From Rhodoferax sp. (lineage in GTDB: Bacteria; Pseudomonadota; Gammaproteobacteria; Burkholderiales; Burkholderiaceae_C), in assembly GCA_013791765.1 (NCBI GenBank), contig VMTC01000128.1, positions 54,998 through 118,997 of the forward strand: DNA of 64,000 nt. Reading direction: 5' to 3'. Positions 1 to 64,000 of this stretch are shown here, piece by piece. Positions within the stretch are counted from its first letter, which is position 1, and every line of letters starts with the position of its first letter. The translations under genes were made by a program, and so were the position numbers. The notes under the pieces were generated by a model, which did not search any database, had not been told where the DNA came from, and was given only the letters and a program-made list of their open reading frames with translations.

Positions 1-1265
1 CAGTCCAGCATCTCACCGGCGCAAAACACGCCGGGCAACTCCTCGAGCATCAGGTGCTGATCCATCACCTCAAACAGCACGCCACCGGCCGAACTGATGG
101 CTTCATCGAGCGGACGCGCCGCCACCAGCGTGATGGGCAAGGCCTTGATGGCCCCGGCCAGCGCGGCGGGGTCATTGACCTGCTCTTTGCTCAGCAATTC
201 GTGCAACACCGCGGCCTTGATGCCGTCTAGGTGCAAGCGGCTTTTCAGGTGGCTCGAGAGCGAGCGCGAGCCGCGCGGGTGCGTCACCTCGGCCAGCACC
301 TGCGCGGGCGTGCGCTCGGGCAGCAAATCAAGATGGAAGGTGGCATGGCCGTGCTTGATGATCTCGTCGCGCAGTCGGCTCGACGCGGCATAGATCAGGC
401 TGCCCTCGACCCCGGTGGCGGTGGCAACAAACTCGCCCTTGCGCCCAAAGCTGAGCCCCTGTGAATTGGTGAAGTGGATCGCCACCGACTTGAACGGTTG
501 CCCGGCAAAACGGCTGACGAAATAGCTGCTCCAGCCCGCAGGCGCGGGCGTGCTTTTGCCGATCAGTTCCTGCAGGAATTCGCGCCGGGTCTCGCCAGGG
601 GGACTGACATCTGCGGTGGCTGGCTCTGCCTGCCGGGCGGGGCTGGCGGCCACGTCAAAGCCGCAGTTGGCCGGCAGCAGCGGCGCCACTGCCACGCCGC
701 GGGCCTGCAGCCAGGGCACCCAGGCACCATTGGAGCCCAAGCGGGCCCAACTGCTCCCGCCCAGGGCCAGCACCACGGCGTCGGCTTGCGCCTGGCTCGG
801 CCCGCCCGGGCCGTCAAAGTTGAGCGTGGTGCCGGGCTGCTCAGCGTCCCAGCCAGTCCAGCGCTGACGCATGTGAAACTGCACGGCCGGCCCGCTCACC
901 GGGTGGCGCATGCGGTGCAACCAGGCGCGCAGCAGGGGCGCGGCCTTCATGTCCACGGGAAACACCATGCCGGAGCTGCCGACAAAAGTGTCAACGCCCA
1001 GCCCCATGGCCCAGGCGCGCACTTGGCTTGCATCAAAGCCGCGCAGCAAGGCCTCGATCTGGTTGCGCCGCGCGCCATAACGGGAGGCAAAAATATCGGC
1101 CGGCTCGGCATGCGTGAGGTTCAAGCCCCCCTTGCCCGCAAGCAAAAATTTGCGCCCGGCCGAGGGCATGGCATCAAAAACATGCACCTCTACCCCGGCT
1201 GCACATAACACGTCAGCGGCCATTAACCCGGCGGGGCCAGCCCCGACCACAATCACTTTTTTCAT
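1..1265 (-). CDS. FAD-dependent oxidoreductase, HI0933/PP_4765-type flavoprotein (3' end outside window)
   Basis: Reading the minus strand from the ATG at 1265 gives 421 residues without a stop before the window edge. The N-terminus MKKVIVVGAGPAGLMAAD is a GxGxxG dinucleotide-binding fold for FAD, followed by the glycine-rich SAGRKFLLAGKGGLNLTH segment typical of HI0933/BaiN-like flavoproteins. The last visible residues, GVFCAGEMLD, match the C-terminal flavin-binding segment, so only about 25-30 residues are probably missing. The start codon overlaps the stop of the upstream helicase gene (ATGA), which suggests translational coupling. The substrate of this family is not established, so no reaction is assigned. 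The family call is by recognition of motifs. Confidence 0.8.
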   Translation of the reverse strand, partial: MKKVIVVGAGPAGLMAADVLCAAGVEVHVFDAMPSAGRKFLLAGKGGLNLTHAEPADIFASRYGARRNQIEALLRGFDASQVRAWAMGLGVDTFVGSSGMVFPVDMKAAPLLRAWLHRMRHPVSGPAVQFHMRQRWTGWDAEQPGTTLNFDGPGGPSQAQADAVVLALGGSSWARLGSNGAWVPWLQARGVAVAPLLPANCGFDVAASPARQAEPATADVSPPGETRREFLQELIGKSTPAPAGWSSYFVSRFAGQPFKSVAIHFTNSQGLSFGRKGEFVATATGVEGSLIYAASSRLRDEIIKHGHATFHLDLLPERTPAQVLAEVTHPRGSRSLSSHLKSRLHLDGIKAAVLHELLSKEQVNDPAALAGAIKALPITLVAARPLDEAISSAGGVLFEVMDQHLMLEELPGVFCAGEMLD

Positions 1266-4200
1266 AGCCGATTCCACTTCATTTCGTTCACTTCGTTCAT
1301 TTCGTTCATTTCGTCCGTATCTTTCATTTCGATCAATGCGCCGTGGGCACTCAAGAACGCGGCCTTCACCACGGCGTCCGGATGGATCGCCTGCACCGCC
1401 GCCCGGTAGTGGTGCAACTGGGCCAGCAGCGCCGGCTGCTCCTGCGGCGCCGGGGCCGACTTGTAGTCCAGCACCCACCAATGGCCCGCGTGCTGCGGTT
1501 CCGCGCGCTGCACCAGACGATCCAGGCGCAGGCACTGGCCCCGGTACAGCAACTCAACCTCGTTGCCCTGCCAGGCCAGCACGCTATTGTCCCAGGCCCA
1601 GGCGCCCTCGCCTTGCAGGATACGCGCTGCCATCGCGGCGGCTTGTGCGCCCTGCTCGGGTGTGAGCGCAAATTCACGCGCGCAGGCCGCCACATTGGCT
1701 TTTGACGCCTCGCCCCATTCCAGCAACCGGTGCATGGCCAGACCCAGGCGGGCGCTGAGCGCATCAAGCGCATCAGCGCCCTCGCCGCTTCTACCCACAT
1801 CCAGCCTTGAACCATTTTTGATAGCTGTCGGCGCATATCCCACGTGGGCTAAAGGCAGTTCCTTTATATAAAACACCGCATTTTCTGCAGCCGGCGAAAT
1901 CAACGCCGCCGAGGTCGCGGTCTCGGTCGCTGCCAAGGCGACGGCGGCGGCGGGCGCCAGCGCCACCGGCTGGGCCAGCTCGCTCAGGCGCTGCCACCAA
2001 CTGCGCTCGGCGCTGCGGTAGGGCGCAATGCTGGAAATCGCGAGCGTGCGGCGCGAGCGCGTCAGCGCCACGTACAGGGCATTGAGCTCTTCGCGCTGGC
2101 GCTCGAGCCGCTCGGCCGCCAGCGTGGGCAAGCTGCATGCGGGTGGCTGGCTTTCACTGGCCAAAAACACAAATTTGCTCGGCCACGCGGCCTCGCCCGG
2201 CCAGTCAATCAGCACGCCCATGGTGTCGGCGTTGCGCTCGGGCGTGTCGGTATCGAGCAAAAGCACGAGCTGGGCCTCCAGGCCTTTGGCACCGTGCACG
2301 GTAAGCAGGCGCAGCGCCTGCGGGTTCACGGTGGCAGGCGCCAGCACGCCCCCGTTTTTGAGCGCGCGAACAAAGGCATAGGGTGTGGCAAAGCGGCCGC
2401 CGTCAAGCTGCAGCGACACAGCCAGCAAGGCGTTCAGATTCGCCAGCACGGCGTCGCGCTGGCTCGCCGGTGCCGCTGCCGCAAAACGCGCCAGCACGTC
2501 ACCGTCAAAGTAGATGGCCTGCAGCGCGTCGTGCGGTGGCCACTGGTCGAGCCAGCCTTTCCATCGCATCAAACAAGGCGCTAGCCATCGTCCATCTTGC
2601 GTGTATAGCTCTGAATGTTGTAGCACTTCAAACCAGCTCAACTCGTCAGGCGGCTGCGAATGCGCCTGCACCGCTTGCGCCAACTGCACCAGCGCAGCGT
2701 CCGGCATGTCAAACAGGGGCGACTTGAGCACGCGCGCCAGCGACAGGTTGTGCCGGGGCGACACCAGCACATCGAGCAGGGCCACCAGGTCTTGCACTTC
2801 GCAACAGTCAATAAGATTGGTTTTCTCGCCAATCTGGGCCGCGATGTGCAATTTACGCAGCTCCAACTGCAAAGGCAGCAAACCGGCGCGCTTGCGTGAC
2901 AGCACCATGACATCGGCCGCCTGCAGGCTTGGCCCCGGCGTTTCGGCGCTGGCCAACTGCTGCGCAATCCACTGGGCCGCCTGACGCGCCTCCAGGGTGC
3001 GCAGGGTTTCTTCAGGCAATTCGCGCGGCGTGCTCAAGCTGTCGCGCCAGGGCGCGCCTACCGCACCCTCGCCCCCGACCGCAGCGCGTTCGGGCCGGGC
3101 AATGGGGGGCAGCCGGCAGACCAAACCCACGTCGACCGCGCTGGTGGTATGCGCTCTGAAGCCCTCATAGCCATCGGCCTGCGCCGCCTGCGTCATGACG
3201 GCGTTCACGACGGCGATGACCCCGATGGCGTTGCGCCGGGTGTGGTCGCAACTGAGCAGATCGCCGCTCAAACCGTCGCGCACAAAGGCTTTGGCAGCCT
3301 TGAACACTTGCGGTTCGGCGCGGCGAAAGCGGTAGATGCTTTGCTTGGGGTCACCCACGATGAACACACGCGGCGCCGTGGCGCCACCGCCAGCGCCGAC
3401 GTAGCCGCTGAGCCAGGACTTGAGCGCCTGCCACTGCAGCGGGTTGGTGTCCTGAAACTCGTCGATCAGCAGGTGTTTGATGCGCGCATCCAGGCGCTCC
3501 TGCACCCAGCCGCAGAGCACCGGGTCGCTGAGCAGCACCAGCGCGGCGCGCTCCACGTCGTTCATGTCGACCCAGCCGTGCTCCCGCTTAAGCGCTGCGA
3601 ACTCCCTCAAAAGCGCCCGCGTCAGGCGCGCCATGCGCTGCTGGTAGAGCCAGGCCGCGTGTTGCAAGCGGGCCGCCAGCACGCGCAGCACCAGTTCTTG
3701 CGCCTCGCGCACGGCCTCAATACCGGCGATCTTCTCGCTGAACTTGCGCGGCGCGTCCTTGTCGGTCAGCAAGGCGGCAAACGCGCCCGAGAGGTCGCCG
3801 CGGGTGAGCGCCATTTCAAGCTCCACCCCTTTGGCAGAAAACGTCTTGGCACTGGCGCCGCCCAGGGCTTTTGCCGCCGCCAGCAGGGTCTGCCAGCGCT
3901 CCGGCTGGTCGCGCAAAAAATCATCGGGCGTAGCCAAATCGGCGAACTCGGGGAATTGCGTGCCAAAGGGCAGCACGGAGCGCAGTACCACCCCTTGCGC
4001 GTCGGCCAGGGCAAATTCGGTGCGCTTGTCGAGCGCGGTTTGCAGGGCTTTGTCGGTCTGCGCGCGGCCGTAGTCAAACACCACCGCCTCGTAATCAAAC
4101 TGCAGGGTCGCGTCAGTTGAATCATCGGGCGCATCACCCCCCCACTCGGAGCCCTCGACCGGCCTTGGCTTTGGGCGCAACAGCGCGGCATAAAAACGCC

Positions 4201-4810
4201 GCCAGACCAAGGCTTTGGCCGGTGCGTCGTCTTCGAGCAGCTGGTAGTTGGCCGGCAGCTCCATCTGCTGCAAAACCGCCAGCGGCGCACTGCGCAGCAA
4301 GGCGGCAAACCAGCTGTGGAAAGTGCGCACCTGCACCTGGCGCCCACTTTGCAAAATGTTCTTATATAAATTTGATAGCTGCTCAGGCAATAACGACGAG
4401 GGCTGGAGCCAAATTTCATCTAAAACACCGCGCAATTTGAGCTCTTGGCGCAAGGTCGCGTGGTCGGCCACGGCAAACTCGGCCAGCCATTGGTACAGCC
4501 GCTCGCGCATCTCACTGGCGGCCCGCTTGGTAAAAGTGATGGCCAAAATCTCGTGCGGCTGCACCCGCAACTCGCCCGTGTTTGCGTCGAGCCCATCGAG
4601 CAAAGCCCGCACGATGCGCGACACCAGCATCCAGGTCTTGCCGGCCCCGGCGCACGCTTCCACCGCAACACTTCGGCGCGGGTCGCAGGCAATGGCGTAG
4701 AAAGCCTCGGCGCTGATGAGCTGGCCGTTGTGCTCGTAGGCGGGTGCGGGTTGCGGGCTAGGCATTTTTGGGGCCCTTATTGCAAAGTTCGCCTGCAATT
4801 TGGTCTGCAT
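1262..4810 (-). CDS. addA: UvrD-type helicase-nuclease, AddA-like double-strand break repair subunit
   Basis: A 1182-residue superfamily 1 helicase with a C-terminal nuclease domain. Visible motifs are the Walker A ACAGAGKT (residues 52-59), the Walker B LLIDEFQDTN (about 448), VFIVGDPKQSIYRFR shortly after, the helicase motif VHGAKGLE (about 837), and the nuclease motif VLDYKSAP (about 1118) preceded by an MHRLLE segment. This is the AddA arrangement: DNA unwinding plus PD-(D/E)XK cleavage at double-strand ends, working with the AddB-like protein encoded just upstream. The start at 4810 has a good ribosome binding site (AAGGA); Met17 is a possible alternative. Two odd segments (residues about 129-151 and 981-999) are encoded by copies of the dispersed repeat, and the C-terminus contains an E-M-N run from a 9-bp tandem repeat. 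Confidence 0.85.
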   Translation of the reverse strand: MQTKLQANFAIRAPKMPSPQPAPAYEHNGQLISAEAFYAIACDPRRSVAVEACAGAGKTWMLVSRIVRALLDGLDANTGELRVQPHEILAITFTKRAASEMRERLYQWLAEFAVADHATLRQELKLRGVLDEIWLQPSSLLPEQLSNLYKNILQSGRQVQVRTFHSWFAALLRSAPLAVLQQMELPANYQLLEDDAPAKALVWRRFYAALLRPKPRPVEGSEWGGDAPDDSTDATLQFDYEAVVFDYGRAQTDKALQTALDKRTEFALADAQGVVLRSVLPFGTQFPEFADLATPDDFLRDQPERWQTLLAAAKALGGASAKTFSAKGVELEMALTRGDLSGAFAALLTDKDAPRKFSEKIAGIEAVREAQELVLRVLAARLQHAAWLYQQRMARLTRALLREFAALKREHGWVDMNDVERAALVLLSDPVLCGWVQERLDARIKHLLIDEFQDTNPLQWQALKSWLSGYVGAGGGATAPRVFIVGDPKQSIYRFRRAEPQVFKAAKAFVRDGLSGDLLSCDHTRRNAIGVIAVVNAVMTQAAQADGYEGFRAHTTSAVDVGLVCRLPPIARPERAAVGGEGAVGAPWRDSLSTPRELPEETLRTLEARQAAQWIAQQLASAETPGPSLQAADVMVLSRKRAGLLPLQLELRKLHIAAQIGEKTNLIDCCEVQDLVALLDVLVSPRHNLSLARVLKSPLFDMPDAALVQLAQAVQAHSQPPDELSWFEVLQHSELYTQDGRWLAPCLMRWKGWLDQWPPHDALQAIYFDGDVLARFAAAAPASQRDAVLANLNALLAVSLQLDGGRFATPYAFVRALKNGGVLAPATVNPQALRLLTVHGAKGLEAQLVLLLDTDTPERNADTMGVLIDWPGEAAWPSKFVFLASESQPPACSLPTLAAERLERQREELNALYVALTRSRRTLAISSIAPYRSAERSWWQRLSELAQPVALAPAAAVALAATETATSAALISPAAENAVFYIKELPLAHVGYAPTAIKNGSRLDVGRSGEGADALDALSARLGLAMHRLLEWGEASKANVAACAREFALTPEQGAQAAAMAARILQGEGAWAWDNSVLAWQGNEVELLYRGQCLRLDRLVQRAEPQHAGHWWVLDYKSAPAPQEQPALLAQLHHYRAAVQAIHPDAVVKAAFLSAHGALIEMKDTDEMNEMNEVNEMKWNRL
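1283..1318. repeat. 9-bp tandem repeat, four units, in the 3' end of addA
   Basis: Units TTCGTTCAC, TTCGTTCAT, TTCGTTCAT and TTCGTCCGT follow one another directly. Because the unit is nine bases, copy changes stay in frame. On the coding strand it gives the EMNEMNEVNEM run near the AddA C-terminus, outside the nuclease motifs. Confidence 0.8.
1815..1873 (+). repeat. Dispersed ~60-bp repeat, copy A (inside addA, antisense)
   Basis: The sequence begins TTTTTGATAGCTG, contains CATATCCCACGTGGGCTA and ends with TATATAAAA. It shares the TTTGATAGCT head, the GGGCTA core and the TATAAA tail with the other copies listed. It is translated in frame as part of AddA (residues about 981-999), a region between the helicase and nuclease motifs. 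Confidence 0.75.
4371..4425 (+). repeat. Dispersed repeat, copy B (inside addA, antisense)
   Basis: TTTGATAGCTGCT, then GAGGGCTGGAGCCAAATTT and a TCTAAAA tail match the family consensus. It is preceded by TATATAAA. The copy encodes AddA residues about 129-148 in frame, in the N-terminal helicase region between the Walker A and later motifs. Confidence 0.7.
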
Positions 4811-4869
4811 GGTTTGATCCTTCGACCCGGTTATCGGCTGCGTTCTTGATTTTTATGCGTTGTATTCCC

Positions 4870-4938
4870 CCCCTCTCCCCCAACCCCTCTCCACCCCCGC
4901 CGGGGCGGAAAGGGGGGCTAACAGCCACATTTGGCCGC
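4870..4938 (+). repeat. C-rich inverted repeat, left arm
   Basis: This arm (CCCTCTCCCCCAACCCC at its start, a GCCGGGGC hairpin in the middle, GGCCGC at the end) is matched by the reverse complement of 5248-5307 over most of its length with small gaps. Each arm has its own internal GC hairpin, as REP-type elements do. Confidence 0.7.
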
Positions 4939-5046
4939 GTCAATAAAGGTGGGAAAAAGGCGCGCATGGGCGCGTTGCCATCAAACGAAGTGCGCGGGTT
5001 TTCGATGCGCTGCAGGCAGATTACGGGCATTTGGCGTTGAGACAGC

Positions 5047-5082
5047 GCTTGACCTGCTTGACCTGCTTGACCTGCTTGACCC
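5047..5082. repeat. 9-bp tandem repeat, GCTTGACCT x4
   Basis: Three exact GCTTGACCT units and one GCTTGACCC follow each other, then degenerate 9-mers (GTTTGAGCT, GAGTGGGCT twice) continue to about 5109. It lies between the two inverted C-rich arms and in no supported gene. Confidence 0.8.
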
Positions 5083-5247
5083 GTTTGAGCTGAGTGGGCT
5101 GAGTGGGCTGTTCGTGGACGGCAAACCGAAAAATCCAGGGCAGACGAGCTGATGCGACGCGAAATTTTTCTACAGCGACCGGTCGCTGCGTTGCCTTCAC
5201 TTTGAGGCCAACGCGCACTAAAGCACAGGTTTCCCGCCTTAAAAAAC

Positions 5248-5307
5248 GCGGCCACATGAAGCCCCCCTCTTTCGCCCGGCGGGGCGAGAGAGGGGTTGGG
5301 GGAGTGA
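5248..5307 (-). repeat. C-rich inverted repeat, right arm
   Basis: Reverse complement counterpart of the arm at 4870-4938, including the shared GCGGCCACAT end, a C-run, a GCCCGGCGGGGC hairpin and GGGGTTGGGGGAG. The two arms enclose about 310 bp. Confidence 0.7.
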
Positions 5308-5335
5308 GTGGGGAAAAAATCACAAAAAACAGAAC

Positions 5336-7864
5336 TCATGCAACATCCCAAAAATCTTTGCGACACAGTCCCCGCGCAGCGCAAAACTCGCAAGCCTTGC
5401 CCTCCCCCATCGCCGCCATCGGGGCACCATCGGCAATCCGCCCCATGTCCGAGGCAATCCCCGCCAGCAGCAGGTCGCGCAAAGCCACCACGTCGGGCTG
5501 CTCGTAGGTTTTGGTGCCGTCCTTTTCCCCTACATTCACATAAGCCGCCGCCACCGTGTCATCACCCAGCAGCGCCGCATAGAACGCGAGTTGGGTGTCT
5601 TCCGGTGCGTCCTTGATGCGCTGGGCGCTGCTGGCGCGCGGCTCGGTTTTGTAGTCGATCACCAGGGCGCTGCCGTCCTGCAGGCGATCGATTCGGTCAA
5701 TCTTGCCCACCAGGGTCAGGGGGCCGAGCGGCGTTTCCCGCCAGCGCTCGGCGGCAACAAAAGTGGCGCCGCTGGCCTCATGGCCGGCCAGCCACTCCAG
5801 GTAGCCCGCGCGTACCCGCGGCCAGGCGGCGGAGAAGGGCAAAAATTCGCTGCTGGACAAGCCCAGCGCCAGCGTCGCCGCCTCTGATGCAGCGTTAATC
5901 ATAGCTACTCGCCCAACAAAATCGGAGGCTGGGGACTCATTTAACGCTTCATGAAAGAGCTTGAGCACGGTGTGCAGCCAGTTGCCGAAGTCGCGCTTGC
6001 CAAGCTCGGTGTCGAGTTCATCCGACTCTTGCAGCTTGAGTTGGCGCAAAGCAAAGAAGCGGTACGGGCAGCGGCGCAGGTCTTCGTAAGCTGTGCTGGA
6101 GAGCCGGGTCACGGCCAGCGCATCGCTTCTCGGGCGCGGCATGGCGCCGGGCTGGGCCGTGACGGCACGCAGCACCCGCGGGTCCGGCGCGATGGCGCGG
6201 CTCTGGCCGAGCTGCAGTTCCTGCACAAAGCCGCTGGCCATCAGGTGCTCGCCACCTTCGCTCTGGCGCCACAGCACGTCAAGCTGCGGAAACTGCAAGG
6301 CGTACTGCCAAGCCGCGCGGCTGGCCGCTGACAGCTCGGTCCGCGCGGGCAATCCCAAGCATTCCCGCTGGGCGGGCGTCCACGGACCCGGCGCTTCGGG
6401 CGACATCGGCAAACGCAGCTCGTCGCAGCCGGGCAGCACCACGGCTTCAAATGGACGGCCCAACAGCTGGCTCAGGGGCAGGATCACAACCTGAGCCGGC
6501 GCTGATTGATCCGGGCTTTCTGGCAAAAAGCTGGCCGCCTCCAGCGCCTGGCTGACCCATGCCGTGAAGTCGCTCTGACTCATGCGCGCGCTCACATCGG
6601 CAAACTCCAATTCGGCGCCGTCCTGCAAGCGCAGCGTCTGCAGCACGGCCTGCCCAGCCGCGTCTTGCGTCAAGCCCATCCACTGGCCCGCGCTTTGCAG
6701 CACACCGCGCAAATCGATAAGCCAGCGTGCCAGCGGTCGCCCGCCCTGCAAAATGTCGCGCAGCGCCTGCACCGGGGCGTGCAAGGCGTCGCTAAGCGGC
6801 ACCGCGCGCCACTCGCGCACGGCCTTGCGGCGCCAACTGGCCTCGGCCTGCGTCACCACGCGCGACTCAAACGCCGGCGCATTTTTCAGCCAATCCAGCA
6901 CGACATCAGTGCTGGCGTCCCAGGCGCAAGCGCGCAGCAGACTCATCAGTGCGGCAGCAGCCCGGGTGGTCGACAGCGTCCAGCCAGTTTCGTCGCGCAC
7001 GGCCACGGCGCGCTCTTGCAGCATGGCGCGCACGCGGCGCGTCAGCACCCGGTCTTGCGCGACCAACGCCACCGGCGAGCGCCCGGCCGCCAGATGAGCC
7101 AGCACGCAGGCGCCAGCGCGCTGCGCTTCGTCTTCGCCGTCCTGGGCCGCGTGCAGTGCCACCGCGCCTGCACCCGTTCTCGCGCTCTGAATATCCAGTG
7201 TCAGCACAAGCACCCGCTCAGCCAGGCTCTGCTGCAGGGCCAGCGCCAGCGGCTCGCTCTGAAACCCTTGCAGAACCACCAGCAACTCAGGCCGGGCCGC
7301 AAACAGCCGATCCGACGGATAGCTTGAACTGGCCACCCATGCCAGCGCGACCCGCGCGAGCGCGGCCTCCAAGGCCAGCACCGGCGCGTCCAGGGCGCTC
7401 GTCAACAGGCTGTCCAAGCGCGCGCCCCACTGCGCGCGCGCCGACGGCGGCACGGCAGCGGCCAGCCGGGCCAGACTTGCGGCGGCCTCCATCAGGCGCG
7501 GCGCCAACAGGTTTTGGTACGCGGCCAGCCCGGAACGCGCGAGCAATGAAGCCGCCGTCAGCACGTCACGGGCGCAGTCGAGCTGCAAATCATCCGGGCC
7601 GGGCTCAAAGCCACCCAGGCTGCGGGTCCAGTTCATACTGGTCTCAAAGCGGGGCAGAAAATGGGGGGAGGAGTCGACGCGCAGTGCTGCGCCCTCCAGA
7701 GCGCGCAGCCAGGCGCTGCGGGCCTGCTGCATCAGCTGGGCGTAGGGCAACAGCACCACCGTGCGCGACGCATGCACCCCGCGTCCCCGCATTTCGTCGC
7801 GGATTTGAGCCATGAGACGATCCCAAGCCTGGTCAACAGGATGGTTTATTGCTATTTCGGTCAT
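5336..7864 (-). CDS. addB: PD-(D/E)XK nuclease family protein, AddB-like
   Basis: An 842-residue partner of the AddA-like helicase encoded downstream on the same strand. The C-terminal third carries a RecB-type nuclease: VIDYKTEP (about residue 735) is the D-x-K catalytic motif. RCPYRFF (about 598) with CEFCAARGLC (about 821-830) supplies the four cysteines that hold a 4Fe-4S cluster in AddB nuclease domains. No clear Walker A is seen in the N-terminal part, so the helicase-like region is probably inactive and acts in DNA recognition, as known for AddB. The start ATG at 7864 has no strong ribosome binding site. A dispersed-repeat copy at 5899-5945 encodes a short segment near residues 640-655. 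Confidence 0.82.
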   Translation of the reverse strand: MTEIAINHPVDQAWDRLMAQIRDEMRGRGVHASRTVVLLPYAQLMQQARSAWLRALEGAALRVDSSPHFLPRFETSMNWTRSLGGFEPGPDDLQLDCARDVLTAASLLARSGLAAYQNLLAPRLMEAAASLARLAAAVPPSARAQWGARLDSLLTSALDAPVLALEAALARVALAWVASSSYPSDRLFAARPELLVVLQGFQSEPLALALQQSLAERVLVLTLDIQSARTGAGAVALHAAQDGEDEAQRAGACVLAHLAAGRSPVALVAQDRVLTRRVRAMLQERAVAVRDETGWTLSTTRAAAALMSLLRACAWDASTDVVLDWLKNAPAFESRVVTQAEASWRRKAVREWRAVPLSDALHAPVQALRDILQGGRPLARWLIDLRGVLQSAGQWMGLTQDAAGQAVLQTLRLQDGAELEFADVSARMSQSDFTAWVSQALEAASFLPESPDQSAPAQVVILPLSQLLGRPFEAVVLPGCDELRLPMSPEAPGPWTPAQRECLGLPARTELSAASRAAWQYALQFPQLDVLWRQSEGGEHLMASGFVQELQLGQSRAIAPDPRVLRAVTAQPGAMPRPRSDALAVTRLSSTAYEDLRRCPYRFFALRQLKLQESDELDTELGKRDFGNWLHTVLKLFHEALNESPASDFVGRVAMINAASEAATLALGLSSSEFLPFSAAWPRVRAGYLEWLAGHEASGATFVAAERWRETPLGPLTLVGKIDRIDRLQDGSALVIDYKTEPRASSAQRIKDAPEDTQLAFYAALLGDDTVAAAYVNVGEKDGTKTYEQPDVVALRDLLLAGIASDMGRIADGAPMAAMGEGKACEFCAARGLCRKDFWDVA
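5899..5945 (+). repeat. Dispersed repeat, copy J (inside addB, antisense)
   Basis: CATAGCTACT head, then GGAGGCTGGGGACTCATTTAA. It is more diverged than the other copies, but the head and the GGCTGG core are correctly spaced. It is translated in frame within AddB. Confidence 0.5.
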
Positions 7865-7945
7865 AGGGATTTGGCGGGCGAGGCCGGCTCTTGGTTTCTG
7901 TCACAATTTCCCCACTTTACCTGTAACAGATATTGAGACTGAAAC

Positions 7946-7997
7946 CTTGCGGGACAGACCGCAATGACACGTCGTAAATCAGCTCTGTCCTCAACTA
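7946..7997 (+). repeat. 52-bp leader element, copy before trxA
   Basis: A 52-bp sequence starting CTTGCGGGACAGACC and ending AGCTCTGTCCTCAACTA. It is of identical length to, and about 79% identical (41/52 by eye) with, 52189-52240 upstream of mlaF, in the same orientation to the following gene. GGGACAG near one end pairs with CTGTCC near the other, giving a stem. It ends just before the trxA ribosome binding site (AAGGAAA). Confidence 0.75.
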
Positions 7998-8010
7998 CTT
8001 AAGGAAAATC

Positions 8011-8343
8011 ATGGCCAACGAACTTATTAAACATGTGTCCGACGCGACTTTTGAAGCCGACGTGATGCAATCCACACAACCCGTGCTGGTGGATTACTGG
8101 GCTGAATGGTGCGGCCCGTGCAAGATGATTGCACCCATTCTGGAAGAGCTAGCCACCAGCTACGAAGGCAAACTGCAGATTGCCAAGATGAACGTCGATG
8201 AAAACCGTGAGATCCCAGCCAAATTCGGCATTCGCGGCATCCCCACCCTGATGTTGTTCAAGGACGGCCAGCTCGCTGCAACCAAAGTCGGTGCCATGAG
8301 CAAGTCGCAAATGACCGCTTTTATTGACCAGCAACTCGCCTGA
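8011..8343 (+). CDS. trxA: Thioredoxin
   Basis: A 110-residue cytoplasmic thioredoxin that reduces protein disulfides using electrons from thioredoxin reductase. The active site WCGPCK lies at residues 31-36 in the usual DYWAEWCGPCKM context, and the cis-proline segment GIRGIPTLMLF is present. The length is normal for the family. The ATG is preceded by AAGGAAA at a good distance. It lies just upstream of rho, an order commonly seen in betaproteobacteria. Its leader contains the 52-bp element shared with mlaF. Confidence 0.97.
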   Translation: MANELIKHVSDATFEADVMQSTQPVLVDYWAEWCGPCKMIAPILEELATSYEGKLQIAKMNVDENREIPAKFGIRGIPTLMLFKDGQLAATKVGAMSKSQMTAFIDQQLA

Positions 8344-8410
8344 AGCGCGGCGAGACAGGGCGAGCGCAACGCGATCGCCTTGCGGGACCTGTGGCAATGG
8401 CGCGGATCGG

Positions 8411-8539
8411 AATCCTCAGCCTTCGGAACGCTTGAGGCAGACAAATATTTCCTGTCATAATTAACGCCAGTTCACTGACGCGCACCCTGAGTCAGTTCGA
8501 GTTCCTGGTTTAGAACATTGAGGCTGAGGATTGCAATCC
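8411..8539 (+). promoter_or_regulatory. Rho leader: candidate promoter within a 12-bp inverted repeat
   Basis: AATCCTCAGCCT (8411-8422) is repeated inverted as AGGCTGAGGATT (8521-8532). The right arm runs into a perfect 12-bp palindrome GGATTGCAATCC (8528-8539). Between the arms lies a possible sigma-70 promoter TTGAGG-N18-CATAAT (8432-8461). Only read-through transcripts from trxA would contain both arms, so the leader may fold differently depending on where transcription starts. Rho is known to autoregulate through its leader in other bacteria; the role of these repeats here is inference. Confidence 0.45.
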
Positions 8540-8594
8540 GCCTCACCCAAACCCCCCCTGTATTTCGTTCCATCCCCCTACCTGGCCATTGCCC

Positions 8595-9857
8595 ATGCAC
8601 TTAAACGAACTCAAGGCACTGCACGTGTCAGAAGTCCTCAAGCAAGCTGAAGAACTTGAGATTGAAAACACCGGACGTATGCGCAAGCAGGAGCTGATGT
8701 TCGCCATCATCAAAAAGCGCGCCCGCGCGGGTGAGCAGATTTTTGCCGACGGCGTGCTGGAAATCCTGCCCGATGGTTTTGGGTTCTTGCGCAGCCCCGA
8801 CACCAGCTACACCGCCAGCACGGACGACATTTACATCAGCCCGAGCCAGGTGCGTCGCTTCAACCTGCACACCGGTGACATGATTGAAGGCGAGGTGCGC
8901 ACACCCAAGGACGGCGAGCGTTACTTTGCCCTGAACAAGCTGGAAAAAGTCAACGGCGGTGGGCCCGAAGAAAACAAACACAAGGTGATGTTTGAAAACC
9001 TGACGCCGCTGTTTCCCAACAAGCAGATGCGGCTTGAACAAGACATCAAGACCGACGAAAACATCACCGGCCGCATCATCGACATCATCGCCCCCATCGG
9101 CAAAGGCCAGCGCGCCCTGCTGGTGGCGCCACCCAAGAGCGGCAAGACGGTGATGATGCAGCACATCGCCCATGCGATTTCTGCCAACTACCCCGAAATC
9201 CATATGATGGTTCTGCTGGTCGACGAGCGACCGGAAGAAGTGACCGAGATGCAGCGCACCGTCAAGGGCGAAGTGATTGCCTCCACCTTTGATGAGCCCG
9301 CAGCCCGCCACGTGCACGTCGCCGAAATGGTGATTGAGCGCGCCAAGCGCCTGGTCGAACTGAAAAAAGACGTCGTGATCCTGCTGGACTCGATCACGCG
9401 GCTGGCACGCGCCTACAACAATGTCGTGCCATCGAGTGGCAAGGTGTTGACCGGTGGCGTCGACTCCAACGCGCTGCAGCGGCCCAAGCGCTTCCTGGGC
9501 GCGGCGCGCAATGTGGAGGAAGGCGGTTCGCTGACGATCATCGCCACCGCCCTGATCGACACCGGCAGCCGCATGGATGAAGTAATTTTTGAAGAGTTCA
9601 AGGGCACCGGCAACAGCGAAATCCATTTGGACCGCCGCTTGTACGAAAAGCGCGTGTTCCCGTCAATCCAGCTCAACCGCAGCGGCACCCGCCGTGAAGA
9701 GCTCTTGCTGGCCCCTGAAATTCTGCAAAAAACCCGCATCTTGCGCCAGTTTCTCTACAACATGGACGAAATCGAGTCCATGGAGATGGTGCTCAAGCAA
9801 ATGCGCGCCACCAAGAACAACAGCGAATTCTTCGACATGATGCGTCGGGGCGGCTAA
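8595..9857 (+). CDS. rho: Transcription termination factor Rho
   Basis: A 420-residue hexameric RNA-dependent ATPase that ends transcription at Rho-dependent sites. The N-terminal [20 protein letters not shown] region, an RNA-binding cold-shock-like domain (DGFGFLRSP), and the ATPase Walker A APPKSGKT with [12 protein letters not shown] and [15 protein letters not shown] are all present. The frame opens at a TTG two codons earlier, but ATG 8595 gives the usual betaproteobacterial N-terminus. The gene sits between trxA and rpmE. Confidence 0.97.
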
Positions 9858-9922
9858 AGATAGGGTCGCCACGCATGGCCAATGCCTGTGCTGTGCTGCC
9901 CTCGAGAGGGCTCCAGCCATGC

Positions 9923-9950
9923 TTGAGGCGTCTCGGCGCTAGGCTATAAT
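9923..9950 (+). promoter_or_regulatory. Sigma-70 promoter of rpmE
   Basis: TTGAGG (9923-9928), a 16-bp spacer and a perfect TATAAT (9945-9950). Transcription would start about 9957, some 85 bases before the rpmE ATG. This fits an independently expressed ribosomal protein gene behind rho. Confidence 0.75.
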
Positions 9951-10041
9951 TTATGGTTTTACGCGACAAGTGCGACGAGCTTTTAATTGTGCAACGGTTT
10001 GCGCAAGGGCTAACGCGGCTAACGCAACTGATGGAGAAGAT

Positions 10042-10335
10042 ATGAAAGCTGGCATTCACCCCAATTACCGCGAAATTTGCTTCCTGGACACGTCCAATGG
10101 TTTCAAGTTTGTGACCCGCTCTTGCGCCAACACCAAAGAGATGACCAAGATGGAAGACGGCCGCGAACTGCCGCTGTACAAGCTTGACACCTCCAGCGAA
10201 TCACATCCCTTCTACACCGGCACGCAAAAGTCCGTGGACAACATGGGTGGTCGTGTCGAGCGCTTCCGCAACCGTTTTGGCAAGTCCAAGGCAGCCGTGG
10301 CCGAAGTCGCGGCAGCAGCGCCTGCAGCCGAATAA
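10042..10335 (+). CDS. rpmE2: 50S ribosomal protein bL31, type B
   Basis: A 97-residue ribosomal protein beginning [16 protein letters not shown] and containing [10 protein letters not shown] and [11 protein letters not shown], the signatures of bL31. It has no CxxC zinc motif, so it is the zinc-independent (type B, C-minus) form. The ATG at 10042 has GGAGA upstream; the open frame extends back to 9970 but that part is leader. It has its own promoter and ends at a strong terminator. The C-terminal alanine-rich tail is an extension beyond the core fold. Confidence 0.93.
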
Positions 10336-10354
10336 ACTGGTAAACGCTTCTTAG

Positions 10355-10391
10355 AAAAGGCAGCCCGGGTCACCCGCGCTGCCTTTTTTTT
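10355..10391 (+). terminator. Rho-independent terminator of rpmE
   Basis: AAAAGGCAGC pairs with GCTGCCTTTT around a short GC-rich loop and is followed by a run of eight T. It ends 16 bp before the next start codon. Confidence 0.9.
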
Positions 10392-10406
10392 GCTCTTGCG
10401 ACCAAA

Positions 10407-12122
10407 ATGAAACCAACCAGCCCCGCCATCGTCGCCCAAAGTGCGGTACAGCGCTTGCCGCGCATTGCGCTGTTCTTGTTGTGTGCCGCCTACGTTTTGC
10501 CGGGATTGGTCGGGCGAGGACCCTGGAGGACGGCTGATATATCTGCTTTTGGCTACATGGCGGAACTGGCGCGCGGCAACACCGCCTGGTTGTCACCCAA
10601 GCTGATGGGCTTGTCGCCTGCAGTCGAAGCCTTGCTGCCTTATTGGCTTGGCGCCTGGGCCATGCAACTCGCGCCGACCTGGATAACACCCGATTTTGCG
10701 GCGCGCATTCCGTTTGGCTTGTTGTTGGGCCTGTCCCTGATTGCCATCTGGTATGGCATTTACTACCTAGCACGGAACCCCGAGGCACAACCCGTGGCCT
10801 TTGCGTTTGGCGGTGAGGCCCAGCCCACGGACTATGCGCGGGCCATGGCCGACGGCGGCTTGCTGGCTTTCATCGCCTGCCTGGGCTTGGCCCAGTTGTC
10901 ACATGAAACCACGCCGGCATTGGCCCAACTAGGTTTCACGGCTCTTCTCTTGTACGCACTGGCCGCCCTGCCCTACCGCACCTTGGCGCCAGCTATCGCC
11001 GGCGTGCTCGGTCTTACAGGACTTGCCCTGTCAGGCGCGCCTAGCATGGCCGCGCTATTGGGCGGCGGCGGCGCCCTGATTCAACTGATGGATCGTTCCA
11101 ACGAACAAGTCGCTGCACGGCGCACAGCCATTTGGGCCGTCGCCATTGCGATCCTGACGCTGCTGGTCGCCCTGCTGGCGGTCTGGCTGGACTTGTGGCG
11201 CTGGCGCATTGAACTGCCACAGGCCAACTGGACGACTTGGCGCAAATTGGGACGCCTGCTGCTCTGGTTCACCTGGCCTGCCTGGCCGCTGGCCATGTGG
11301 ACGTTGTGGCGCTGGCGCCATCAACTGGTTCGCACTACCCTGCCCAGCCGTCATCTGGCACTGCCGCTGTGGTTTGCTGTCGTTGCTATCGGCGCCACGC
11401 TGACCACCGGGTCCGCCGACCGCTCGCTCTTGCTCGCCCTGCCCGCGCTGGCAGCACTGGCCGCCTTTGCCTTGCCGACCTTGCGCCGTAGCGTGGCCTC
11501 ATTGATTGACTGGTTTACATTGCTGTTTTTTTCGGGCTGCGCTGTAACAATCTGGGTGGTATGGATCGCGCTACAAACCGGCGTACCCAGGCAACCCGCA
11601 GCAAACGTCGCACGACTTGCGCCCGGCTTTGAACACAGTTTCTCTCTGCCACCTTTTTTGATAGCACTTTGCGCAACCCTCGCCTGGGCCTGGCTGGTGA
11701 GGTGGCGGGTTGGCCGGCACCGTGCCGCGATCTGGAAGAGCCTTGTCTTGCCAGCCGGCGGCGCCGCGCTGTGCTGGCTACTGCTCATGACCCTGTGGCT
11801 GCCCTTGCTTGACTATGCGCGCAGCTACGCTCCCCTGGTACGTCGTACCATGATCATCTTTCAGCATCAACCAAGCTGCGTCGAGGTTTATGGGTTAAGC
11901 CGTAGCCAGATCGCCGCTTTTCAATTTCATGGCCAACTCGCATTAAGTCCGACCGGGTCGGACAGGCGCTGCCCCTGGCTGATCGTGGACAAGGATGTCG
12001 CACCCAATCTATCCAGCGCTGTTGACATGACGCAGTGGAGATTGCACAGCAACATGCGTCATCCGGCGGACAAGTATGAAGATGTGCTGATCTACCGTCG
12101 CCGAGCCGAACCCGGCTCATAG
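10407..12122 (+). CDS. Multi-pass membrane protein, GT-C glycosyltransferase-like
   Basis: A 571-residue protein dominated by hydrophobic helices (roughly ten or more), with a soluble C-terminal domain of about 110 residues. The architecture, with a short N-terminal helix followed by a conserved GRGPWRTADISAFGYMAEL loop, resembles ArnT/PMT-like (GT39) lipid-linked sugar transferases acting at the periplasmic face. A clear DE catalytic pair is not evident in the first loop, so activity is uncertain. The ATG is only 16 bp after the rpmE terminator and lacks a good ribosome binding site, so the promoter is unclear. A partial dispersed repeat (11654-11695) lies within the gene. Confidence 0.6.
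   Translation: MKPTSPAIVAQSAVQRLPRIALFLLCAAYVLPGLVGRGPWRTADISAFGYMAELARGNTAWLSPKLMGLSPAVEALLPYWLGAWAMQLAPTWITPDFAARIPFGLLLGLSLIAIWYGIYYLARNPEAQPVAFAFGGEAQPTDYARAMADGGLLAFIACLGLAQLSHETTPALAQLGFTALLLYALAALPYRTLAPAIAGVLGLTGLALSGAPSMAALLGGGGALIQLMDRSNEQVAARRTAIWAVAIAILTLLVALLAVWLDLWRWRIELPQANWTTWRKLGRLLLWFTWPAWPLAMWTLWRWRHQLVRTTLPSRHLALPLWFAVVAIGATLTTGSADRSLLLALPALAALAAFALPTLRRSVASLIDWFTLLFFSGCAVTIWVVWIALQTGVPRQPAANVARLAPGFEHSFSLPPFLIALCATLAWAWLVRWRVGRHRAAIWKSLVLPAGGAALCWLLLMTLWLPLLDYARSYAPLVRRTMIIFQHQPSCVEVYGLSRSQIAAFQFHGQLALSPTGSDRRCPWLIVDKDVAPNLSSAVDMTQWRLHSNMRHPADKYEDVLIYRRRAEPGS
11654..11695 (+). repeat. Possible partial dispersed repeat, copy K (inside the GT-C-like gene)
   Basis: CTTTTTTGATAGCACTTTGCGCA matches the head of the repeat family, and CTCGCCTGGGCCTGG is a weak match to its core; the TATAAA tail is missing. 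It is read in frame, in the sense direction of the gene. Confidence 0.35.
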
Positions 12123-12232
12123 TTTTGCTTCTGTCCTGTAGCAGACGGACAGGGCTGTTTTTCGATTTGCGGCCGACAATCATTCGACGTCGCTGCAATA
12201 AATCACTTCCTGACGTAGTACATTCCCACTCT

Positions 12233-13966
12233 ATGACCGCCGTCGACACAACGCCTCGTGAATCTCCCGCCACGGCCCTGCCGGGCCTGGCCCGTGCCCT
12301 CATCCTGGCGGGCAAGCTGGGGCAGAAGTCGGCGGAAGATATCTACCGCAAAGCGCAGAGCGCCCGCACCAGTTTTATTGCCGAGCTCACCGGCTCAGGG
12401 GCGGTGTCGGCATCTGACCTCGCGCACACCATGTCGTCGGCCTATGCAGCGCCCTTGGTGGACATGACAGCCATCGACCCGCAACGCCTGCCCAAAGGTC
12501 TGCTGGACGCAAAAATATGCCACGACTATCGCGTCGTGGTACTGAGCAAACGAAATAACCGTTTGATCGTCGCCACGGCGGACCCTTCCGACAGCCAGGC
12601 CGCCGAAAAAATCAAGTTTGCCACCCAGTTGGGCGTTGACTGGGTGATCGCCGAATACGACAAGCTGCTGCAACTGGTGACTGCCAACGCCACCACTGCG
12701 TCAGAAACGATGGACAACATCATCGGTGAGGACTTCGAGTTCGACGAGGCCTCGGCCGAGGCCTTGACTGAAAGCACGGACACGTCGAGCTCCGAAGTCG
12801 AAGACGCGCCAGTCGTCAAGTTTTTGCACAAGATGCTGCTGGACGCTTTCAGCATGCGCGCATCCGATCTGCACTTTGAACCCTATGAGCACAATTACCG
12901 CGTGCGCTTTCGCATTGACGGAGAGCTCCGAGAAATCGCCTCGCCCCCGATTGCCATCAAGGAAAAGCTGGCCTCGCGCATCAAGGTGATTTCCAGAATG
13001 GACATCTCTGAAAAGCGCGTGCCACAAGACGGCAAGATGAAACTCAAGATCGGCCCGGACCGGGTCATCGATTTTCGGGTCAGCACCTTGCCCACGCTCT
13101 TTGGCGAGAAAATTGTGATTCGGATTCTGGACCCGAACAGTGCCAAGCTGGGCATTGAAGCGCTGGGTTACGAACCCGAAGAAAAAGAGCGACTGCTGCT
13201 GGCCATCGGGCGACCGTACGGCATGGTCCTGGTGACCGGGCCGACCGGCTCGGGCAAAACCGTGTCGCTCTATACCTGCCTGAACATACTGAACAAACCC
13301 GGAGTCAATATCGCCACGGCTGAAGACCCGTGCGAAATCAACTTGCCGGGCGTGAACCAGGTCAACGTCAACGAGAAAGCCGGACTGACTTTTGCAGTGG
13401 CGCTGAAATCATTCTTGCGACAAGATCCCGACATCATCATGGTGGGTGAAATTCGCGATCTGGAGACGGCTGACATCGCGATCAAGGCGGCCCAGACCGG
13501 CCACCTGGTGCTCTCCACGCTCCACACCAACGACGCACCGACCACGCTGACGCGCATGCGCAACATGGGCATTGCACCGTTCAACATCGCGTCCAGCGTG
13601 ATTTTGATCACGGCGCAACGCCTGGCACGGCGCCTGTGTCCCAGTTGCCGAGCCCCGATCGAGATTCCCAGAAAAGCCTTGCTGGACGCCGGCTATCAGG
13701 ACGATGAGTTCCAGACGCCGTGGGTCAACTACCGGGCGGTGGGCTGCTCCATGTGCAACAACGGCTACAAGGGGCGCGTCGGCATCTACCAAGTGATGCC
13801 CATCAGCGAAGAGATTCAGCGCATCATTCTGCGCGACGGCAGCGCGCTGGAGATCGGTGAGCAAGCCAAACGCGAAGGGGTGCGTTCTCTGAGGCAGGCC
13901 GGCCTGCACAAAGCCAAGTTGGGCCTCACTTCGCTCGAAGAAGTTCTCGCCGTGACCAATGAATGA
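12233..13966 (+). CDS. pilB: Type IV pilus assembly ATPase PilB
   Basis: A 577-residue cytoplasmic hexameric ATPase that powers pilus extension. It has the GspE/PilB N-terminal domain, Walker A GPTGSGKT (residues 336-343), the Asp/His-box region (AEDPCEI, LRQDPDIIMVGEIRD, STLHTND) and a zinc-binding CPSC...CSMC pair typical of PilB. The open frame begins at 12125, but the ATG at 12233 gives the usual N-terminus (MTAVDTTPRES) and length. It is followed by pilC and pilD in the same direction. Confidence 0.96.
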   Translation: MTAVDTTPRESPATALPGLARALILAGKLGQKSAEDIYRKAQSARTSFIAELTGSGAVSASDLAHTMSSAYAAPLVDMTAIDPQRLPKGLLDAKICHDYRVVVLSKRNNRLIVATADPSDSQAAEKIKFATQLGVDWVIAEYDKLLQLVTANATTASETMDNIIGEDFEFDEASAEALTESTDTSSSEVEDAPVVKFLHKMLLDAFSMRASDLHFEPYEHNYRVRFRIDGELREIASPPIAIKEKLASRIKVISRMDISEKRVPQDGKMKLKIGPDRVIDFRVSTLPTLFGEKIVIRILDPNSAKLGIEALGYEPEEKERLLLAIGRPYGMVLVTGPTGSGKTVSLYTCLNILNKPGVNIATAEDPCEINLPGVNQVNVNEKAGLTFAVALKSFLRQDPDIIMVGEIRDLETADIAIKAAQTGHLVLSTLHTNDAPTTLTRMRNMGIAPFNIASSVILITAQRLARRLCPSCRAPIEIPRKALLDAGYQDDEFQTPWVNYRAVGCSMCNNGYKGRVGIYQVMPISEEIQRIILRDGSALEIGEQAKREGVRSLRQAGLHKAKLGLTSLEEVLAVTNE

Positions 13967-13989
13967 TCCCTTAAAAAATAAAGAGACCT

Positions 13990-15207
13990 ATGGCAACTGA
14001 AAAGTCCAAGAGCATCAAAGACTTCGTCTTTGAGTGGGAAGGCAAAGACCGCAATGGCAAGCAGGTGCGCGGCGAGACCCGCGCGGTCGGCGAGCACCAG
14101 GTTCAGGCGATGCTGCGCCGTCAGGGCGTTTTGCCCAAAAAGATCAAGAAGCGCCGGATGCGCTCGGGCAAATCCATCAAGCCCAAAGACCTGGCGATCT
14201 TCACGCGGCAACTCGCCACCATGATGAAGGCCGGTGTGCCGTTGCTCCAGGCCTTTGACATCGTCGGGCGCGGCAACCCCAACCCCAGCGTCACCAAGCT
14301 GCTCAACGATATTCGCAGCGACGTCGAAACCGGTACCTCGTTGAGCGCGGCCTTTCGCAAGTTTCCGCTGTATTTCGACAACCTTTATTGCAATTTGATC
14401 GAGGCTGGGGAATCTGCAGGCATCCTGGACCAACTGCTCGACCGCTTGGCGGTCTACATGGAAAAGACTGAAGCCATCAAGTCGAAGATCAAGTCCGCCC
14501 TGATGTACCCAATTTCGGTCCTGATCGTCGCTTTTGTGGTCACCGCCGTGATCATGATTTTTGTGGTGCCTGCCTTCAAGGAGGTGTTCTCCAATTTCGG
14601 CGCTGACCTGCCCGCGCCGACGCTGGCCGTGATTGCCATCAGCGAGATTTTTGTCAGCTACTGGTGGTTGATTTTTGGTGGACTGTTTGGTGGTTTCTAC
14701 TTCTTCATGCAGGCCTGGCGTCGCAACGAGAAAATGCAGCACGTGATGGACCGCATCATGCTCAAGATGCCGATCTTTGGGGTGCTGGTCGACAAATCCT
14801 GCATTGCCCGCTGGACCCGAACCCTGTCAACCATGTTCGCGGCCGGTGTGCCGCTGGTTGAGGCGCTTGATTCGGTAGGCGGGGCTGCCGGCAATTCAGT
14901 CTACGAGATTGCCACCAAAAAAATCCAGCAAGAGGTCTCCACCGGTACCGCACTGACCGTGGCCATGACCAATACCAATCTCTTTCCGTCCATGGTCCTG
15001 CAAATGTGTTCCATTGGTGAAGAATCCGGTTCGATCGACCACATGCTGGGCAAGGCGGCCGATTTTTACGAGGCCGAGGTCGACGATATGGTGGCGGGCA
15101 TTTCCAGCCTGATGGAGCCCATCATCATCGTGATCCTCGGTACGGTGATCGGCGGCATTGTGGTCGCCATGTACCTGCCGATCTTCAAACTGGGTCAGGT
15201 GGTTTGA
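13990..15207 (+). CDS. pilC: Type IV pilus inner-membrane platform protein PilC
   Basis: A 405-residue polytopic inner-membrane protein (GspF family) on which PilB and PilT act. Two GspF repeats are visible: one beginning LAIFTRQLATMMKAGVPLLQ and the second beginning IARWTRTLSTMFAAGVPLVE, each followed by hydrophobic helices, and a last membrane segment near residues 375-400. It starts 23 bp after pilB and its stop overlaps the pilD start (TGATG). Confidence 0.96.
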   Translation: MATEKSKSIKDFVFEWEGKDRNGKQVRGETRAVGEHQVQAMLRRQGVLPKKIKKRRMRSGKSIKPKDLAIFTRQLATMMKAGVPLLQAFDIVGRGNPNPSVTKLLNDIRSDVETGTSLSAAFRKFPLYFDNLYCNLIEAGESAGILDQLLDRLAVYMEKTEAIKSKIKSALMYPISVLIVAFVVTAVIMIFVVPAFKEVFSNFGADLPAPTLAVIAISEIFVSYWWLIFGGLFGGFYFFMQAWRRNEKMQHVMDRIMLKMPIFGVLVDKSCIARWTRTLSTMFAAGVPLVEALDSVGGAAGNSVYEIATKKIQQEVSTGTALTVAMTNTNLFPSMVLQMCSIGEESGSIDHMLGKAADFYEAEVDDMVAGISSLMEPIIIVILGTVIGGIVVAMYLPIFKLGQVV

Positions 15208-16049
15208 TGCTGGTGTCAACGTGGTTCGACGCCACTGTTCTGGGCATTTTGGGCTTGTTGGTTGGCAGCTTTCTCAATGTCCTGATTTACCGGCTGCCCG
15301 TCATGATGGAAGCCCAATGGAAGGCCGAGTACGCCGAGATGAGCGGTAAAGAGGCAACGGAAACGGAGAAGTTCAATCTCGCGGTGCCGCGCTCGCGCTG
15401 CCTCAAATGTGGCCACCAAATCCGTTGGTATGAGAACATTCCTGTGCTCAGCTACCTCTTTTTGCGCGGTAAGTGTTCCAACTGCGGCGTAACCATCAGC
15501 TGGCGCTACCCCCTGGTAGAACTTGCTACCGGCGCGTTGTTTCTTTATTGCGGCCTCACGTGGGGTGCCACACCCACGGCCCTGCTCTGGTGCGGCTTTG
15601 GTGCCACCCTGCTGGCCTTGGGCTGCATCGACTGGGACACCACGCTGCTGCCCGACGACATCACTTTGCCGCTGCTGTGGGCCGGCCTGATTGCAGCCGC
15701 GCTGCAATGGACGCCCGTGGCTTTGCCAGCCGCGCTGTGGGGCGCTGTGGCGGGCTACATGTCATTGTGGCTGGTCTATTGGGGTTTCAAGCTCGTGACC
15801 GGCAAGGAAGGCATGGGTTTTGGTGACTTCAAGCTGTTCGCGGCCCTGGGCGCCTGGTTTGGCTGGCAGGCGCTGGTGCCCATCATCTTGATGGCGTCAG
15901 TGATAGGCGCTGTGATTGGCATCGCCATGAAGTTCTCCAGCGGACTGCGTGAAGGTGGCTACATTCCGTTTGGGCCGTTTCTGGTTGGCGCTGGCTTGAC
16001 GGCGATGATTTTTGGCCCCAACGCGATTCTTCGCCCGTTCGGGCTCTAA
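15207..16049 (+). CDS. pilD: Prepilin leader peptidase / N-methyltransferase PilD
   Basis: A 280-residue membrane aspartyl protease that cleaves and N-methylates type IV prepilins. Two CxxC pairs, in CLKCGHQ and CSNCGVT, flank the cytoplasmic zinc-binding domain, and the catalytic aspartates lie in [12 protein letters not shown] and GFGDFKL. Several membrane helices follow. The ATG at 15207 overlaps the pilC stop; a TTG one codon earlier is less likely. Confidence 0.95.
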
Positions 16050-16051
16050 GG

Positions 16052-16690
16052 ATGCAGGCTCCGCTGCGGCTCGGCCTCACCGGTGGCATTGGCAGCGGCA
16101 AGAGTACCGTGGCGCAGCGCTTGGCCGAGCTTGGCGCTGCTGTGGTGGACGCCGATGCGATTTCCCGGGAACTGACCGCGCCGGGCGGGTTGGCTATTCC
16201 TTTGATTGCGGCCACTTTTGGCCCGGATTTCATCACCCCTTCGGGCGCCATGGACAGAGGCAAAATGCGCGCCCTGGCCTACGCTGACGTGACGGCGCGG
16301 CAACGTCTCGAGGCCATCATCCACCCCCTGGTGCGCCAGGAAACACAGCGACAGACGCTGCTGGCAACAAGCCAGGGTCATGCTGGCATCGTGTTTGACG
16401 TTCCACTGCTGGTTGAATCAAGCACTTGGCGCGAACAAGTCGATGCGGTGTTGGTGGTCGATTGCCTGCCTGCCACCCAGATCAGTCGAGTCATGGCCCG
16501 CAGCGCCTTGACGCGCGCCGAAGTCGAAAAAATCATTGCCGCACAAGCGGATCGCGTGCGCCGCCTGAAAGCGGCCGATGCGGTTATCTTCAATGACCGC
16601 CTGTCACTTGGGGCTTTGGCCGCAGAGGTCGATCAAGTGGCACGCCACTTCGGGCTATCATCCGAGACGTTAAGCTTTAACCCAAAATAA
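16052..16690 (+). CDS. coaE: Dephospho-CoA kinase
   Basis: A 212-residue P-loop kinase performing the last step of coenzyme A synthesis, phosphorylation of the 3'-hydroxyl of dephospho-CoA. The N-terminus [13 protein letters not shown] is the P-loop, [11 protein letters not shown] is the acceptor-binding segment, and [10 protein letters not shown] is conserved in the family. It starts two bases after the pilD stop, with AAGG just before the ATG. The pilD-coaE-zapD-yacG order is typical of proteobacteria. Confidence 0.95.
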
Positions 16691-16695
16691 TCAGC

Positions 16696-17454
16696 GTGAT
16701 CCTTTACGAATACCCTTTTAACGAGCGCATCCGCACTTATTTACGGCTCGAACATCTGTTTCTTCGGCTCAGCGAGTTGGTCTCTCGCGAGTCAGCGTTG
16801 GACCATCACTTCGCGCTCTCCACCTTGTTCGAGATCATGGATGTCGGCGCTCGAGCTGACCTCAAGTCCGATGTACTCAAAGACCTGGACAAGCAAAAGC
16901 ACATTCTGGACGGCTATCGCGGTAACCCGGCGATTGCCGAAGATGTTCTCGACGAGATCATTGCGCAGTTGGAGGGCAGCTACCAGGCCATGAACAGCCT
17001 GCCCGGCAAAGCGGGGCAATCCCTCAACGACAACGACTGGCTCATGAGCATCCGCAGCCGCGTCGGCATTCCGGGTGGCACCTGCGAGTTCGACCTGCCC
17101 GCCTATTACGCCTGGCAGCACCAACCAGCGGCTGAGCGCCAGAAGGATCTGAGCCGCTGGATCGCCACCTTGACGCCCTTGGCTGGTTCGATTCAATTGC
17201 TGCTCAAGCTGCTGCGTGACTCGGGTACGCCGCAAAAAGTCATCGCCAATGGGGGCCAGTTTCAGCAGAACTTGCCCCAAGGACGCACTTTTCAGCTGCT
17301 GCGCCTGGCGCTGGATGCTCAACTGGGCTTGATACCAGAAATCAGCGGCAATCGGCTCATGGTGTCCATCCGGCTGATGCGCCAGGGTGACGATGACCGC
17401 TTACACGCTTGCAGCGAAGACGCGGCTTTTGAACTGGCCCTGTGTTCTTCATGA
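16696..17454 (+). CDS. zapD: Cell division protein ZapD (FtsZ-associated)
   Basis: A 252-residue cytoplasmic protein that bundles FtsZ filaments at the division septum. The start [22 protein letters not shown] is the family signature and begins at a GTG codon (16696). The helical N-terminal part and C-terminal beta-rich part are of normal length. Its stop overlaps the yacG start (ATGA), giving a coupled pair. Confidence 0.95.
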
Positions 17455-17669
17455 AGTCTGCCAGCGACGCCCCCGCGCCAAGCCTCAAGATCGTCGTGTG
17501 CCCGCGCTGCGGTGGCGATAGTGTTTACGCACCCTCCAATCCATTCCGGCCTTTTTGCAGCGAGCGCTGCAAAAATATTGACTTTGGTGCCTGGGCCAGC
17601 GAAAGCTTTCGCGTGCCGAGCAACGACCTGCCAGAAGATCAACCGGGCGGGATTGAACGGCTGCAGTAA
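17451..17669 (+). CDS. yacG: DNA gyrase inhibitor YacG, zinc-binding
   Basis: A 72-residue protein with a four-cysteine zinc ribbon (CPRCGG and CSERCK) characteristic of YacG, which in E. coli binds GyrB and inhibits gyrase. The ATG at 17451 overlaps the zapD stop; a GTG three codons earlier is less likely. The [20 protein letters not shown] core is the most conserved part of the family. Confidence 0.92.
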
Positions 17670-17725
17670 ATTTATAAGAAATCAGGCTCTAGCCCACGTC
17701 TTATATACCTCAGCAGCTATCTAAT
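17668..17725 (-). repeat. Dispersed repeat, copy C (between convergent yacG and mutT)
   Basis: Read on the minus strand it runs AGATAGCTGCTGAGG, then ACGTGGGCTAGAGCC and ends TTATAAATT, an almost full match to the family. It fills the gap between two convergent genes, with GGCTCTAGCCC forming a short palindrome. Confidence 0.85.
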
Positions 17726-18188
17726 ACGTAGCACCCTCAAAGCCGCGTTCAGCCGCCAGCCATTGCAGCACCGGCACCGTGCCGGGCAAGACCGGCTCAA
17801 CCTGCAGCGGCAACTGTTGCCACGCAAACAATTGCGATTCACGCATTTCCAATTCACCCGTCCAGCCAAAGACCTTGCAAAAATTCAGCCGAACCAGTGC
17901 GTGGGGGTAGTCCACCATTTCCACGCGCCAAGGGGTTGCGGGGCCGATGATGATGCCGAGCTCTTCATGGAGTTCACGCTCAAGCGCCTGCGCCACGCTC
18001 TCACCGCGCTCGAGCTTGCCACCGGGAAACTCCCAGTAACCCGCATAGACTTTGCCCGCCGGCCGCGAAGTCAGCAAGAATTGACCGTCTGCGCGGATCA
18101 GCACCCCCACCGCGACATCGACCACGGGGCGATGGGCCCCGCCCTGGCGCGGCAGCGCAGCGTCAGCGACCAGCATCTCGCTGCTCAT
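17721..18188 (-). CDS. mutT: NUDIX hydrolase, MutT-type 8-oxo-dGTP diphosphatase
   Basis: A 155-residue protein with a complete Nudix box at about residues 56-78 (GGKLERGESVAQALERELHE followed by ELG), which binds Mg2+ and hydrolyses nucleoside diphosphates linked to another group. The YAGYWEFPGGK context is that of MutT, which removes 8-oxo-dGTP from the nucleotide pool. Its ATG overlaps the stop of the upstream ATPase gene (ATGA). It is the last gene of the argJ-ATPase-mutT unit. Confidence 0.85.
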   Translation of the reverse strand: MSSEMLVADAALPRQGGAHRPVVDVAVGVLIRADGQFLLTSRPAGKVYAGYWEFPGGKLERGESVAQALERELHEELGIIIGPATPWRVEMVDYPHALVRLNFCKVFGWTGELEMRESQLFAWQQLPLQVEPVLPGTVPVLQWLAAERGFEGATY

Positions 18189-19063
18189 GCAGCCGCAGCG
18201 TGACTACCCGCGTAGTCGCGCGCAAACTGATAGGCCACGCGGCCGCTGCGCGAGCCCCGTTCCAGGGCCCAGACCAAGGCGTCTGGCCGGGCGGCTGTAA
18301 TGGCAGGCGCAGCGACACCAAAGGAACTTAGCCACTGCGCCACGATGGCCAGATACTCGTTCTGATTGAAGGGATAGAAACTGACCCACAGGCCAAAACG
18401 CTCCGAGAGCGAAATCTTTTCTTCAACGCCCTCGCCCGGATGCACTTCGCCGTCTTCGCTGTGGGTGTAGCTCAGGTTTTCACGCATGTATTCCGGCAAC
18501 AGATGGCGCCGGTTGCTGGTGGCATAGATCAGGATATTGGCGGTGGTGGTGGCGACCGAGCCATCCAGGATCGACTTGAGGGCTTTGTAGCCCGGCTCAC
18601 CCTCTTCAAAACTGAGGTCGTCGCAAAACACGATGAATTTCTCGGGCTGCTCCGAAACCACATCCACAATATCGGGCAGATCAACCAGATCGGCCTTGTC
18701 AACTTCAATCAGGCGCAAGCCGCGCTGCGCATACTCGTTCAGGCAGGCTTTGATCAGCGACGATTTTCCCGTGCCGCGGGCGCCCGTCAGCAGCACATTG
18801 TTGGCCGGTTGGCCATTGACAAACTGCAGGGTGTTGCGCTGAATTTTTTGCTTTTGCGGCTCAACCTCTTTCAAGTCTGACAAGCGGATCGCGCCGACAT
18901 GGCGCACCGGCTCCAGCGCAGCGCGACCGACACCGCGTTTGCGGTAGCGCCATGCCACGGCCGCAGTCCAATCAGGCGGCGTCAAGGCGTGAGGTAGCAC
19001 CAACTCGATGCGACCCATCAACTGTTCAGCACGCGCCAGCAGGTGCTCAAACTTATCGCTCAC
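18185..19063 (-). CDS. P-loop ATPase, DUF815 family
   Basis: A 292-residue AAA-like ATPase. The Walker A is [10 protein letters not shown], the Walker B-like segment is [12 protein letters not shown], and [16 protein letters not shown] is a sensor-1-like motif; these are the DUF815 hallmarks. The cellular role is unknown. It starts at a GTG (19063) that overlaps the argJ stop (GTGA), and its own stop overlaps mutT, so the three genes are translationally coupled. The same trio is common in betaproteobacteria. Confidence 0.85.
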
Positions 19064-20289
19064 GAGCGGTAGTCCGCGTTGATCGTGACGTACTCATGGC
19101 TCAGGTCACAGGTCCACACGGTATCCATCGCAGCGCCGCGCCCCAGCAACACCCGCACCGTGATTTCGCTCTGTTTCATGACGCGCTGGCCATCTTCCTC
19201 TCGATACGCGGGATGACGCCCGCCCTGCGTGGCCACATGCACCTCGTCCAGGTACAGATCGATGCGCGTCTGATCAAGATCGTGGATGCCCGCGTAGCCG
19301 ACCGCTGCCAAAATACGTCCCAGGTTGGGATCACTGGCAAAAAACGCCGTCTTCACCAGCGGCGAGTGGGCAATGGCGTAGGCCACCTGGCGACACTCAG
19401 ACGGTGTCTTGCCGCCTTCCACCTGGAGGGTGATGAATTTGCTTGCGCCTTCGCCATCGCGCACGATCGCCTGCGCCAGCTTTTTGGCCACACCCAACAT
19501 GGCAGCCAGGAGCGCTTGCCCCTCAAGGCTGTCCAGCGATTCAATCGGCGCATGCACAGCCTTGTTGGTGGCGATCACCACAAAGGAGTCATTGGTGGAG
19601 GTATCCCCATCGACCGTCACCCGGTTGAAGGAGCCCTCGGCCAATGCGCTTGCCAGCTGGCGCATCACGAGCTGGCTCACGCAGGCGTCGGTCGCCATGA
19701 AACCCAGCATGGTCGCCATGTTGGGGCGGATCATGCCGGCGCCTTTGCTGATTCCGGTGATGCTCACCAACGCACCGCCAATGCGCAGCTGCGCGCTGAA
19801 CGCCTTGGCCACGGTGTCGGTGGTCATGATGCCCTCGGCGGCGCGCAACCAGTTGTCCGCGCGTGCATCGGCCAGCGCGCCATCGAGCCCGCCCTCGATG
19901 CGCTCCACCGGCAGCGTTTCCATGATGACGCCGGTTGAAAATGGCAGCACTTGCGCCGCCGAGATGCCAAGCTTGTGCGCCAGGCTCAAGCAGGTGCTCA
20001 GGGCGCGTGCGCGACCGTCTTCGCCGGTGCCGGCGTTGGCGTTGCCGGTATTGATGAGCAGGGCACGAATGCCGACACCGCTGGCCAGGTGTTGACGACA
20101 CAATTGCACCGGCGCGGCGCAAAAGCGGTTCTGGGTGAAAACACCCGACACCGACGCACCCGGGTCGAGCAAGACCACGGTCAAGTCCTTGCGCTGGGCC
20201 TTGCGAATGCCAGCTTCAGTGACGCCGATACGTACGCCCGCGATTGGATAGAGTTCGGCTGGGTTGGGGGCAGATAAATTGACAGGCAT
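19060..20289 (-). CDS. argJ: Bifunctional ornithine acetyltransferase / N-acetylglutamate synthase
   Basis: A 409-residue enzyme of arginine synthesis that transfers acetyl from N-acetylornithine to glutamate and can also use acetyl-CoA. The self-cleavage site is seen in [10 protein letters not shown], where processing between Ala and Thr creates the alpha and beta subunits with Thr as nucleophile. GDTSTNDSF and GEGASKF are further family signatures. The gene heads the argJ-ATPase-mutT unit. Confidence 0.96.
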
Positions 20290-20333
20290 CGTTTTCTTTC
20301 AAATCAGGATCACATTGTTCAAAACTTGGGCCG

Positions 20334-20367
20334 AAAAAAATGGGCCTTGGGTGTTAACCAGGGCCCG
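20334..20367 (-). terminator. Rho-independent terminator of secA
   Basis: On the minus strand GGGCCCTGG pairs with CCAAGGCCC around TTAACAC, followed by ATTTTTTT. It lies 22 bp past the secA stop, so secA is terminated before argJ. Confidence 0.8.
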
Positions 20368-20388
20368 TTGATTTGGCGTTTACTTACC

Positions 20389-23154
20389 TCAGGCCAGCTT
20401 GCCGTGGCACTGCTTGTATTTTTTCCCACTGCCACAAGGACACGGTTCATTGCGACCGACGCGGGGCACGCTGGAGCCCGCAATGGTCGATTTTTTCCGG
20501 AAGGTATCGTCGTCGGTAATGGTTTCAACCTCACCGGTTGCAGTCGGTGCAATATAGGTCACGTTGGCGATGCTCTCGCCGCGACTCTCCATCTCCTGGG
20601 CCGCCTGCTCGAGCTGCTCGTTCGACTGCACCTTGACGGTCATGAGCACCTTGGTCACGTCGTTCTTGACCGCATCGAGCATCTGACTGAAGAGCTCAAA
20701 GGCCTCGCGCTTGTATTCCTGCTTCGGTTGCTTTTGCGCGTAGCCGCGCAAATGAATGCCCTGGCGCAGATAGTCGAGCGAACTCAGGTGTTCACGCCAA
20801 TGAGTATCAATGCTTTGCAGCAACACCATGCGTTCAAACTGGGTGAAGTTTTCACCACCCACCTGCGCCACCTTGGCGTCAAAAGACGCATCGGCCTGCG
20901 ACTGCACACGCGCCAGTAGATCGTGATCCGTGATCGCGCTCGCTGCGCTGACCTGCTGCTGCAAGGCCAGCTCAAGCTGCCATTCGTCCATCAGGACTTT
21001 TTCCAGTGCGGCCAGGTCCCACTGCTCTTCAACCGATTCCGCAGGCACATACTGACGCACGAGGTCATCAAAACAGCCTGCGCGCAAAGAGGCGATCTGG
21101 GCCGTCAGATCGCTGGCGTCCAGGATTTCATTGCGCTGCTGATAAATCACCTTGCGCTGGTCGTTGGCGACATCGTCGTACTCCAGCAACTGCTTGCGCA
21201 TGTCAAAGTTACGCGCTTCCACCTTGCGCTGGGCGCTCTCAATCGAGCGCGTGACGATGCCCGCTTCGATCGCCTCGCCATCGGGCATCTTGAGCCGGTC
21301 CATGATCGCCTTGACCCGGTCACCGGCAAAGATGCGCATCAGCGAATCGTCCAGGCTCAGGTAAAAGCGCGATGAGCCAGGATCACCCTGGCGCCCGGAG
21401 CGGCCACGCAACTGGTTGTCGATGCGGCGCGACTCATGGCGCTCGGTGGCAATGATGCGCAAACCACCCAGGGTTTTGACCTTTTCGTGCTCTTGCACCC
21501 ACTGCGCCTGGATCGCGTCAATCTGCTGCTGTTTCTGCTCGGCGCTCAACGATTCATCCGCCTCCACCGCTTCGAGGTCCTTGCTGATGTTGCCACCCAG
21601 CACAATATCGGTCCCCCGACCCGCCATGTTGGTGGCGATGGTGATGACTTTGGTGCGCCCGGCCTGTGCAATGATGTCAGCCTCGCGCGCATGCTGCTTC
21701 GCGTTGAGCACCTGGTGCGGTAGCTTTTCCTTTTCCAGCAAATCGGCAATGATTTCTGAATTCTCGATCGATGTGGTGCCCACCAGCACCGGCTGGCCGC
21801 GATCAAAGCATTCGCGAATATCCTTGATCGCCGCCTCGTATTTCTCACGCGTGGTCTTGTAGACCCGGTCCAGCTGGTCGTCGCGCCGACTCGGACGGTT
21901 CGGCGGCATCACCAGCGTCTCAAGTCCGTAGATTTCCTGGAACTCGTAGGCTTCGGTGTCAGCCGTGCCGGTCATGCCCGCGAGCTTGCCGTACAGGCGG
22001 AAGTAATTCTGGAAGGTGATCGACGCCATGGTCTGGTTTTCAGGCTGAATGGCGACGCCCTCTTTGGCCTCCACCGCTTGGTGCAGACCCTCGCTCCAGC
22101 GGCGCCCCGTCATCAAGCGACCGGTGAACTCGTCCACGATCACGATCTCGCCGTTTTGCACGACGTAATGCTGATCGCGAAAATACAGGTGATTGGCGCG
22201 CAGCGCTGCATACAGGTGATGCATCAGCGTGATGTTGGCCGGGTCGTACAGGGTAGCGCCTTCAGGAATCAGCCCGAGTTCGGACAGGATGCGCTCAGCG
22301 CTCTCATGACCCTGCTCCGTCAGGAACACCTGGTGGCTTTTTTCGTCCACAGTGAAGTCACCCGGCTTGGTGACGCCTTCGCCGGTGCGAATGTCTTCTT
22401 CGCCTTCCTGGCGCTGCAACAGGGGCACCACTTTTTTAATCGCGAGGTAAAGGTCCGTCTGGTCTTCAGCCTGGCCGCTGATGATGAGCGGCGTGCGCGC
22501 CTCGTCAATCAGGATCGAATCCACCTCGTCGACAATGGCGTAATTCAGGCCCCGTTGCACCCGGTCAGCGGCCTCATAGACCATGTTGTCGCGCAAGTAG
22601 TCAAAGCCGTATTCGTTGTTGGTGCCGTAGGTAATGTCGGCTTGGTACGCCGCCTGCTTTTCCTCACGCGCCATGTTGGGCAGGTTGATGCCCACGCTCA
22701 AGCCCAAAAAATTGTAGAGCTTGCCCATCCACTTCGCGTCACGATTGGCCAGGTAGTCATTGACCGTGACGACGTGAACCCCTTTGCCCGTCAAGGCATT
22801 GAGGTAGACCGGCATGGTGGCGGTCAGGGTCTTGCCTTCACCGGTGCCCATTTCAGAAATTTTGCCGTTATGCAGCGACATGCCGCCGAGCAACTGCACA
22901 TCGAAATGGCGCATTTTCATCACGCGCTTGGAACCCTCACGCACGACGGCAAATGCCTCGGGCAACAAGGCGTCGAGCGATTCACCCTTGGTGATGCGCT
23001 CCTTGAACTCCAGGGTCTTGCCACGCAAGGCATCGTCAGACAGCTTCTCAAGCTCAGTCTCCATCGCATTGATGCGCACCACACTTTTGCGGTACTGCTT
23101 GAGTTGGCGGTCATTGCGACTGCCGAAAATTTTAGTGAGGATATTAGTGGCCAT
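20389..23154 (-). CDS. secA: Preprotein translocase ATPase SecA
   Basis: A 921-residue motor that drives unfolded preproteins through SecYEG. Visible features are Walker [10 protein letters not shown], the DEAD-like [13 protein letters not shown], the preprotein cross-linking region, helicase motif [14 protein letters not shown]-like ([17 protein letters not shown]), and a C-terminal zinc-binding tail [14 protein letters not shown] that contacts SecB. The ATG at 23154 ([12 protein letters not shown]) matches the family; the frame opens 12 codons earlier at a TTG. It ends at a strong terminator. Confidence 0.97.
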
Positions 23155-23319
23155 GAATGCAAGACCGACCCGCCAACCCACCGGGGTCAACAGAACAGCG
23201 CAATCCTTTTATTAATCTTGATGAAATGAGGTCAATGTCGCGAAGTGCAAGCGTTTGAACGAAATACGCCGCGCGGAGATGACCAAAGCGCCATTTTAGC
23301 TGTGCCCGGTCGTACGGCT

Positions 23320-24288
23320 TCAAGGGCGGCTTGACCGAGCTGGCACAGCTGCCACCAGTTTGGCCAATTGATGCGATGCCAGGTTTTTTCCGGCCATCAA
23401 AAACTTCTGGGGGTCTTGCGGAATACCCAGCACCAGCACTTCAAAATGCAAGTGTGCCCCGGTGGAGCGCCCCGTGTTGCCGACCTCGGCAATTTTTTGA
23501 CCGCGTTTGATCAAGTCGCCCTTTGTGACCATTACTTTGGATGCATGGGCATAGCGGCTGATAAGGTCATTGCCATGGTCAATTTCAATCATGTTGCCGT
23601 ACTCGGGATGAAACGCCTGAGTGACCACCACGCCACCAGCCGCCGCCACAATGGGCGTGCCCGAAATGGCTGGAAAATCCAGCCCGGTATGCAGCGCCGA
23701 GCGCCCGGTCAACGGGTCCAGGCGCCAGCCAAAGGCCGAGCCCACCGTGGCCGCTGTCACCGGCGCCTGCGTCGGCACCATCATGTTGCGAACCTTCTGC
23801 TCAAACAAGCGCGACTCCAGCACCGTCAACAAGTCGGTACGCTGATCGGTCAGGCGCGCCAGGTCATCGAGCGTGGCTTGCAGTTCTTGCATGGACAAGG
23901 AGCGGCCCGACACCAGCGCGCCGCCTTGGCCTGGCTGGGTCTTGATGTCGACGGGATTAACCCCTGCCAAGCCCGAAACACGCTCACCCAGGGATTCCAA
24001 CTGCGTCAATTTGGCCTGCATTTCGCCCAGCTTGCGGGCCATCACATCCAGATTTTCACGCATGAACCGGTCGCGTTGGGCAAACTCATCTTTAACGACC
24101 ACCCGCAGCAAGGTACCGACCACAGGCCACCCTTCTCGAGCACCCTTCAAAAATATGGAGTGGTAGACGCCAGCTGCCAGCAAGATCAAGGTCAGCACGG
24201 CCAGCAAGGCCGCCAGCACCAGTTTCGGTCCACTGAGCTGTATGGCGTGACTCTTGGCGAGCCAGGCATCCGTGATAATCAATTGCAT
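23320..24288 (-). CDS. M23 family metallopeptidase (LytM domain), inner-membrane anchored
   Basis: A 322-residue protein with one N-terminal membrane helix (residues about 24-46), a central coiled-coil-rich segment (residues about 75-160) and a C-terminal LytM domain. The zinc ligands are visible as HTGLDF and HLHFEV, so the peptidase is probably active on cell wall peptides, or it may regulate amidases as EnvC/NlpD-like proteins do. It is transcribed in the direction of secA, 165 bp upstream of it, and is divergent from the DciA-like gene. Confidence 0.9.
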   Translation of the reverse strand: MQLIITDAWLAKSHAIQLSGPKLVLAALLAVLTLILLAAGVYHSIFLKGAREGWPVVGTLLRVVVKDEFAQRDRFMRENLDVMARKLGEMQAKLTQLESLGERVSGLAGVNPVDIKTQPGQGGALVSGRSLSMQELQATLDDLARLTDQRTDLLTVLESRLFEQKVRNMMVPTQAPVTAATVGSAFGWRLDPLTGRSALHTGLDFPAISGTPIVAAAGGVVVTQAFHPEYGNMIEIDHGNDLISRYAHASKVMVTKGDLIKRGQKIAEVGNTGRSTGAHLHFEVLVLGIPQDPQKFLMAGKNLASHQLAKLVAAVPARSSRP

Positions 24289-24314
24289 TCAAATAGTCCC
24301 TCAATAAAGCACCC

Positions 24315-24626
24315 ATGAACCGCCGCCACCATGCCGTCTCGCTGCTCCAAGCGAGTCAGGACTCGCCCACCTTGGCACGGCTGACAGAACTCACGCGTGA
24401 CTCGGCCGCGCGACTCAAGGCGGTTGAATCGCTCATTCCTGCAGCCCTGTTTTCAGCGATCCAGGCCGGCCCGATCGAAGGACCGGTGTGGTGTCTGCTC
24501 TTGGACAACAATGCGGCCGCAGCCAAAATTCGCCAGCTGCTACCGGCACTGCAATCTCATTTGCGGGTCAAGGGGTGGGAGGTTAACTCAATTCGGCTCA
24601 AGGTCCAAGTGTCACGCCAGCGCTAA
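24315..24626 (+). CDS. DUF721/DciA-like protein
   Basis: A 103-residue protein of the DUF721 family, members of which include DciA, the loader-like partner of the replicative helicase DnaB in bacteria without DnaC. The AAAKIRQLLPALQSHLRVKGWEV segment is the recognisable core. It starts 26 bp from the divergent M23 gene, an arrangement seen near secA in many betaproteobacteria. The function is inferred from family and context. Confidence 0.75.
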   Translation: MNRRHHAVSLLQASQDSPTLARLTELTRDSAARLKAVESLIPAALFSAIQAGPIEGPVWCLLLDNNAAAAKIRQLLPALQSHLRVKGWEVNSIRLKVQVSRQR

Positions 24627-24729
24627 GTCCCCACGCCAGCGTCATCGCGCGCCAGCTTGAATAATCTGTGTATGCCCGATTGTAAGAATGCACGTTTACC
24701 CGCGACTAAGCGCTAACGAGGACTCCACC

Positions 24730-25737
24730 ATGCTTATCAAAACCAACCGCGATGGCTTTTGCCAGCTGCGCAACAGTGACATCACCGATCAGTCTCTTTA
24801 TGCAGGCCGGCGCGATCTCATGAAACTGATGGCCTCTGGCGCTGCCGGTGCAGCACTCAGCACCTGGGCCTCGCGCGAGGCGCTGGCGCAGGGCGTTAGC
24901 GCCATCGCGCGGCCGGGCAAGCTGGCGTCGCTGCCGAGTGTCAAATCCGCTGTGCCCGGTGCGGTGACGCTGGAAAAGCTCACCGACTACAAGGACGCCA
25001 GCAGTTACAACAATTTTTATGAATTTGGCACCGACAAGTCGGACCCGGCCAGCAACGCACATACCCTGAAGACCAGCCCCTGGACCGTCGAGATTGAAGG
25101 ACTGGTCAAAAGGCCCGCCAAATACACCCTGGAAGACTTGCTCAAGCTCAGCGCTCAGCAAGAGCGGATTTATCGCTTGCGCTGTGTGGAAGGCTGGTCC
25201 ATGGTGATCCCCTGGATCGGTTATTCGCTCAGCGAGTTGATCAAAAAGGTAGAGCCGCTGGGCAGCGCCAAGTATGTTGAATTTGTCACCTTGGCCGACC
25301 CCAAGACGATGCCGGGCGTTGGCTCACGGGTGCTCGATTGGCCCTATGTGGAGGGCTTGCGCCTGGACGAAGCCATGCATCCGCTGACCTTGCTGAGTTT
25401 CGGCATGTATGGCGAGGTGCTGCCCAATCAAAGCGGAGCGCCGCTGCGTTTGGTGGTGCCGTGGAAATATGGTTTCAAGAGTGGCAAGAGCCTGGTCAAA
25501 ATCCGCTTCACTGACAAGCAGCCCGCCACCGCCTGGAACAAGGCCGCTGCCAATGAATACGGCTTTTATTCCAACGTCAACCCGAACGTTGACCACCCGC
25601 GCTGGAGCCAGGCCACCGAACGCCGCATCGGCGAGGATGGTTTGTTTGCCAAGAAGCGCAAGACCCTGATGTTCAATGGCTACGAGGCGCAGGTCGGGCA
25701 GCTCTACGCGGGCATGGACCTCAAGAAGTTCTTTTGA
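24730..25737 (+). CDS. msrP: Periplasmic protein-methionine-sulfoxide reductase, molybdopterin subunit MsrP
   Basis: A 335-residue molybdoenzyme that repairs oxidised methionine in periplasmic proteins. The twin-arginine signal is [19 protein letters not shown], ending near the ALAQ cleavage site, so it is exported folded by Tat. The molybdenum-ligating cysteine is in [11 protein letters not shown], the conserved position of the MsrP/YedY fold. ATG 24730 has GAGGA upstream; the frame opens earlier at 24688. Its stop overlaps the msrQ start (TGATG). Confidence 0.93.
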
Positions 25738-26378
25738 TGCCGTCGCGTGTCTGGCTGCAGCCAACAGCACAACTGCGGCCGCTGCTGCGCCACCGTATGG
25801 CAAAACCCGTGGCTTTTGGCTTGTCGCTGTTGCCATTTTTCTGGCTGCTCTACGCGGCGATCTTCAACCAGCTCGGCGCCAATCCGGCCGAGGCGCTGGT
25901 TCGCGCCACTGGGGACTGGAGCTTGCGCTTCCTGTGCCTGGTGCTGGCGGTTACGCCACTGCGGATCATTAGCAACACGCCGACGCTGGCCAGTTATCGA
26001 CGGATGCTGGGTTTGTTCGTGTATTTCTACGTCGTGCTGCACTTGCTGAGCTACAGCTGGTTTGACATGGGCTTTGACGTGGCAGACATCGGGCGCGACA
26101 TTGCCAAGCGGCCGTTCATTTTGGTGGGTTTTTCGGCCTTTGTACTGCTTACCGCGCTGGCATTAACGTCCTTCAATCGCGCCATCCGGGCGCTGGGTGC
26201 CAAGCGCTGGCAACTTTTGCACCGGCTGGTTTACGTCGTTGCCGGCTTGGCGCTGCTGCATTTCTTCTGGATGCGCGCCGGCAAAAATGATTTTGCCGAA
26301 GTAGTGGTTTACGCCTTGATTCTGGGCATTCTGCTGGGCTGGCGTTTGATCAGGTTTATAAGTAAAATAAGGCGCTAG
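25737..26378 (+). CDS. msrQ: MsrPQ heme-binding membrane subunit MsrQ
   Basis: A 213-residue inner-membrane b-type cytochrome that passes electrons from the respiratory chain to MsrP. Six hydrophobic segments are visible, with histidines in the helices for heme (for example VVLHLLSYSWFD and LLHRLVYVVAGLALLHFFW). It begins at ATG 25737, overlapping the msrP stop. The coding sequence runs into a dispersed repeat copy at its 3' end. Confidence 0.92.
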   Translation: MPSRVWLQPTAQLRPLLRHRMAKPVAFGLSLLPFFWLLYAAIFNQLGANPAEALVRATGDWSLRFLCLVLAVTPLRIISNTPTLASYRRMLGLFVYFYVVLHLLSYSWFDMGFDVADIGRDIAKRPFILVGFSAFVLLTALALTSFNRAIRALGAKRWQLLHRLVYVVAGLALLHFFWMRAGKNDFAEVVVYALILGILLGWRLIRFISKIRR

Positions 26379-26412
26379 CCCCCGTTGCGTATGCGTAATC
26401 AGCTATCAAAAA
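26354..26412 (-). repeat. Dispersed repeat, copy D (between convergent msrQ and lysA)
   Basis: On the minus strand TTTTTGATAGCTGATTACGC, then GGGGGCTAGCGCC and ACTTATAAACC. The copy encodes the last residues of MsrQ and extends into the gap before lysA, again at a convergent gene junction. Confidence 0.85.
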
Positions 26413-26417
26413 CATAG

Positions 26418-27707
26418 TTAAATTGGCTTAACCCCAACCAGACTTTCATTTTGCATCTGGTCTGCCATGGTTTCCCTGCGCCGGATCAGGTGCGCCTGGG
26501 TGCCTTCCACCAGAATCTCCGGCGCGCGGCCACGCGAGTTGTAGTTGCTCGCCATACTCATACAGTAGGCGCCGCTGGAGAGCACCGCCAGCAGGTCGCC
26601 CGGTTGCACCGCCAGACTGCGGTCATGCCCGAGCCAATCACCACTTTCGCAAATGGGACCCACCACATCCCAGGTCTGGGGCGCATCCTGGCGTGGGCTC
26701 AGGGGCACGATCCGGTGGAAGGCCTGGTACAGGGCTGGGCGCGGCAAATCGTTCATCCCGGCGTCGATGATGCAGAAGTTCTTGTTTTCACCGGGCTTGA
26801 GGTACAGCACCTCCGACACACACACACCCGCATTGCCCACAAGCGAACGTCCGGGCTCGATCATCAGTTGGCGCTGGCCAAAGCCGCGCGCATCCAGACG
26901 GGCCAAGAGCTTTTGCCAGAGCGACTCGGCGTCGGGCGGCGTCTCGCCGTCGTAGTCAATGCCCAGGCCACCGCCAAAATCGATGTGCTGCAGAGGCACG
27001 CCCGCCGCTTCGATGGCTTGCACCAGGTCGAGCATGCGGTCGACCGCATCCAGGTAAGGCCCTTCCTGCGTGATCTGTGAGCCAATGTGGCAATCGATGC
27101 CAATCACACGGATGCCCGCCAGCTTCGCCGCGCGCTGGTAGGTCGGCAGCACCCGCTCGTGGGCGACACCGAACTTGCTGTCCTTCAGACCGGTTGATAT
27201 GTAAGGGTGGGTTTTGGGGTCGACATTGGGATTGACGCGGATGCTCACCGGCGCGCAAACACCCAAGGAAAGCGCCACCTCATTCAGGACTTCAAGCTCC
27301 GCCTCACTCTCAACATTGAAGCAGCCAATGCCGGCCTCAAGCGCACGCCGCATTTCCGCGCGGGTCTTGCCAACACCTGAAAAAATTATTTTTTCGGCCT
27401 GTCCGCCAGCGGTCAGCACGCGCTCCATGTCACCGCCCGAGACGATGTCAAAACCGCAACCGGCTTGTGCAAAAACTTCAATCACGCCGAGCGCGGGATT
27501 GGCTTTCATGGCGTAGCATATCTGCACCTTGCGCCCAGCGAAGCCGCGCTGGTAAGCGCCCAATGCCGCCAGCATGGCGCCTTTCGAGTAGACGAAGAGC
27601 GGCGTGCCATGGGCTTGTGCCAAATCACTCAAGCGAATTTCTTCACAAAAGAGTTCATTGCCCCGGTAGGCAAAATGGGGCTGGCCGGAAATATTTTGAG
27701 CTGTCAT
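26418..27707 (-). CDS. lysA: Diaminopimelate decarboxylase
   Basis: A 429-residue PLP enzyme that makes lysine from meso-diaminopimelate. The PLP lysine is in CYAMKANP, the phosphate-binding glycines in HIDFGGGLGIDY, the substrate-binding EPGRSLVGNAG is present, and the second-subunit CESGDWL motif is seen near the C-terminus. ATG 27707 overlaps the lptM stop (ATGA). Confidence 0.96.
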   Translation of the reverse strand: MTAQNISGQPHFAYRGNELFCEEIRLSDLAQAHGTPLFVYSKGAMLAALGAYQRGFAGRKVQICYAMKANPALGVIEVFAQAGCGFDIVSGGDMERVLTAGGQAEKIIFSGVGKTRAEMRRALEAGIGCFNVESEAELEVLNEVALSLGVCAPVSIRVNPNVDPKTHPYISTGLKDSKFGVAHERVLPTYQRAAKLAGIRVIGIDCHIGSQITQEGPYLDAVDRMLDLVQAIEAAGVPLQHIDFGGGLGIDYDGETPPDAESLWQKLLARLDARGFGQRQLMIEPGRSLVGNAGVCVSEVLYLKPGENKNFCIIDAGMNDLPRPALYQAFHRIVPLSPRQDAPQTWDVVGPICESGDWLGHDRSLAVQPGDLLAVLSSGAYCMSMASNYNSRGRAPEILVEGTQAHLIRRRETMADQMQNESLVGVKPI

Positions 27708-27913
27708 TGGGGCATTTGGGTGGCAGCCGAGGCGCCAAGGGTGGGTCGGTCGGCAGATGCAGGAACCGTCTGAACCTGAGGCACGGAGGCCTTTTTTGCA
27801 GCGGGTGGCTCAGCCGGCAAATACAAGGGGCCTTGCTGGCCACAGGCGAGCAGACCCACTGCACTGCTGGCAAGGGCAATCGTACTGACTAGAATTTGCA
27901 GAAATCTCAACAT
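27704..27913 (-). CDS. lptM: LPS translocon lipoprotein LptM (YifL-like)
   Basis: A 69-residue lipoprotein. The signal peptide ends at a lipobox LLAC with Cys24, followed by GQQGPLYLP, the conserved LptM segment. In E. coli LptM promotes maturation of the LptD/E translocon. The open frame begins at 28030 but ATG 27913 gives the correct short signal peptide. It sits 5' to lysA and is divergent from cyaY, with only 12 bp between their start codons. Confidence 0.85.
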
Positions 27914-27925
27914 GGTGAAATTGTA

Positions 27926-28255
27926 ATGACCGACCTTGAATTCATGAACCGCGCCGAAAATTTGCTTCAGGCGGTTGAGGCCAGTTGCGACCGCATCAAC
28001 GACCAGGCGCTGGCAGATATCGACAACCAACGCGTCGGCGCCATGGTGACACTGATTTTTTCAAACAAAAGTCAGATTGTCCTCAATATGCAAAAACCCC
28101 TGCATGAAATCTGGCTGGCGGCCAAGGCAGGCGGATATCACTATAAATTTGACAATGAACAGTGGCTCGACACCAAGGGCCAAGGTGAGTTTTTCAGCCA
28201 TTTGTCGCGCTGCGCCAGCGAGCAGGCGGGCTGCCCGCTGGTGCTCAATTCCTGA
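27926..28255 (+). CDS. cyaY: Iron donor protein CyaY (frataxin homologue)
   Basis: A 109-residue acidic iron-binding protein that regulates Fe-S cluster assembly. The acidic N-terminal helix ([19 protein letters not shown]) and the sheet with [16 protein letters not shown] are the frataxin signatures. It starts at ATG 27926, 12 bp from the divergent lptM start, and its last 11 bases overlap the 3' end of mrcA on the other strand. Confidence 0.93.
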
Positions 28256-30638
28256 ACAAGTCCAGAATTTGCCTTCTTTCATCGGCCGGCGGCATCTCAA
28301 TGACCTGATTGCCGTTTTGCGCATCTGAAGCAGCATCCATCCCGACACTGGTAACGCCCGCATCGTTTGCGTATTCGGTATAAAACCACTCACCGCCCGA
28401 GTTGACGACACCCTCCGGCACGGCCAGCTCAGCCACCGGAACATGAGCAAGCGCCTGCTGCATATACCTGATCCAGATCGGCAGACTCAAGCCGCCGCCC
28501 GTTTCACGCGCACCGAGTTTGCGCGGCGAGTCGTAGCCAATCCAGCTCACCGCCGCCAGCGTGGGTTGGAATCCGGCAAACCAAGCGTCCATGGAGTCGT
28601 TGGTGGTGCCGGTTTTGCCATACAAGTCAGGGCGCTTCAAAATAGCCTGCGCAGAGGCCGCAGTGCCGCTGCGGGTGACTTCCTGCAACAAGCTGTCCAT
28701 GATGAATGCATTGCGTGCATCAATGGTTCGCATTGATTCGTCAAGCACAGGTGGCTTGGTCTCCACCAGGACTTTGCCCTTCTGTTCGGTCACCTTGCTG
28801 ATCAGCCACGGATTGATGCGGTAGCCCCCATTGGCAAAAACCGAGTAGGCCGATGCCATCTGCAAAGGCGTGACGGACCCAGCGCCCAGGGCCATGGTGA
28901 GGTAGGCCGGGTGCTTGTCAGCCTCAAAGCCAAAGCGCGTGATCCAATCCTGCGCATTTTGCGCGCCGACCGCCTGCAATACGCGAATGGAGATCATGTT
29001 TTTTGACTTGGCCAGCCCCCGGCGCATCGTCATCGGGCCTTCAAACTTGCCATCGTAATTTTTGGGCTCCCAAGGCTGACCCCCGGTCACGCCGGCACTG
29101 AAAAACAGCGGTCCGTCGTTGATGATCGTGGCCGGTGTGAAACCCTTTTCAAGAGCTGCAGAATAGATAAACGGTTTGAAGCTGGAGCCGGGTTGACGCC
29201 AGGCTTGCGTCACATGGTTGAACTTATTCTTCTCAAAGTCAAAGCCGCCCACCATCGCCTTAATGGCGCCATCGCGCGGGTCCAGCGCCACAAAAGCACC
29301 TTCAACTTCAGGCAACTGCGTTATTTCCCAGGTATTTTTTGGTGTTTTGGTGACCCGAATCACGGCGCCGCGGCGCACCTTGATGTTGGGTGGTGCTTTT
29401 TCCGACAAGCCTGACTGGGCCGGTTTGAGGCCTTCGCCCGTAATTTCAACGGTTTCTCCGTTCAGGCGCAGCGCGGTTATTTTCTTCGCATCGGCGGCCA
29501 AGACCATGGCTGACATCACGTCGCCGTTGTCGGGGTGCTCAGCCAAGGCCTGGTCAATCGCGTCCTCCAGTTCCTGCGGATCGGCCGGCAGCGTGACAAA
29601 TTCCTCCGGTCCGCGGTAGATCTGGCGTCGCTCAAAATCCATGATGCCGCGGCGCAGTGACTTGTACGCCGCCTCCTGGTCCGCCGCGCGCAAGGTGGTG
29701 TACACATTCAGGCCGCGGGTGTAGGTCTCGCTGCCATACTGCGCAAATATCAATTGCCGCACGGTTTCAGCCGCGTACTCGGCATGCACCTTGGCATGCT
29801 CGGCACTGGACTTGATGCTGAGTTCTTCCTGCTTGGCGGCTGCAGCCTGCTCTGCCGTGATGAAACCGTTTTCCTGCATGCGATCAATGATGTGCAACTG
29901 ACGCGCCTTCGCGCGCTTGGGGTTGACGATCGGGTTGTAGGCGGATGGCGCCTTGGGCAAACCAGCCAGCATGGCCGCCTCTGCCACCGTAATGTCTTTC
30001 AACGGCTTGTCAAAATAGGCCTCAGAGGCAGCAGCAAAGCCATAGGCCCGGTTGCCCAGAAATATTTGATTCATGTAAATTTCAAGAATCTGGTCCTTGC
30101 TGAGCAAGTGTTCGAGCTTGAAAGTCAGCAAAATTTCATAGATCTTGCGGGTGTATGTTTTTTCCGTGGACAGGTAAACATTGCGTGCCACCTGCATCGT
30201 GATGGTGGAGGCACCCTGGCTCTTGATGCGCCCCAGATTGGCCAGCGCCGCACGCATGACCCCCTTGTAATCGACACCACCGTGTTCAAAAAAACGAGCA
30301 TCTTCAATTGCCAGAACAGCATCCACCATGACCTTCGGGATGCTCTTGATCGGCGTCAGATGCCGGCGCTCCTCGCCAAACTCTCCGATCAAAATACCTT
30401 CAGCGGAGTACACGCGCAAGGGCAACTTGGGTCGGTAATCAGACAAATCTGAAATGTCGGGCAGGTTCGGAAACGCCACCGCCATCGCAATCGCAACGAT
30501 GATCAAGATGGACAGCATCCCTGCCAATGCCACACCACCGCTCCACAGCACAATGCGCAGCACCCAGTTCAAGGCACTGGCGCCAGCATGGCCATTTTTT
30601 GGGGAGGTGGGCTCACTAACGGGTGATTTGGATGACAT
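28245..30638 (-). CDS. mrcA: Penicillin-binding protein 1A, bifunctional transglycosylase/transpeptidase
   Basis: A 797-residue class A PBP that polymerises and cross-links peptidoglycan. A single N-terminal membrane helix (about residues 28-52), the glycosyltransferase motif [12 protein letters not shown] with catalytic Glu, and the transpeptidase motifs SSFKP (SxxK), SKN (SxN) and KTGT are all present. ATG 30638 is chosen, the frame opening 38 codons earlier. The 3' end overlaps cyaY by 11 bp. Confidence 0.96.
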
Positions 30639-30665
30639 AGATAAATTGGGTAGACACTCGCTGTC

Positions 30666-30671
30666 ATTATA
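30666..30671 (-). promoter_or_regulatory. Candidate -10 box of mrcA
   Basis: The minus strand reads TATAAT here, 28 bases upstream of the mrcA ATG. A good -35 hexamer is not evident at the usual spacing, so the call is tentative. Confidence 0.4.
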
Positions 30672-30908
30672 AAAATGATGTTCGCGTCGCTTTGGCGCGG
30701 TAGTATCCGCTATTGTTACTGGGTCGTTCCATGCAGTCTGTGCGCCTGCCACTGTGAAGTCAACTCAAGCTTAAAACGTCTACTTTTGGCAACACTGGTA
30801 ATCCCTAGATTTGGGGAAAACCTTTGCTGGACAATAAGCTTGCTGCTAGCATTGAAGTGAAGTCTTAAGTTTCGCTGATCGTTGATTGGCCTGTTTCAGG
30901 GGATAGTT

Positions 30909-31988
30909 TTGATCTCATTGGGGTCCTTGTTTAGTCGGCAGCCTGCCCCCATGCTGGGCTTGGATATCAGTTCGTCCAGTGTCAAGCTGGTTGAATTGGG
31001 TCAAGACAAAGCTGGAAATTTGGTACTTGAACGCTGTGCGATTGTGCCGCTTGAGCGCGGTTGGATTACTGACGGAAACATCGAAAAATTCGATGAAGTC
31101 GCAGATGCCGTGCGCCGTTTGGTCAAAAAAAGTGGGGCCAAAACCAAGAATGTTGCGATGGCGCTGCCGCCCTCAGCAGTCATCACCAAGAAGATAACGC
31201 TACCAGGGGGCATGTCCGACCAGGAGTTGGAGATGCAGGTAGAGACCGAGGCCAACCAGTACATACCGTTCCCACTGGACGAAGTCAGTCTTGATTTTTG
31301 CATTGTCGGGCCCAGCGCCGCCTCTGCCGGCGACGTCGACGTCCTCATTGCCGCTTCGCGTCGGGAAAAAGTGCAAGACATTCAGGGCTTGGCCGAAGCC
31401 GCCGGCTTGAAGCCCGTGATTGTGGACGTAGAGTCCTATGCATCACGCCTGGCCACCAGTCGCCTGATCGCCAACCTGCCCAACAAGGGCCTTGGCACGA
31501 TCGTGGCGTTGTTTGAGGTCGGCGCGCAAACCACCAGCATGCAAGTGATCCGCGACGATGAAGTCTTGTACGACCGGGATCAAGCTTTTGGCGGCGCCCA
31601 GCTCACCCAGCTGATCGTGCGCCAATACGGTTTTTCTCTGGAAGAGGCGGAAAGCAAAAAACGCAGCGGTGAGTTGCCCGATGACTATGAAAGCAGCGTC
31701 TTACGCCCCTTTGTTGAAAGCATGGTGCAAGAAATTGGCCGCGCGCTGCAATTCTTTTTTACCAGCACACCCCACAACAAGGTCGACTACGTCATGCTAG
31801 CTGGCGGCTCGGCAGCGCTACCTGGCCTGACGGCGGCGGTCACCAAGCACACCACTTTCGCTTGCTCTTTGGTAAATCCGTTTGAGGGCATGGAAATGGG
31901 TGAAGGGGTTCGTTTGAAGAAGATAACACGGGAAGCCCCGTCCTATCTCACCGCCTGCGGCCTGGCTTTGCGGAGGTTCATGCAGTGA
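30909..31988 (+). CDS. pilM: Type IV pilus inner-membrane protein PilM
   Basis: A 359-residue actin-like ATP-binding protein on the cytoplasmic side that binds PilN. MISLGSLFSRQPAPMLGLDISSSSVKLVEL is encoded from a TTG at 30909, which has AGGGGA six bases upstream. An earlier TTG (30882) opens the frame but lacks this signal. LDISSSSVKL is the actin-like phosphate motif. The stop overlaps the GTG of pilN. The gene is divergent from mrcA, with about 270 bp between. Confidence 0.93.
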   Translation: MISLGSLFSRQPAPMLGLDISSSSVKLVELGQDKAGNLVLERCAIVPLERGWITDGNIEKFDEVADAVRRLVKKSGAKTKNVAMALPPSAVITKKITLPGGMSDQELEMQVETEANQYIPFPLDEVSLDFCIVGPSAASAGDVDVLIAASRREKVQDIQGLAEAAGLKPVIVDVESYASRLATSRLIANLPNKGLGTIVALFEVGAQTTSMQVIRDDEVLYDRDQAFGGAQLTQLIVRQYGFSLEEAESKKRSGELPDDYESSVLRPFVESMVQEIGRALQFFFTSTPHNKVDYVMLAGGSAALPGLTAAVTKHTTFACSLVNPFEGMEMGEGVRLKKITREAPSYLTACGLALRRFMQ

Positions 31989-32620
31989 TACTGATCAATC
32001 TATTGCCGCACCGTGAAGCGGCGCGCAAACGTCGCAAAGACGCCTTCAATGTCAGCCTGGGACTAGCGGCGTTGGCCGGTGGTTTGCTTGCTGGGGCAAT
32101 TTTTCTGGCATTTCAGGCCCAAATTTCTGATCAACAAGGTCGCAATCAACTGCTGCAGACCGAGATCAAGCGTTTTGACGCCCAAATCAAGGACATCGCC
32201 GGTCTTGAGTCTGAAATAACCGCCTTGCGCGCGCGCCAGCAGGCGGTTGAGGACTTGCAGGCCGACCGGAATTTACCGGTCCACCTGCTGACCGAATTGG
32301 TCAAGCAATTGCCCGATGGCGTCTACATCGTCAGCATGCGCCAGGACAACCAGACCGTGACACTGCAGGGCGTCGCCCAATCCAACGAGCGCGTGTCTGA
32401 ACTGCTGCGCAATCTGGGCAACAACACACCCTGGTTCTCCAAGCCGGAGCTGATTGAAATTGTGGCGGGCTCGGTCACGCTCCCGCCCAGGGATCAGCGC
32501 CGAGTGGCCAATTTCACCATTCGTGTGAATTTGATGCGCGCCAGCGAGGCTGAAAAGGCGCGCTCTGCAGCCGGCACGGTGGCCGCGGCGCCCGCAGCCT
32601 CGATCCCTGTCAAGCAATAG
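31985..32620 (+). CDS. pilN: Type IV pilus assembly protein PilN
   Basis: A 211-residue bitopic inner-membrane protein. The cytoplasmic tail INLLPHREAARKRRK is the conserved PilM-binding motif, followed by a membrane helix (about residues 24-46), a coiled coil (about 50-95) and a periplasmic ferredoxin-like domain. It starts at GTG 31985 overlapping the pilM stop (GTGA). Confidence 0.94.
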   Translation: MILINLLPHREAARKRRKDAFNVSLGLAALAGGLLAGAIFLAFQAQISDQQGRNQLLQTEIKRFDAQIKDIAGLESEITALRARQQAVEDLQADRNLPVHLLTELVKQLPDGVYIVSMRQDNQTVTLQGVAQSNERVSELLRNLGNNTPWFSKPELIEIVAGSVTLPPRDQRRVANFTIRVNLMRASEAEKARSAAGTVAAAPAASIPVKQ

Positions 32621-32632
32621 GCGCAAGGCACC

Positions 32633-33304
32633 ATGGCAAGCAAACCCGCATTGAATATTGATTTTCCGGCCCTCCAGGAGAAACTGTTGGGGCAGTTCCG
32701 CAACCTCGACCCCAAAGACCCATCCCTGTGGCCCGCGTTGCCGCGCTATCTGCTGTTTGTTGCCATTTCGGTTCTGGTTGTGGTGGTACTCTGGTTCTTG
32801 TGGCTCAACACGTCCGAAGAAGAATTGAGCGCCGAGCAGGCCACAGAGGTGAAGCTGCGCGATGAATACAGGATCAAGTTGGGTAAGGCTGTGAACCTTG
32901 AAGCGCTGAAGAAGCAGCGTGAGCAAGTGCTGCAATATGTGACGCAGCTCGAGAAGCAGCTCCCCAGCAAAGCCGAGATGGACGCTTTGCTATCGGACAT
33001 CAACCAGGCGGGCTTGGGGCGCAGCCTGCAATTTGACCTATTCCGCCCCGGACAAGTCGCCGTCAAAGATTACTATGCCGAGCTGCCGATTACCGTGAGA
33101 GTGACCGGTCGCTACCACGACATCGGCGCTTTTGCTTCCGACATTGCCAACCTGTCGCGCATCGTGACGCTGAACAACCTGAGCATTACGCCCGGCAAGG
33201 AAGGGACCTTGACGATGGACGCCACCGCCAAGACCTTCCGCTATCTGGACACCGATGAAGTGGCTGCTCAGCGCAATGCGGCCCCCAAAGGAGCCAAGAA
33301 ATGA
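32633..33304 (+). CDS. pilO: Type IV pilus assembly protein PilO
   Basis: A 223-residue inner-membrane protein that pairs with PilN through its periplasmic domain. There is a membrane helix at about residues 39-58, a coiled coil (about 60-110) and a C-terminal ferredoxin-like domain (YYAELPITVRVTGRYHDIGAFASDI). The start is 12 bp after pilN and the stop overlaps pilP. Confidence 0.95.
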   Translation: MASKPALNIDFPALQEKLLGQFRNLDPKDPSLWPALPRYLLFVAISVLVVVVLWFLWLNTSEEELSAEQATEVKLRDEYRIKLGKAVNLEALKKQREQVLQYVTQLEKQLPSKAEMDALLSDINQAGLGRSLQFDLFRPGQVAVKDYYAELPITVRVTGRYHDIGAFASDIANLSRIVTLNNLSITPGKEGTLTMDATAKTFRYLDTDEVAAQRNAAPKGAKK

Positions 33305-33843
33305 GGCCTGTGCACAAGCTACTCATGACCAGCCTGTTGTTGGCGCTGGCCGCTTGCGGTGCCACCGGCGAGGATGAACTACGGCAATGGATGGCAGATC
33401 AACAGAGCCAGACCCATCCCAAGGTCGCGCCCATTTCAGAGCCCAAGCAATTCAAGCCCGAAAGCTACACCCAGGTCACCGCGATAGAGCCCTTCAGCAA
33501 CCAGAAACTGACCCAGGCCCTCAAGCGCGAGTCCACCCAATCGGTCAGCAGCGGCGCCTTGATTGCCCCCGAATTGGCACGCCGTAAAGAGGCACTGGAA
33601 GCCTATCCGCTCGATGTCATGGTTATGGTAGGCAGCCTAAGCAAAGCGGGGAAACCGGTTGCGCTGGTCAAGATCGACAATTTGCTGTACCAAGTCAAAC
33701 CGGGCAACCATCTTGGTCAAAATTACGGGCGCGTCACCAAAATCACCGAAACCGAAGTCACGTTGCGTGAAATTGTGCAGGACACCGCGGGCGAATGGAT
33801 AGAACGCCCCGCCACATTGCAGCTGCAAGAGAAATCAAAATGA
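33301..33843 (+). CDS. pilP: Type IV pilus lipoprotein PilP
   Basis: A 180-residue lipoprotein that links PilN/PilO to the secretin PilQ. The signal peptide ends in the lipobox LAAC (Cys19), and the C-terminal HR domain (GKPVALVKIDNLLYQVKPGNHLG) is conserved. It overlaps pilO upstream and pilQ downstream, both as ATGA. Confidence 0.95.
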   Translation: MRPVHKLLMTSLLLALAACGATGEDELRQWMADQQSQTHPKVAPISEPKQFKPESYTQVTAIEPFSNQKLTQALKRESTQSVSSGALIAPELARRKEALEAYPLDVMVMVGSLSKAGKPVALVKIDNLLYQVKPGNHLGQNYGRVTKITETEVTLREIVQDTAGEWIERPATLQLQEKSK

Positions 33844-35966
33844 ACCATCAAAACTACTGGATGACAAAGCAGATATGGCAGCGGGCTGTAACAGCAGCAT
33901 CGCTCATGTTATTGGCGCTCGGCGCGCAGGCGCAGCCAGCGATCGAGGCCGTGTCAGGTTCGATTCAAAGCGGGGTCGAGGTCGTCAGAATTGACCTGTC
34001 GCAACCCCTGGCCGCCATACCGACCGGGTTTTCGATCCAGTCCCCAGCCCGCATTGCGCTTGATTTTCCAGGCGTCAGCAGTGCCATCGGCCGTTCTACC
34101 GTCGAGATCAACCAAGGCAATTTGAGGTCTGTCAGCGTGGTGCAGGCCGGGGACCGCACCCGCGTGGTGTTGAACCTGAAACAGGCCACGGCTTACAAAG
34201 CTCAGTTGCAAGGCAAGTCGCTGCTGGTGGTGCTCGATGCCGTGGCACTTGCGGCGCCAGCAGCGTCTTCCACCCCCGTGTTTGCAGAAAACCGCAGCCG
34301 CGACACCCTGCCGCTCAAAGACCTCGATTTCCGTCGCGGTGACGAAGGCTCGGGCCGCGTCGTCGTGTCGCTGCCGAGCAGCCAGGTTGGGGTCGATATT
34401 CGCCAGCAAGGGGGAACGCTGGTGGTCGAATTCATGAAGTCCACCCTGCCCGAAGGCATGCGCCGTCGTCTGGACGTATCTGACTTTGGTACCCCGGTGC
34501 AGACCGTGACCACCTTCGCTGTGGGCGACCGCGTGCGCATGGTGATCGAGCCCAAAGGTCAATGGGTGCACAGCGCTTACCAGACCGACGAGCAGTTCGT
34601 CGTCGAAGTCAGGCCCGTCAAAGTCGACCCTTCCAAGTTGACGCAGGGGCCGGGCTACAGCGGGCAAAAGCTGTCACTAAATTTCCAAAATATCGAAGTT
34701 CGCTCCTTGTTGCAGGTGATTGCCGACTTCACCAATTTCAACATCATTACCTCGGACTCAGTCACTGGCTCCGTCACCCTGCGGCTGCAAGATGTGCCTT
34801 GGGATCAGGCCCTGGACATCATCCTGCAGGCCAAGGGCCTGGGCATGCGCAAGACCGGCAACGTGCTCTGGATTGCCCCTAAAGATGAAATCAACGCCAA
34901 GGAAAAGCTGGAGCTTGAATCAATCGCCTCGCTGCAAAGCCTGGAGCCTCTGCGCACTCAGTCATTCCAGCTCAACTACACCAAAGCGGCTGACGTTGCC
35001 GCCCAGCTTACGGCAGGCGGCGGAGGCGCCAACGGCTCGCGCATGTTGAGCCCGCGTGGCAGCACCATTTCAGAGGCCCGCACCAACCAGTTGTTTGTGA
35101 CCGACATTCCCAGCAAGCTAGAACAAGTGCGGGAATTAATCACCAAACTCGACATCCCGGTGCGTCAGGTACTGATTGAAGCGCGCATTGTGGAGGCGTC
35201 GGACACCTTTGGTAAATCGCTCGGCGTCAAGCTCGGTGGCATCGATCTGCGGGCACAAAGAGGTGGAGACGGCGGCTACCAACTTTCTGGCGACAATCGC
35301 GTCGCCTTCGGCACCAGCTACGGCAACGCCGTAGCCAGCAGCGGCGCCGGGGGGGTAGCCAATTTGACCAGCAACTTTGTCAATCTTCCCGCCATTGGTC
35401 AGGGCGGCGCTGACCCTGCCACATTTGCGCTCGCCCTGTTCAGTTCCGCAGCCAATCGCTTCCTGAATCTGGAGTTGTCCGCGCTGGAGGCAGACGGCAA
35501 AGGAAAGATCGTTTCAAGTCCGAGAGTCGTCACCGCTGATCAAAAGGAAGCATCCATCGAGCAGGGCGTAGAAATTCCGTTCCAGAAGGCAACGACCTCG
35601 GGCGCTACGGCCATTGAGTTCATCAAGGCCAATTTATCACTTCGGGTAACGCCTCAAATTACGCCGGAAGGCAGCATCATCATGGATGTTGAAGTGAACA
35701 AGAATTCCGTTGGGCAATCTACTTCGGCGGGTCTCGCGATCAACACCAAGCGCGTCAAAACACAGGTGCTGGTCGAAAATGGCGGCACTGTGGTGATTGG
35801 TGGTATTTTCGAATTGACCGAAAGTGAAAATGAAACCAAAGTGCCGTTTTTCGGAGATTTGCCAGGCGTGGGCAATCTGTTCAAGAGCCGGGCCCGCACA
35901 TCAAACAAGCAAGAAATGCTGGTTTTCATCACGCCCAAAGTCGTGACGGACCGGGCCACGCGCTGA
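33840..35966 (+). CDS. pilQ: Type IV pilus secretin PilQ
   Basis: A 708-residue outer-membrane secretin through which the pilus exits. It has a signal peptide ending near GAQAQ, an AMIN domain or two in the N-terminal third (VEVVRIDLSQPL and LDFRRGDEGSGRVVVSL), an STN/N0 region (SLNFQNIEVRSLLQVIADFTNFNI), an N1 domain, and the C-terminal secretin core (RVTPQITPEGSIIMDVEV, VENGGTVVIGGIFE). ATG 33840 overlaps the pilP stop. It is the last gene of pilMNOPQ, where aroK would normally follow. Confidence 0.95.
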   Translation: MNHQNYWMTKQIWQRAVTAASLMLLALGAQAQPAIEAVSGSIQSGVEVVRIDLSQPLAAIPTGFSIQSPARIALDFPGVSSAIGRSTVEINQGNLRSVSVVQAGDRTRVVLNLKQATAYKAQLQGKSLLVVLDAVALAAPAASSTPVFAENRSRDTLPLKDLDFRRGDEGSGRVVVSLPSSQVGVDIRQQGGTLVVEFMKSTLPEGMRRRLDVSDFGTPVQTVTTFAVGDRVRMVIEPKGQWVHSAYQTDEQFVVEVRPVKVDPSKLTQGPGYSGQKLSLNFQNIEVRSLLQVIADFTNFNIITSDSVTGSVTLRLQDVPWDQALDIILQAKGLGMRKTGNVLWIAPKDEINAKEKLELESIASLQSLEPLRTQSFQLNYTKAADVAAQLTAGGGGANGSRMLSPRGSTISEARTNQLFVTDIPSKLEQVRELITKLDIPVRQVLIEARIVEASDTFGKSLGVKLGGIDLRAQRGGDGGYQLSGDNRVAFGTSYGNAVASSGAGGVANLTSNFVNLPAIGQGGADPATFALALFSSAANRFLNLELSALEADGKGKIVSSPRVVTADQKEASIEQGVEIPFQKATTSGATAIEFIKANLSLRVTPQITPEGSIIMDVEVNKNSVGQSTSAGLAINTKRVKTQVLVENGGTVVIGGIFELTESENETKVPFFGDLPGVGNLFKSRARTSNKQEMLVFITPKVVTDRATR

Positions 35967-36002
35967 GTTATTTAGTTAAAAATGAATTGCAGGAAGATGA
36001 AT

Positions 36003-37985
36003 ATGAAGTTATTGAAATTTGTGCTGGGTCTGGCGATGGCTGTGGCACTGACCGCTTGTGGGGGTGGTGGTGGGAATCCGGGGGGAACCACACCTAACGG
36101 TGGCGGCACAAGCAACGCCGGGGATACTCAGACAACTGCTGTGGGCAGCGTGTCGCTGGCGTTAATCAACGGTGCTGGCCAAGCGACCAACTCAATTTCT
36201 GCAGTTGAAATTGCTCAAGTAAAGGTAGTTGTCAAAGACGCTGCCGGCGCTTTGGTTTCTGGAACCGTCGTGAGTTTTTCGGAGTCTGGTGTCGGTCTCC
36301 TGAAATTTGCCCCTGCGGCACAAACAGCGATGACCACGAGCGAAGGATTGGCAGTTATCGAAATACGCGCCGCAGACCAGACCAAAACGGGTGCAACATC
36401 CGTCTCGGTCACCGCAACCGTCGGTGGCCAGACCATAACGGCAGTCAAAACTTTAGAAGTGACCAACGCTCCTGTAAGCGGGGGCGTAGTGATCGATCCT
36501 CAAACACTGGCAAGCTCAATCAATTTTGTTTCAACCGACCCTGCTGACAAGTCCATTGTTTTGGCAGGTGCTGGCGGCAATGGCCGTACCGAAACGGGCG
36601 TCCTGACCTTTCGCGTGGTTGATAAAAATAACACGCCCGTCAAAGGCGTTTTGGTTGACTTTGTCGTCAACCCCAGCAATGACGTGACCTTGAACATTGC
36701 CCAAGGTACAACGGATGCCGATGGCGTGGTCATTACTTCGGTATCGTCCAAGACTGTCGCTACTTCGGTGGTCGTTAAGGCAACCGTGAACGGAAAGAGC
36801 ATAACCACTCAGTCTGATCAATTGAAGGTAACTACTGGGCTTGGTGTTCAAGCCGGTTTTGAAATCCTGCCACTCGTTTACAACCTTGACGGCGCTCTTT
36901 CAGGCGACTCAACTGATGTCACAGCGCGCCTTGTGGACATCAACAGCAATCCGGTGGCCGATGGCGTGCCGGTCGTGTTTGTGGCGACGGGCGGCAAGAT
37001 TGGCACTTCCGCAGCAGGTGGCTGCAATACGCTCAATGGTGCCTGTACCGTGAAATTCGAAGTTCAGGAACCTCGCCCGGCCAATGGTATTGTGACGGTC
37101 AGCGGGTCGGCCAAGGTGGGTGAATCAACCACACTCCTGCGGCAAATCAACTTGCACATGTCATCTGCCCCGATTGGTATCTACGAGCCTGCTGCAGGTG
37201 TGCCGGCGGCACCTTTAATTTCACCTTTGCCAGTTGCGCTGACATCGTGCACAAAGCGGAATCTCCCCTACATGGTTGCCAATGCGCTAGGCTATTCAGC
37301 CCCGAGCGGAACCACACTTTCAGCTCGAGGAGATGATGCCACAGGCCTCGGTGCTGCCATTGGTCCTGACAATACTGTATTGGATGTCGGCAATTTTGGA
37401 GCTAGCTTATTCAGCGTACTCGTTGATCCAAGTAGCGCGAACAATCCGACCTGTAACGTCAATGGCATCGCAATCACAGGGGCAACCGTGGAGGTTTCTG
37501 CAAATGCTCCGACATCAAAACGAGTTACTAAGCAATCCATTGGAGTGACTTATCCTGCGGGGAATTTGGTTTTACTCAGACCCAACTCGGCTGCAACGCC
37601 GGCTTCGATCACTATCGGTGCATGCAATGTCAGTGAGACTACCGAAGTACAAGCCATTGGCTCTGATGGGTTGGCGATACCCGCCGGAGCTACCTTTTTT
37701 GTAAGCCCATCGGACAGCAATGCGGTCGCTGGCGTGTATACCGCAAATCCTGGAGCAACGGTCGCTGGCGCCTTGGCTGGCTCCGCTACTTTGCCGGTTT
37801 CTTCAAGCGATGCAAGCCGTCAATCGTTGTGGTTGGTTGTCAAGGCTCCGACCAGTGGCCCGGCCGCCTGCTCGACCACCGGAGCGACAGCTGGAACGGG
37901 TACGATTACTCTAGACGTGACCGTGCAGATCGGGACCCGCAGGAACACCCAAACTGTGACTGTGACTTACCCAATGAAATCCTAA
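36003..37985 (+). CDS. Secreted lipoprotein with Ig-like (Big_1/invasin-type) repeats
   Basis: A 660-residue protein with a lipoprotein signal ending in LTAC (Cys19) followed by a glycine-rich linker. At least three Ig-like repeats of about 100 residues are visible, each with a GTVVSF/GVLVDF/GVPVVF strand and a DGVVITSV-type turn, as in invasin/intimin Big_1 domains. The remaining C-terminal part is Thr/Ser/Ala-rich with scattered cysteines and no recognisable catalytic motif. ATG 36003 is chosen from AGGA spacing, with ATGs at 35982 and 35997 as alternatives. It begins 36 bp after pilQ with no terminator seen, so it may be co-transcribed with the pilus genes. The function is unknown; a surface or adhesion role is inference. 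Confidence 0.75.
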   Translation: MKLLKFVLGLAMAVALTACGGGGGNPGGTTPNGGGTSNAGDTQTTAVGSVSLALINGAGQATNSISAVEIAQVKVVVKDAAGALVSGTVVSFSESGVGLLKFAPAAQTAMTTSEGLAVIEIRAADQTKTGATSVSVTATVGGQTITAVKTLEVTNAPVSGGVVIDPQTLASSINFVSTDPADKSIVLAGAGGNGRTETGVLTFRVVDKNNTPVKGVLVDFVVNPSNDVTLNIAQGTTDADGVVITSVSSKTVATSVVVKATVNGKSITTQSDQLKVTTGLGVQAGFEILPLVYNLDGALSGDSTDVTARLVDINSNPVADGVPVVFVATGGKIGTSAAGGCNTLNGACTVKFEVQEPRPANGIVTVSGSAKVGESTTLLRQINLHMSSAPIGIYEPAAGVPAAPLISPLPVALTSCTKRNLPYMVANALGYSAPSGTTLSARGDDATGLGAAIGPDNTVLDVGNFGASLFSVLVDPSSANNPTCNVNGIAITGATVEVSANAPTSKRVTKQSIGVTYPAGNLVLLRPNSAATPASITIGACNVSETTEVQAIGSDGLAIPAGATFFVSPSDSNAVAGVYTANPGATVAGALAGSATLPVSSSDASRQSLWLVVKAPTSGPAACSTTGATAGTGTITLDVTVQIGTRRNTQTVTVTYPMKS

Positions 37986-38331
37986 TGTCAGCGTTGACCG
38001 CCAACCGAGAAAAGAACATGGATGGGCGTAAATAAGGGACCGATCGCCCTCATCCGCCTGCCCAATTCCGCCAGATGCACCGTTGGGCGTCAACGCGCCC
38101 GACGGCTGTGCTGCGCTGTCGAACTCAGATCACGCCATTCAGCAGCGCACCGTCTGGTCAGACGCCCGTGACCTGACCAATCATTGTTTACGAGGCCAAC
38201 CAGAAGGTCTGCTAGCTGCTGCCAAATGCGCTTTGATCTTGCCGTAATAATCGCGTCAAAACATTTTCCATAAAAAGCGTTGTGACTATGATATTGTTTG
38301 AAAAATCAAATCATAATTCAAGTCATAACCC
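37986..38331. other. 346-bp intergenic region before the HipA-like gene
   Basis: No gene is supported. A hairpin-capable pair CGTTGGGCG / CGCCCGACG (38081-38104) with one mismatch lies in the first half, without a following T-run. The last 50 bp are AT-rich and contain the direct repeats described separately, with a possible -10 TATGAT at 38287-38292. Confidence 0.6.
38306..38329 (+). promoter_or_regulatory. Tandem 12-bp direct repeats before the HipA-like gene, candidate operator
   Basis: TCAAATCATAAT (38306-38317) is followed directly by TCAAGTCATAAC (38318-38329), 10/12 identical, two bases before the ATG. A degenerate inverted copy (TCAAACAATATCATA on the minus strand, 38285-38299) lies just upstream. 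The repeats cover where a ribosome binding site would be. The gene product has an N-terminal helix-turn-helix, so autoregulation is plausible. Confidence 0.55.
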
Positions 38332-39711
38332 ATGCGCCCCCGTCACCACGCTGTTCGTGATCAGTTGCCGGCCTTGCTGCGTCGGCACCCCGGCAGCAGT
38401 TCGTCTGAATTGGCTGACCTGGCGGGCACCAGCCCCGCCACCATGGTTCGTGCGCTCAAGGAGTTGGCTGCACAAATCGTTCGGGTTGGCAAAGCCGGGC
38501 GAACCCGTTATTACTTGATGCGGGCGTTGCGGGGGCAAACCAAGGCGCTCCCGCTCTACCGGATTGACTCGGCGGGTCAGGCAGCGCAGCTTGGGCAGCT
38601 TCAGCCGCTGGCACCTGAAGGCTGTTTTTTGGATGTCAAATCTTTGGGCTGGCCCGTGCCCGATGAATTTGCCCAAGGCGTGTGGCCCGGGCTGCCCTAT
38701 CCTTTGCAGGATATGTGGCCGCAAGGATTTTTGGGGCGCAGTTTTGCACGACATGTCGCGGCTGAATTTGATGTCTCCGACAACCCCAGCAACTGGCGTG
38801 AGGACGAGGTGCTGCAGGTACTTGCACAGCGTGGCAGCGATTGCACCGGGGACCTGATGGTGGGTGATGTAGCCTTGCGGCGCTGGCTTCAATTGAAAGT
38901 GGTGGCACCCCCGGTGGTGGCCGGTGATGTGCTGCCCGCACATTACGAATCGATGGCAGAGCAAGCCACCTCGGTCGGGCTGGTCGGCGCCAGCGCGGCG
39001 GGTGAGTTCCCCAAATTCACGGCTTTGCGTGCACTTGAAGGCTGCCAGTCGCCGCATGTCATGGTGAAGTTCTCCGGCTGTGACAACTCGGGCGCGGTGC
39101 GCCGCTGGTCAGACCTGCTGGTGTGCGAGCACCTGGCGCTCGAGTCGATCGCGCAACTCGATGGCATCCGCAGTGCGTTTAGCCGCGTGCTTCAAAGCGG
39201 CGGACGAACTTTTTTGGAAGTTGAGCGATTTGACCGGCATGGCCTGTGGGGCCGCAGCCCCTTGTGCAGCCTGGCGACACTGGCGGCCTCCATCATCGAC
39301 AAGTCCAGTGACAACTGGGTAGAACTTGCACAAGCGATGGTCGCTGGCGGCTGGCTCAATGCCGATGGTGTGCGCCAGATGCGCCTGATCAGTTTCTTTG
39401 GCTTGCTCATCCAAAACACGGACATGCATTTGGGCAATATGAGTTTTATTCCTGGCGCGCCGATGCAACTGGCCCCGGTTTATGACATGCTGCCAATGGC
39501 CTACGCGCCACTCGGTGGTGGCGAGTTGCCCAGTCGGGCGTTTGCGCCCAGACTGCCCATGCCCAACGATCGTGACATCTGGCTGCAGGCTGGCGTTGCT
39601 GCGCTGGCCTTCTGGCGGCTGGCGGCCCAGGACGGACGCATCAGCGACGACTTTCAGGCCATTTGCCAGAACAATGCACAAACGCTTCAAAGGCTACTCG
39701 ACCTGTGTTGA
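38332..39711 (+). CDS. yjjJ: HipA-family kinase with N-terminal winged helix (YjjJ type)
   Basis: A 459-residue protein. Residues about 5-60 form a winged helix-turn-helix (LRRHPGSSSSELADLAGTS with a second helix), and the rest is a HipA-like serine/threonine kinase fold. The catalytic motif NTDMHLGN is at residues 362-369 (Asp364, His366, Asn369), followed by YDMLPM, the metal-binding equivalent. This matches E. coli YjjJ, a HipA-like protein that carries its own DNA-binding domain. There is no adjacent hipB-like gene. It is separated from both pilQ and aroK and is probably an insertion. Confidence 0.82.
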   Translation: MRPRHHAVRDQLPALLRRHPGSSSSELADLAGTSPATMVRALKELAAQIVRVGKAGRTRYYLMRALRGQTKALPLYRIDSAGQAAQLGQLQPLAPEGCFLDVKSLGWPVPDEFAQGVWPGLPYPLQDMWPQGFLGRSFARHVAAEFDVSDNPSNWREDEVLQVLAQRGSDCTGDLMVGDVALRRWLQLKVVAPPVVAGDVLPAHYESMAEQATSVGLVGASAAGEFPKFTALRALEGCQSPHVMVKFSGCDNSGAVRRWSDLLVCEHLALESIAQLDGIRSAFSRVLQSGGRTFLEVERFDRHGLWGRSPLCSLATLAASIIDKSSDNWVELAQAMVAGGWLNADGVRQMRLISFFGLLIQNTDMHLGNMSFIPGAPMQLAPVYDMLPMAYAPLGGGELPSRAFAPRLPMPNDRDIWLQAGVAALAFWRLAAQDGRISDDFQAICQNNAQTLQRLLDLC

Positions 39712-39785
39712 GCGGCCGGCACCCGGTGCTACTCGCGCTAGACTCTGCTCATCTTCTTTTTACTCACACCGTTGGCAACTTCTGC

Positions 39786-40322
39786 ATGATCTCCCTCATC
39801 GGCCTGCCCGGCTCCGGCAAATCCACCGTCGGACGGCAACTGGCCCGACGGCTGCAACTGCCCTTCTTTGACTCCGACCACGTGATTGAGCAGCAACTGG
39901 GTTGCTCAATCCGTGAGTACTTCGAGCGGGAAGGCGAAGACCGCTTTCGCGATATTGAAGAATCCGTCATCGACGAATTGACGCAAAAGCAGTCCGGTGT
40001 TATATCAACCGGTGGCGGCGTGGTTTTGCGGCCGGCCAACCGCCAGCATCTGCACCAGCGTTGCCGCGTGGTGTACCTCAATTCCTCACCCGACGAGCTT
40101 TTCCGGCGCCTGCGCCATGACGTGAACCGCCCTTTGCTCCAGGTCGCCGACCCCTTGACCCGCCTGCGCGACCTGCACGCGTTGCGCGATCCGCTCTACC
40201 GGGAAACCGCCCACTTCACCATCGAGACCGGCCGCCCCTCGGTCGCCACCCTGGTCAATATGATCGTGATGCAGCTGGAGCTGGCGGGTGTGCCTCTCAA
40301 GCCCCTAAACTCACCCCCATGA
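39786..40322 (+). CDS. aroK: Shikimate kinase
   Basis: A 178-residue P-loop kinase of the shikimate pathway. GLPGSGKST is the P-loop, FFDSDHVIE carries the shikimate-binding aspartate, and STGGGVV is the second conserved motif. ATG 39786 gives the usual N-terminus; the frame opens upstream, inside the preceding gene. The stop overlaps the aroB start (ATGA). Confidence 0.95.
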
Positions 40323-41425
40323 ACGCCACCGATCTCAAGACCGTCGCCATTGACTTGGCCAACCGCAGCTACCATATCGCCATTCGCGGCTCGCTGTTTG
40401 ACAACCCCTTGAGCTACGCCGAGTTGCCCAGCGCCAGCAGCGCGCTGATCGTGACCAACGCCACGGTCGGGCCGCTTTATGCGCAGCGGCTGCAGAGCGC
40501 GCTGCAGGGCAAGTTCAAACACATTCACACCGTGGTGCTGCCCGACGGCGAGGTGTTCAAGACCTGGCAGACGCTGAACCTGATCTTTGACGCCCTGCTC
40601 TCCAACGGTTGTGACCGCAAGACCATTTTGTTTGCGCTGGGCGGCGGCGTGGTGGGCGACATGACCGGTTTTGCCGCTGCCAGCTACATGCGCGGCGTGC
40701 CTTTTGTGCAGGTGCCCACGACACTGCTGGCGCAAGTTGACTCGTCGGTGGGCGGCAAGACCGGCATCAATCATCCGCTGGGCAAAAACATGATTGGCGC
40801 GTTTTACCAGCCGCTCAAGGTGGTGTGCGACCTGGACACGCTGAAAACCCTGCCCGAGCGCGAGCTCAGCGCCGGACTGGCCGAGATCATCAAATACGGC
40901 CCGATTGCCGACTTGGCCTTTCTCGACTGGATTGAGGCCCATATCGACGCCCTGATGGCACGCGAGCCGCACGCGCTGGCGCACGCCGTCAAACGCAGCT
41001 GCGAGATCAAGGCCTGGGTCGTGGCGCAGGACGAGCGCGAAGCGGGCCTGCGCGCCATCCTCAACTTTGGTCACACCTTTGGCCACGCGATGGAGGCCGG
41101 GCTGGGCTACGGGGAGTGGCTGCATGGCGAGGCTGTGGGCTGCGGCATGGTGATGGCCGCGCATTTGTCGCAGCGCCTGGGGCTGATTGATGCCGCGCTG
41201 GTGCAACGCCTCACGACCCTGATTGAAAAGGCCGGGCTCCCCATCAAGGGGCCGCAGTTGTCAGCCACCGACAATGCCGGGCGCTACCTGGAGCTGATGC
41301 GCCTGGACAAGAAGGCCGAAGGCGGCGAGATCAGGTTTGTCTTGATCGACGGCCCGGGGAACGCCAGCGTGCGCAGCGCACCGGACGCTCTGGTGCGTGA
41401 CATCATCAATAAATGCTGCGCCTGA
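40319..41425 (+). CDS. aroB: 3-dehydroquinate synthase
   Basis: A 368-residue NAD- and zinc-dependent enzyme making dehydroquinate from DAHP. Conserved elements are [15 protein letters not shown] (nucleotide-binding), [19 protein letters not shown], and the metal ligands in AEIIKYG and [13 protein letters not shown]. It is coupled to aroK. Its stop directly precedes dispersed repeat copy E. Confidence 0.96.
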
Positions 41426-41492
41426 AAAATATTAGAACAGTAGCTACAAAGTCATATTCCACGTGGGCTAGAGCCCAATTTTGTATAAATTT
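41426..41492 (+). repeat. Dispersed repeat, copy E (between aroB and dgt)
   Basis: ACAGTAGCTAC, then CATATTCCACGTGGGCTAG, a GGGCTAGAGCCC palindrome and TTGTATAAATTT. The element begins at the aroB stop and ends directly at the dgt start codon, so it fills the whole intergenic gap. Confidence 0.85.
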
Positions 41493-42665
41493 ATGACGCT
41501 TGCCTGCTACGCCTGCGACCCGGCCCAGTCGCGCGGTCGCCACTACCCCCAAGCCCCCGCGCCGACCCGCAGCGAGTACCAGCGCGACCGCGACCGCATC
41601 GTCCACAGCACCGCCTTTCGCCGTCTCGTGTACAAGACACAGGTGTTCGTGAACCACGAAGGCGACCTGTTTCGCACCCGCCTGACGCACTCACTGGAGG
41701 TGGCGCAGCTGGGCCGCTCGGTGGCCCGGTCATTGCAGCTCAATGAAGATTTGGTGGAAGCGATTGCGCTGGCGCACGACCTGGGCCACACACCCTTTGG
41801 CCACGCCGGGCAAGATGCGCTTAACGACTGCATGCGCACGTTCGGCGGCTTTGAGCACAACCTGCAAAGCCTGCGCGTGGTCGATCACCTCGAAGAACGC
41901 TACCCCCAGTTTGATGGCCTGAACCTGAGCTTCGAGACGCGCGAAGGCATCCTCAAGCACTGTTCGCGCAGCCATGCGCAAGCGCTGGCGTTGAAGGAGC
42001 CCGGCGGCGTCAGCCAGCGTTTTCTGGATGGCACGCAACCCAGCCTGGAGGCGCAGTTGTGCAACCTGGCCGACGAGATTGCCTACAACGCGCACGACAT
42101 CGACGACGGTGTGCGCTCTGGCCTGATCACGCTCGAGCAGCTTGAGGACGTGCCTCTGTTTGACGACTTCAGGCGCGAAGCGTTGGCCGAGTACCCGCTT
42201 TTGCAGGACGCCGCACAAGGTCGCCGTCTACTGTACGAAGCAACGCGGCGCATGCTCACGGCCCAGGTGTATGACGTGATCAACGCCACCACCGCCGCGC
42301 TACGTGCCGCCGCACCGACCAGCGTGGATGCGGTGCGCCAGCTGCCGCCTTTGCTTCAGTTTGGTCCGGCCATGCGGCTCCAATCACAAGCGCTCAAGAC
42401 ATTTTTACTGCATCAGCTTTACCGCCACCCTCAGGTCATGCAGACCATGGACCAGGCGCAGAGAATCGTGCACGAGCTATTCAGCGCCTATCTGGAACAG
42501 CCGCAGGAAATGGGTGAAGGCTTCATGGCGCGTGCGCAAGCCGCCCGCGACGCTGTGGACGCCCGAAGTTCCGGTGCCCGCGTGGTGGCCGACTACATTG
42601 CCGGCATGACCGACCGTTTTGCCGCGCGCGAGCACGAGCGGCTCACGGGCGTGAAGCTGCTGTGA
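41493..42665 (+). CDS. dgt: Deoxyguanosinetriphosphate triphosphohydrolase-like protein (HD domain)
   Basis: A 390-residue HD-domain hydrolase that removes triphosphate from dNTPs. The HD motif HSLEVAQ and the metal-binding HDLGHTPFGHAG are present. The conserved NLADEIAYNAHDIDDG segment completes the site. The ATG at 41493 lies at the end of a dispersed repeat; the frame opens four codons earlier inside the repeat (TTG). A ribosome binding site is not evident, presumably displaced by the repeat. Confidence 0.9.
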   Translation: MTLACYACDPAQSRGRHYPQAPAPTRSEYQRDRDRIVHSTAFRRLVYKTQVFVNHEGDLFRTRLTHSLEVAQLGRSVARSLQLNEDLVEAIALAHDLGHTPFGHAGQDALNDCMRTFGGFEHNLQSLRVVDHLEERYPQFDGLNLSFETREGILKHCSRSHAQALALKEPGGVSQRFLDGTQPSLEAQLCNLADEIAYNAHDIDDGVRSGLITLEQLEDVPLFDDFRREALAEYPLLQDAAQGRRLLYEATRRMLTAQVYDVINATTAALRAAAPTSVDAVRQLPPLLQFGPAMRLQSQALKTFLLHQLYRHPQVMQTMDQAQRIVHELFSAYLEQPQEMGEGFMARAQAARDAVDARSSGARVVADYIAGMTDRFAAREHERLTGVKLL

Positions 42666-42702
42666 TAATTGGCGCCACAATGCATCGCTCCAGGGAATCA
42701 AG

Positions 42703-42885
42703 GTGAGTTTTCTCAATCAACTTAAATCGCAGGCCAGCGCCTTGCAATCGGCCCACAGCGTGGACCTGGCCCAGCGCGAGGCCAATACCGGACTGACCGA
42801 AACGGCCGCCACAACCATTTGGCTCTATGTGGCCGAACTGGCGAAATTGATCGTGGGCCAGGCCAGCCGCTTTGCCACGCAATAA
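42703..42885 (+). CDS. Small conserved-looking hypothetical protein
   Basis: A 60-residue frame starting at GTG 42703 with AGGGAA five bases upstream. It reads MSFLNQLKSQASALQSAHSV and then an amphipathic, helix-rich segment, with no known motif. It lies between dgt and the DUF1415 gene in the same direction, 9 bp before the latter. It may be a short or truncated member of a longer Comamonadaceae family with a similar N-terminus, which is a recollection and not verified. Confidence 0.5.
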   Translation: MSFLNQLKSQASALQSAHSVDLAQREANTGLTETAATTIWLYVAELAKLIVGQASRFATQ

Positions 42886-42894
42886 GAGACTGCC

Positions 42895-43461
42895 ATGACC
42901 GTGTCGCCACAAATCGCCATTGATGACACCCGCGTCTGGCTGGAGCGCGCCGTGATCGGCCTGAACCTGTGCCCCTTTGCCAAGGGCGTGCATGTCAAGG
43001 GGCAGGTGCACTACGCCGTGAGTCCTGCCACCAGCGCCGCAGCGCTGTTGCATGACCTTGACGTTGAGCTCAAAGCGCTGCTGGCCCTGGAGGCATCCGC
43101 GCGCGACACAACACTTTTGATCGCCCCGGACTGTCTCGCCGACTTTCTGGACTTCAATGATTTCCTTGCTGAGGCCGACCGGCTGCTCGTTGATCTTGAT
43201 CTGGACGGTGTCTTGCAGATTGCCCCGCTGCACCCCCTGTTCCAGTTCGCCGGCACTGCCGACGATGACATCACCAACTACACCAACCGCTCACCCTACC
43301 CCACGCTGCACCTGCTGCGCGAAGACAGCATTGACCGCGCCGTGGCGGCGTTCCCCAACGCCGAGCGCATCTTTGAAGTGAATATGCAGACGATGGAGCA
43401 GCTCGGGGCGGCAGGCTGGGCCGCGCTGGGCGTGGGCCGCTCAGGCAACAAGTCAGCATGA
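42895..43461 (+). CDS. DUF1415 domain protein
   Basis: A 188-residue soluble protein with the N-terminal signature VIGLNLCPFAKGV and the C-terminal HLLREDSIDRAV segment of the DUF1415 family. No catalytic motif is assigned and the role is unknown. Its stop overlaps the next gene (ATGA), which encodes a methyltransferase. Confidence 0.8.
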   Translation: MTVSPQIAIDDTRVWLERAVIGLNLCPFAKGVHVKGQVHYAVSPATSAAALLHDLDVELKALLALEASARDTTLLIAPDCLADFLDFNDFLAEADRLLVDLDLDGVLQIAPLHPLFQFAGTADDDITNYTNRSPYPTLHLLREDSIDRAVAAFPNAERIFEVNMQTMEQLGAAGWAALGVGRSGNKSA

Positions 43462-44324
43462 AAACCAAAAACAAAGCGCAAGCACCGGCAGCTCAGGCCA
43501 ACGACATCCGCCCCGGCCAGTCCCTGGAGTTGCTCAAGGAGCTTCACATCCTGACGGTTGAAGGCAAGCTCAACCAGGACTCGCGGCGCAAGCTCAAGCA
43601 GGTTTACCACCTGTTTGGCTTCATCGAGAAGCTGCTGCTGGAGCTGGGCGATCAGCCCGGTGGCATCCTGCTTGCCGACCACGGTGCCGGAAAATCGTAT
43701 TTGGGCTTCATCCTGTACGACCTGTTTTTCAAGGCGCAAAAAAGCGGGCACATCTACGGCATCGAAACTCGCGCGGAACTGGTGCAAAAGTCGCGCGAAC
43801 TCGCCAGCCGGCTCGGCTTTGACCGCATGTCCTTCCTGAATTTGAGCGTGGCCGAGTCAGCGCAGTCGCAGCAGTTGCCCCAGCGCATCGACGTGGTCAC
43901 CGCCTTGCACGCCTGTGACACCGCCACCGACGACGCCATTGCCTTTGGCCTGCAAAAGCACGCGCGCTTCATGGTGCTGGTGCCGTGCTGCCAGGCCGAG
44001 ATTGCGCGCGTCCTGAACCAGCACAAGGCTTTGTCGCTGGCTCGCACACCGCTGGCCGAGTTGTGGCGCCACCCGCTGCACACGCGCGAACTGGGCAGCC
44101 AACTCACCAATGTACTGCGCTGCCTGTACCTGGAGGCCTGCGGCTACCAGGTGACGGTGACCGAACTGGTGGGCTGGGAACACAGCATGAAGAATGAGCT
44201 GATCCTGGCGCGCTACACGGGGCAGAAGAAACGCGCGGCGTTTGAGCGGCTGCAGGCCATTTTGAAAGAATTCGGCTTGGACCAGTTGAACGAAACGCGC
44301 TTCAAGCTCTCAGATCAGCTTTAA
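43458..44324 (+). CDS. SAM-dependent methyltransferase (Methyltransf_32-like)
   Basis: A 288-residue Rossmann-fold methyltransferase. The SAM-binding motif I is LADHGAGKSYLGF, followed by IYGIETRAELV (motif II), TALHACDTATDDAIA and VPCCQAEI, a combination seen in the GSTCD/METTL25-like group. The substrate is not known. Start ATG 43458 overlaps the DUF1415 gene stop. Confidence 0.8.
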   Translation: MKTKNKAQAPAAQANDIRPGQSLELLKELHILTVEGKLNQDSRRKLKQVYHLFGFIEKLLLELGDQPGGILLADHGAGKSYLGFILYDLFFKAQKSGHIYGIETRAELVQKSRELASRLGFDRMSFLNLSVAESAQSQQLPQRIDVVTALHACDTATDDAIAFGLQKHARFMVLVPCCQAEIARVLNQHKALSLARTPLAELWRHPLHTRELGSQLTNVLRCLYLEACGYQVTVTELVGWEHSMKNELILARYTGQKKRAAFERLQAILKEFGLDQLNETRFKLSDQL

Positions 44325-44336
44325 CCAAAAGGGGAA

Positions 44337-44792
44337 ATGATGAAAGTTCTATGGACCTTGGGTCTTCTTGCTGTGCTCGGCGGCTGCGCCACCAGCAGTC
44401 CGGATGTCATTCAGCGTGGTGACGCCCAGCGCATGTCCGAGGTGATCGACGCCACGGTGTTGAGCGTTCGCCCGGTCACGGTCGATGGCAGTCAGTCGGG
44501 CGTGGGCGCTACCGCGGGCGGCGTGGTCGGCGGCATCGCGGGCTCCAGCGTGGGCGGGCGGCGTGAAAGTGCCATCGTTGGCGTTCTGGGCGCGGTCGTC
44601 GGCGCGGTGGCCGGCAATGCGATCGAGCGCATGGGCACGCAAGAAGAAGCGGTCGAAATCCTGGTGCAACTCAGGAATGGCAGCCGCCGTGCCATTGTGC
44701 AAGCCAAAGGCAACCAGAGCTTGCTGCCCGGCGATTCAGTCGTTCTGGTCACCACCGGCGGCAAGGTGCGCGTGGTCCGGGCGCTCAGATAG
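44337..44792 (+). CDS. Glycine-zipper outer-membrane lipoprotein (SlyB/PcP-like)
   Basis: A 151-residue lipoprotein with lipobox LGGC (Cys17 from the first ATG) and a glycine zipper (GATAGGVVGGIAGSSVGG) followed by VVGAVAGNAIE, the 2TM pattern of SlyB/PcP. GGGGAA lies just upstream. ATG 44340 is an alternative to ATG 44337. It is probably an envelope structural or stress protein. Confidence 0.85.
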   Translation: MMKVLWTLGLLAVLGGCATSSPDVIQRGDAQRMSEVIDATVLSVRPVTVDGSQSGVGATAGGVVGGIAGSSVGGRRESAIVGVLGAVVGAVAGNAIERMGTQEEAVEILVQLRNGSRRAIVQAKGNQSLLPGDSVVLVTTGGKVRVVRALR

Positions 44793-44819
44793 GCACAGCC
44801 GACGCGGCGGGTTTTGAAC

Positions 44820-44880
44820 TAAAATTTATGCTTTTTTGGCCTCTAGCCCGCGTCGAATATGCTTGTAGTGCTATATATTT
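44820..44880 (-). repeat. Dispersed repeat, copy F (upstream of the RAYT gene)
   Basis: On the minus strand ATATAGCACTACAAGCATATTC, then CGCGGGCTAGAGGCC and AGCATAAATTTT. It is followed by about 58 bp to the transposase ATG. Copies F and G, both in minus orientation, bracket this gene. Confidence 0.85.
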
Positions 44881-44938
44881 AGAGAGCAGTTGCAGGGCAT
44901 TCCCAATGGTGTTGATTTAACGCATTCGATGTAGACCC

Positions 44939-45646
44939 ATGGCCCGCCTGCCCCGACTCACCCTGCCCGGCTACCCGCACCACATCATTCAGCGCGGCAA
45001 CAACCGGCAGGCGATTTTTGCGAGCACTGCGGACTACCAAACCATGCTCGACCTGCTGCAGGAGAACGCGAAAAAGTTCGATGTGGACGTGCACGCCTAT
45101 GTGCTGATGAGCAACCACTTTCATTTGCTGGCCACGCCCCACACGTTGGACGGCCTGCCACAGATGATGCAGGCGGTGGGTCGGCGCTATGTGCGCTATT
45201 TCAATGACAGTCAGCACCGCAGTGGCACGCTGTGGGAAGGCCGCTACAAATCCACGCTGATCCAGACCGATCGCTACTTGCTGGCATGCATGGTCTACAT
45301 TGACCTCAATCCGGTGCGCGCCGGACTCGTGGCGCAGGGGCGTGACTATCCGTGGTCCGGCCATGGCCATTACACCGGCCTGCGCAGCGACAAGCTGATC
45401 ACCCCGCATCCACTGATCTGGGAACTGGGCAACACGCCATTCGCGCGCGAAGCCGCTTACGCCGAATTGGTGCAAAGCGGTCTCAGCGCGGTGCAGCAGA
45501 CGGCTTTGACCGATGCGACGCTGCGTGGTTGGGCGCTGGGCGACCCTGACTTTGTGGCTGATTTGCAAAAAAGAACGCAACGCCGGGTGAACCAGATCAG
45601 CGCCGGACGGCCTGTTTCTGCTCCAAAAATTTCAAAAAATTTATAA
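44939..45646 (+). CDS. REP-associated tyrosine transposase (RAYT)
   Basis: A 235-residue Y1/HUH-type transposase. The metal-binding HFH motif is at residues 60-62 (LMSNHFHLLATP), and Tyr120 in MVYIDLNPVRAGLV is the candidate nucleophile. MARLPRLTLPGYPHHIIQRGNN is the classic RAYT N-terminus. RAYTs mobilise REP palindromes in a single-strand mechanism. The stop codon lies within dispersed repeat copy G, and GGAATCTGACCCCAATTG (45741-45758) lies downstream. It sits alone between a lipoprotein gene and gltB. Confidence 0.9.
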   Translation: MARLPRLTLPGYPHHIIQRGNNRQAIFASTADYQTMLDLLQENAKKFDVDVHAYVLMSNHFHLLATPHTLDGLPQMMQAVGRRYVRYFNDSQHRSGTLWEGRYKSTLIQTDRYLLACMVYIDLNPVRAGLVAQGRDYPWSGHGHYTGLRSDKLITPHPLIWELGNTPFAREAAYAELVQSGLSAVQQTALTDATLRGWALGDPDFVADLQKRTQRRVNQISAGRPVSAPKISKNL

Positions 45647-45696
45647 CAAATAGGGCTATAGCCCTCGCCTAATAATCCTTAGCAGCTATTATTTTA
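45638..45696 (-). repeat. Dispersed repeat, copy G (3' end of the RAYT gene)
   Basis: On the minus strand AATAATAGCTGCTAAGG, then GAGGGCTATAGCCC and TTATAAATTTT. The core GGGCTATAGCCC is a perfect 12-bp palindrome. Its TATAA end supplies the transposase stop codon (TAA, 45644-45646). Confidence 0.85.
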
Positions 45697-45766
45697 ATAT
45701 GTCCCCAATTATTTGTTGAGTGGAAGTTTAGGTAATTAATTGGAATCTGACCCCAATTGTTTTGCT

Positions 45767-45782
45767 TGGCACTGTTGTTGCT
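45767..45782 (+). promoter_or_regulatory. Sigma-54-type promoter of gltBD
   Basis: TGGCAC (45767-45772), five bases and TTGCT (45778-45782) give the GG-N10-GC spacing of sigma-54 promoters, essentially identical to the TGGCAC-N5-TTGCA consensus. Transcription would start about 45793, 33 bases before the gltB ATG. Sigma-54 control implies nitrogen regulation through NtrC. No clear NtrC site was recognised. Confidence 0.75.
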
Positions 45783-45825
45783 GTACGGTATTCTTCGCCA
45801 CTCTCACAATTTATAGGAGCGCGCC

Positions 45826-50559
<4,734 letters not shown>

Positions 50560-50570
50560 GGAAAAGAATC

Positions 50571-52037
50571 ATGGGAAAAATCACGGGTTTCATGGAGTTT
50601 GAGCGCATTGAAGAAGGCTACAAGCCAGCGCCAGAGCGTTTGAAGAATTACAAAGAGTTTGTGATCGGCCTGAACGACGCGCAAGCCAAGCAGCAGGCCG
50701 CGCGTTGCATGGACTGCGGCACGCCGTTTTGCACCAGCGGTTGCCCGGTGAACAACATCATTCCGGATTTCAACGACCTGGTGCACCGGGGCGACTGGAA
50801 AAACGCGATTGACGTGCTGCACAGCACCAACAACTTCCCCGAGTTCACCGGGCGCATCTGCCCGGCCCCGTGCGAAGCGGCCTGCGTGCTCAACGTGAAT
50901 GACGACGCCGTCGGCATCAAGTCGATTGAGCACGCCATCATCGACCGCGCCTGGTCCGAAGGCTGGGTGCAGCCGCAGCTGTCAACCCACAAGACTGGCA
51001 AAAAAGTGGCGGTGGTGGGCTCAGGCCCGGCCGGCATGGCGGCGGCGCAACAATTGGCCCGGGTCGGTCACGACGTGACCCTGTTCGAGAAGAACGACCG
51101 CGTCGGCGGCTTGCTGCGTTACGGGATTCCTGACTTCAAGCTGGAAAAGTCGCACATTGACCGGCGCGTGCAGCAACTGCAAAAAGAGGGCGTGACCATC
51201 CGCACCGGGGTGCTGATCGGCGAACTACCCAAGGAATCCAAGGTCACCAACTGGGCCAAGGAAACGATTTCTGCGCAGCAACTGCAACAGGATTTTGACG
51301 CTGTATTGCTGGCCGGCGGCGCCGAGCAGTCGCGCGACCTGCCGGTACCGGGGCGCGACCTGGACGGCATTTACTTCGCGATGGAATTTTTGCCGCAGCA
51401 AAACAAGGTCAACGCCGGTGACAAAGTCAAAGGTCAGCTGCGCGCCACCGACAAACACGTGATCGTGATTGGTGGCGGCGACACCGGCTCTGACTGTGTG
51501 GGCACCAGCAACCGCCACGGCGCCGCCAGCGTGACCCAGTTCGAAGTCATGCCGCAACCGCCGCTGCAGGAGAACCGGCCGCTGACCTGGCCCAACTGGC
51601 CGATGAAGCTGCGCACCAGCTCCAGCCATGAAGAAGGCTGCACGCGCGAGTTCGCCATCTCGACCCAGGAATTCATCGGCGAAAAAGGCAAGCTCACCGG
51701 CCTCAAAACCGTTCACATCGAGTTCAAGAACGGCAAGATGGTGGAAATCCCCGGCACCGAGAAGACCTACCCGGCCGATCTGGTGCTGCTGGCCATGGGC
51801 TTTGTGAACCCGGTCGACACGGTTCTGACGTCTTTTGGCGTCAACAAGGACGCGCGCGGCAACGCCAAGGCCAGTTCTGAGGCCACCGGCGGCTACGCCA
51901 CCAACGTCGCCAAGGTGTTTGCGGCCGGTGACATCCGGCGTGGCCAGAGTCTGGTGGTGTGGGCGATCCGTGAAGGCCGCCAGGCGGCTCGCGCCGTCGA
52001 TGAGTTCCTGATGGAATCAAGCGACCTGCCGCGCTAA
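50571..52037 (+). CDS. gltD: Glutamate synthase small subunit
   Basis: A 488-residue FAD- and Fe-S-containing subunit that accepts electrons from NADPH and passes them to GltB. The N-terminal cysteines ([23 protein letters not shown]) bind two 4Fe-4S clusters, followed by FAD-binding [13 protein letters not shown] and NADPH-binding [11 protein letters not shown]. It starts 12 bp after gltB with AAGGAAAAG as the ribosome binding site. Confidence 0.97.
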
Positions 52038-52045
52038 GAGATGCA

Positions 52046-52122
52046 GCCCCCACGCTTGTCGCTGCGCGTACTACGCTGCCCCCCGGGGGGTCCCAGGCCG
52101 AGCTTGGGGCGGCCCGGCGCCA
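52046..52122. repeat. GC-rich REP-like palindromic sequence after gltD
   Basis: Contains a perfect 12-bp palindrome CCCCCCGGGGGG (52079-52090) within CGCTGCGCGTACTACGCTG and GGGGCGGCCCGG contexts. It resembles GC-rich intergenic repeats of Comamonadaceae, but only one copy is seen in this window. Confidence 0.5.
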
Positions 52123-52154
52123 GCCTGAGTATTGCCAATCCCTTATGATGCAGG

Positions 52155-52173
52155 GGCCGGGCAACACCCGGCC
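52155..52173 (+). terminator. Candidate terminator of gltBD
   Basis: GGCCGGG pairs perfectly with CCCGGCC around CAACA, followed by TTGTTAATTT. The T-run is interrupted, so strength is uncertain. Confidence 0.5.
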
Positions 52174-52188
52174 TTGTTAATTTGAGAA

Positions 52189-52240
52189 CTTGCGGGACAG
52201 GCCGTAGTGACGCGATGCGAACAAGCTCTGTCCCCAACTA
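52189..52240 (+). repeat. 52-bp leader element, copy before mlaF
   Basis: CTTGCGGGACAGGCC at the start and AGCTCTGTCCCCAACTA at the end, the same length as and about 79% identical to 7946-7997. It ends 25 bp before the mlaF ATG. GGGACAG and CTGTCCC form an inverted pair. Confidence 0.75.
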
Positions 52241-52265
52241 AATAGTTGTCCCCCCCACTTCATCG

Positions 52266-53081
52266 ATGGCCCCCACATCCGACTCTCTTGTTGAACTGCG
52301 CAATCTCACCTTTGGCTATGGTGAGCAGGTGGTGCTGGACGGCATTTCGCTGTCCATTCCGCGTGGCAAGGTGACGGCGCTGATGGGCGCCTCGGGCGGC
52401 GGGAAAACGACCATTCTGCGGCTGATTGGCGGCCAGAACCGGGCCCAGTCTGGCGAGATGCTGTTTGACGGGCAAGATGTCACGCCAATGAACCAGACCC
52501 AGCTCTACGCGGCACGCCGGCGCATGGGCATGCTGTTTCAGTTTGGCGCCTTGTTTGCGGACTTGTCGGTGTTTGAGAACGTGGCCTTCCCCTTACGCGA
52601 ACACACGGACCTGTCTGACGCCCTGATTCGCCACATCGTGCTGATGAAACTCAACGCGGTGGGCTTGCGCGGCGCGCGCGATTTGATGCCCAGCGATCTC
52701 TCGGGCGGCATGGCACGGCGCATTGCGCTGGCCCGCGCCATCGCGCTCGACCCTGAACTGGTGATGTACGACGAGCCTTTTTCCGGCCTGGACCCGATTT
52801 CATTGGCGATTGCAGCACGCCTGATCCGCCAGCTCAATGACTCCATGGGCTTGACCAGCGTTTTTGTATCGCACGAGCTGGAGCAGACCTTTGCCATCTC
52901 GGACCACGTCATCATTCTGGCCAACGGCAAGATTGCTGCTCAGGGCACACCCGAACAAGTGCGCCAAAGCACTGATCCGCTGGTGTACCAGTATGTCAAC
53001 GCGCTGACAGATGGCCCGGTGCGCTTCCATTACCCGGGTCCATCGATTGAAGAAGATTTCAGTGCGGGAGCTACGCTATGA
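52266..53081 (+). CDS. mlaF: Phospholipid ABC transporter ATP-binding protein MlaF
   Basis: A 271-residue ATPase of the Mla system that maintains outer-membrane lipid asymmetry. Walker A is GASGGGKTT, the signature is LSGGMARRIALARA, and Walker B is LVMYDEPFSGLD, whose SGLDP is typical of MlaF. The stop overlaps mlaE (ATGA). The leader contains the 52-bp repeat. Confidence 0.96.
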   Translation: MAPTSDSLVELRNLTFGYGEQVVLDGISLSIPRGKVTALMGASGGGKTTILRLIGGQNRAQSGEMLFDGQDVTPMNQTQLYAARRRMGMLFQFGALFADLSVFENVAFPLREHTDLSDALIRHIVLMKLNAVGLRGARDLMPSDLSGGMARRIALARAIALDPELVMYDEPFSGLDPISLAIAARLIRQLNDSMGLTSVFVSHELEQTFAISDHVIILANGKIAAQGTPEQVRQSTDPLVYQYVNALTDGPVRFHYPGPSIEEDFSAGATL

Positions 53082-53860
53082 GTTGGTACAAACCGGCTGA
53101 TGTCGGCTTTGCCGTGCGTCGCCAGCTGGCCGATCTGGGCCTGGGCGCGCGCCTGTTCATGCGTCTGTTGGGCACCTTTGGGCCAAGCTTCAAGCGTTTT
53201 GGCCTGATCCGCGACCAGATTCACTTCCTGGGTAACTACTCGCTGGCCATCATTGCCGTGTCGGGGTTGTTTGTGGGTTTTGTGTTTGGCCTGCAGGGCT
53301 ACTACACGCTGCAGCGCTACGGCTCCTCCTCGGCGCTGGGTCTGCTGGTCACGCTCACGCTAGTGCGCGAACTCGGCCCGGTGGTTACCGCCCTCTTGTT
53401 TGCCGGGCGCGCCGGCACCTCGCTCACCGCCGAGATTGGCCTCATGAAAGCCGGCGAGCAAATTGCGGTCATGGAAATGATGGCGGTCGACCCGGTGCAA
53501 CGCATTCTGGCGCCGCGGTTCTGGGCCGGCGTCATCACCATGCCTTTGTTGGCCGCTGTGTTCAGCGCCACCGGCATCATCGGTGGCTGGGCTGTGGGGG
53601 TGTTGATGATTGGGGTTGACGGCGGTTCGTTCTGGAGCCAGATTCAGGGGGGCGTGGACGTTTGGAAGGATGTCGGAAACGGCATCGTCAAGAGCATCGT
53701 GTTCGGCTTTACCGTGACCTTTATCGCGCTGCTGCAAGGTTTCCAGGCGCAAGCCACCCCCGAAGGCGTGGCCAGTGCCACCACCCGCACCGTGGTGGTC
53801 GCATCACTGGCCGTATTGGGCCTTGATTTCATCCTGACCGCCATGATGTTCACGATATGA
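53078..53860 (+). CDS. mlaE: Phospholipid ABC transporter permease MlaE
   Basis: A 260-residue inner-membrane permease of the MlaE family, with five or so hydrophobic helices and the conserved EIGLMKAGEQIAVMEMMAVDP loop that contacts the ATPase. It overlaps mlaF. Confidence 0.96.
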   Translation: MSWYKPADVGFAVRRQLADLGLGARLFMRLLGTFGPSFKRFGLIRDQIHFLGNYSLAIIAVSGLFVGFVFGLQGYYTLQRYGSSSALGLLVTLTLVRELGPVVTALLFAGRAGTSLTAEIGLMKAGEQIAVMEMMAVDPVQRILAPRFWAGVITMPLLAAVFSATGIIGGWAVGVLMIGVDGGSFWSQIQGGVDVWKDVGNGIVKSIVFGFTVTFIALLQGFQAQATPEGVASATTRTVVVASLAVLGLDFILTAMMFTI

Positions 53861-53911
53861 AGATCCAAGCAATGATCCGGTTTTATCTGCAATTAACCAA
53901 GAAGATGATGT

Positions 53912-54397
53912 ATGCAACGCTCCAAAAATGACATCTGGGTGGGTCTGTTTGTGCTGATTGGCGCGGTGGCGATCCTGTTTCTGGCTTTGCAGGCCGCCAA
54001 CCTGTTGACCCTGAGTTTTCAAAAGACCTACCAGGTCAGCGCCAAATTTGACAATATTGGCGGGCTCAAGCCCAAAGCAGCGATCCGCAGTGCCGGCGTG
54101 GTGGTGGGCCGGGTCGAAAAGATTGTGTTCGATGACCAGTCGTTCCAGGCCCGCGTCACGCTGGCACTGGAAAAGCAGTACACATTCCCCAAAGACAGTT
54201 CCCTGAAAATCCTCACCAGCGGCTTACTCGGTGAGCAGTACTTGGGGCTGGAGCCCGGTGCCGAAGAAAAGACTTTGGCCGCCGGTGACACCATCTCCAG
54301 CACCCAGTCGGCAGTGGTACTGGAAAATCTGATCAGTCAGTTCTTATTCAGCAAGGCCGCTGATGGCAGCACACCGGCTGCTATCGGGGGTCAATAA
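53912..54397 (+). CDS. mlaD: Phospholipid transporter MCE-domain protein MlaD
   Basis: A 161-residue protein with an N-terminal membrane helix (about residues 8-30) and one MCE domain (FDNIGGLKPKAAIRSAGVVVGRVE) that forms a periplasmic hexameric ring binding phospholipids. The C-terminal segment is consistent with MlaD. It starts 51 bp after mlaE and ends directly before mlaA. Confidence 0.95.
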   Translation: MQRSKNDIWVGLFVLIGAVAILFLALQAANLLTLSFQKTYQVSAKFDNIGGLKPKAAIRSAGVVVGRVEKIVFDDQSFQARVTLALEKQYTFPKDSSLKILTSGLLGEQYLGLEPGAEEKTLAAGDTISSTQSAVVLENLISQFLFSKAADGSTPAAIGGQ

Positions 54398-54415
54398 ATG
54401 GCCGGGAGTCATTAC

Positions 54416-55249
54416 ATGTATCAAACAAATTTTCTGCCAATGCGCAGCGCGTCGCGGGCTGGGCTGGCACTGGTTGCAGCAGCCTTGGTCGGCTGTGCCA
54501 GTGCCCCCGCAGCCCATCCAGGCGATCCGCTGGAGTCCTTCAATCGCGGGGTCTACCAGTTCAACGATGCCGTTGATGGCGCCGTCGTCAAGCCGGTGGC
54601 TACGGCCTATCAAGAGGTGATTCCTGCGCCGGTGCGCCGGGGTGTGCGCAACTTTTTTTCAAACTTGCAGGATCTCTGGTCAAGCGTGAACAACGCCTTG
54701 CAGTTCAAAGGCGAACAAGCAGGCAATAGCCTGGCCCGCTTTGGCGTCAACACTTTCATCGGCCTGGGCGGCGTTCTGGATGTAGCCTCCGAGCTGAAGA
54801 TTGAGCGCCACACCAAGGATTTTGGCCATACCCTGGGCTATTGGGGCGTCGCACCCGGTCCGTATCTGGTGCTGCCCCTGCTGGGCTCGTCCACATTGCG
54901 CGACACGCTGGCGATGCCGGTGGATGCGCAGGGCAACCTGGTCTCTGGCATTGAGCACATTCCAACCCGCAACAGCTTCACCGCGTTGCGGCTGATCGAC
55001 ACACGTGCCTCCTTGCTGGGTGCCTCTGCCATGCTGGAAGAGGCGGCGCTGGACAAGTACAGCTTTACCCGAGACTCTTATCTACAGCGTCGGCGCAGCG
55101 GCATTTACGATGGCAACCCGCCTGACGATGGCCAGGTGGAAAAGTCGCCTGTGAAACAAGATTTCTCGGATGCCCGCGACCGCACCCGGGCCTGGGTTAA
55201 AACATTAAAAGAATCCGGCACGGCCGGTGATGAGAAGGAAAAACCATGA
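54416..55249 (+). CDS. mlaA: Outer-membrane phospholipid lipoprotein MlaA (VacJ)
   Basis: A 277-residue lipoprotein in the outer membrane that extracts mislocalised phospholipids and passes them to MlaC. The signal ends in lipobox LVGC, followed by DPLESFNRGVYQFND, the VacJ core, and GYWGVAPGPYLVLPLLGSST. ATG 54416 is preferred because GGGAG lies seven bases upstream; ATG 54398, directly after mlaD, is an alternative. It overlaps mlaC. MlaA is encoded inside the transporter operon, unlike in E. coli. Confidence 0.93.
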   Translation: MYQTNFLPMRSASRAGLALVAAALVGCASAPAAHPGDPLESFNRGVYQFNDAVDGAVVKPVATAYQEVIPAPVRRGVRNFFSNLQDLWSSVNNALQFKGEQAGNSLARFGVNTFIGLGGVLDVASELKIERHTKDFGHTLGYWGVAPGPYLVLPLLGSSTLRDTLAMPVDAQGNLVSGIEHIPTRNSFTALRLIDTRASLLGASAMLEEAALDKYSFTRDSYLQRRRSGIYDGNPPDDGQVEKSPVKQDFSDARDRTRAWVKTLKESGTAGDEKEKP

Positions 55250-55884
55250 AACGACGTTCATTCAACCATTTTCTCACGGCGCTGATTTTGAGCAGCTTGG
55301 GTGTGCTTGCTATGCCCGCCAGCGCCGCCGACGAAGCCCCGGATGCGTTTATCGAGCGCTTGTCGACCGAGGTTCTGAACGGCATCAAGGCCGACAAAGC
55401 CATTCAAAGCGGCGAGGTCTCACGGATCATCGACCTGGTGGACAAGCTGGTCATGCCCAACGTTGATTTCAAGCGCATGACAGCCTCGGCCGTGGGCCCC
55501 AAGTGGCGCCAGGCCACGCCAACGCAACAGCAGCGTTTGCAAGAAGAATTCAAAATCTTGTTGGTGCGCACCTATGCCGGCGCCTTGTCCCAAGTCAATA
55601 CCGTAACTTTCAATGTCAAGCCCATGCGCTCCCGGCCCGGCGACAAAGAAGTCGTGGTCCGCACCGAAATCCAGGGCCGCGGCGACCCAATTCAACTCGA
55701 TTACCGACTGGAAAAGACATCCGGCGTCGGCTCTGGCTGGAAAATCTACAACCTCAATGTTCTGGGCGTGTGGCTGGTCGACACCTACCGCAGCCAGTTT
55801 GCGCAGGAAATCAATGCCAAAGGCATTGACGGCCTGATTGCCACGCTGAGCGAGCGCAACAAGGCCAACGCCAAGAAGGGATGA
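55246..55884 (+). CDS. mlaC: Periplasmic phospholipid carrier MlaC
   Basis: A 212-residue soluble periplasmic protein shuttling phospholipids between MlaA and MlaFEDB. The signal peptide ends at ASA-AD (about residue 28), and the mature part (FKILLVRTYAGALS, VVVRTEIQGRGDPIQLDYRL, WKIYNLNVLGVWLVDTYRSQF) is typical of MlaC. It overlaps mlaA and mlaB. Confidence 0.95.
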   Translation: MKRRSFNHFLTALILSSLGVLAMPASAADEAPDAFIERLSTEVLNGIKADKAIQSGEVSRIIDLVDKLVMPNVDFKRMTASAVGPKWRQATPTQQQRLQEEFKILLVRTYAGALSQVNTVTFNVKPMRSRPGDKEVVVRTEIQGRGDPIQLDYRLEKTSGVGSGWKIYNLNVLGVWLVDTYRSQFAQEINAKGIDGLIATLSERNKANAKKG

Positions 55885-56183
55885 CCGTGTTGGCCTTGCC
55901 CCAGGAGTTGACCCAGCCCCAAGCCAATGCATGCCTGCGCGCACTGATGCAGGACCTGGCTTCGCTGCCGGGCGCTGAGGCGGCGGTTGATGCCAGTGCC
56001 TTGAGCCACTTTGACTCCTCTGCGCTGGCGGTGTTGCTGGAGTTTCGGCGTGCCGCAATGGCGCAAGGCAAGCGTTTCTCAACCCAGAGTCTGCCCCAGC
56101 GGCTGGCTGATCTGGCCACGCTTTATGGCGTGATCGAGTTGCTGGCGGCTGCGCCTGTGAGCGCGCCCGCCCCGCTAAACTAA
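55881..56183 (+). CDS. mlaB: STAS-domain protein MlaB
   Basis: A 100-residue STAS domain, the cytoplasmic regulator that binds MlaF. The DASALSHFDSSALAVLLEF segment carries the conserved serine region of STAS proteins. It overlaps mlaC (ATGA) and ends nine bases before the next gene. Confidence 0.88.
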   Translation: MTVLALPQELTQPQANACLRALMQDLASLPGAEAAVDASALSHFDSSALAVLLEFRRAAMAQGKRFSTQSLPQRLADLATLYGVIELLAAAPVSAPAPLN

Positions 56184-56192
56184 CGGCCTCTC

Positions 56193-57170
56193 ATGCCCGC
56201 CATCTCCTTTCAGTCAGTATCCAAAGCCTACCCTGCTCCGCGCGGACCCCAAGGCAGTACTTTTCTGGCGCTCGACCGCGTCAGCCTGGATGTCGAAGAG
56301 GGTGAGTTTTTTGGCCTGCTGGGCCCCAACGGCGCGGGCAAGACCACCCTGATCAGCATTCTGGCCGGCTTGAGCCGCGCCACCGCTGGCCGCGTCACGG
56401 TGCTGGGGCACGATGTGCACCTCGATTACGCCCAGGCGCGGCGCAAGCTCGGCGTGGTGCCACAAGAACTGGTGTTTGATCCGTTCTTCAATGTGCGCGA
56501 AGCCTTGCGTTTCCAGTCCGGGTACTTTGGCATCAAGCACAACGATGCCTGGATTGATGAGCTGCTGGACAGCCTGGGCCTGGCCGACAAGGCCAACGCT
56601 AATATGCGCGAACTCTCGGGCGGCATGAAGCGCCGGGTGCTGGTCGCGCAAGCACTGGTGCACAAGCCACCCGTGATCGTGCTGGACGAGCCGACCGCAG
56701 GCGTGGACGTCGAGTTGCGCCAGACCCTGTGGCATTTCATCAGCAAGCTGAACAAACAGGGGCATACCGTCCTGTTGACCACACACTACCTGGAAGAGGC
56801 CGAAGCCTTGTGTGGCCGCATCGCCATGCTGAAATCCGGTCACGTCGTGGCGCTCGACAGCACCAGCGCGCTGCTCAAGTCCGGCACCAGCAACCTGTTG
56901 CGCTTCAAGATTGATGGCGAGCTGCCCGAAGCACTGGCATTACAAGCCCGCGTGACCGGGCGCGTGGTGCAGTTCCCGGCGCAGGACGCGCAGGCCATTG
57001 AGCGCTACCTTGCGGCTGTGCGTGAAGCCGGTTTGAGCGCGCAGGACGTGGAAATTCGCCGGGCAGATCTTGAAGACGTTTTTTTGGCAGTGATGGCCGC
57101 CCATGGCGACGAGGCCAGCAGCCCGGGTTCCGTCGCCAGCCTCCAAGCCAAGGGGGCACTGGCAACATGA
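56193..57170 (+). CDS. ABC-2 type transporter ATP-binding protein (YadG-like)
   Basis: A 325-residue ATPase with Walker A GPNGAGKTT, signature LSGGMKRRVLVAQAL, Walker B VIVLDEPTAGVD and an H-loop TTHYLEEAE. The length and partner resemble E. coli YadG. Its stop TGA (57168-57170) overlaps an ATG in a 5-bp duplication; the permease gene follows only after a 234-bp insertion (57172-57405). The substrate is unknown. Confidence 0.88.
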   Translation: MPAISFQSVSKAYPAPRGPQGSTFLALDRVSLDVEEGEFFGLLGPNGAGKTTLISILAGLSRATAGRVTVLGHDVHLDYAQARRKLGVVPQELVFDPFFNVREALRFQSGYFGIKHNDAWIDELLDSLGLADKANANMRELSGGMKRRVLVAQALVHKPPVIVLDEPTAGVDVELRQTLWHFISKLNKQGHTVLLTTHYLEEAEALCGRIAMLKSGHVVALDSTSALLKSGTSNLLRFKIDGELPEALALQARVTGRVVQFPAQDAQAIERYLAAVREAGLSAQDVEIRRADLEDVFLAVMAAHGDEASSPGSVASLQAKGALAT

Positions 57171-57171
57171 T

Positions 57172-57405
57172 CCTGGATTCCTCAGTTGGACGCGCCCGAG
57201 TGGGCTGCTGGCGGCGTGACCGGGTAGGCGCGACAACGCTGCAGGCTCATGCCTGCGAGGCGGAGCAACACCCCCGGGCGCGCGGCCAGTGGCTCAATCG
57301 GGTGCGTAGCGCTCTCACCCAAAAGGCGAGGCGCGTCGAAGCTGAAAAAGTCAATGGCCATATGGAGTTAGTAAAGAAATCAAGCGGTCAACTGAGGAAT
57401 CCAGG
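57172..57405. mobile_element. MITE-like element, 234 bp, with 17-bp terminal inverted repeats and 5-bp target duplication
   Basis: The left end CCTGGATTCCTCAGTTG (57172-57188) is the exact reverse complement of the right end CAACTGAGGAATCCAGG (57389-57405). ATGAT flanks both sides (57167-57171 and 57406-57410), the signature of transposition with a 5-bp target duplication. There is no transposase gene. An 80-codon frame runs from the ATG in the left duplication (57167) to a TGA (57407-57409) that overlaps the permease ATG. Without the element the ATPase stop and permease start would form a normal ATGA overlap. The family of the parental transposon is not assigned. Confidence 0.85.
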
Positions 57406-58161
57406 ATGATTGGCTGGAAGATGCTTTTTTACAAGGAAGTGTCGCGTTTCTGGCGCGTCGCGTTTCAGACCGTGGCCGGTCCGGTATTGACCGCCATGCT
57501 TTACCTGTTGATCTTTGGCCACGCGCTCGAATCGCATGTCAAGGTCTACGACACCATCAAGTACACCGCCTTTCTGGTGCCCGGTCTCGCGATGATGAGC
57601 CTGCTGCAAAACGCCTTTGCCAACAGCTCGTCGTCCCTGATCATGAGCAAGGTGATGGGGAATCTGGTGTTTTTGTTGCTCACGCCCTTGTCCTACCTGA
57701 ACTGGTATGTGGCCTACGTCGGCGCGGCGGTCGTGCGCGGTCTGGTGGTGGGCGCCGGGGTTTTTGCTGTCTCGGCCTTTTTTACCGATCTGTATTTTGT
57801 GGCGCCATTGTGGCTGCTCACCTTTGCGGTGCTGGGCGCAGCGCTGATGGGCACATTGGGGCTGATCGCCGGTTTGTGGGCCGACAAGTTTGACCAATTG
57901 GCGGCGTTTCAGAATTTTGTGGTCATGCCCATGACGTTTTTGAGCGGCGTTTTTTACTCCATTCATTCCTTGCCGCCGTTCTGGCAAACCGTGAGCCACC
58001 TCAATCCATTTTTCTACATGATTGACGGCTTTCGCTACGGCTGCTTTGGCATCAGCGATGTGTCGCCCTGGCTGAGCCTTGGCGTGGTCGCTCTGGCGCT
58101 GGCGCTGGTGAGCACGGTGGCTTTGCTGCTGCTGCGCTCGGGCTACAAACTTCGAACCTGA
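57406..58161 (+). CDS. ABC-2 type transporter permease (YadH-like)
   Basis: A 251-residue six-helix permease with the ABC-2 pattern, including VPGLAMMSLLQNAFANSSSSLIMSKVMG and PMTFLSGVFYSIHSLPPFWQ near the end. It pairs with the ATPase encoded upstream and resembles E. coli YadH. The start ATG lies in the duplicated ATGAT at the right end of the MITE-like element, so the insertion left the reading frame intact. Confidence 0.88.
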   Translation: MIGWKMLFYKEVSRFWRVAFQTVAGPVLTAMLYLLIFGHALESHVKVYDTIKYTAFLVPGLAMMSLLQNAFANSSSSLIMSKVMGNLVFLLLTPLSYLNWYVAYVGAAVVRGLVVGAGVFAVSAFFTDLYFVAPLWLLTFAVLGAALMGTLGLIAGLWADKFDQLAAFQNFVVMPMTFLSGVFYSIHSLPPFWQTVSHLNPFFYMIDGFRYGCFGISDVSPWLSLGVVALALALVSTVALLLLRSGYKLRT

Positions 58162-58184
58162 CTTTTACATTGAGAGGTGTTGAC

Positions 58185-58427
58185 ATGACTGCCGACGAAA
58201 TCAAAAACATCATTGCCGCCAACCTGAAGTGCGAGCACATCGAACTCACGGGCGACGGCCACCACTGGTACACCACCATTGTGTCACCCGAATTTGAAGG
58301 CCTGCGTGCCATCAAGCGGCACCAACGGGTCTACGCGACGCTGGGTGAGAAAATTCACAACAACGAGGTGCACGCCTTGTCGATCAAGGCCTTCACGCCC
58401 GCCGAATGGGCGGCATCACCTCAATAA
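58185..58427 (+). CDS. ibaG: BolA-family protein IbaG
   Basis: An 80-residue BolA-fold protein that binds Fe-S clusters with glutaredoxins. The ELTGDGHHWYTTIVSPEFEGL and RVYATLG segments, including the conserved HHW histidine and surroundings, are typical. ATG 58185 has GAGAGG upstream; the frame opens five codons earlier. It precedes murA, the usual arrangement next to mla genes. Confidence 0.9.
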   Translation: MTADEIKNIIAANLKCEHIELTGDGHHWYTTIVSPEFEGLRAIKRHQRVYATLGEKIHNNEVHALSIKAFTPAEWAASPQ

Positions 58428-58486
58428 GTGCTGCGCCCTGACTGGCGCTAGCAGCGCGTGCCTTTTCATCTTTACGAACTGATTCC

Positions 58487-59752
58487 ATGGATAAATTACT
58501 GATTCGCGGTGGCCGGCAACTGAACGGAGAGGTGCTGATTTCAGGTGCCAAAAACGCCACCCTGCCCGAGCTGTGCGCCTGCCTGCTCACCGCTGAGCCG
58601 GTGACGCTGAGCAACGTGCCGGCTCTGCAGGACGTGGCCACAATGCTCAAGCTGATCCGCAACATGGGGGTGACAGCCGACTGCAGTCTTGAGGGCACGG
58701 TCACGGTCAATGCAGACGCCTTAAGCTCACCTGAGGCGCCTTACGAGTTGGTCAAGACCATGCGCGCGTCTGTATTGGCGCTGGGCCCGTTGCTGGCGCG
58801 CTTTGGCGAGGCCACCGTCTCCTTGCCGGGCGGTTGTGCCATTGGCTCGCGCCCGGTGGACCAGCACATCAAGGGCTTGATGGCGATGGGCGCCGAGATT
58901 GTGGTCGAGCATGGCTACATGATCGCCAGACTGCCAAAAGGCTGGACGCGCTTGAAAGGTGCGCGCATTGCCACCGACATGGTCACGGTCACCGGCACCG
59001 AAAATTTGATGATGGCCGCCACCCTGGCCGAGGGCGTCACCATCCTGGAGAACGCCGCACAAGAGCCTGAAATTGCCGATCTGGCCGAGATGCTGATCAA
59101 AATGGGGGCCAACATTGAAGGCCACGGCAGCAGCCGCATCCGCATTAAAGGTGTCGAATCGCTGCACGGTTGCAGCCATCAGGTCGTGGCGGATCGAATT
59201 GAAGCGGGCACGTTCATGTGCGCGGTAGCGGCCACGGGTGGCGACGTGCTGCTGAAAGCGGCTCGCATTGATCACCTGGAGGCCGTGGTCGAAAAGCTGC
59301 GCGATGCAGGCGCCACTGTGAAGAAGGTAGAAGGCGGCATTCGCATTGCGTCACACGGCCGTCTCAAGAGCCAGAGCTTTCGCACCAGCGAGTACCCCGG
59401 CTTTCCCACCGACATGCAGGCGCAATTCATGGCGCTCAACTGCATCTCGGTCGGTACGGCCGTGGTGACCGAGACCATTTTTGAAAACCGCTTCATGCAC
59501 GTCAATGAGATGACTCGACTGGGCGCCAATATCCAAATCGACGGCAAGGTGGCGGTGGTCGAAGGCGTGGAGAAACTCTCCGGCGCCACCGTCATGGCAA
59601 CCGACCTGCGCGCTTCGGCCAGTCTGGTCATCGCGGGCCTGGTGGCTGACGGCGAGACGGTGGTGGAACGCATCTACCACCTGGACCGCGGCTACGACCA
59701 GATGGAAACCAAGCTGCGCGGTCTGGGCGCCGATATTGAGCGCGTGAAATGA
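58487..59752 (+). CDS. murA: UDP-N-acetylglucosamine 1-carboxyvinyltransferase
   Basis: A 421-residue enzyme of the first committed step of peptidoglycan synthesis, adding enolpyruvate to UDP-GlcNAc. The catalytic Cys117 is in [13 protein letters not shown], the target of fosfomycin, and the N-terminal [12 protein letters not shown] and C-terminal [13 protein letters not shown] segments are conserved. A short GGCG-CTTT-CGCC stem with T5 (59759-59775) follows the stop and may terminate transcription weakly. Confidence 0.96.
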
Positions 59753-59786
59753 TTTGCCGGCGCTTTCGCCTTTTTAGAACATATTT

Positions 59787-59832
59787 TATTTGATAGCGCT
59801 AGGCGCTGATTGCATAAGGGCTAGAGACCAGA
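59787..59832 (+). repeat. Dispersed repeat, copy I (between murA and hisG)
   Basis: TTATTTGATAGCGCTAGGCGC, then AAGGGCTAGAGACCAGA. It ends directly at the hisG ATG. The tail is shorter than in other copies. No ribosome binding site other than the repeat-derived sequence is visible before hisG. Confidence 0.7.
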
Positions 59833-60480
59833 ATGATCACTATTGCATTGTCCAAAGGTCGCATCTTTGAGGAAACCATCCCGCTGCTCAAAGCTGCAGG
59901 CATCGAGGTGCTGGAAGACCCGGAAAAATCGCGCAAGCTGATCCTGAGCACCAACCAGAGTGATGTGCGCGTGCTGGTGGTGCGCGCCACCGACGTGCCG
60001 ACCTACGTGCAGTATGGCGGCGCCGATCTGGGCATCACCGGCAAAGACACGCTGCTCGAACATGGCAGCGAGGGTTTGTACCAGCCGCTGGATCTGCAAA
60101 TTGCCAAGTGCCGCATCAGCGTGGCAGTGCGCGCCGATTTTGACTACGCCTCGGCGGTCAGACAGGGCTCGCGCTTGCGGGTGGCGACCAAGTATGTGGC
60201 CATCTCGCGCGAATTCTTTGCCACTAAGGGCGTGCACGTGGACTTGATCAAGCTGTACGGCAGCATGGAGTTGGCGCCGCTGGTGGGTTTGTCGGACGCG
60301 ATTGTGGACCTGGTCTCCACCGGCAACACGCTCAAGGCCAACCATTTGGTGGAAGTCGAGCACATCATGGACATCAGTTCACGCCTGGTGGTGAACCAGG
60401 CCGCCCTCAAACTCAAGCAGGCCCCGATTCGCAGAATCATTGATGCTTTTGCCTCTGCGATTTCCCCTGAATCTCTTTGA
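59833..60480 (+). CDS. hisG: ATP phosphoribosyltransferase catalytic subunit, short form
   Basis: A 215-residue first enzyme of histidine synthesis, joining ATP and [19 protein letters not shown] at the N-terminus and the PRPP-binding [16 protein letters not shown] are conserved. The C-terminal regulatory domain of long HisG is absent, so this is the short form that requires HisZ, which is not in the window. It is followed seven bases later by hisD. Confidence 0.95.
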
Positions 60481-60487
60481 GAACGCT

Positions 60488-61804
60488 ATGACACTTGCAG
60501 CGACCCCCGCCCGTCTGTCAACCGCCAGCAGCAGCTTTGATGCTGATTTCAAAGCGCGACTGCATTGGTCGGCGGCGGCCGATGCGGCGATTGAGCAGCG
60601 CGTGGCCGACATCCTGGCAGACGTGCAGAAGCGCGGCGACGCGGCGGTGCTGGAGTACACCGCCCGCTTTGACGCTCTGAGCGCGAGCACCATGACCGAT
60701 TTGGAGCTGACGCAGGCTGAACTTAAGGCCGCTTTCGACGCCATTCCCGCAGACCAGCGCGACGCCCTGCAAGCGGCTTGCGCCCGCGTGCGCAGCTACC
60801 ACGAAGCGCAAAGACAAGCCTGCGGCAAGAGTTGGAGCTACGTTGACGCCGACGGCACGCTCTTAGGCCAAAAGGTCACGCCGCTGGACCGCGTCGGCAT
60901 CTATGTACCCGGCGGTAAAGCGGCCTATCCATCGAGCGTGCTGATGAACGCCATTCCGGCGCACGTGGCGGGTGTGGGCGAGATCATCATGGTGGTGCCC
61001 ACGCCCAAAGGCGAGAAAAACGCGCTGGTGCTAGCCGCTGCCTATGTGGCCGGCGTGACCCGTGCGTTCACGGTCGGTGGCGCCCAAGCGGTGGCGGCGC
61101 TGGCCTACGGCACGCAGACTATTCCCCCGGTCGACAAAATCACCGGCCCCGGAAACGCCTATGTGGCGGCCGCCAAACGGCGCGTCTTTGGCACCGTCGG
61201 TATCGACATGATTGCCGGCCCCAGCGAGATTTTGGTGTTGGCTGACGGCAGCACACCTGCGGACTGGGTGGCGATGGATCTGTTTAGCCAGGCCGAACAC
61301 GACGAGCTGGCGCAGAGCATTTTGCTGTGCCCCGACCTGGCTTATATCGATCTGGTGCAACAGAGCATCGACCGTCTGCTGCCCGGCATGCCACGGCGCG
61401 AGATCATCGCCAAGTCACTGAGCGACCGCGGCGCCCTGATCCATACCCGGAGCATGGAAGAGGCGTGTGGGATCAGCAACACCATCGCGCCGGAACACCT
61501 GGAAGTATCCAGCCGTGACCCGCACCGCTGGGAGCCGCTGCTCAAGCACGCCGGCGCCATTTTTCTCGGCGCCTTCACGAGCGAATCGCTCGGCGACTAC
61601 TGCGCCGGCCCGAACCACGTGCTGCCCACCAGCGGCACCGCACGCTTTTCATCGCCACTGGGAGTCTATGACTTTCAAAAGCGCAGCAGCCTGATCGAAG
61701 TCAGCGAAGCCGGTGCCCAGGTGCTTGGAAAAATCGCCTCGGTGCTGGCGCACGGTGAAGGCCTACAGGCGCATGCGCGGGCGGCGGAGATGCGACTGCG
61801 CTGA
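60488..61804 (+). CDS. hisD: Histidinol dehydrogenase
   Basis: A 438-residue zinc enzyme performing the last two steps of histidine synthesis. Conserved segments include [32 protein letters not shown], the catalytic-site AEHDELAQS, and APEHLEV. ATG 60488 gives the usual N-terminus, the frame opening earlier inside hisG. The next gene, lysR, is on the opposite strand, so the his cluster ends here. Confidence 0.95.
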
Positions 61805-61868
61805 AGCTAGCGGTGGTTTTCATTCGCATGGCAGCGTTATCACAGCACCTGCCAGGAGCCGTTCTTGT

Positions 61869-62762
61869 TTATTGATGATGAGATTTCTCTGACTTTTGAA
61901 GTTCGTCGACCAACCAGTCTTCAAGCGCAACCGCCTCGGCTCTGGAGCCCCGATAAGGAGCAATCCAAAGTGACACCTTGTTGGGTCCTGGCACAAAGCC
62001 AAAGGGGGCTACCAGCGTCCCAGCGCTAAGATCGTCCCGCACCAACATTTTGGGAACATTCGCCACGCCGAGTCCGCACTTTGCAGCCTGAATCATGAGA
62101 TAAAAATGCTCGAACGAATCTGCGACCTGAAGTCCCGTGTTGGCATGTCCGGATGCACTGAGCCATTCTGACCAGGCCAATGACCTTGTCTTGGTCGCCA
62201 GTAAACTTGCTCTGCCCAAATCTTCAATCGATTGAATGCGCACTGACTGCATGTATTCAGCCGAGCAAACTGGCCCAATCCATTCGTCGACCACATCCCG
62301 CTTCAAGGCGTCCTTGGGGACGTCTCGGGTCGAGAGGCGAATGGCGATGTTGATGTTTTCCCGCGAAAAATCAACCGGGCCTGAACTCATGTTGAAGCGC
62401 AGATCAACCATCGGATGCGCTTGATGAAACCGTGCAATTCTCGGAATAAGCCAGTACATCATGATCGACTCTGAGCATGAAAGCGTGATGGGGCCAGACA
62501 TCAGTTGGTCAATACTGGCCTGTATCAAATTGAAGGCCGACGACAAGCCCTCGGCAAGTCGGGCCCCCTGCGGCGTTGTATCGGTGGAATGCGCATTGCG
62601 ATTAAGCAGCTGAATACCGAGGGACTCTTCGAGCGACCGCACATGTCGACTGACCGCCCCATGGGTGACCGAAAGCTCATTGGCAGCGTCGCTAAAGCTG
62701 CGAAGTCGGGCTGTTGCTTCAAACGCGCGTAATGCGTTGAGTGATGGTTTCGGCGTCTTCAT
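61869..62762 (-). CDS. LysR-type transcriptional regulator
   Basis: A 297-residue regulator with an N-terminal winged helix-turn-helix (LNALRAFEATARLRSFSDAANELSVTHGAVSRHVRSLEE) and a periplasmic-binding-like effector domain, resembling the GcvA-like branch. It is divergent from the RuBisCO-like gene, as LysR regulators usually are from their targets, and faces hisD convergently. The effector is unknown. Confidence 0.93.
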   Translation of the reverse strand: MKTPKPSLNALRAFEATARLRSFSDAANELSVTHGAVSRHVRSLEESLGIQLLNRNAHSTDTTPQGARLAEGLSSAFNLIQASIDQLMSGPITLSCSESIMMYWLIPRIARFHQAHPMVDLRFNMSSGPVDFSRENINIAIRLSTRDVPKDALKRDVVDEWIGPVCSAEYMQSVRIQSIEDLGRASLLATKTRSLAWSEWLSASGHANTGLQVADSFEHFYLMIQAAKCGLGVANVPKMLVRDDLSAGTLVAPFGFVPGPNKVSLWIAPYRGSRAEAVALEDWLVDELQKSEKSHHQ

Positions 62763-62835
62763 TTTTTGCTATCCGACTCAACGGGTTCTCTGGATCTAAG
62801 TCACGTTTAGAGACTAGGGTTTTCCCTTGTATTAG

Positions 62836-62850
62836 GTGAGTTTTTCTCAC
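62836..62850. promoter_or_regulatory. Candidate LysR-binding site (T-N11-A palindrome)
   Basis: GTGAG-TTTTT-CTCAC is a perfect inverted repeat, with T at 62837 and A at 62849 separated by eleven bases, the LysR box pattern. It lies in the 226-bp region between lysR and the RuBisCO-like gene, about 22 bp upstream of the candidate promoter. Confidence 0.65.
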
Positions 62851-62871
62851 ATTAGATGGAAATCATATCGT

Positions 62872-62900
62872 TTGATAAATCTAATTGTCAAGAATATCAT
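62872..62900 (+). promoter_or_regulatory. Candidate sigma-70 promoter of the RuBisCO-like gene
   Basis: TTGATA (62872-62877), a 17-bp spacer and TATCAT (62895-62900). It lies just downstream of the LysR-type palindrome, an arrangement consistent with activation. Confidence 0.55.
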
Positions 62901-62988
62901 TCGAATCACGCTGCTTGGTATGGCCAGAAAAGCGCATTTCCCAGTAGAAATACCTGAATCTAAAAAGTCACACAACGAACATCAATCA

Positions 62989-64000
62989 ATGCCTAGCAAA
63001 AGTTCTGACCGCCCTGAATTCACCGCACGGTATTTCGTCGAAAGCGTCGTCTCTAGCGAAAAGGCTGCGGAAATCATTGCCGGGGAGCAATCAAGCGGGA
63101 CCTTTATGTCTTTGCCTGGCGAGACCGATGAGCTCAAATCCCGATCGCGTGCTCGCGTCACCCGCATCGACACCCTGCCTCCCGCGCTAGAGCCATCATT
63201 GCGCAGTGCGTTTGTCGAGCGTCGGCAGCAAAAGGGTATCTATCACCGTGCTGAAATTGAGATTGCATTCCCAATCGCCAACGTTGGGCCCAACATCACG
63301 ACATTGTTGGCCACTGTGGCGGGCAACCTGTTTGAGTTGGGCGAAATCACCGGATTGAAGCTCCTCGACCTTGACATGCCACAGGCCTATGCCAGCCAGT
63401 TTCCCGGGCCCAAGTTCGGGATTGAAGGCACGAGAAATAGAGCGGGCATCAACGGCCGGCCATTCATTGGCACCATCATCAAGCCGAGTATCGGGCTATC
63501 AGCCCAGGAGACTGCAGAGATGGTCGACGCGCTGTGTGCGGCCGAGATCGACTTCATCAAGGACGATGAACTGCTGGCTGACCCGCCCTATGCCCCCTTT
63601 ATGGATCGGCTCAACGCCGTCATGCCTGTATTGAAGCGGCACGCTGACCGCCTGGGCCGCCTCCCGATGTATGCCTTCAATATCTCGGGCAGCATCGACG
63701 ACATGTTGCGCAGGCACGATGCGGTGCTTGATGCAGGAGGGACCTGCATCATGGTCAGCGCGAATTGGGTTGGCTTCGCGGGCGTCGAGCATCTGCGCAA
63801 GCACTCTGAGCTGCCCATTCACGGACATCGAAACGGCTGGGGTGCCTTCTCGCGGCATCCACATCTGGGATTTTCCTTTGCGGCCTATCAGAAACTTTGG
63901 CGTCTGGTTGGCGTCGACCACCTTCACGTCAATGGAATTCGCAGCAAATTCAGCGAATCGGACGATTCGGTCATCGCATCGGCCAGGTCTTGCCTGGCGC
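62989..64000 (+). CDS. RuBisCO-like protein (type IV), 3' end outside window
   Basis: 337 residues visible. The TIM-barrel part has TIIKPSIGLS, where Lys165 matches the RuBisCO proton-transfer Lys175 but the Lys177 position is Ser167. DFIKDDE retains the carbamylated lysine and metal ligands (Lys191, Asp193, Glu194). HGHRNGWG has His280-Arg281, equivalent to His294-Arg295, and GIRSKFSE keeps a lysine at the loop-6 position (Lys320). The replaced residue argues against true carboxylase activity; the carbamate site suggests an enolase- or decarboxylase-type reaction as in other RuBisCO-like proteins. ATG 62989 is chosen; ATG 62920 in frame would add 23 residues. No ribosome binding site is evident at either. 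The exact substrate is unknown. Confidence 0.88.
   Translation, partial: MPSKSSDRPEFTARYFVESVVSSEKAAEIIAGEQSSGTFMSLPGETDELKSRSRARVTRIDTLPPALEPSLRSAFVERRQQKGIYHRAEIEIAFPIANVGPNITTLLATVAGNLFELGEITGLKLLDLDMPQAYASQFPGPKFGIEGTRNRAGINGRPFIGTIIKPSIGLSAQETAEMVDALCAAEIDFIKDDELLADPPYAPFMDRLNAVMPVLKRHADRLGRLPMYAFNISGSIDDMLRRHDAVLDAGGTCIMVSANWVGFAGVEHLRKHSELPIHGHRNGWGAFSRHPHLGFSFAAYQKLWRLVGVDHLHVNGIRSKFSESDDSVIASARSCLA

Follow-up and report, generated by a model that had tools for sequence, protein, structure and literature searches.

The window analysed here, a stretch of 64,000 nucleotides from Rhodoferax sp. (contig VMTC01000128.1), carries on its + strand a series of genes whose Pfam matches read, in order, MlaD, MlaA, MlaC, STAS, ATPase, permease, BolA, EPSP-synthase family (murA-like) and HisG. 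We infer that the genes around the element described below form one operon. Between the ATPase and the permease lies an element of 234 bp (57172-57405), with inverted ends that are perfect over 17 bp and with ATGAT on either side. The features of this junction are the following:

56193..57170, + strand: upstream gene, ABC-2 type ATPase (Pfam ABC_tran); its stop is the TGA of the left ATGAT
57167..57171, + strand: left target-site duplication ATGAT, containing the ATPase TGA stop and the start of the 80-codon frame
57167..57409, + strand: 80-codon open frame across the element, ending in ATGA, without a Pfam match
57172..57188, + strand: left terminal inverted repeat (TIR) CCTGGATTCCTCAGTTG, identical or present as a CCTA variant in other genomes
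57190..57311, + strand: conserved hairpin with the + strand favoured (fold z −6.0, covariation, G-U excess), the core of model R1, which spans 57190-57331
57306..57331, + strand: conserved GTAGCG followed by a short hairpin-like stretch, with near-invariant columns
57389..57405, − strand: right TIR, identical to the left TIR over 17 bp
57393..57398, + strand: Shine-Dalgarno-like TGAGGA inside the right TIR, 7 nt before the permease ATG
57406..57410, + strand: right target-site duplication ATGAT, containing the permease start codon
57406..58161, + strand: downstream gene, ABC-2 type permease (Pfam ABC2_membrane); its start is the ATG of the right ATGAT

When the window was searched for the TIR with at most three mismatches, only these two places were found, each with no mismatch, while shuffled controls gave 0.19 matches on average and two or more in 4 of 100 cases. 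The coordinates and this control agree with the preliminary description, which had recognised the 234-bp element, its perfect 17-bp ends and the two ATGAT copies from the sequence alone. It had also proposed that the left copy preserves the stop codon of the ATPase and the right copy the start codon of the permease, and both frames are indeed intact and matched by Pfam. Likewise, the 80-codon frame that it had read through the element is present, with a TGA that overlaps the permease ATG. Other ATGA overlaps occur in the window at 55246-55249 and 55881-55884.

Relatives of the permease were found in 59 of 60 genomes of the genus, including the genome studied here, and the junction was compared in the best-scoring 29 of the 58 relatives with a match. 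At all 29 of these orthologous junctions the insert was absent and a 4-bp stop/start overlap was present, which bears out the earlier assertion that the two genes would overlap if the element were removed. The 5-mers at these empty junctions of the best 29 of 58 relatives were ATGAC in 15 cases, ATGAA in 6 and other forms of NTGAN in 8; ATGAT was seen in none of them. The anticipated empty site was thus recovered as an overlap, and its expected spelling was not.

Nine places in the genome studied here match the element, two of them over all 234 bp. Besides the copy in the window, the other one of this length has 95% identity and is flanked by the duplication TTTAA. In a first search of 40 genomes, nine genomes had matches, that is, the source genome itself and 8 of the 39 others; a copy is also present in a genome of the same genus (G013). 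A scan of named genomes for CCTRGATTCCTCAGTTG returned at least 119 stretches, and among the matches listed were Rhodoferax, Polaromonas, Nitrosomonas, Azonexus and Oxalobacteraceae. Full-length copies with duplications are present in many records, so that the search for further copies suggested at the outset was productive both in the source genome and beyond it. With its TIRs, its 5-bp duplications and its dispersed copies at unrelated sites that lack an internal transposase, the element is a MITE, as had been proposed. The two flanks of one full-length copy (L030, 1501-1734) differ, one being TTTAA and the other ATGAT, as though this copy had arisen by recombination between two others. Short elements with similar ends were observed in an Opitutaceae MAG, one of 168 bp (L411, 1501-1668; L412 and L413 are the same place) and one of 176 bp (L395, 1358-1533), with TTCAC and TTGAA as their 5-bp duplications; neither L395 nor L411 was matched by model R1. 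Searches of phage records for the element gave no match, and viral contigs contained no exact TIR and no relative of the transposase of locus L168 described below. In the open-access literature that was searched, we found no report of the element, nothing on MITEs in Rhodoferax and nothing on covarying structured RNAs in proteobacterial transposable elements with inverted repeats, and stretches of the hairpin core used as text queries matched only papers that were unrelated by title.

To define the target of the element we considered 83 copies with duplications that differ by at most one base. These duplications follow the pattern W-T-N-A-W, with T at position 2 in 81 of the 83 copies, A at position 4 in all 83, and A or T at the outer positions in 77 (position 1) and 79 (position 5) copies. 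ATGAT fits this pattern and is an ordinary target; ATGAA and TTGAA fit it as well, which makes stop codons and ATGA overlaps ready targets. Judged from the duplications, the transposase would join 5-bp staggered ends at W-T-N-A-W sites, and an insertion at an ATGA overlap would duplicate both the stop and the start codon, leaving both reading frames whole as in the sequence of the present junction.

Such junctions were hit repeatedly. Among 76 copies, the duplication contained the stop codon of a long frame in 23 copies (the one in the window included) against 1.19 expected, the ATG of a long frame in 15 against 4.72 expected, and a stop and an ATG on one strand in 5 against 0.11 expected, where the expectations were derived from 2488 further WTNAW sites in the flanks of these copies and where the ATG of the window is missed because another frame outranks it. 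With a plainer rule and the window's copy omitted, 13 of 75 copies were stop/ATG overlap insertions against 0.67 expected. Both comparisons slightly favour the observed number since a copy was scored through either duplication and a control site through a single sequence. These counts exclude copies with short flanks, and the loci came from searches that were not aimed at ATGA. Altogether, 15 overlap insertions, 6 in sense and 9 in antisense orientation, were found among 100 distinct copies, three of the 15 (L311, L314 and L334) stemming from a search that was aimed at ATGA. L025, L149 and L171 belong to the 13 of 75 and not to these 15 junctions, and the reverse holds for L156, which has a short flank. 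Of the 13 overlap pairs besides that of the window that were inspected with Pfam, 11 had matches for both genes (RecC/UvrD-helicase of the recC/recB type, DctQ/DctM, NADH-dehydrogenase-like subunits, beta-eliminating lyase/LysE, ABC ATPase/ABC-3, FMN-binding/Rnf-Nqr, histidine kinase/LytTR regulator, MoeA/ThiS family, glycosyltransferase 9/GtrA, SHMT/NrdR and two branched-chain permeases), L314 had a match on one side and L156 on neither. Nine of the 13 insertions found with the plainer rule are matched on both sides, L025, L149, L171 and L273 lying outside the Pfam check. The idea that the element enters such overlaps precisely is therefore sustained by repeated hits at the same kind of junction, and the precision itself is now read as a consequence of the WTNAW rule, which contains ATGAW. 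The precision of the junction probably results from this target rule together with the loss of damaging insertions.

A candidate for the enzyme that moves the element was found on a plasmid of Polaromonas sp. P1-6 (CP087967.1; L414). There, a 1630-bp element at 858-2487, with TTAAA on both sides, is bounded by the ends CCTATTTTCGGCAGTTA and CCTAGAAACGGCAGTTA and contains a single transposase gene, and a 234-bp copy of the MITE lies 357 bp from it at 2845-3078, with the ends CCTAGAAACGGCAGTTG and CCTAGAAACAGCAGTTG, the flanks TTCAT and TTAAT, and the hairpin (135 bits). The end CCTAGAAACGGCAGTTA of the insertion sequence (IS) agrees with the left end CCTAGAAACGGCAGTTG of the neighbouring copy at 16 of 17 bases and its other end agrees with the copy at 12 of 17; the end of the element in the window shares 11 of 17 bases with the better of the two IS ends. 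Model R1 matches the MITE and not the IS in this locus, which argues that the interior of the MITE was not taken from that IS. A publicly annotated hypothetical protein (L414, 2903-3082) lies almost wholly within the MITE. The Polaromonas transposase scores above the PF13701 cut-off, and the two partner transposases match the NCBIfam IS1380 model NF033539 with E-values of 1.6e-45 and 1.3e-42, at 155.5 and 145.9 bits, below the cut-off of 180. Locus L168, from the Opitutaceae MAG, has the CCTA variant of the TIR 41 bp ahead of an IS1380-like gene, for which no far element end was found. This was the only transposase among the TIR loci searched, a lower bound since several of the ten query sequences were short wrong fragments. 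Complete elements, 1492 and 1493 bp long, occur in L224 and L226, of the same order as the Opitutaceae MAG, and have ends starting with CC and equal 5-bp duplications.

A 5-bp duplication is the rule in the IS1380 family, and the MITE has both this duplication and ends in common with an autonomous element. No PF13701 transposase was found in the source genome or in the copy-rich genomes G479, G480 and G047. The search for a full-length parent was consequently answered in part: the source genome contains none, and the IS1380-type element of Polaromonas adjoins a 234-bp copy and has partly similar ends. Two other candidates were rejected as direct partners. The IS1380 loci of the genus have, in some cases, the ends CCGAGATT..CATTAG or CCCAGATT..CATTAG, which are alike in style only, and the IS of G621 has other ends, CCTGAATCCGTG, in three of the four loci examined. 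G621 is a one-contig genome with 44 PF13701 matches, of which 18 share one score, and the IS ends in it (loci L371, L376, L381 and L383) differ from those of the hairpin-bearing element of G621 itself (L264). We conclude that the element is an IS1380-type MITE whose target rule explains its precise insertion; it would be a non-autonomous transposon moved by a DDE transposase of the IS1380 type.

The TIR also contains a motif that could matter for the downstream gene. Where the duplication begins with ATG, UGAGGA precedes it by 7 nt, and the same TIR faces the downstream gene in either orientation of the element. Pairing energies were computed with the anti-Shine-Dalgarno sequence, and among about 600 random 20-mers 3% reached −5.0 kcal/mol. 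Shine-Dalgarno-like pairing was present at 14 of the 15 overlap junctions with the element, a number that is partly built in since UGAGGA belongs to the TIR by which copies were found, and at 9 without it; it was stronger with the element at 10. The TIR variant of L266 and the Polaromonas ends lack UGAGGA. At the junction of the window, the native Shine-Dalgarno-like stretch that was lost is stronger than the one in the TIR (−8.6 versus −5.0 kcal/mol). The downstream-facing end may, where it has UGAGGA, supply a ribosome-binding site for the rebuilt ATG in either orientation. Judging by sequence, this putative site is a better candidate than the 80-codon frame for keeping the downstream gene on.

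The interior of the element folds into a strong hairpin. The z-score of the RNA fold is −9.2 for the element with its duplications and −6.0 for the inner 122 nt. In an alignment of 41 copies, 97.4% of the pair cells are paired and double changes occur in 28 of the 38 pairs, the 119 double-change cells comparing with 17.9 in shuffles, and structures slid along the alignment fall apart. Among 30 matches from more distant loci, double changes occur in 33 of 38 pairs and in 295 cells versus 81.1, although these matches were chosen and aligned by the model, so that the set leans towards the structure. The compensatory changes thus exceed those of shuffled and slid structures, as in a structured RNA. 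On structures predicted for the + strand, G-U pairs (GU+UG) outnumber A-C (AC+CA) by 218 to 12, and by 158 to 11 in a second count. The consensus fold has −65.5 kcal/mol on the + strand and −23.5 on the − strand; taken by itself, the sequence in the window also folds on the − strand (z −4.3). An AT-rich copy in a Thiotrichaceae MAG (L122) has the same fold with different letters (z −10.5). With E-values up to 0.001, the hairpin model matched 41 of 89 genomes of the genus (25 below 1e-10) and 36 of 369 genomes of the class (18 below 1e-10), the source genome being included in both sets, the weaker matches being partly a different repeat and few candidates being scored per genome. Rfam covariance models gave no match at E-values up to 1 around 57 kb (56900-57700), and none at the gathering score in 13 loci of the element. 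The covariation and the number of G-U pairs, far above that of A-C, show that selection maintains the interior hairpin on one strand.

Other repeats, whose inverted ends are quite unlike those of the element, also contain a related hairpin core of about 97 nt (AAGGCG.. with ..CAACGCC); these ends are CTAAGCTTCCATGAAGTATTGT.. in L287 (1398-1597) and forms of AGTGTANTGC.. in L286 (1190-1394), L288 (1501-1598) and L291 (1501-1630); in L286 and L287 two hairpins face each other. Next to the main hairpin of the element, the stretch after GTAGCG (57306-57331) is TCACC/GGTGA-like and reminiscent of the REP tag.

Several other explanations of these observations have to be weighed. That the insert is not mobile at all and represents a conserved structured RNA of the operon would account for a covarying hairpin. 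Its absence from all 29 junctions examined (the best 29 of 58 relatives) and the copies at unrelated sites with 5-bp duplications argue so strongly against this that its probability is negligible. A far more serious matter is whether the excess of overlap junctions reflects survival only, with insertion being even over WTNAW sites and only the harmless sites remaining. Copies within genes are far rarer than expected (14 versus 55.8 of the 76 copies, under gene rules that drop overlapping genes such as the permease of the window), as they would be if insertions within genes were mostly lost. Against an explanation by survival only, copies at stop overlaps are still enriched among non-genic sites (about 22 of 62 versus about 1.1 of 20), a comparison that is not decisive since insertions at promoters and leaders may likewise have been lost. 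We give survival only an even chance, and insertion preference and selection are inseparable in these data. With regard to the 80-codon frame, selection might maintain it as a small gene or as a device that couples translation from the ATPase through the element to the permease. The consensus of 40 copies has the frame open, as do 26 of 91 copies and 26 of the 59 with a length divisible by 3. Four of the six sense overlap insertions (L001, L204, L251 and L252), one of which is a 237-bp copy of about 65% identity, have it open between the left ATG and the right TGA, with an ATGA at either end, and 27 copies of 234 bp contain fewer stops than a star simulation that ignores shared ancestry (0.74 versus 1.21 per copy, sd 0.20). 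Yet given the 26 open frames among 91 copies, four of six in sense overlaps is unremarkable; the frame is closed in L156 and L334 and open in none of the nine antisense overlap insertions, three of which (L266, L273 and L311) lack the left ATG. It has no Pfam match, and codon-like conservation was not found, the third codon position being the least variable in 40 copies (0.178, 0.167 and 0.132 for the three positions). The open-frame counts and the variability by codon position rule out coding as a general feature, and the suggestion that translational coupling persists through the insert fails as a general mechanism. Coupling kept through this frame is weakly supported, selection for a small gene or coupling device is improbable, and the frame would rather be an incidental property of some sense copies.

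The hairpin itself is the most interesting and the least explained part of the element. Insertions into overlaps occur in both orientations, which makes it most likely that the hairpin serves the element and not the host mRNA at the insertion site. Relative to a long frame with its stop in the duplication, the folded strand was antisense in 24 and sense in 10 copies (34 of 82 copies; p-value = 0.024; counted with a loose frame rule and copies in loci up to L291). In many cases, then, the host transcript does not contain the folded strand, which again suggests that the hairpin serves the element. We consider it most likely that the hairpin does so either as RNA or as folded single-stranded DNA. 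The possibility that it is selected as DNA, as a cruciform or a folded single strand in transposition or replication, and not as RNA, agrees with the strand bias, by which read-in transcription often makes the other strand, and with the finding that 57100-57480 contains no sigma-70-like promoter and no terminator-like site. The preponderance of G-U (or G-T) over A-C is more RNA-like, though G-T is also a milder mismatch in DNA, and the difference between the strands in the consensus fold likewise speaks for RNA; selection as DNA is therefore a tenable alternative, if with somewhat less than an even chance. We regard as rather doubtful the more elaborate proposal of a self-mending junction insert, in which ATGAW targeting, Shine-Dalgarno motifs in both ends at a suitable distance from the duplication and a stem that joins stop and start would allow reinitiation in either orientation, and in which the element would need its interior, as a new structured RNA that many proteobacteria have in common, for its own spread. 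The explanation that we favour, a MITE with an IS1380-type mover, WTNAW targets and a one-strand hairpin that serves the element, is taken as a whole quite likely to be correct. It offers a testable rule for the entry of transposons into tight operons with neither gene broken, namely a stop/start overlap that falls within the target rule. In addition, a strongly covarying hairpin in many proteobacterial genomes, with no Rfam match where tested, may point to an unrecorded class of mobile structured RNAs or DNA hairpins.

Among known systems, the IS1380 elements of the ISEcp1 type and their MITEs share with the present element short TIRs starting with CC, AT-rich duplications of 5 bp and PF13701 in the likely partner. 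The ends of the element resemble those of ISEcp1. Unlike in that family, the partner transposases remain under the NCBIfam IS1380 cut-off and R1 is absent from the Polaromonas IS. REP sequences are GTAG-tagged hairpins that are moved by RAYT transposases; the element is similar in its conserved GTAG adjoining a short hairpin and different in having TIRs and 5-bp duplications, and the likeness of GTAGCG to the REP tag is a lead only. Correia elements, with which the name NEMIS is coupled, and ERIC are likewise small and hairpin-forming, but they have other ends and other hosts. Both have been described as small hairpin-forming elements in transcripts, with RNase III cleavage for Correia and mRNA effects at the 3' ends of genes for ERIC (PMC10969869); the passages on them in that source are silent on covariation and on stop/start overlaps. 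For Coxiella burnetii, QMITE1 and QMITE2 were reported to have stable hairpin transcripts, QMITE2 being located mainly in 3' untranslated and intergenic regions and carrying a GTAG REP (PMC5896051). In contrast to the element studied here, QMITE2 is described there with duplications of 7-11 nt and for one species.
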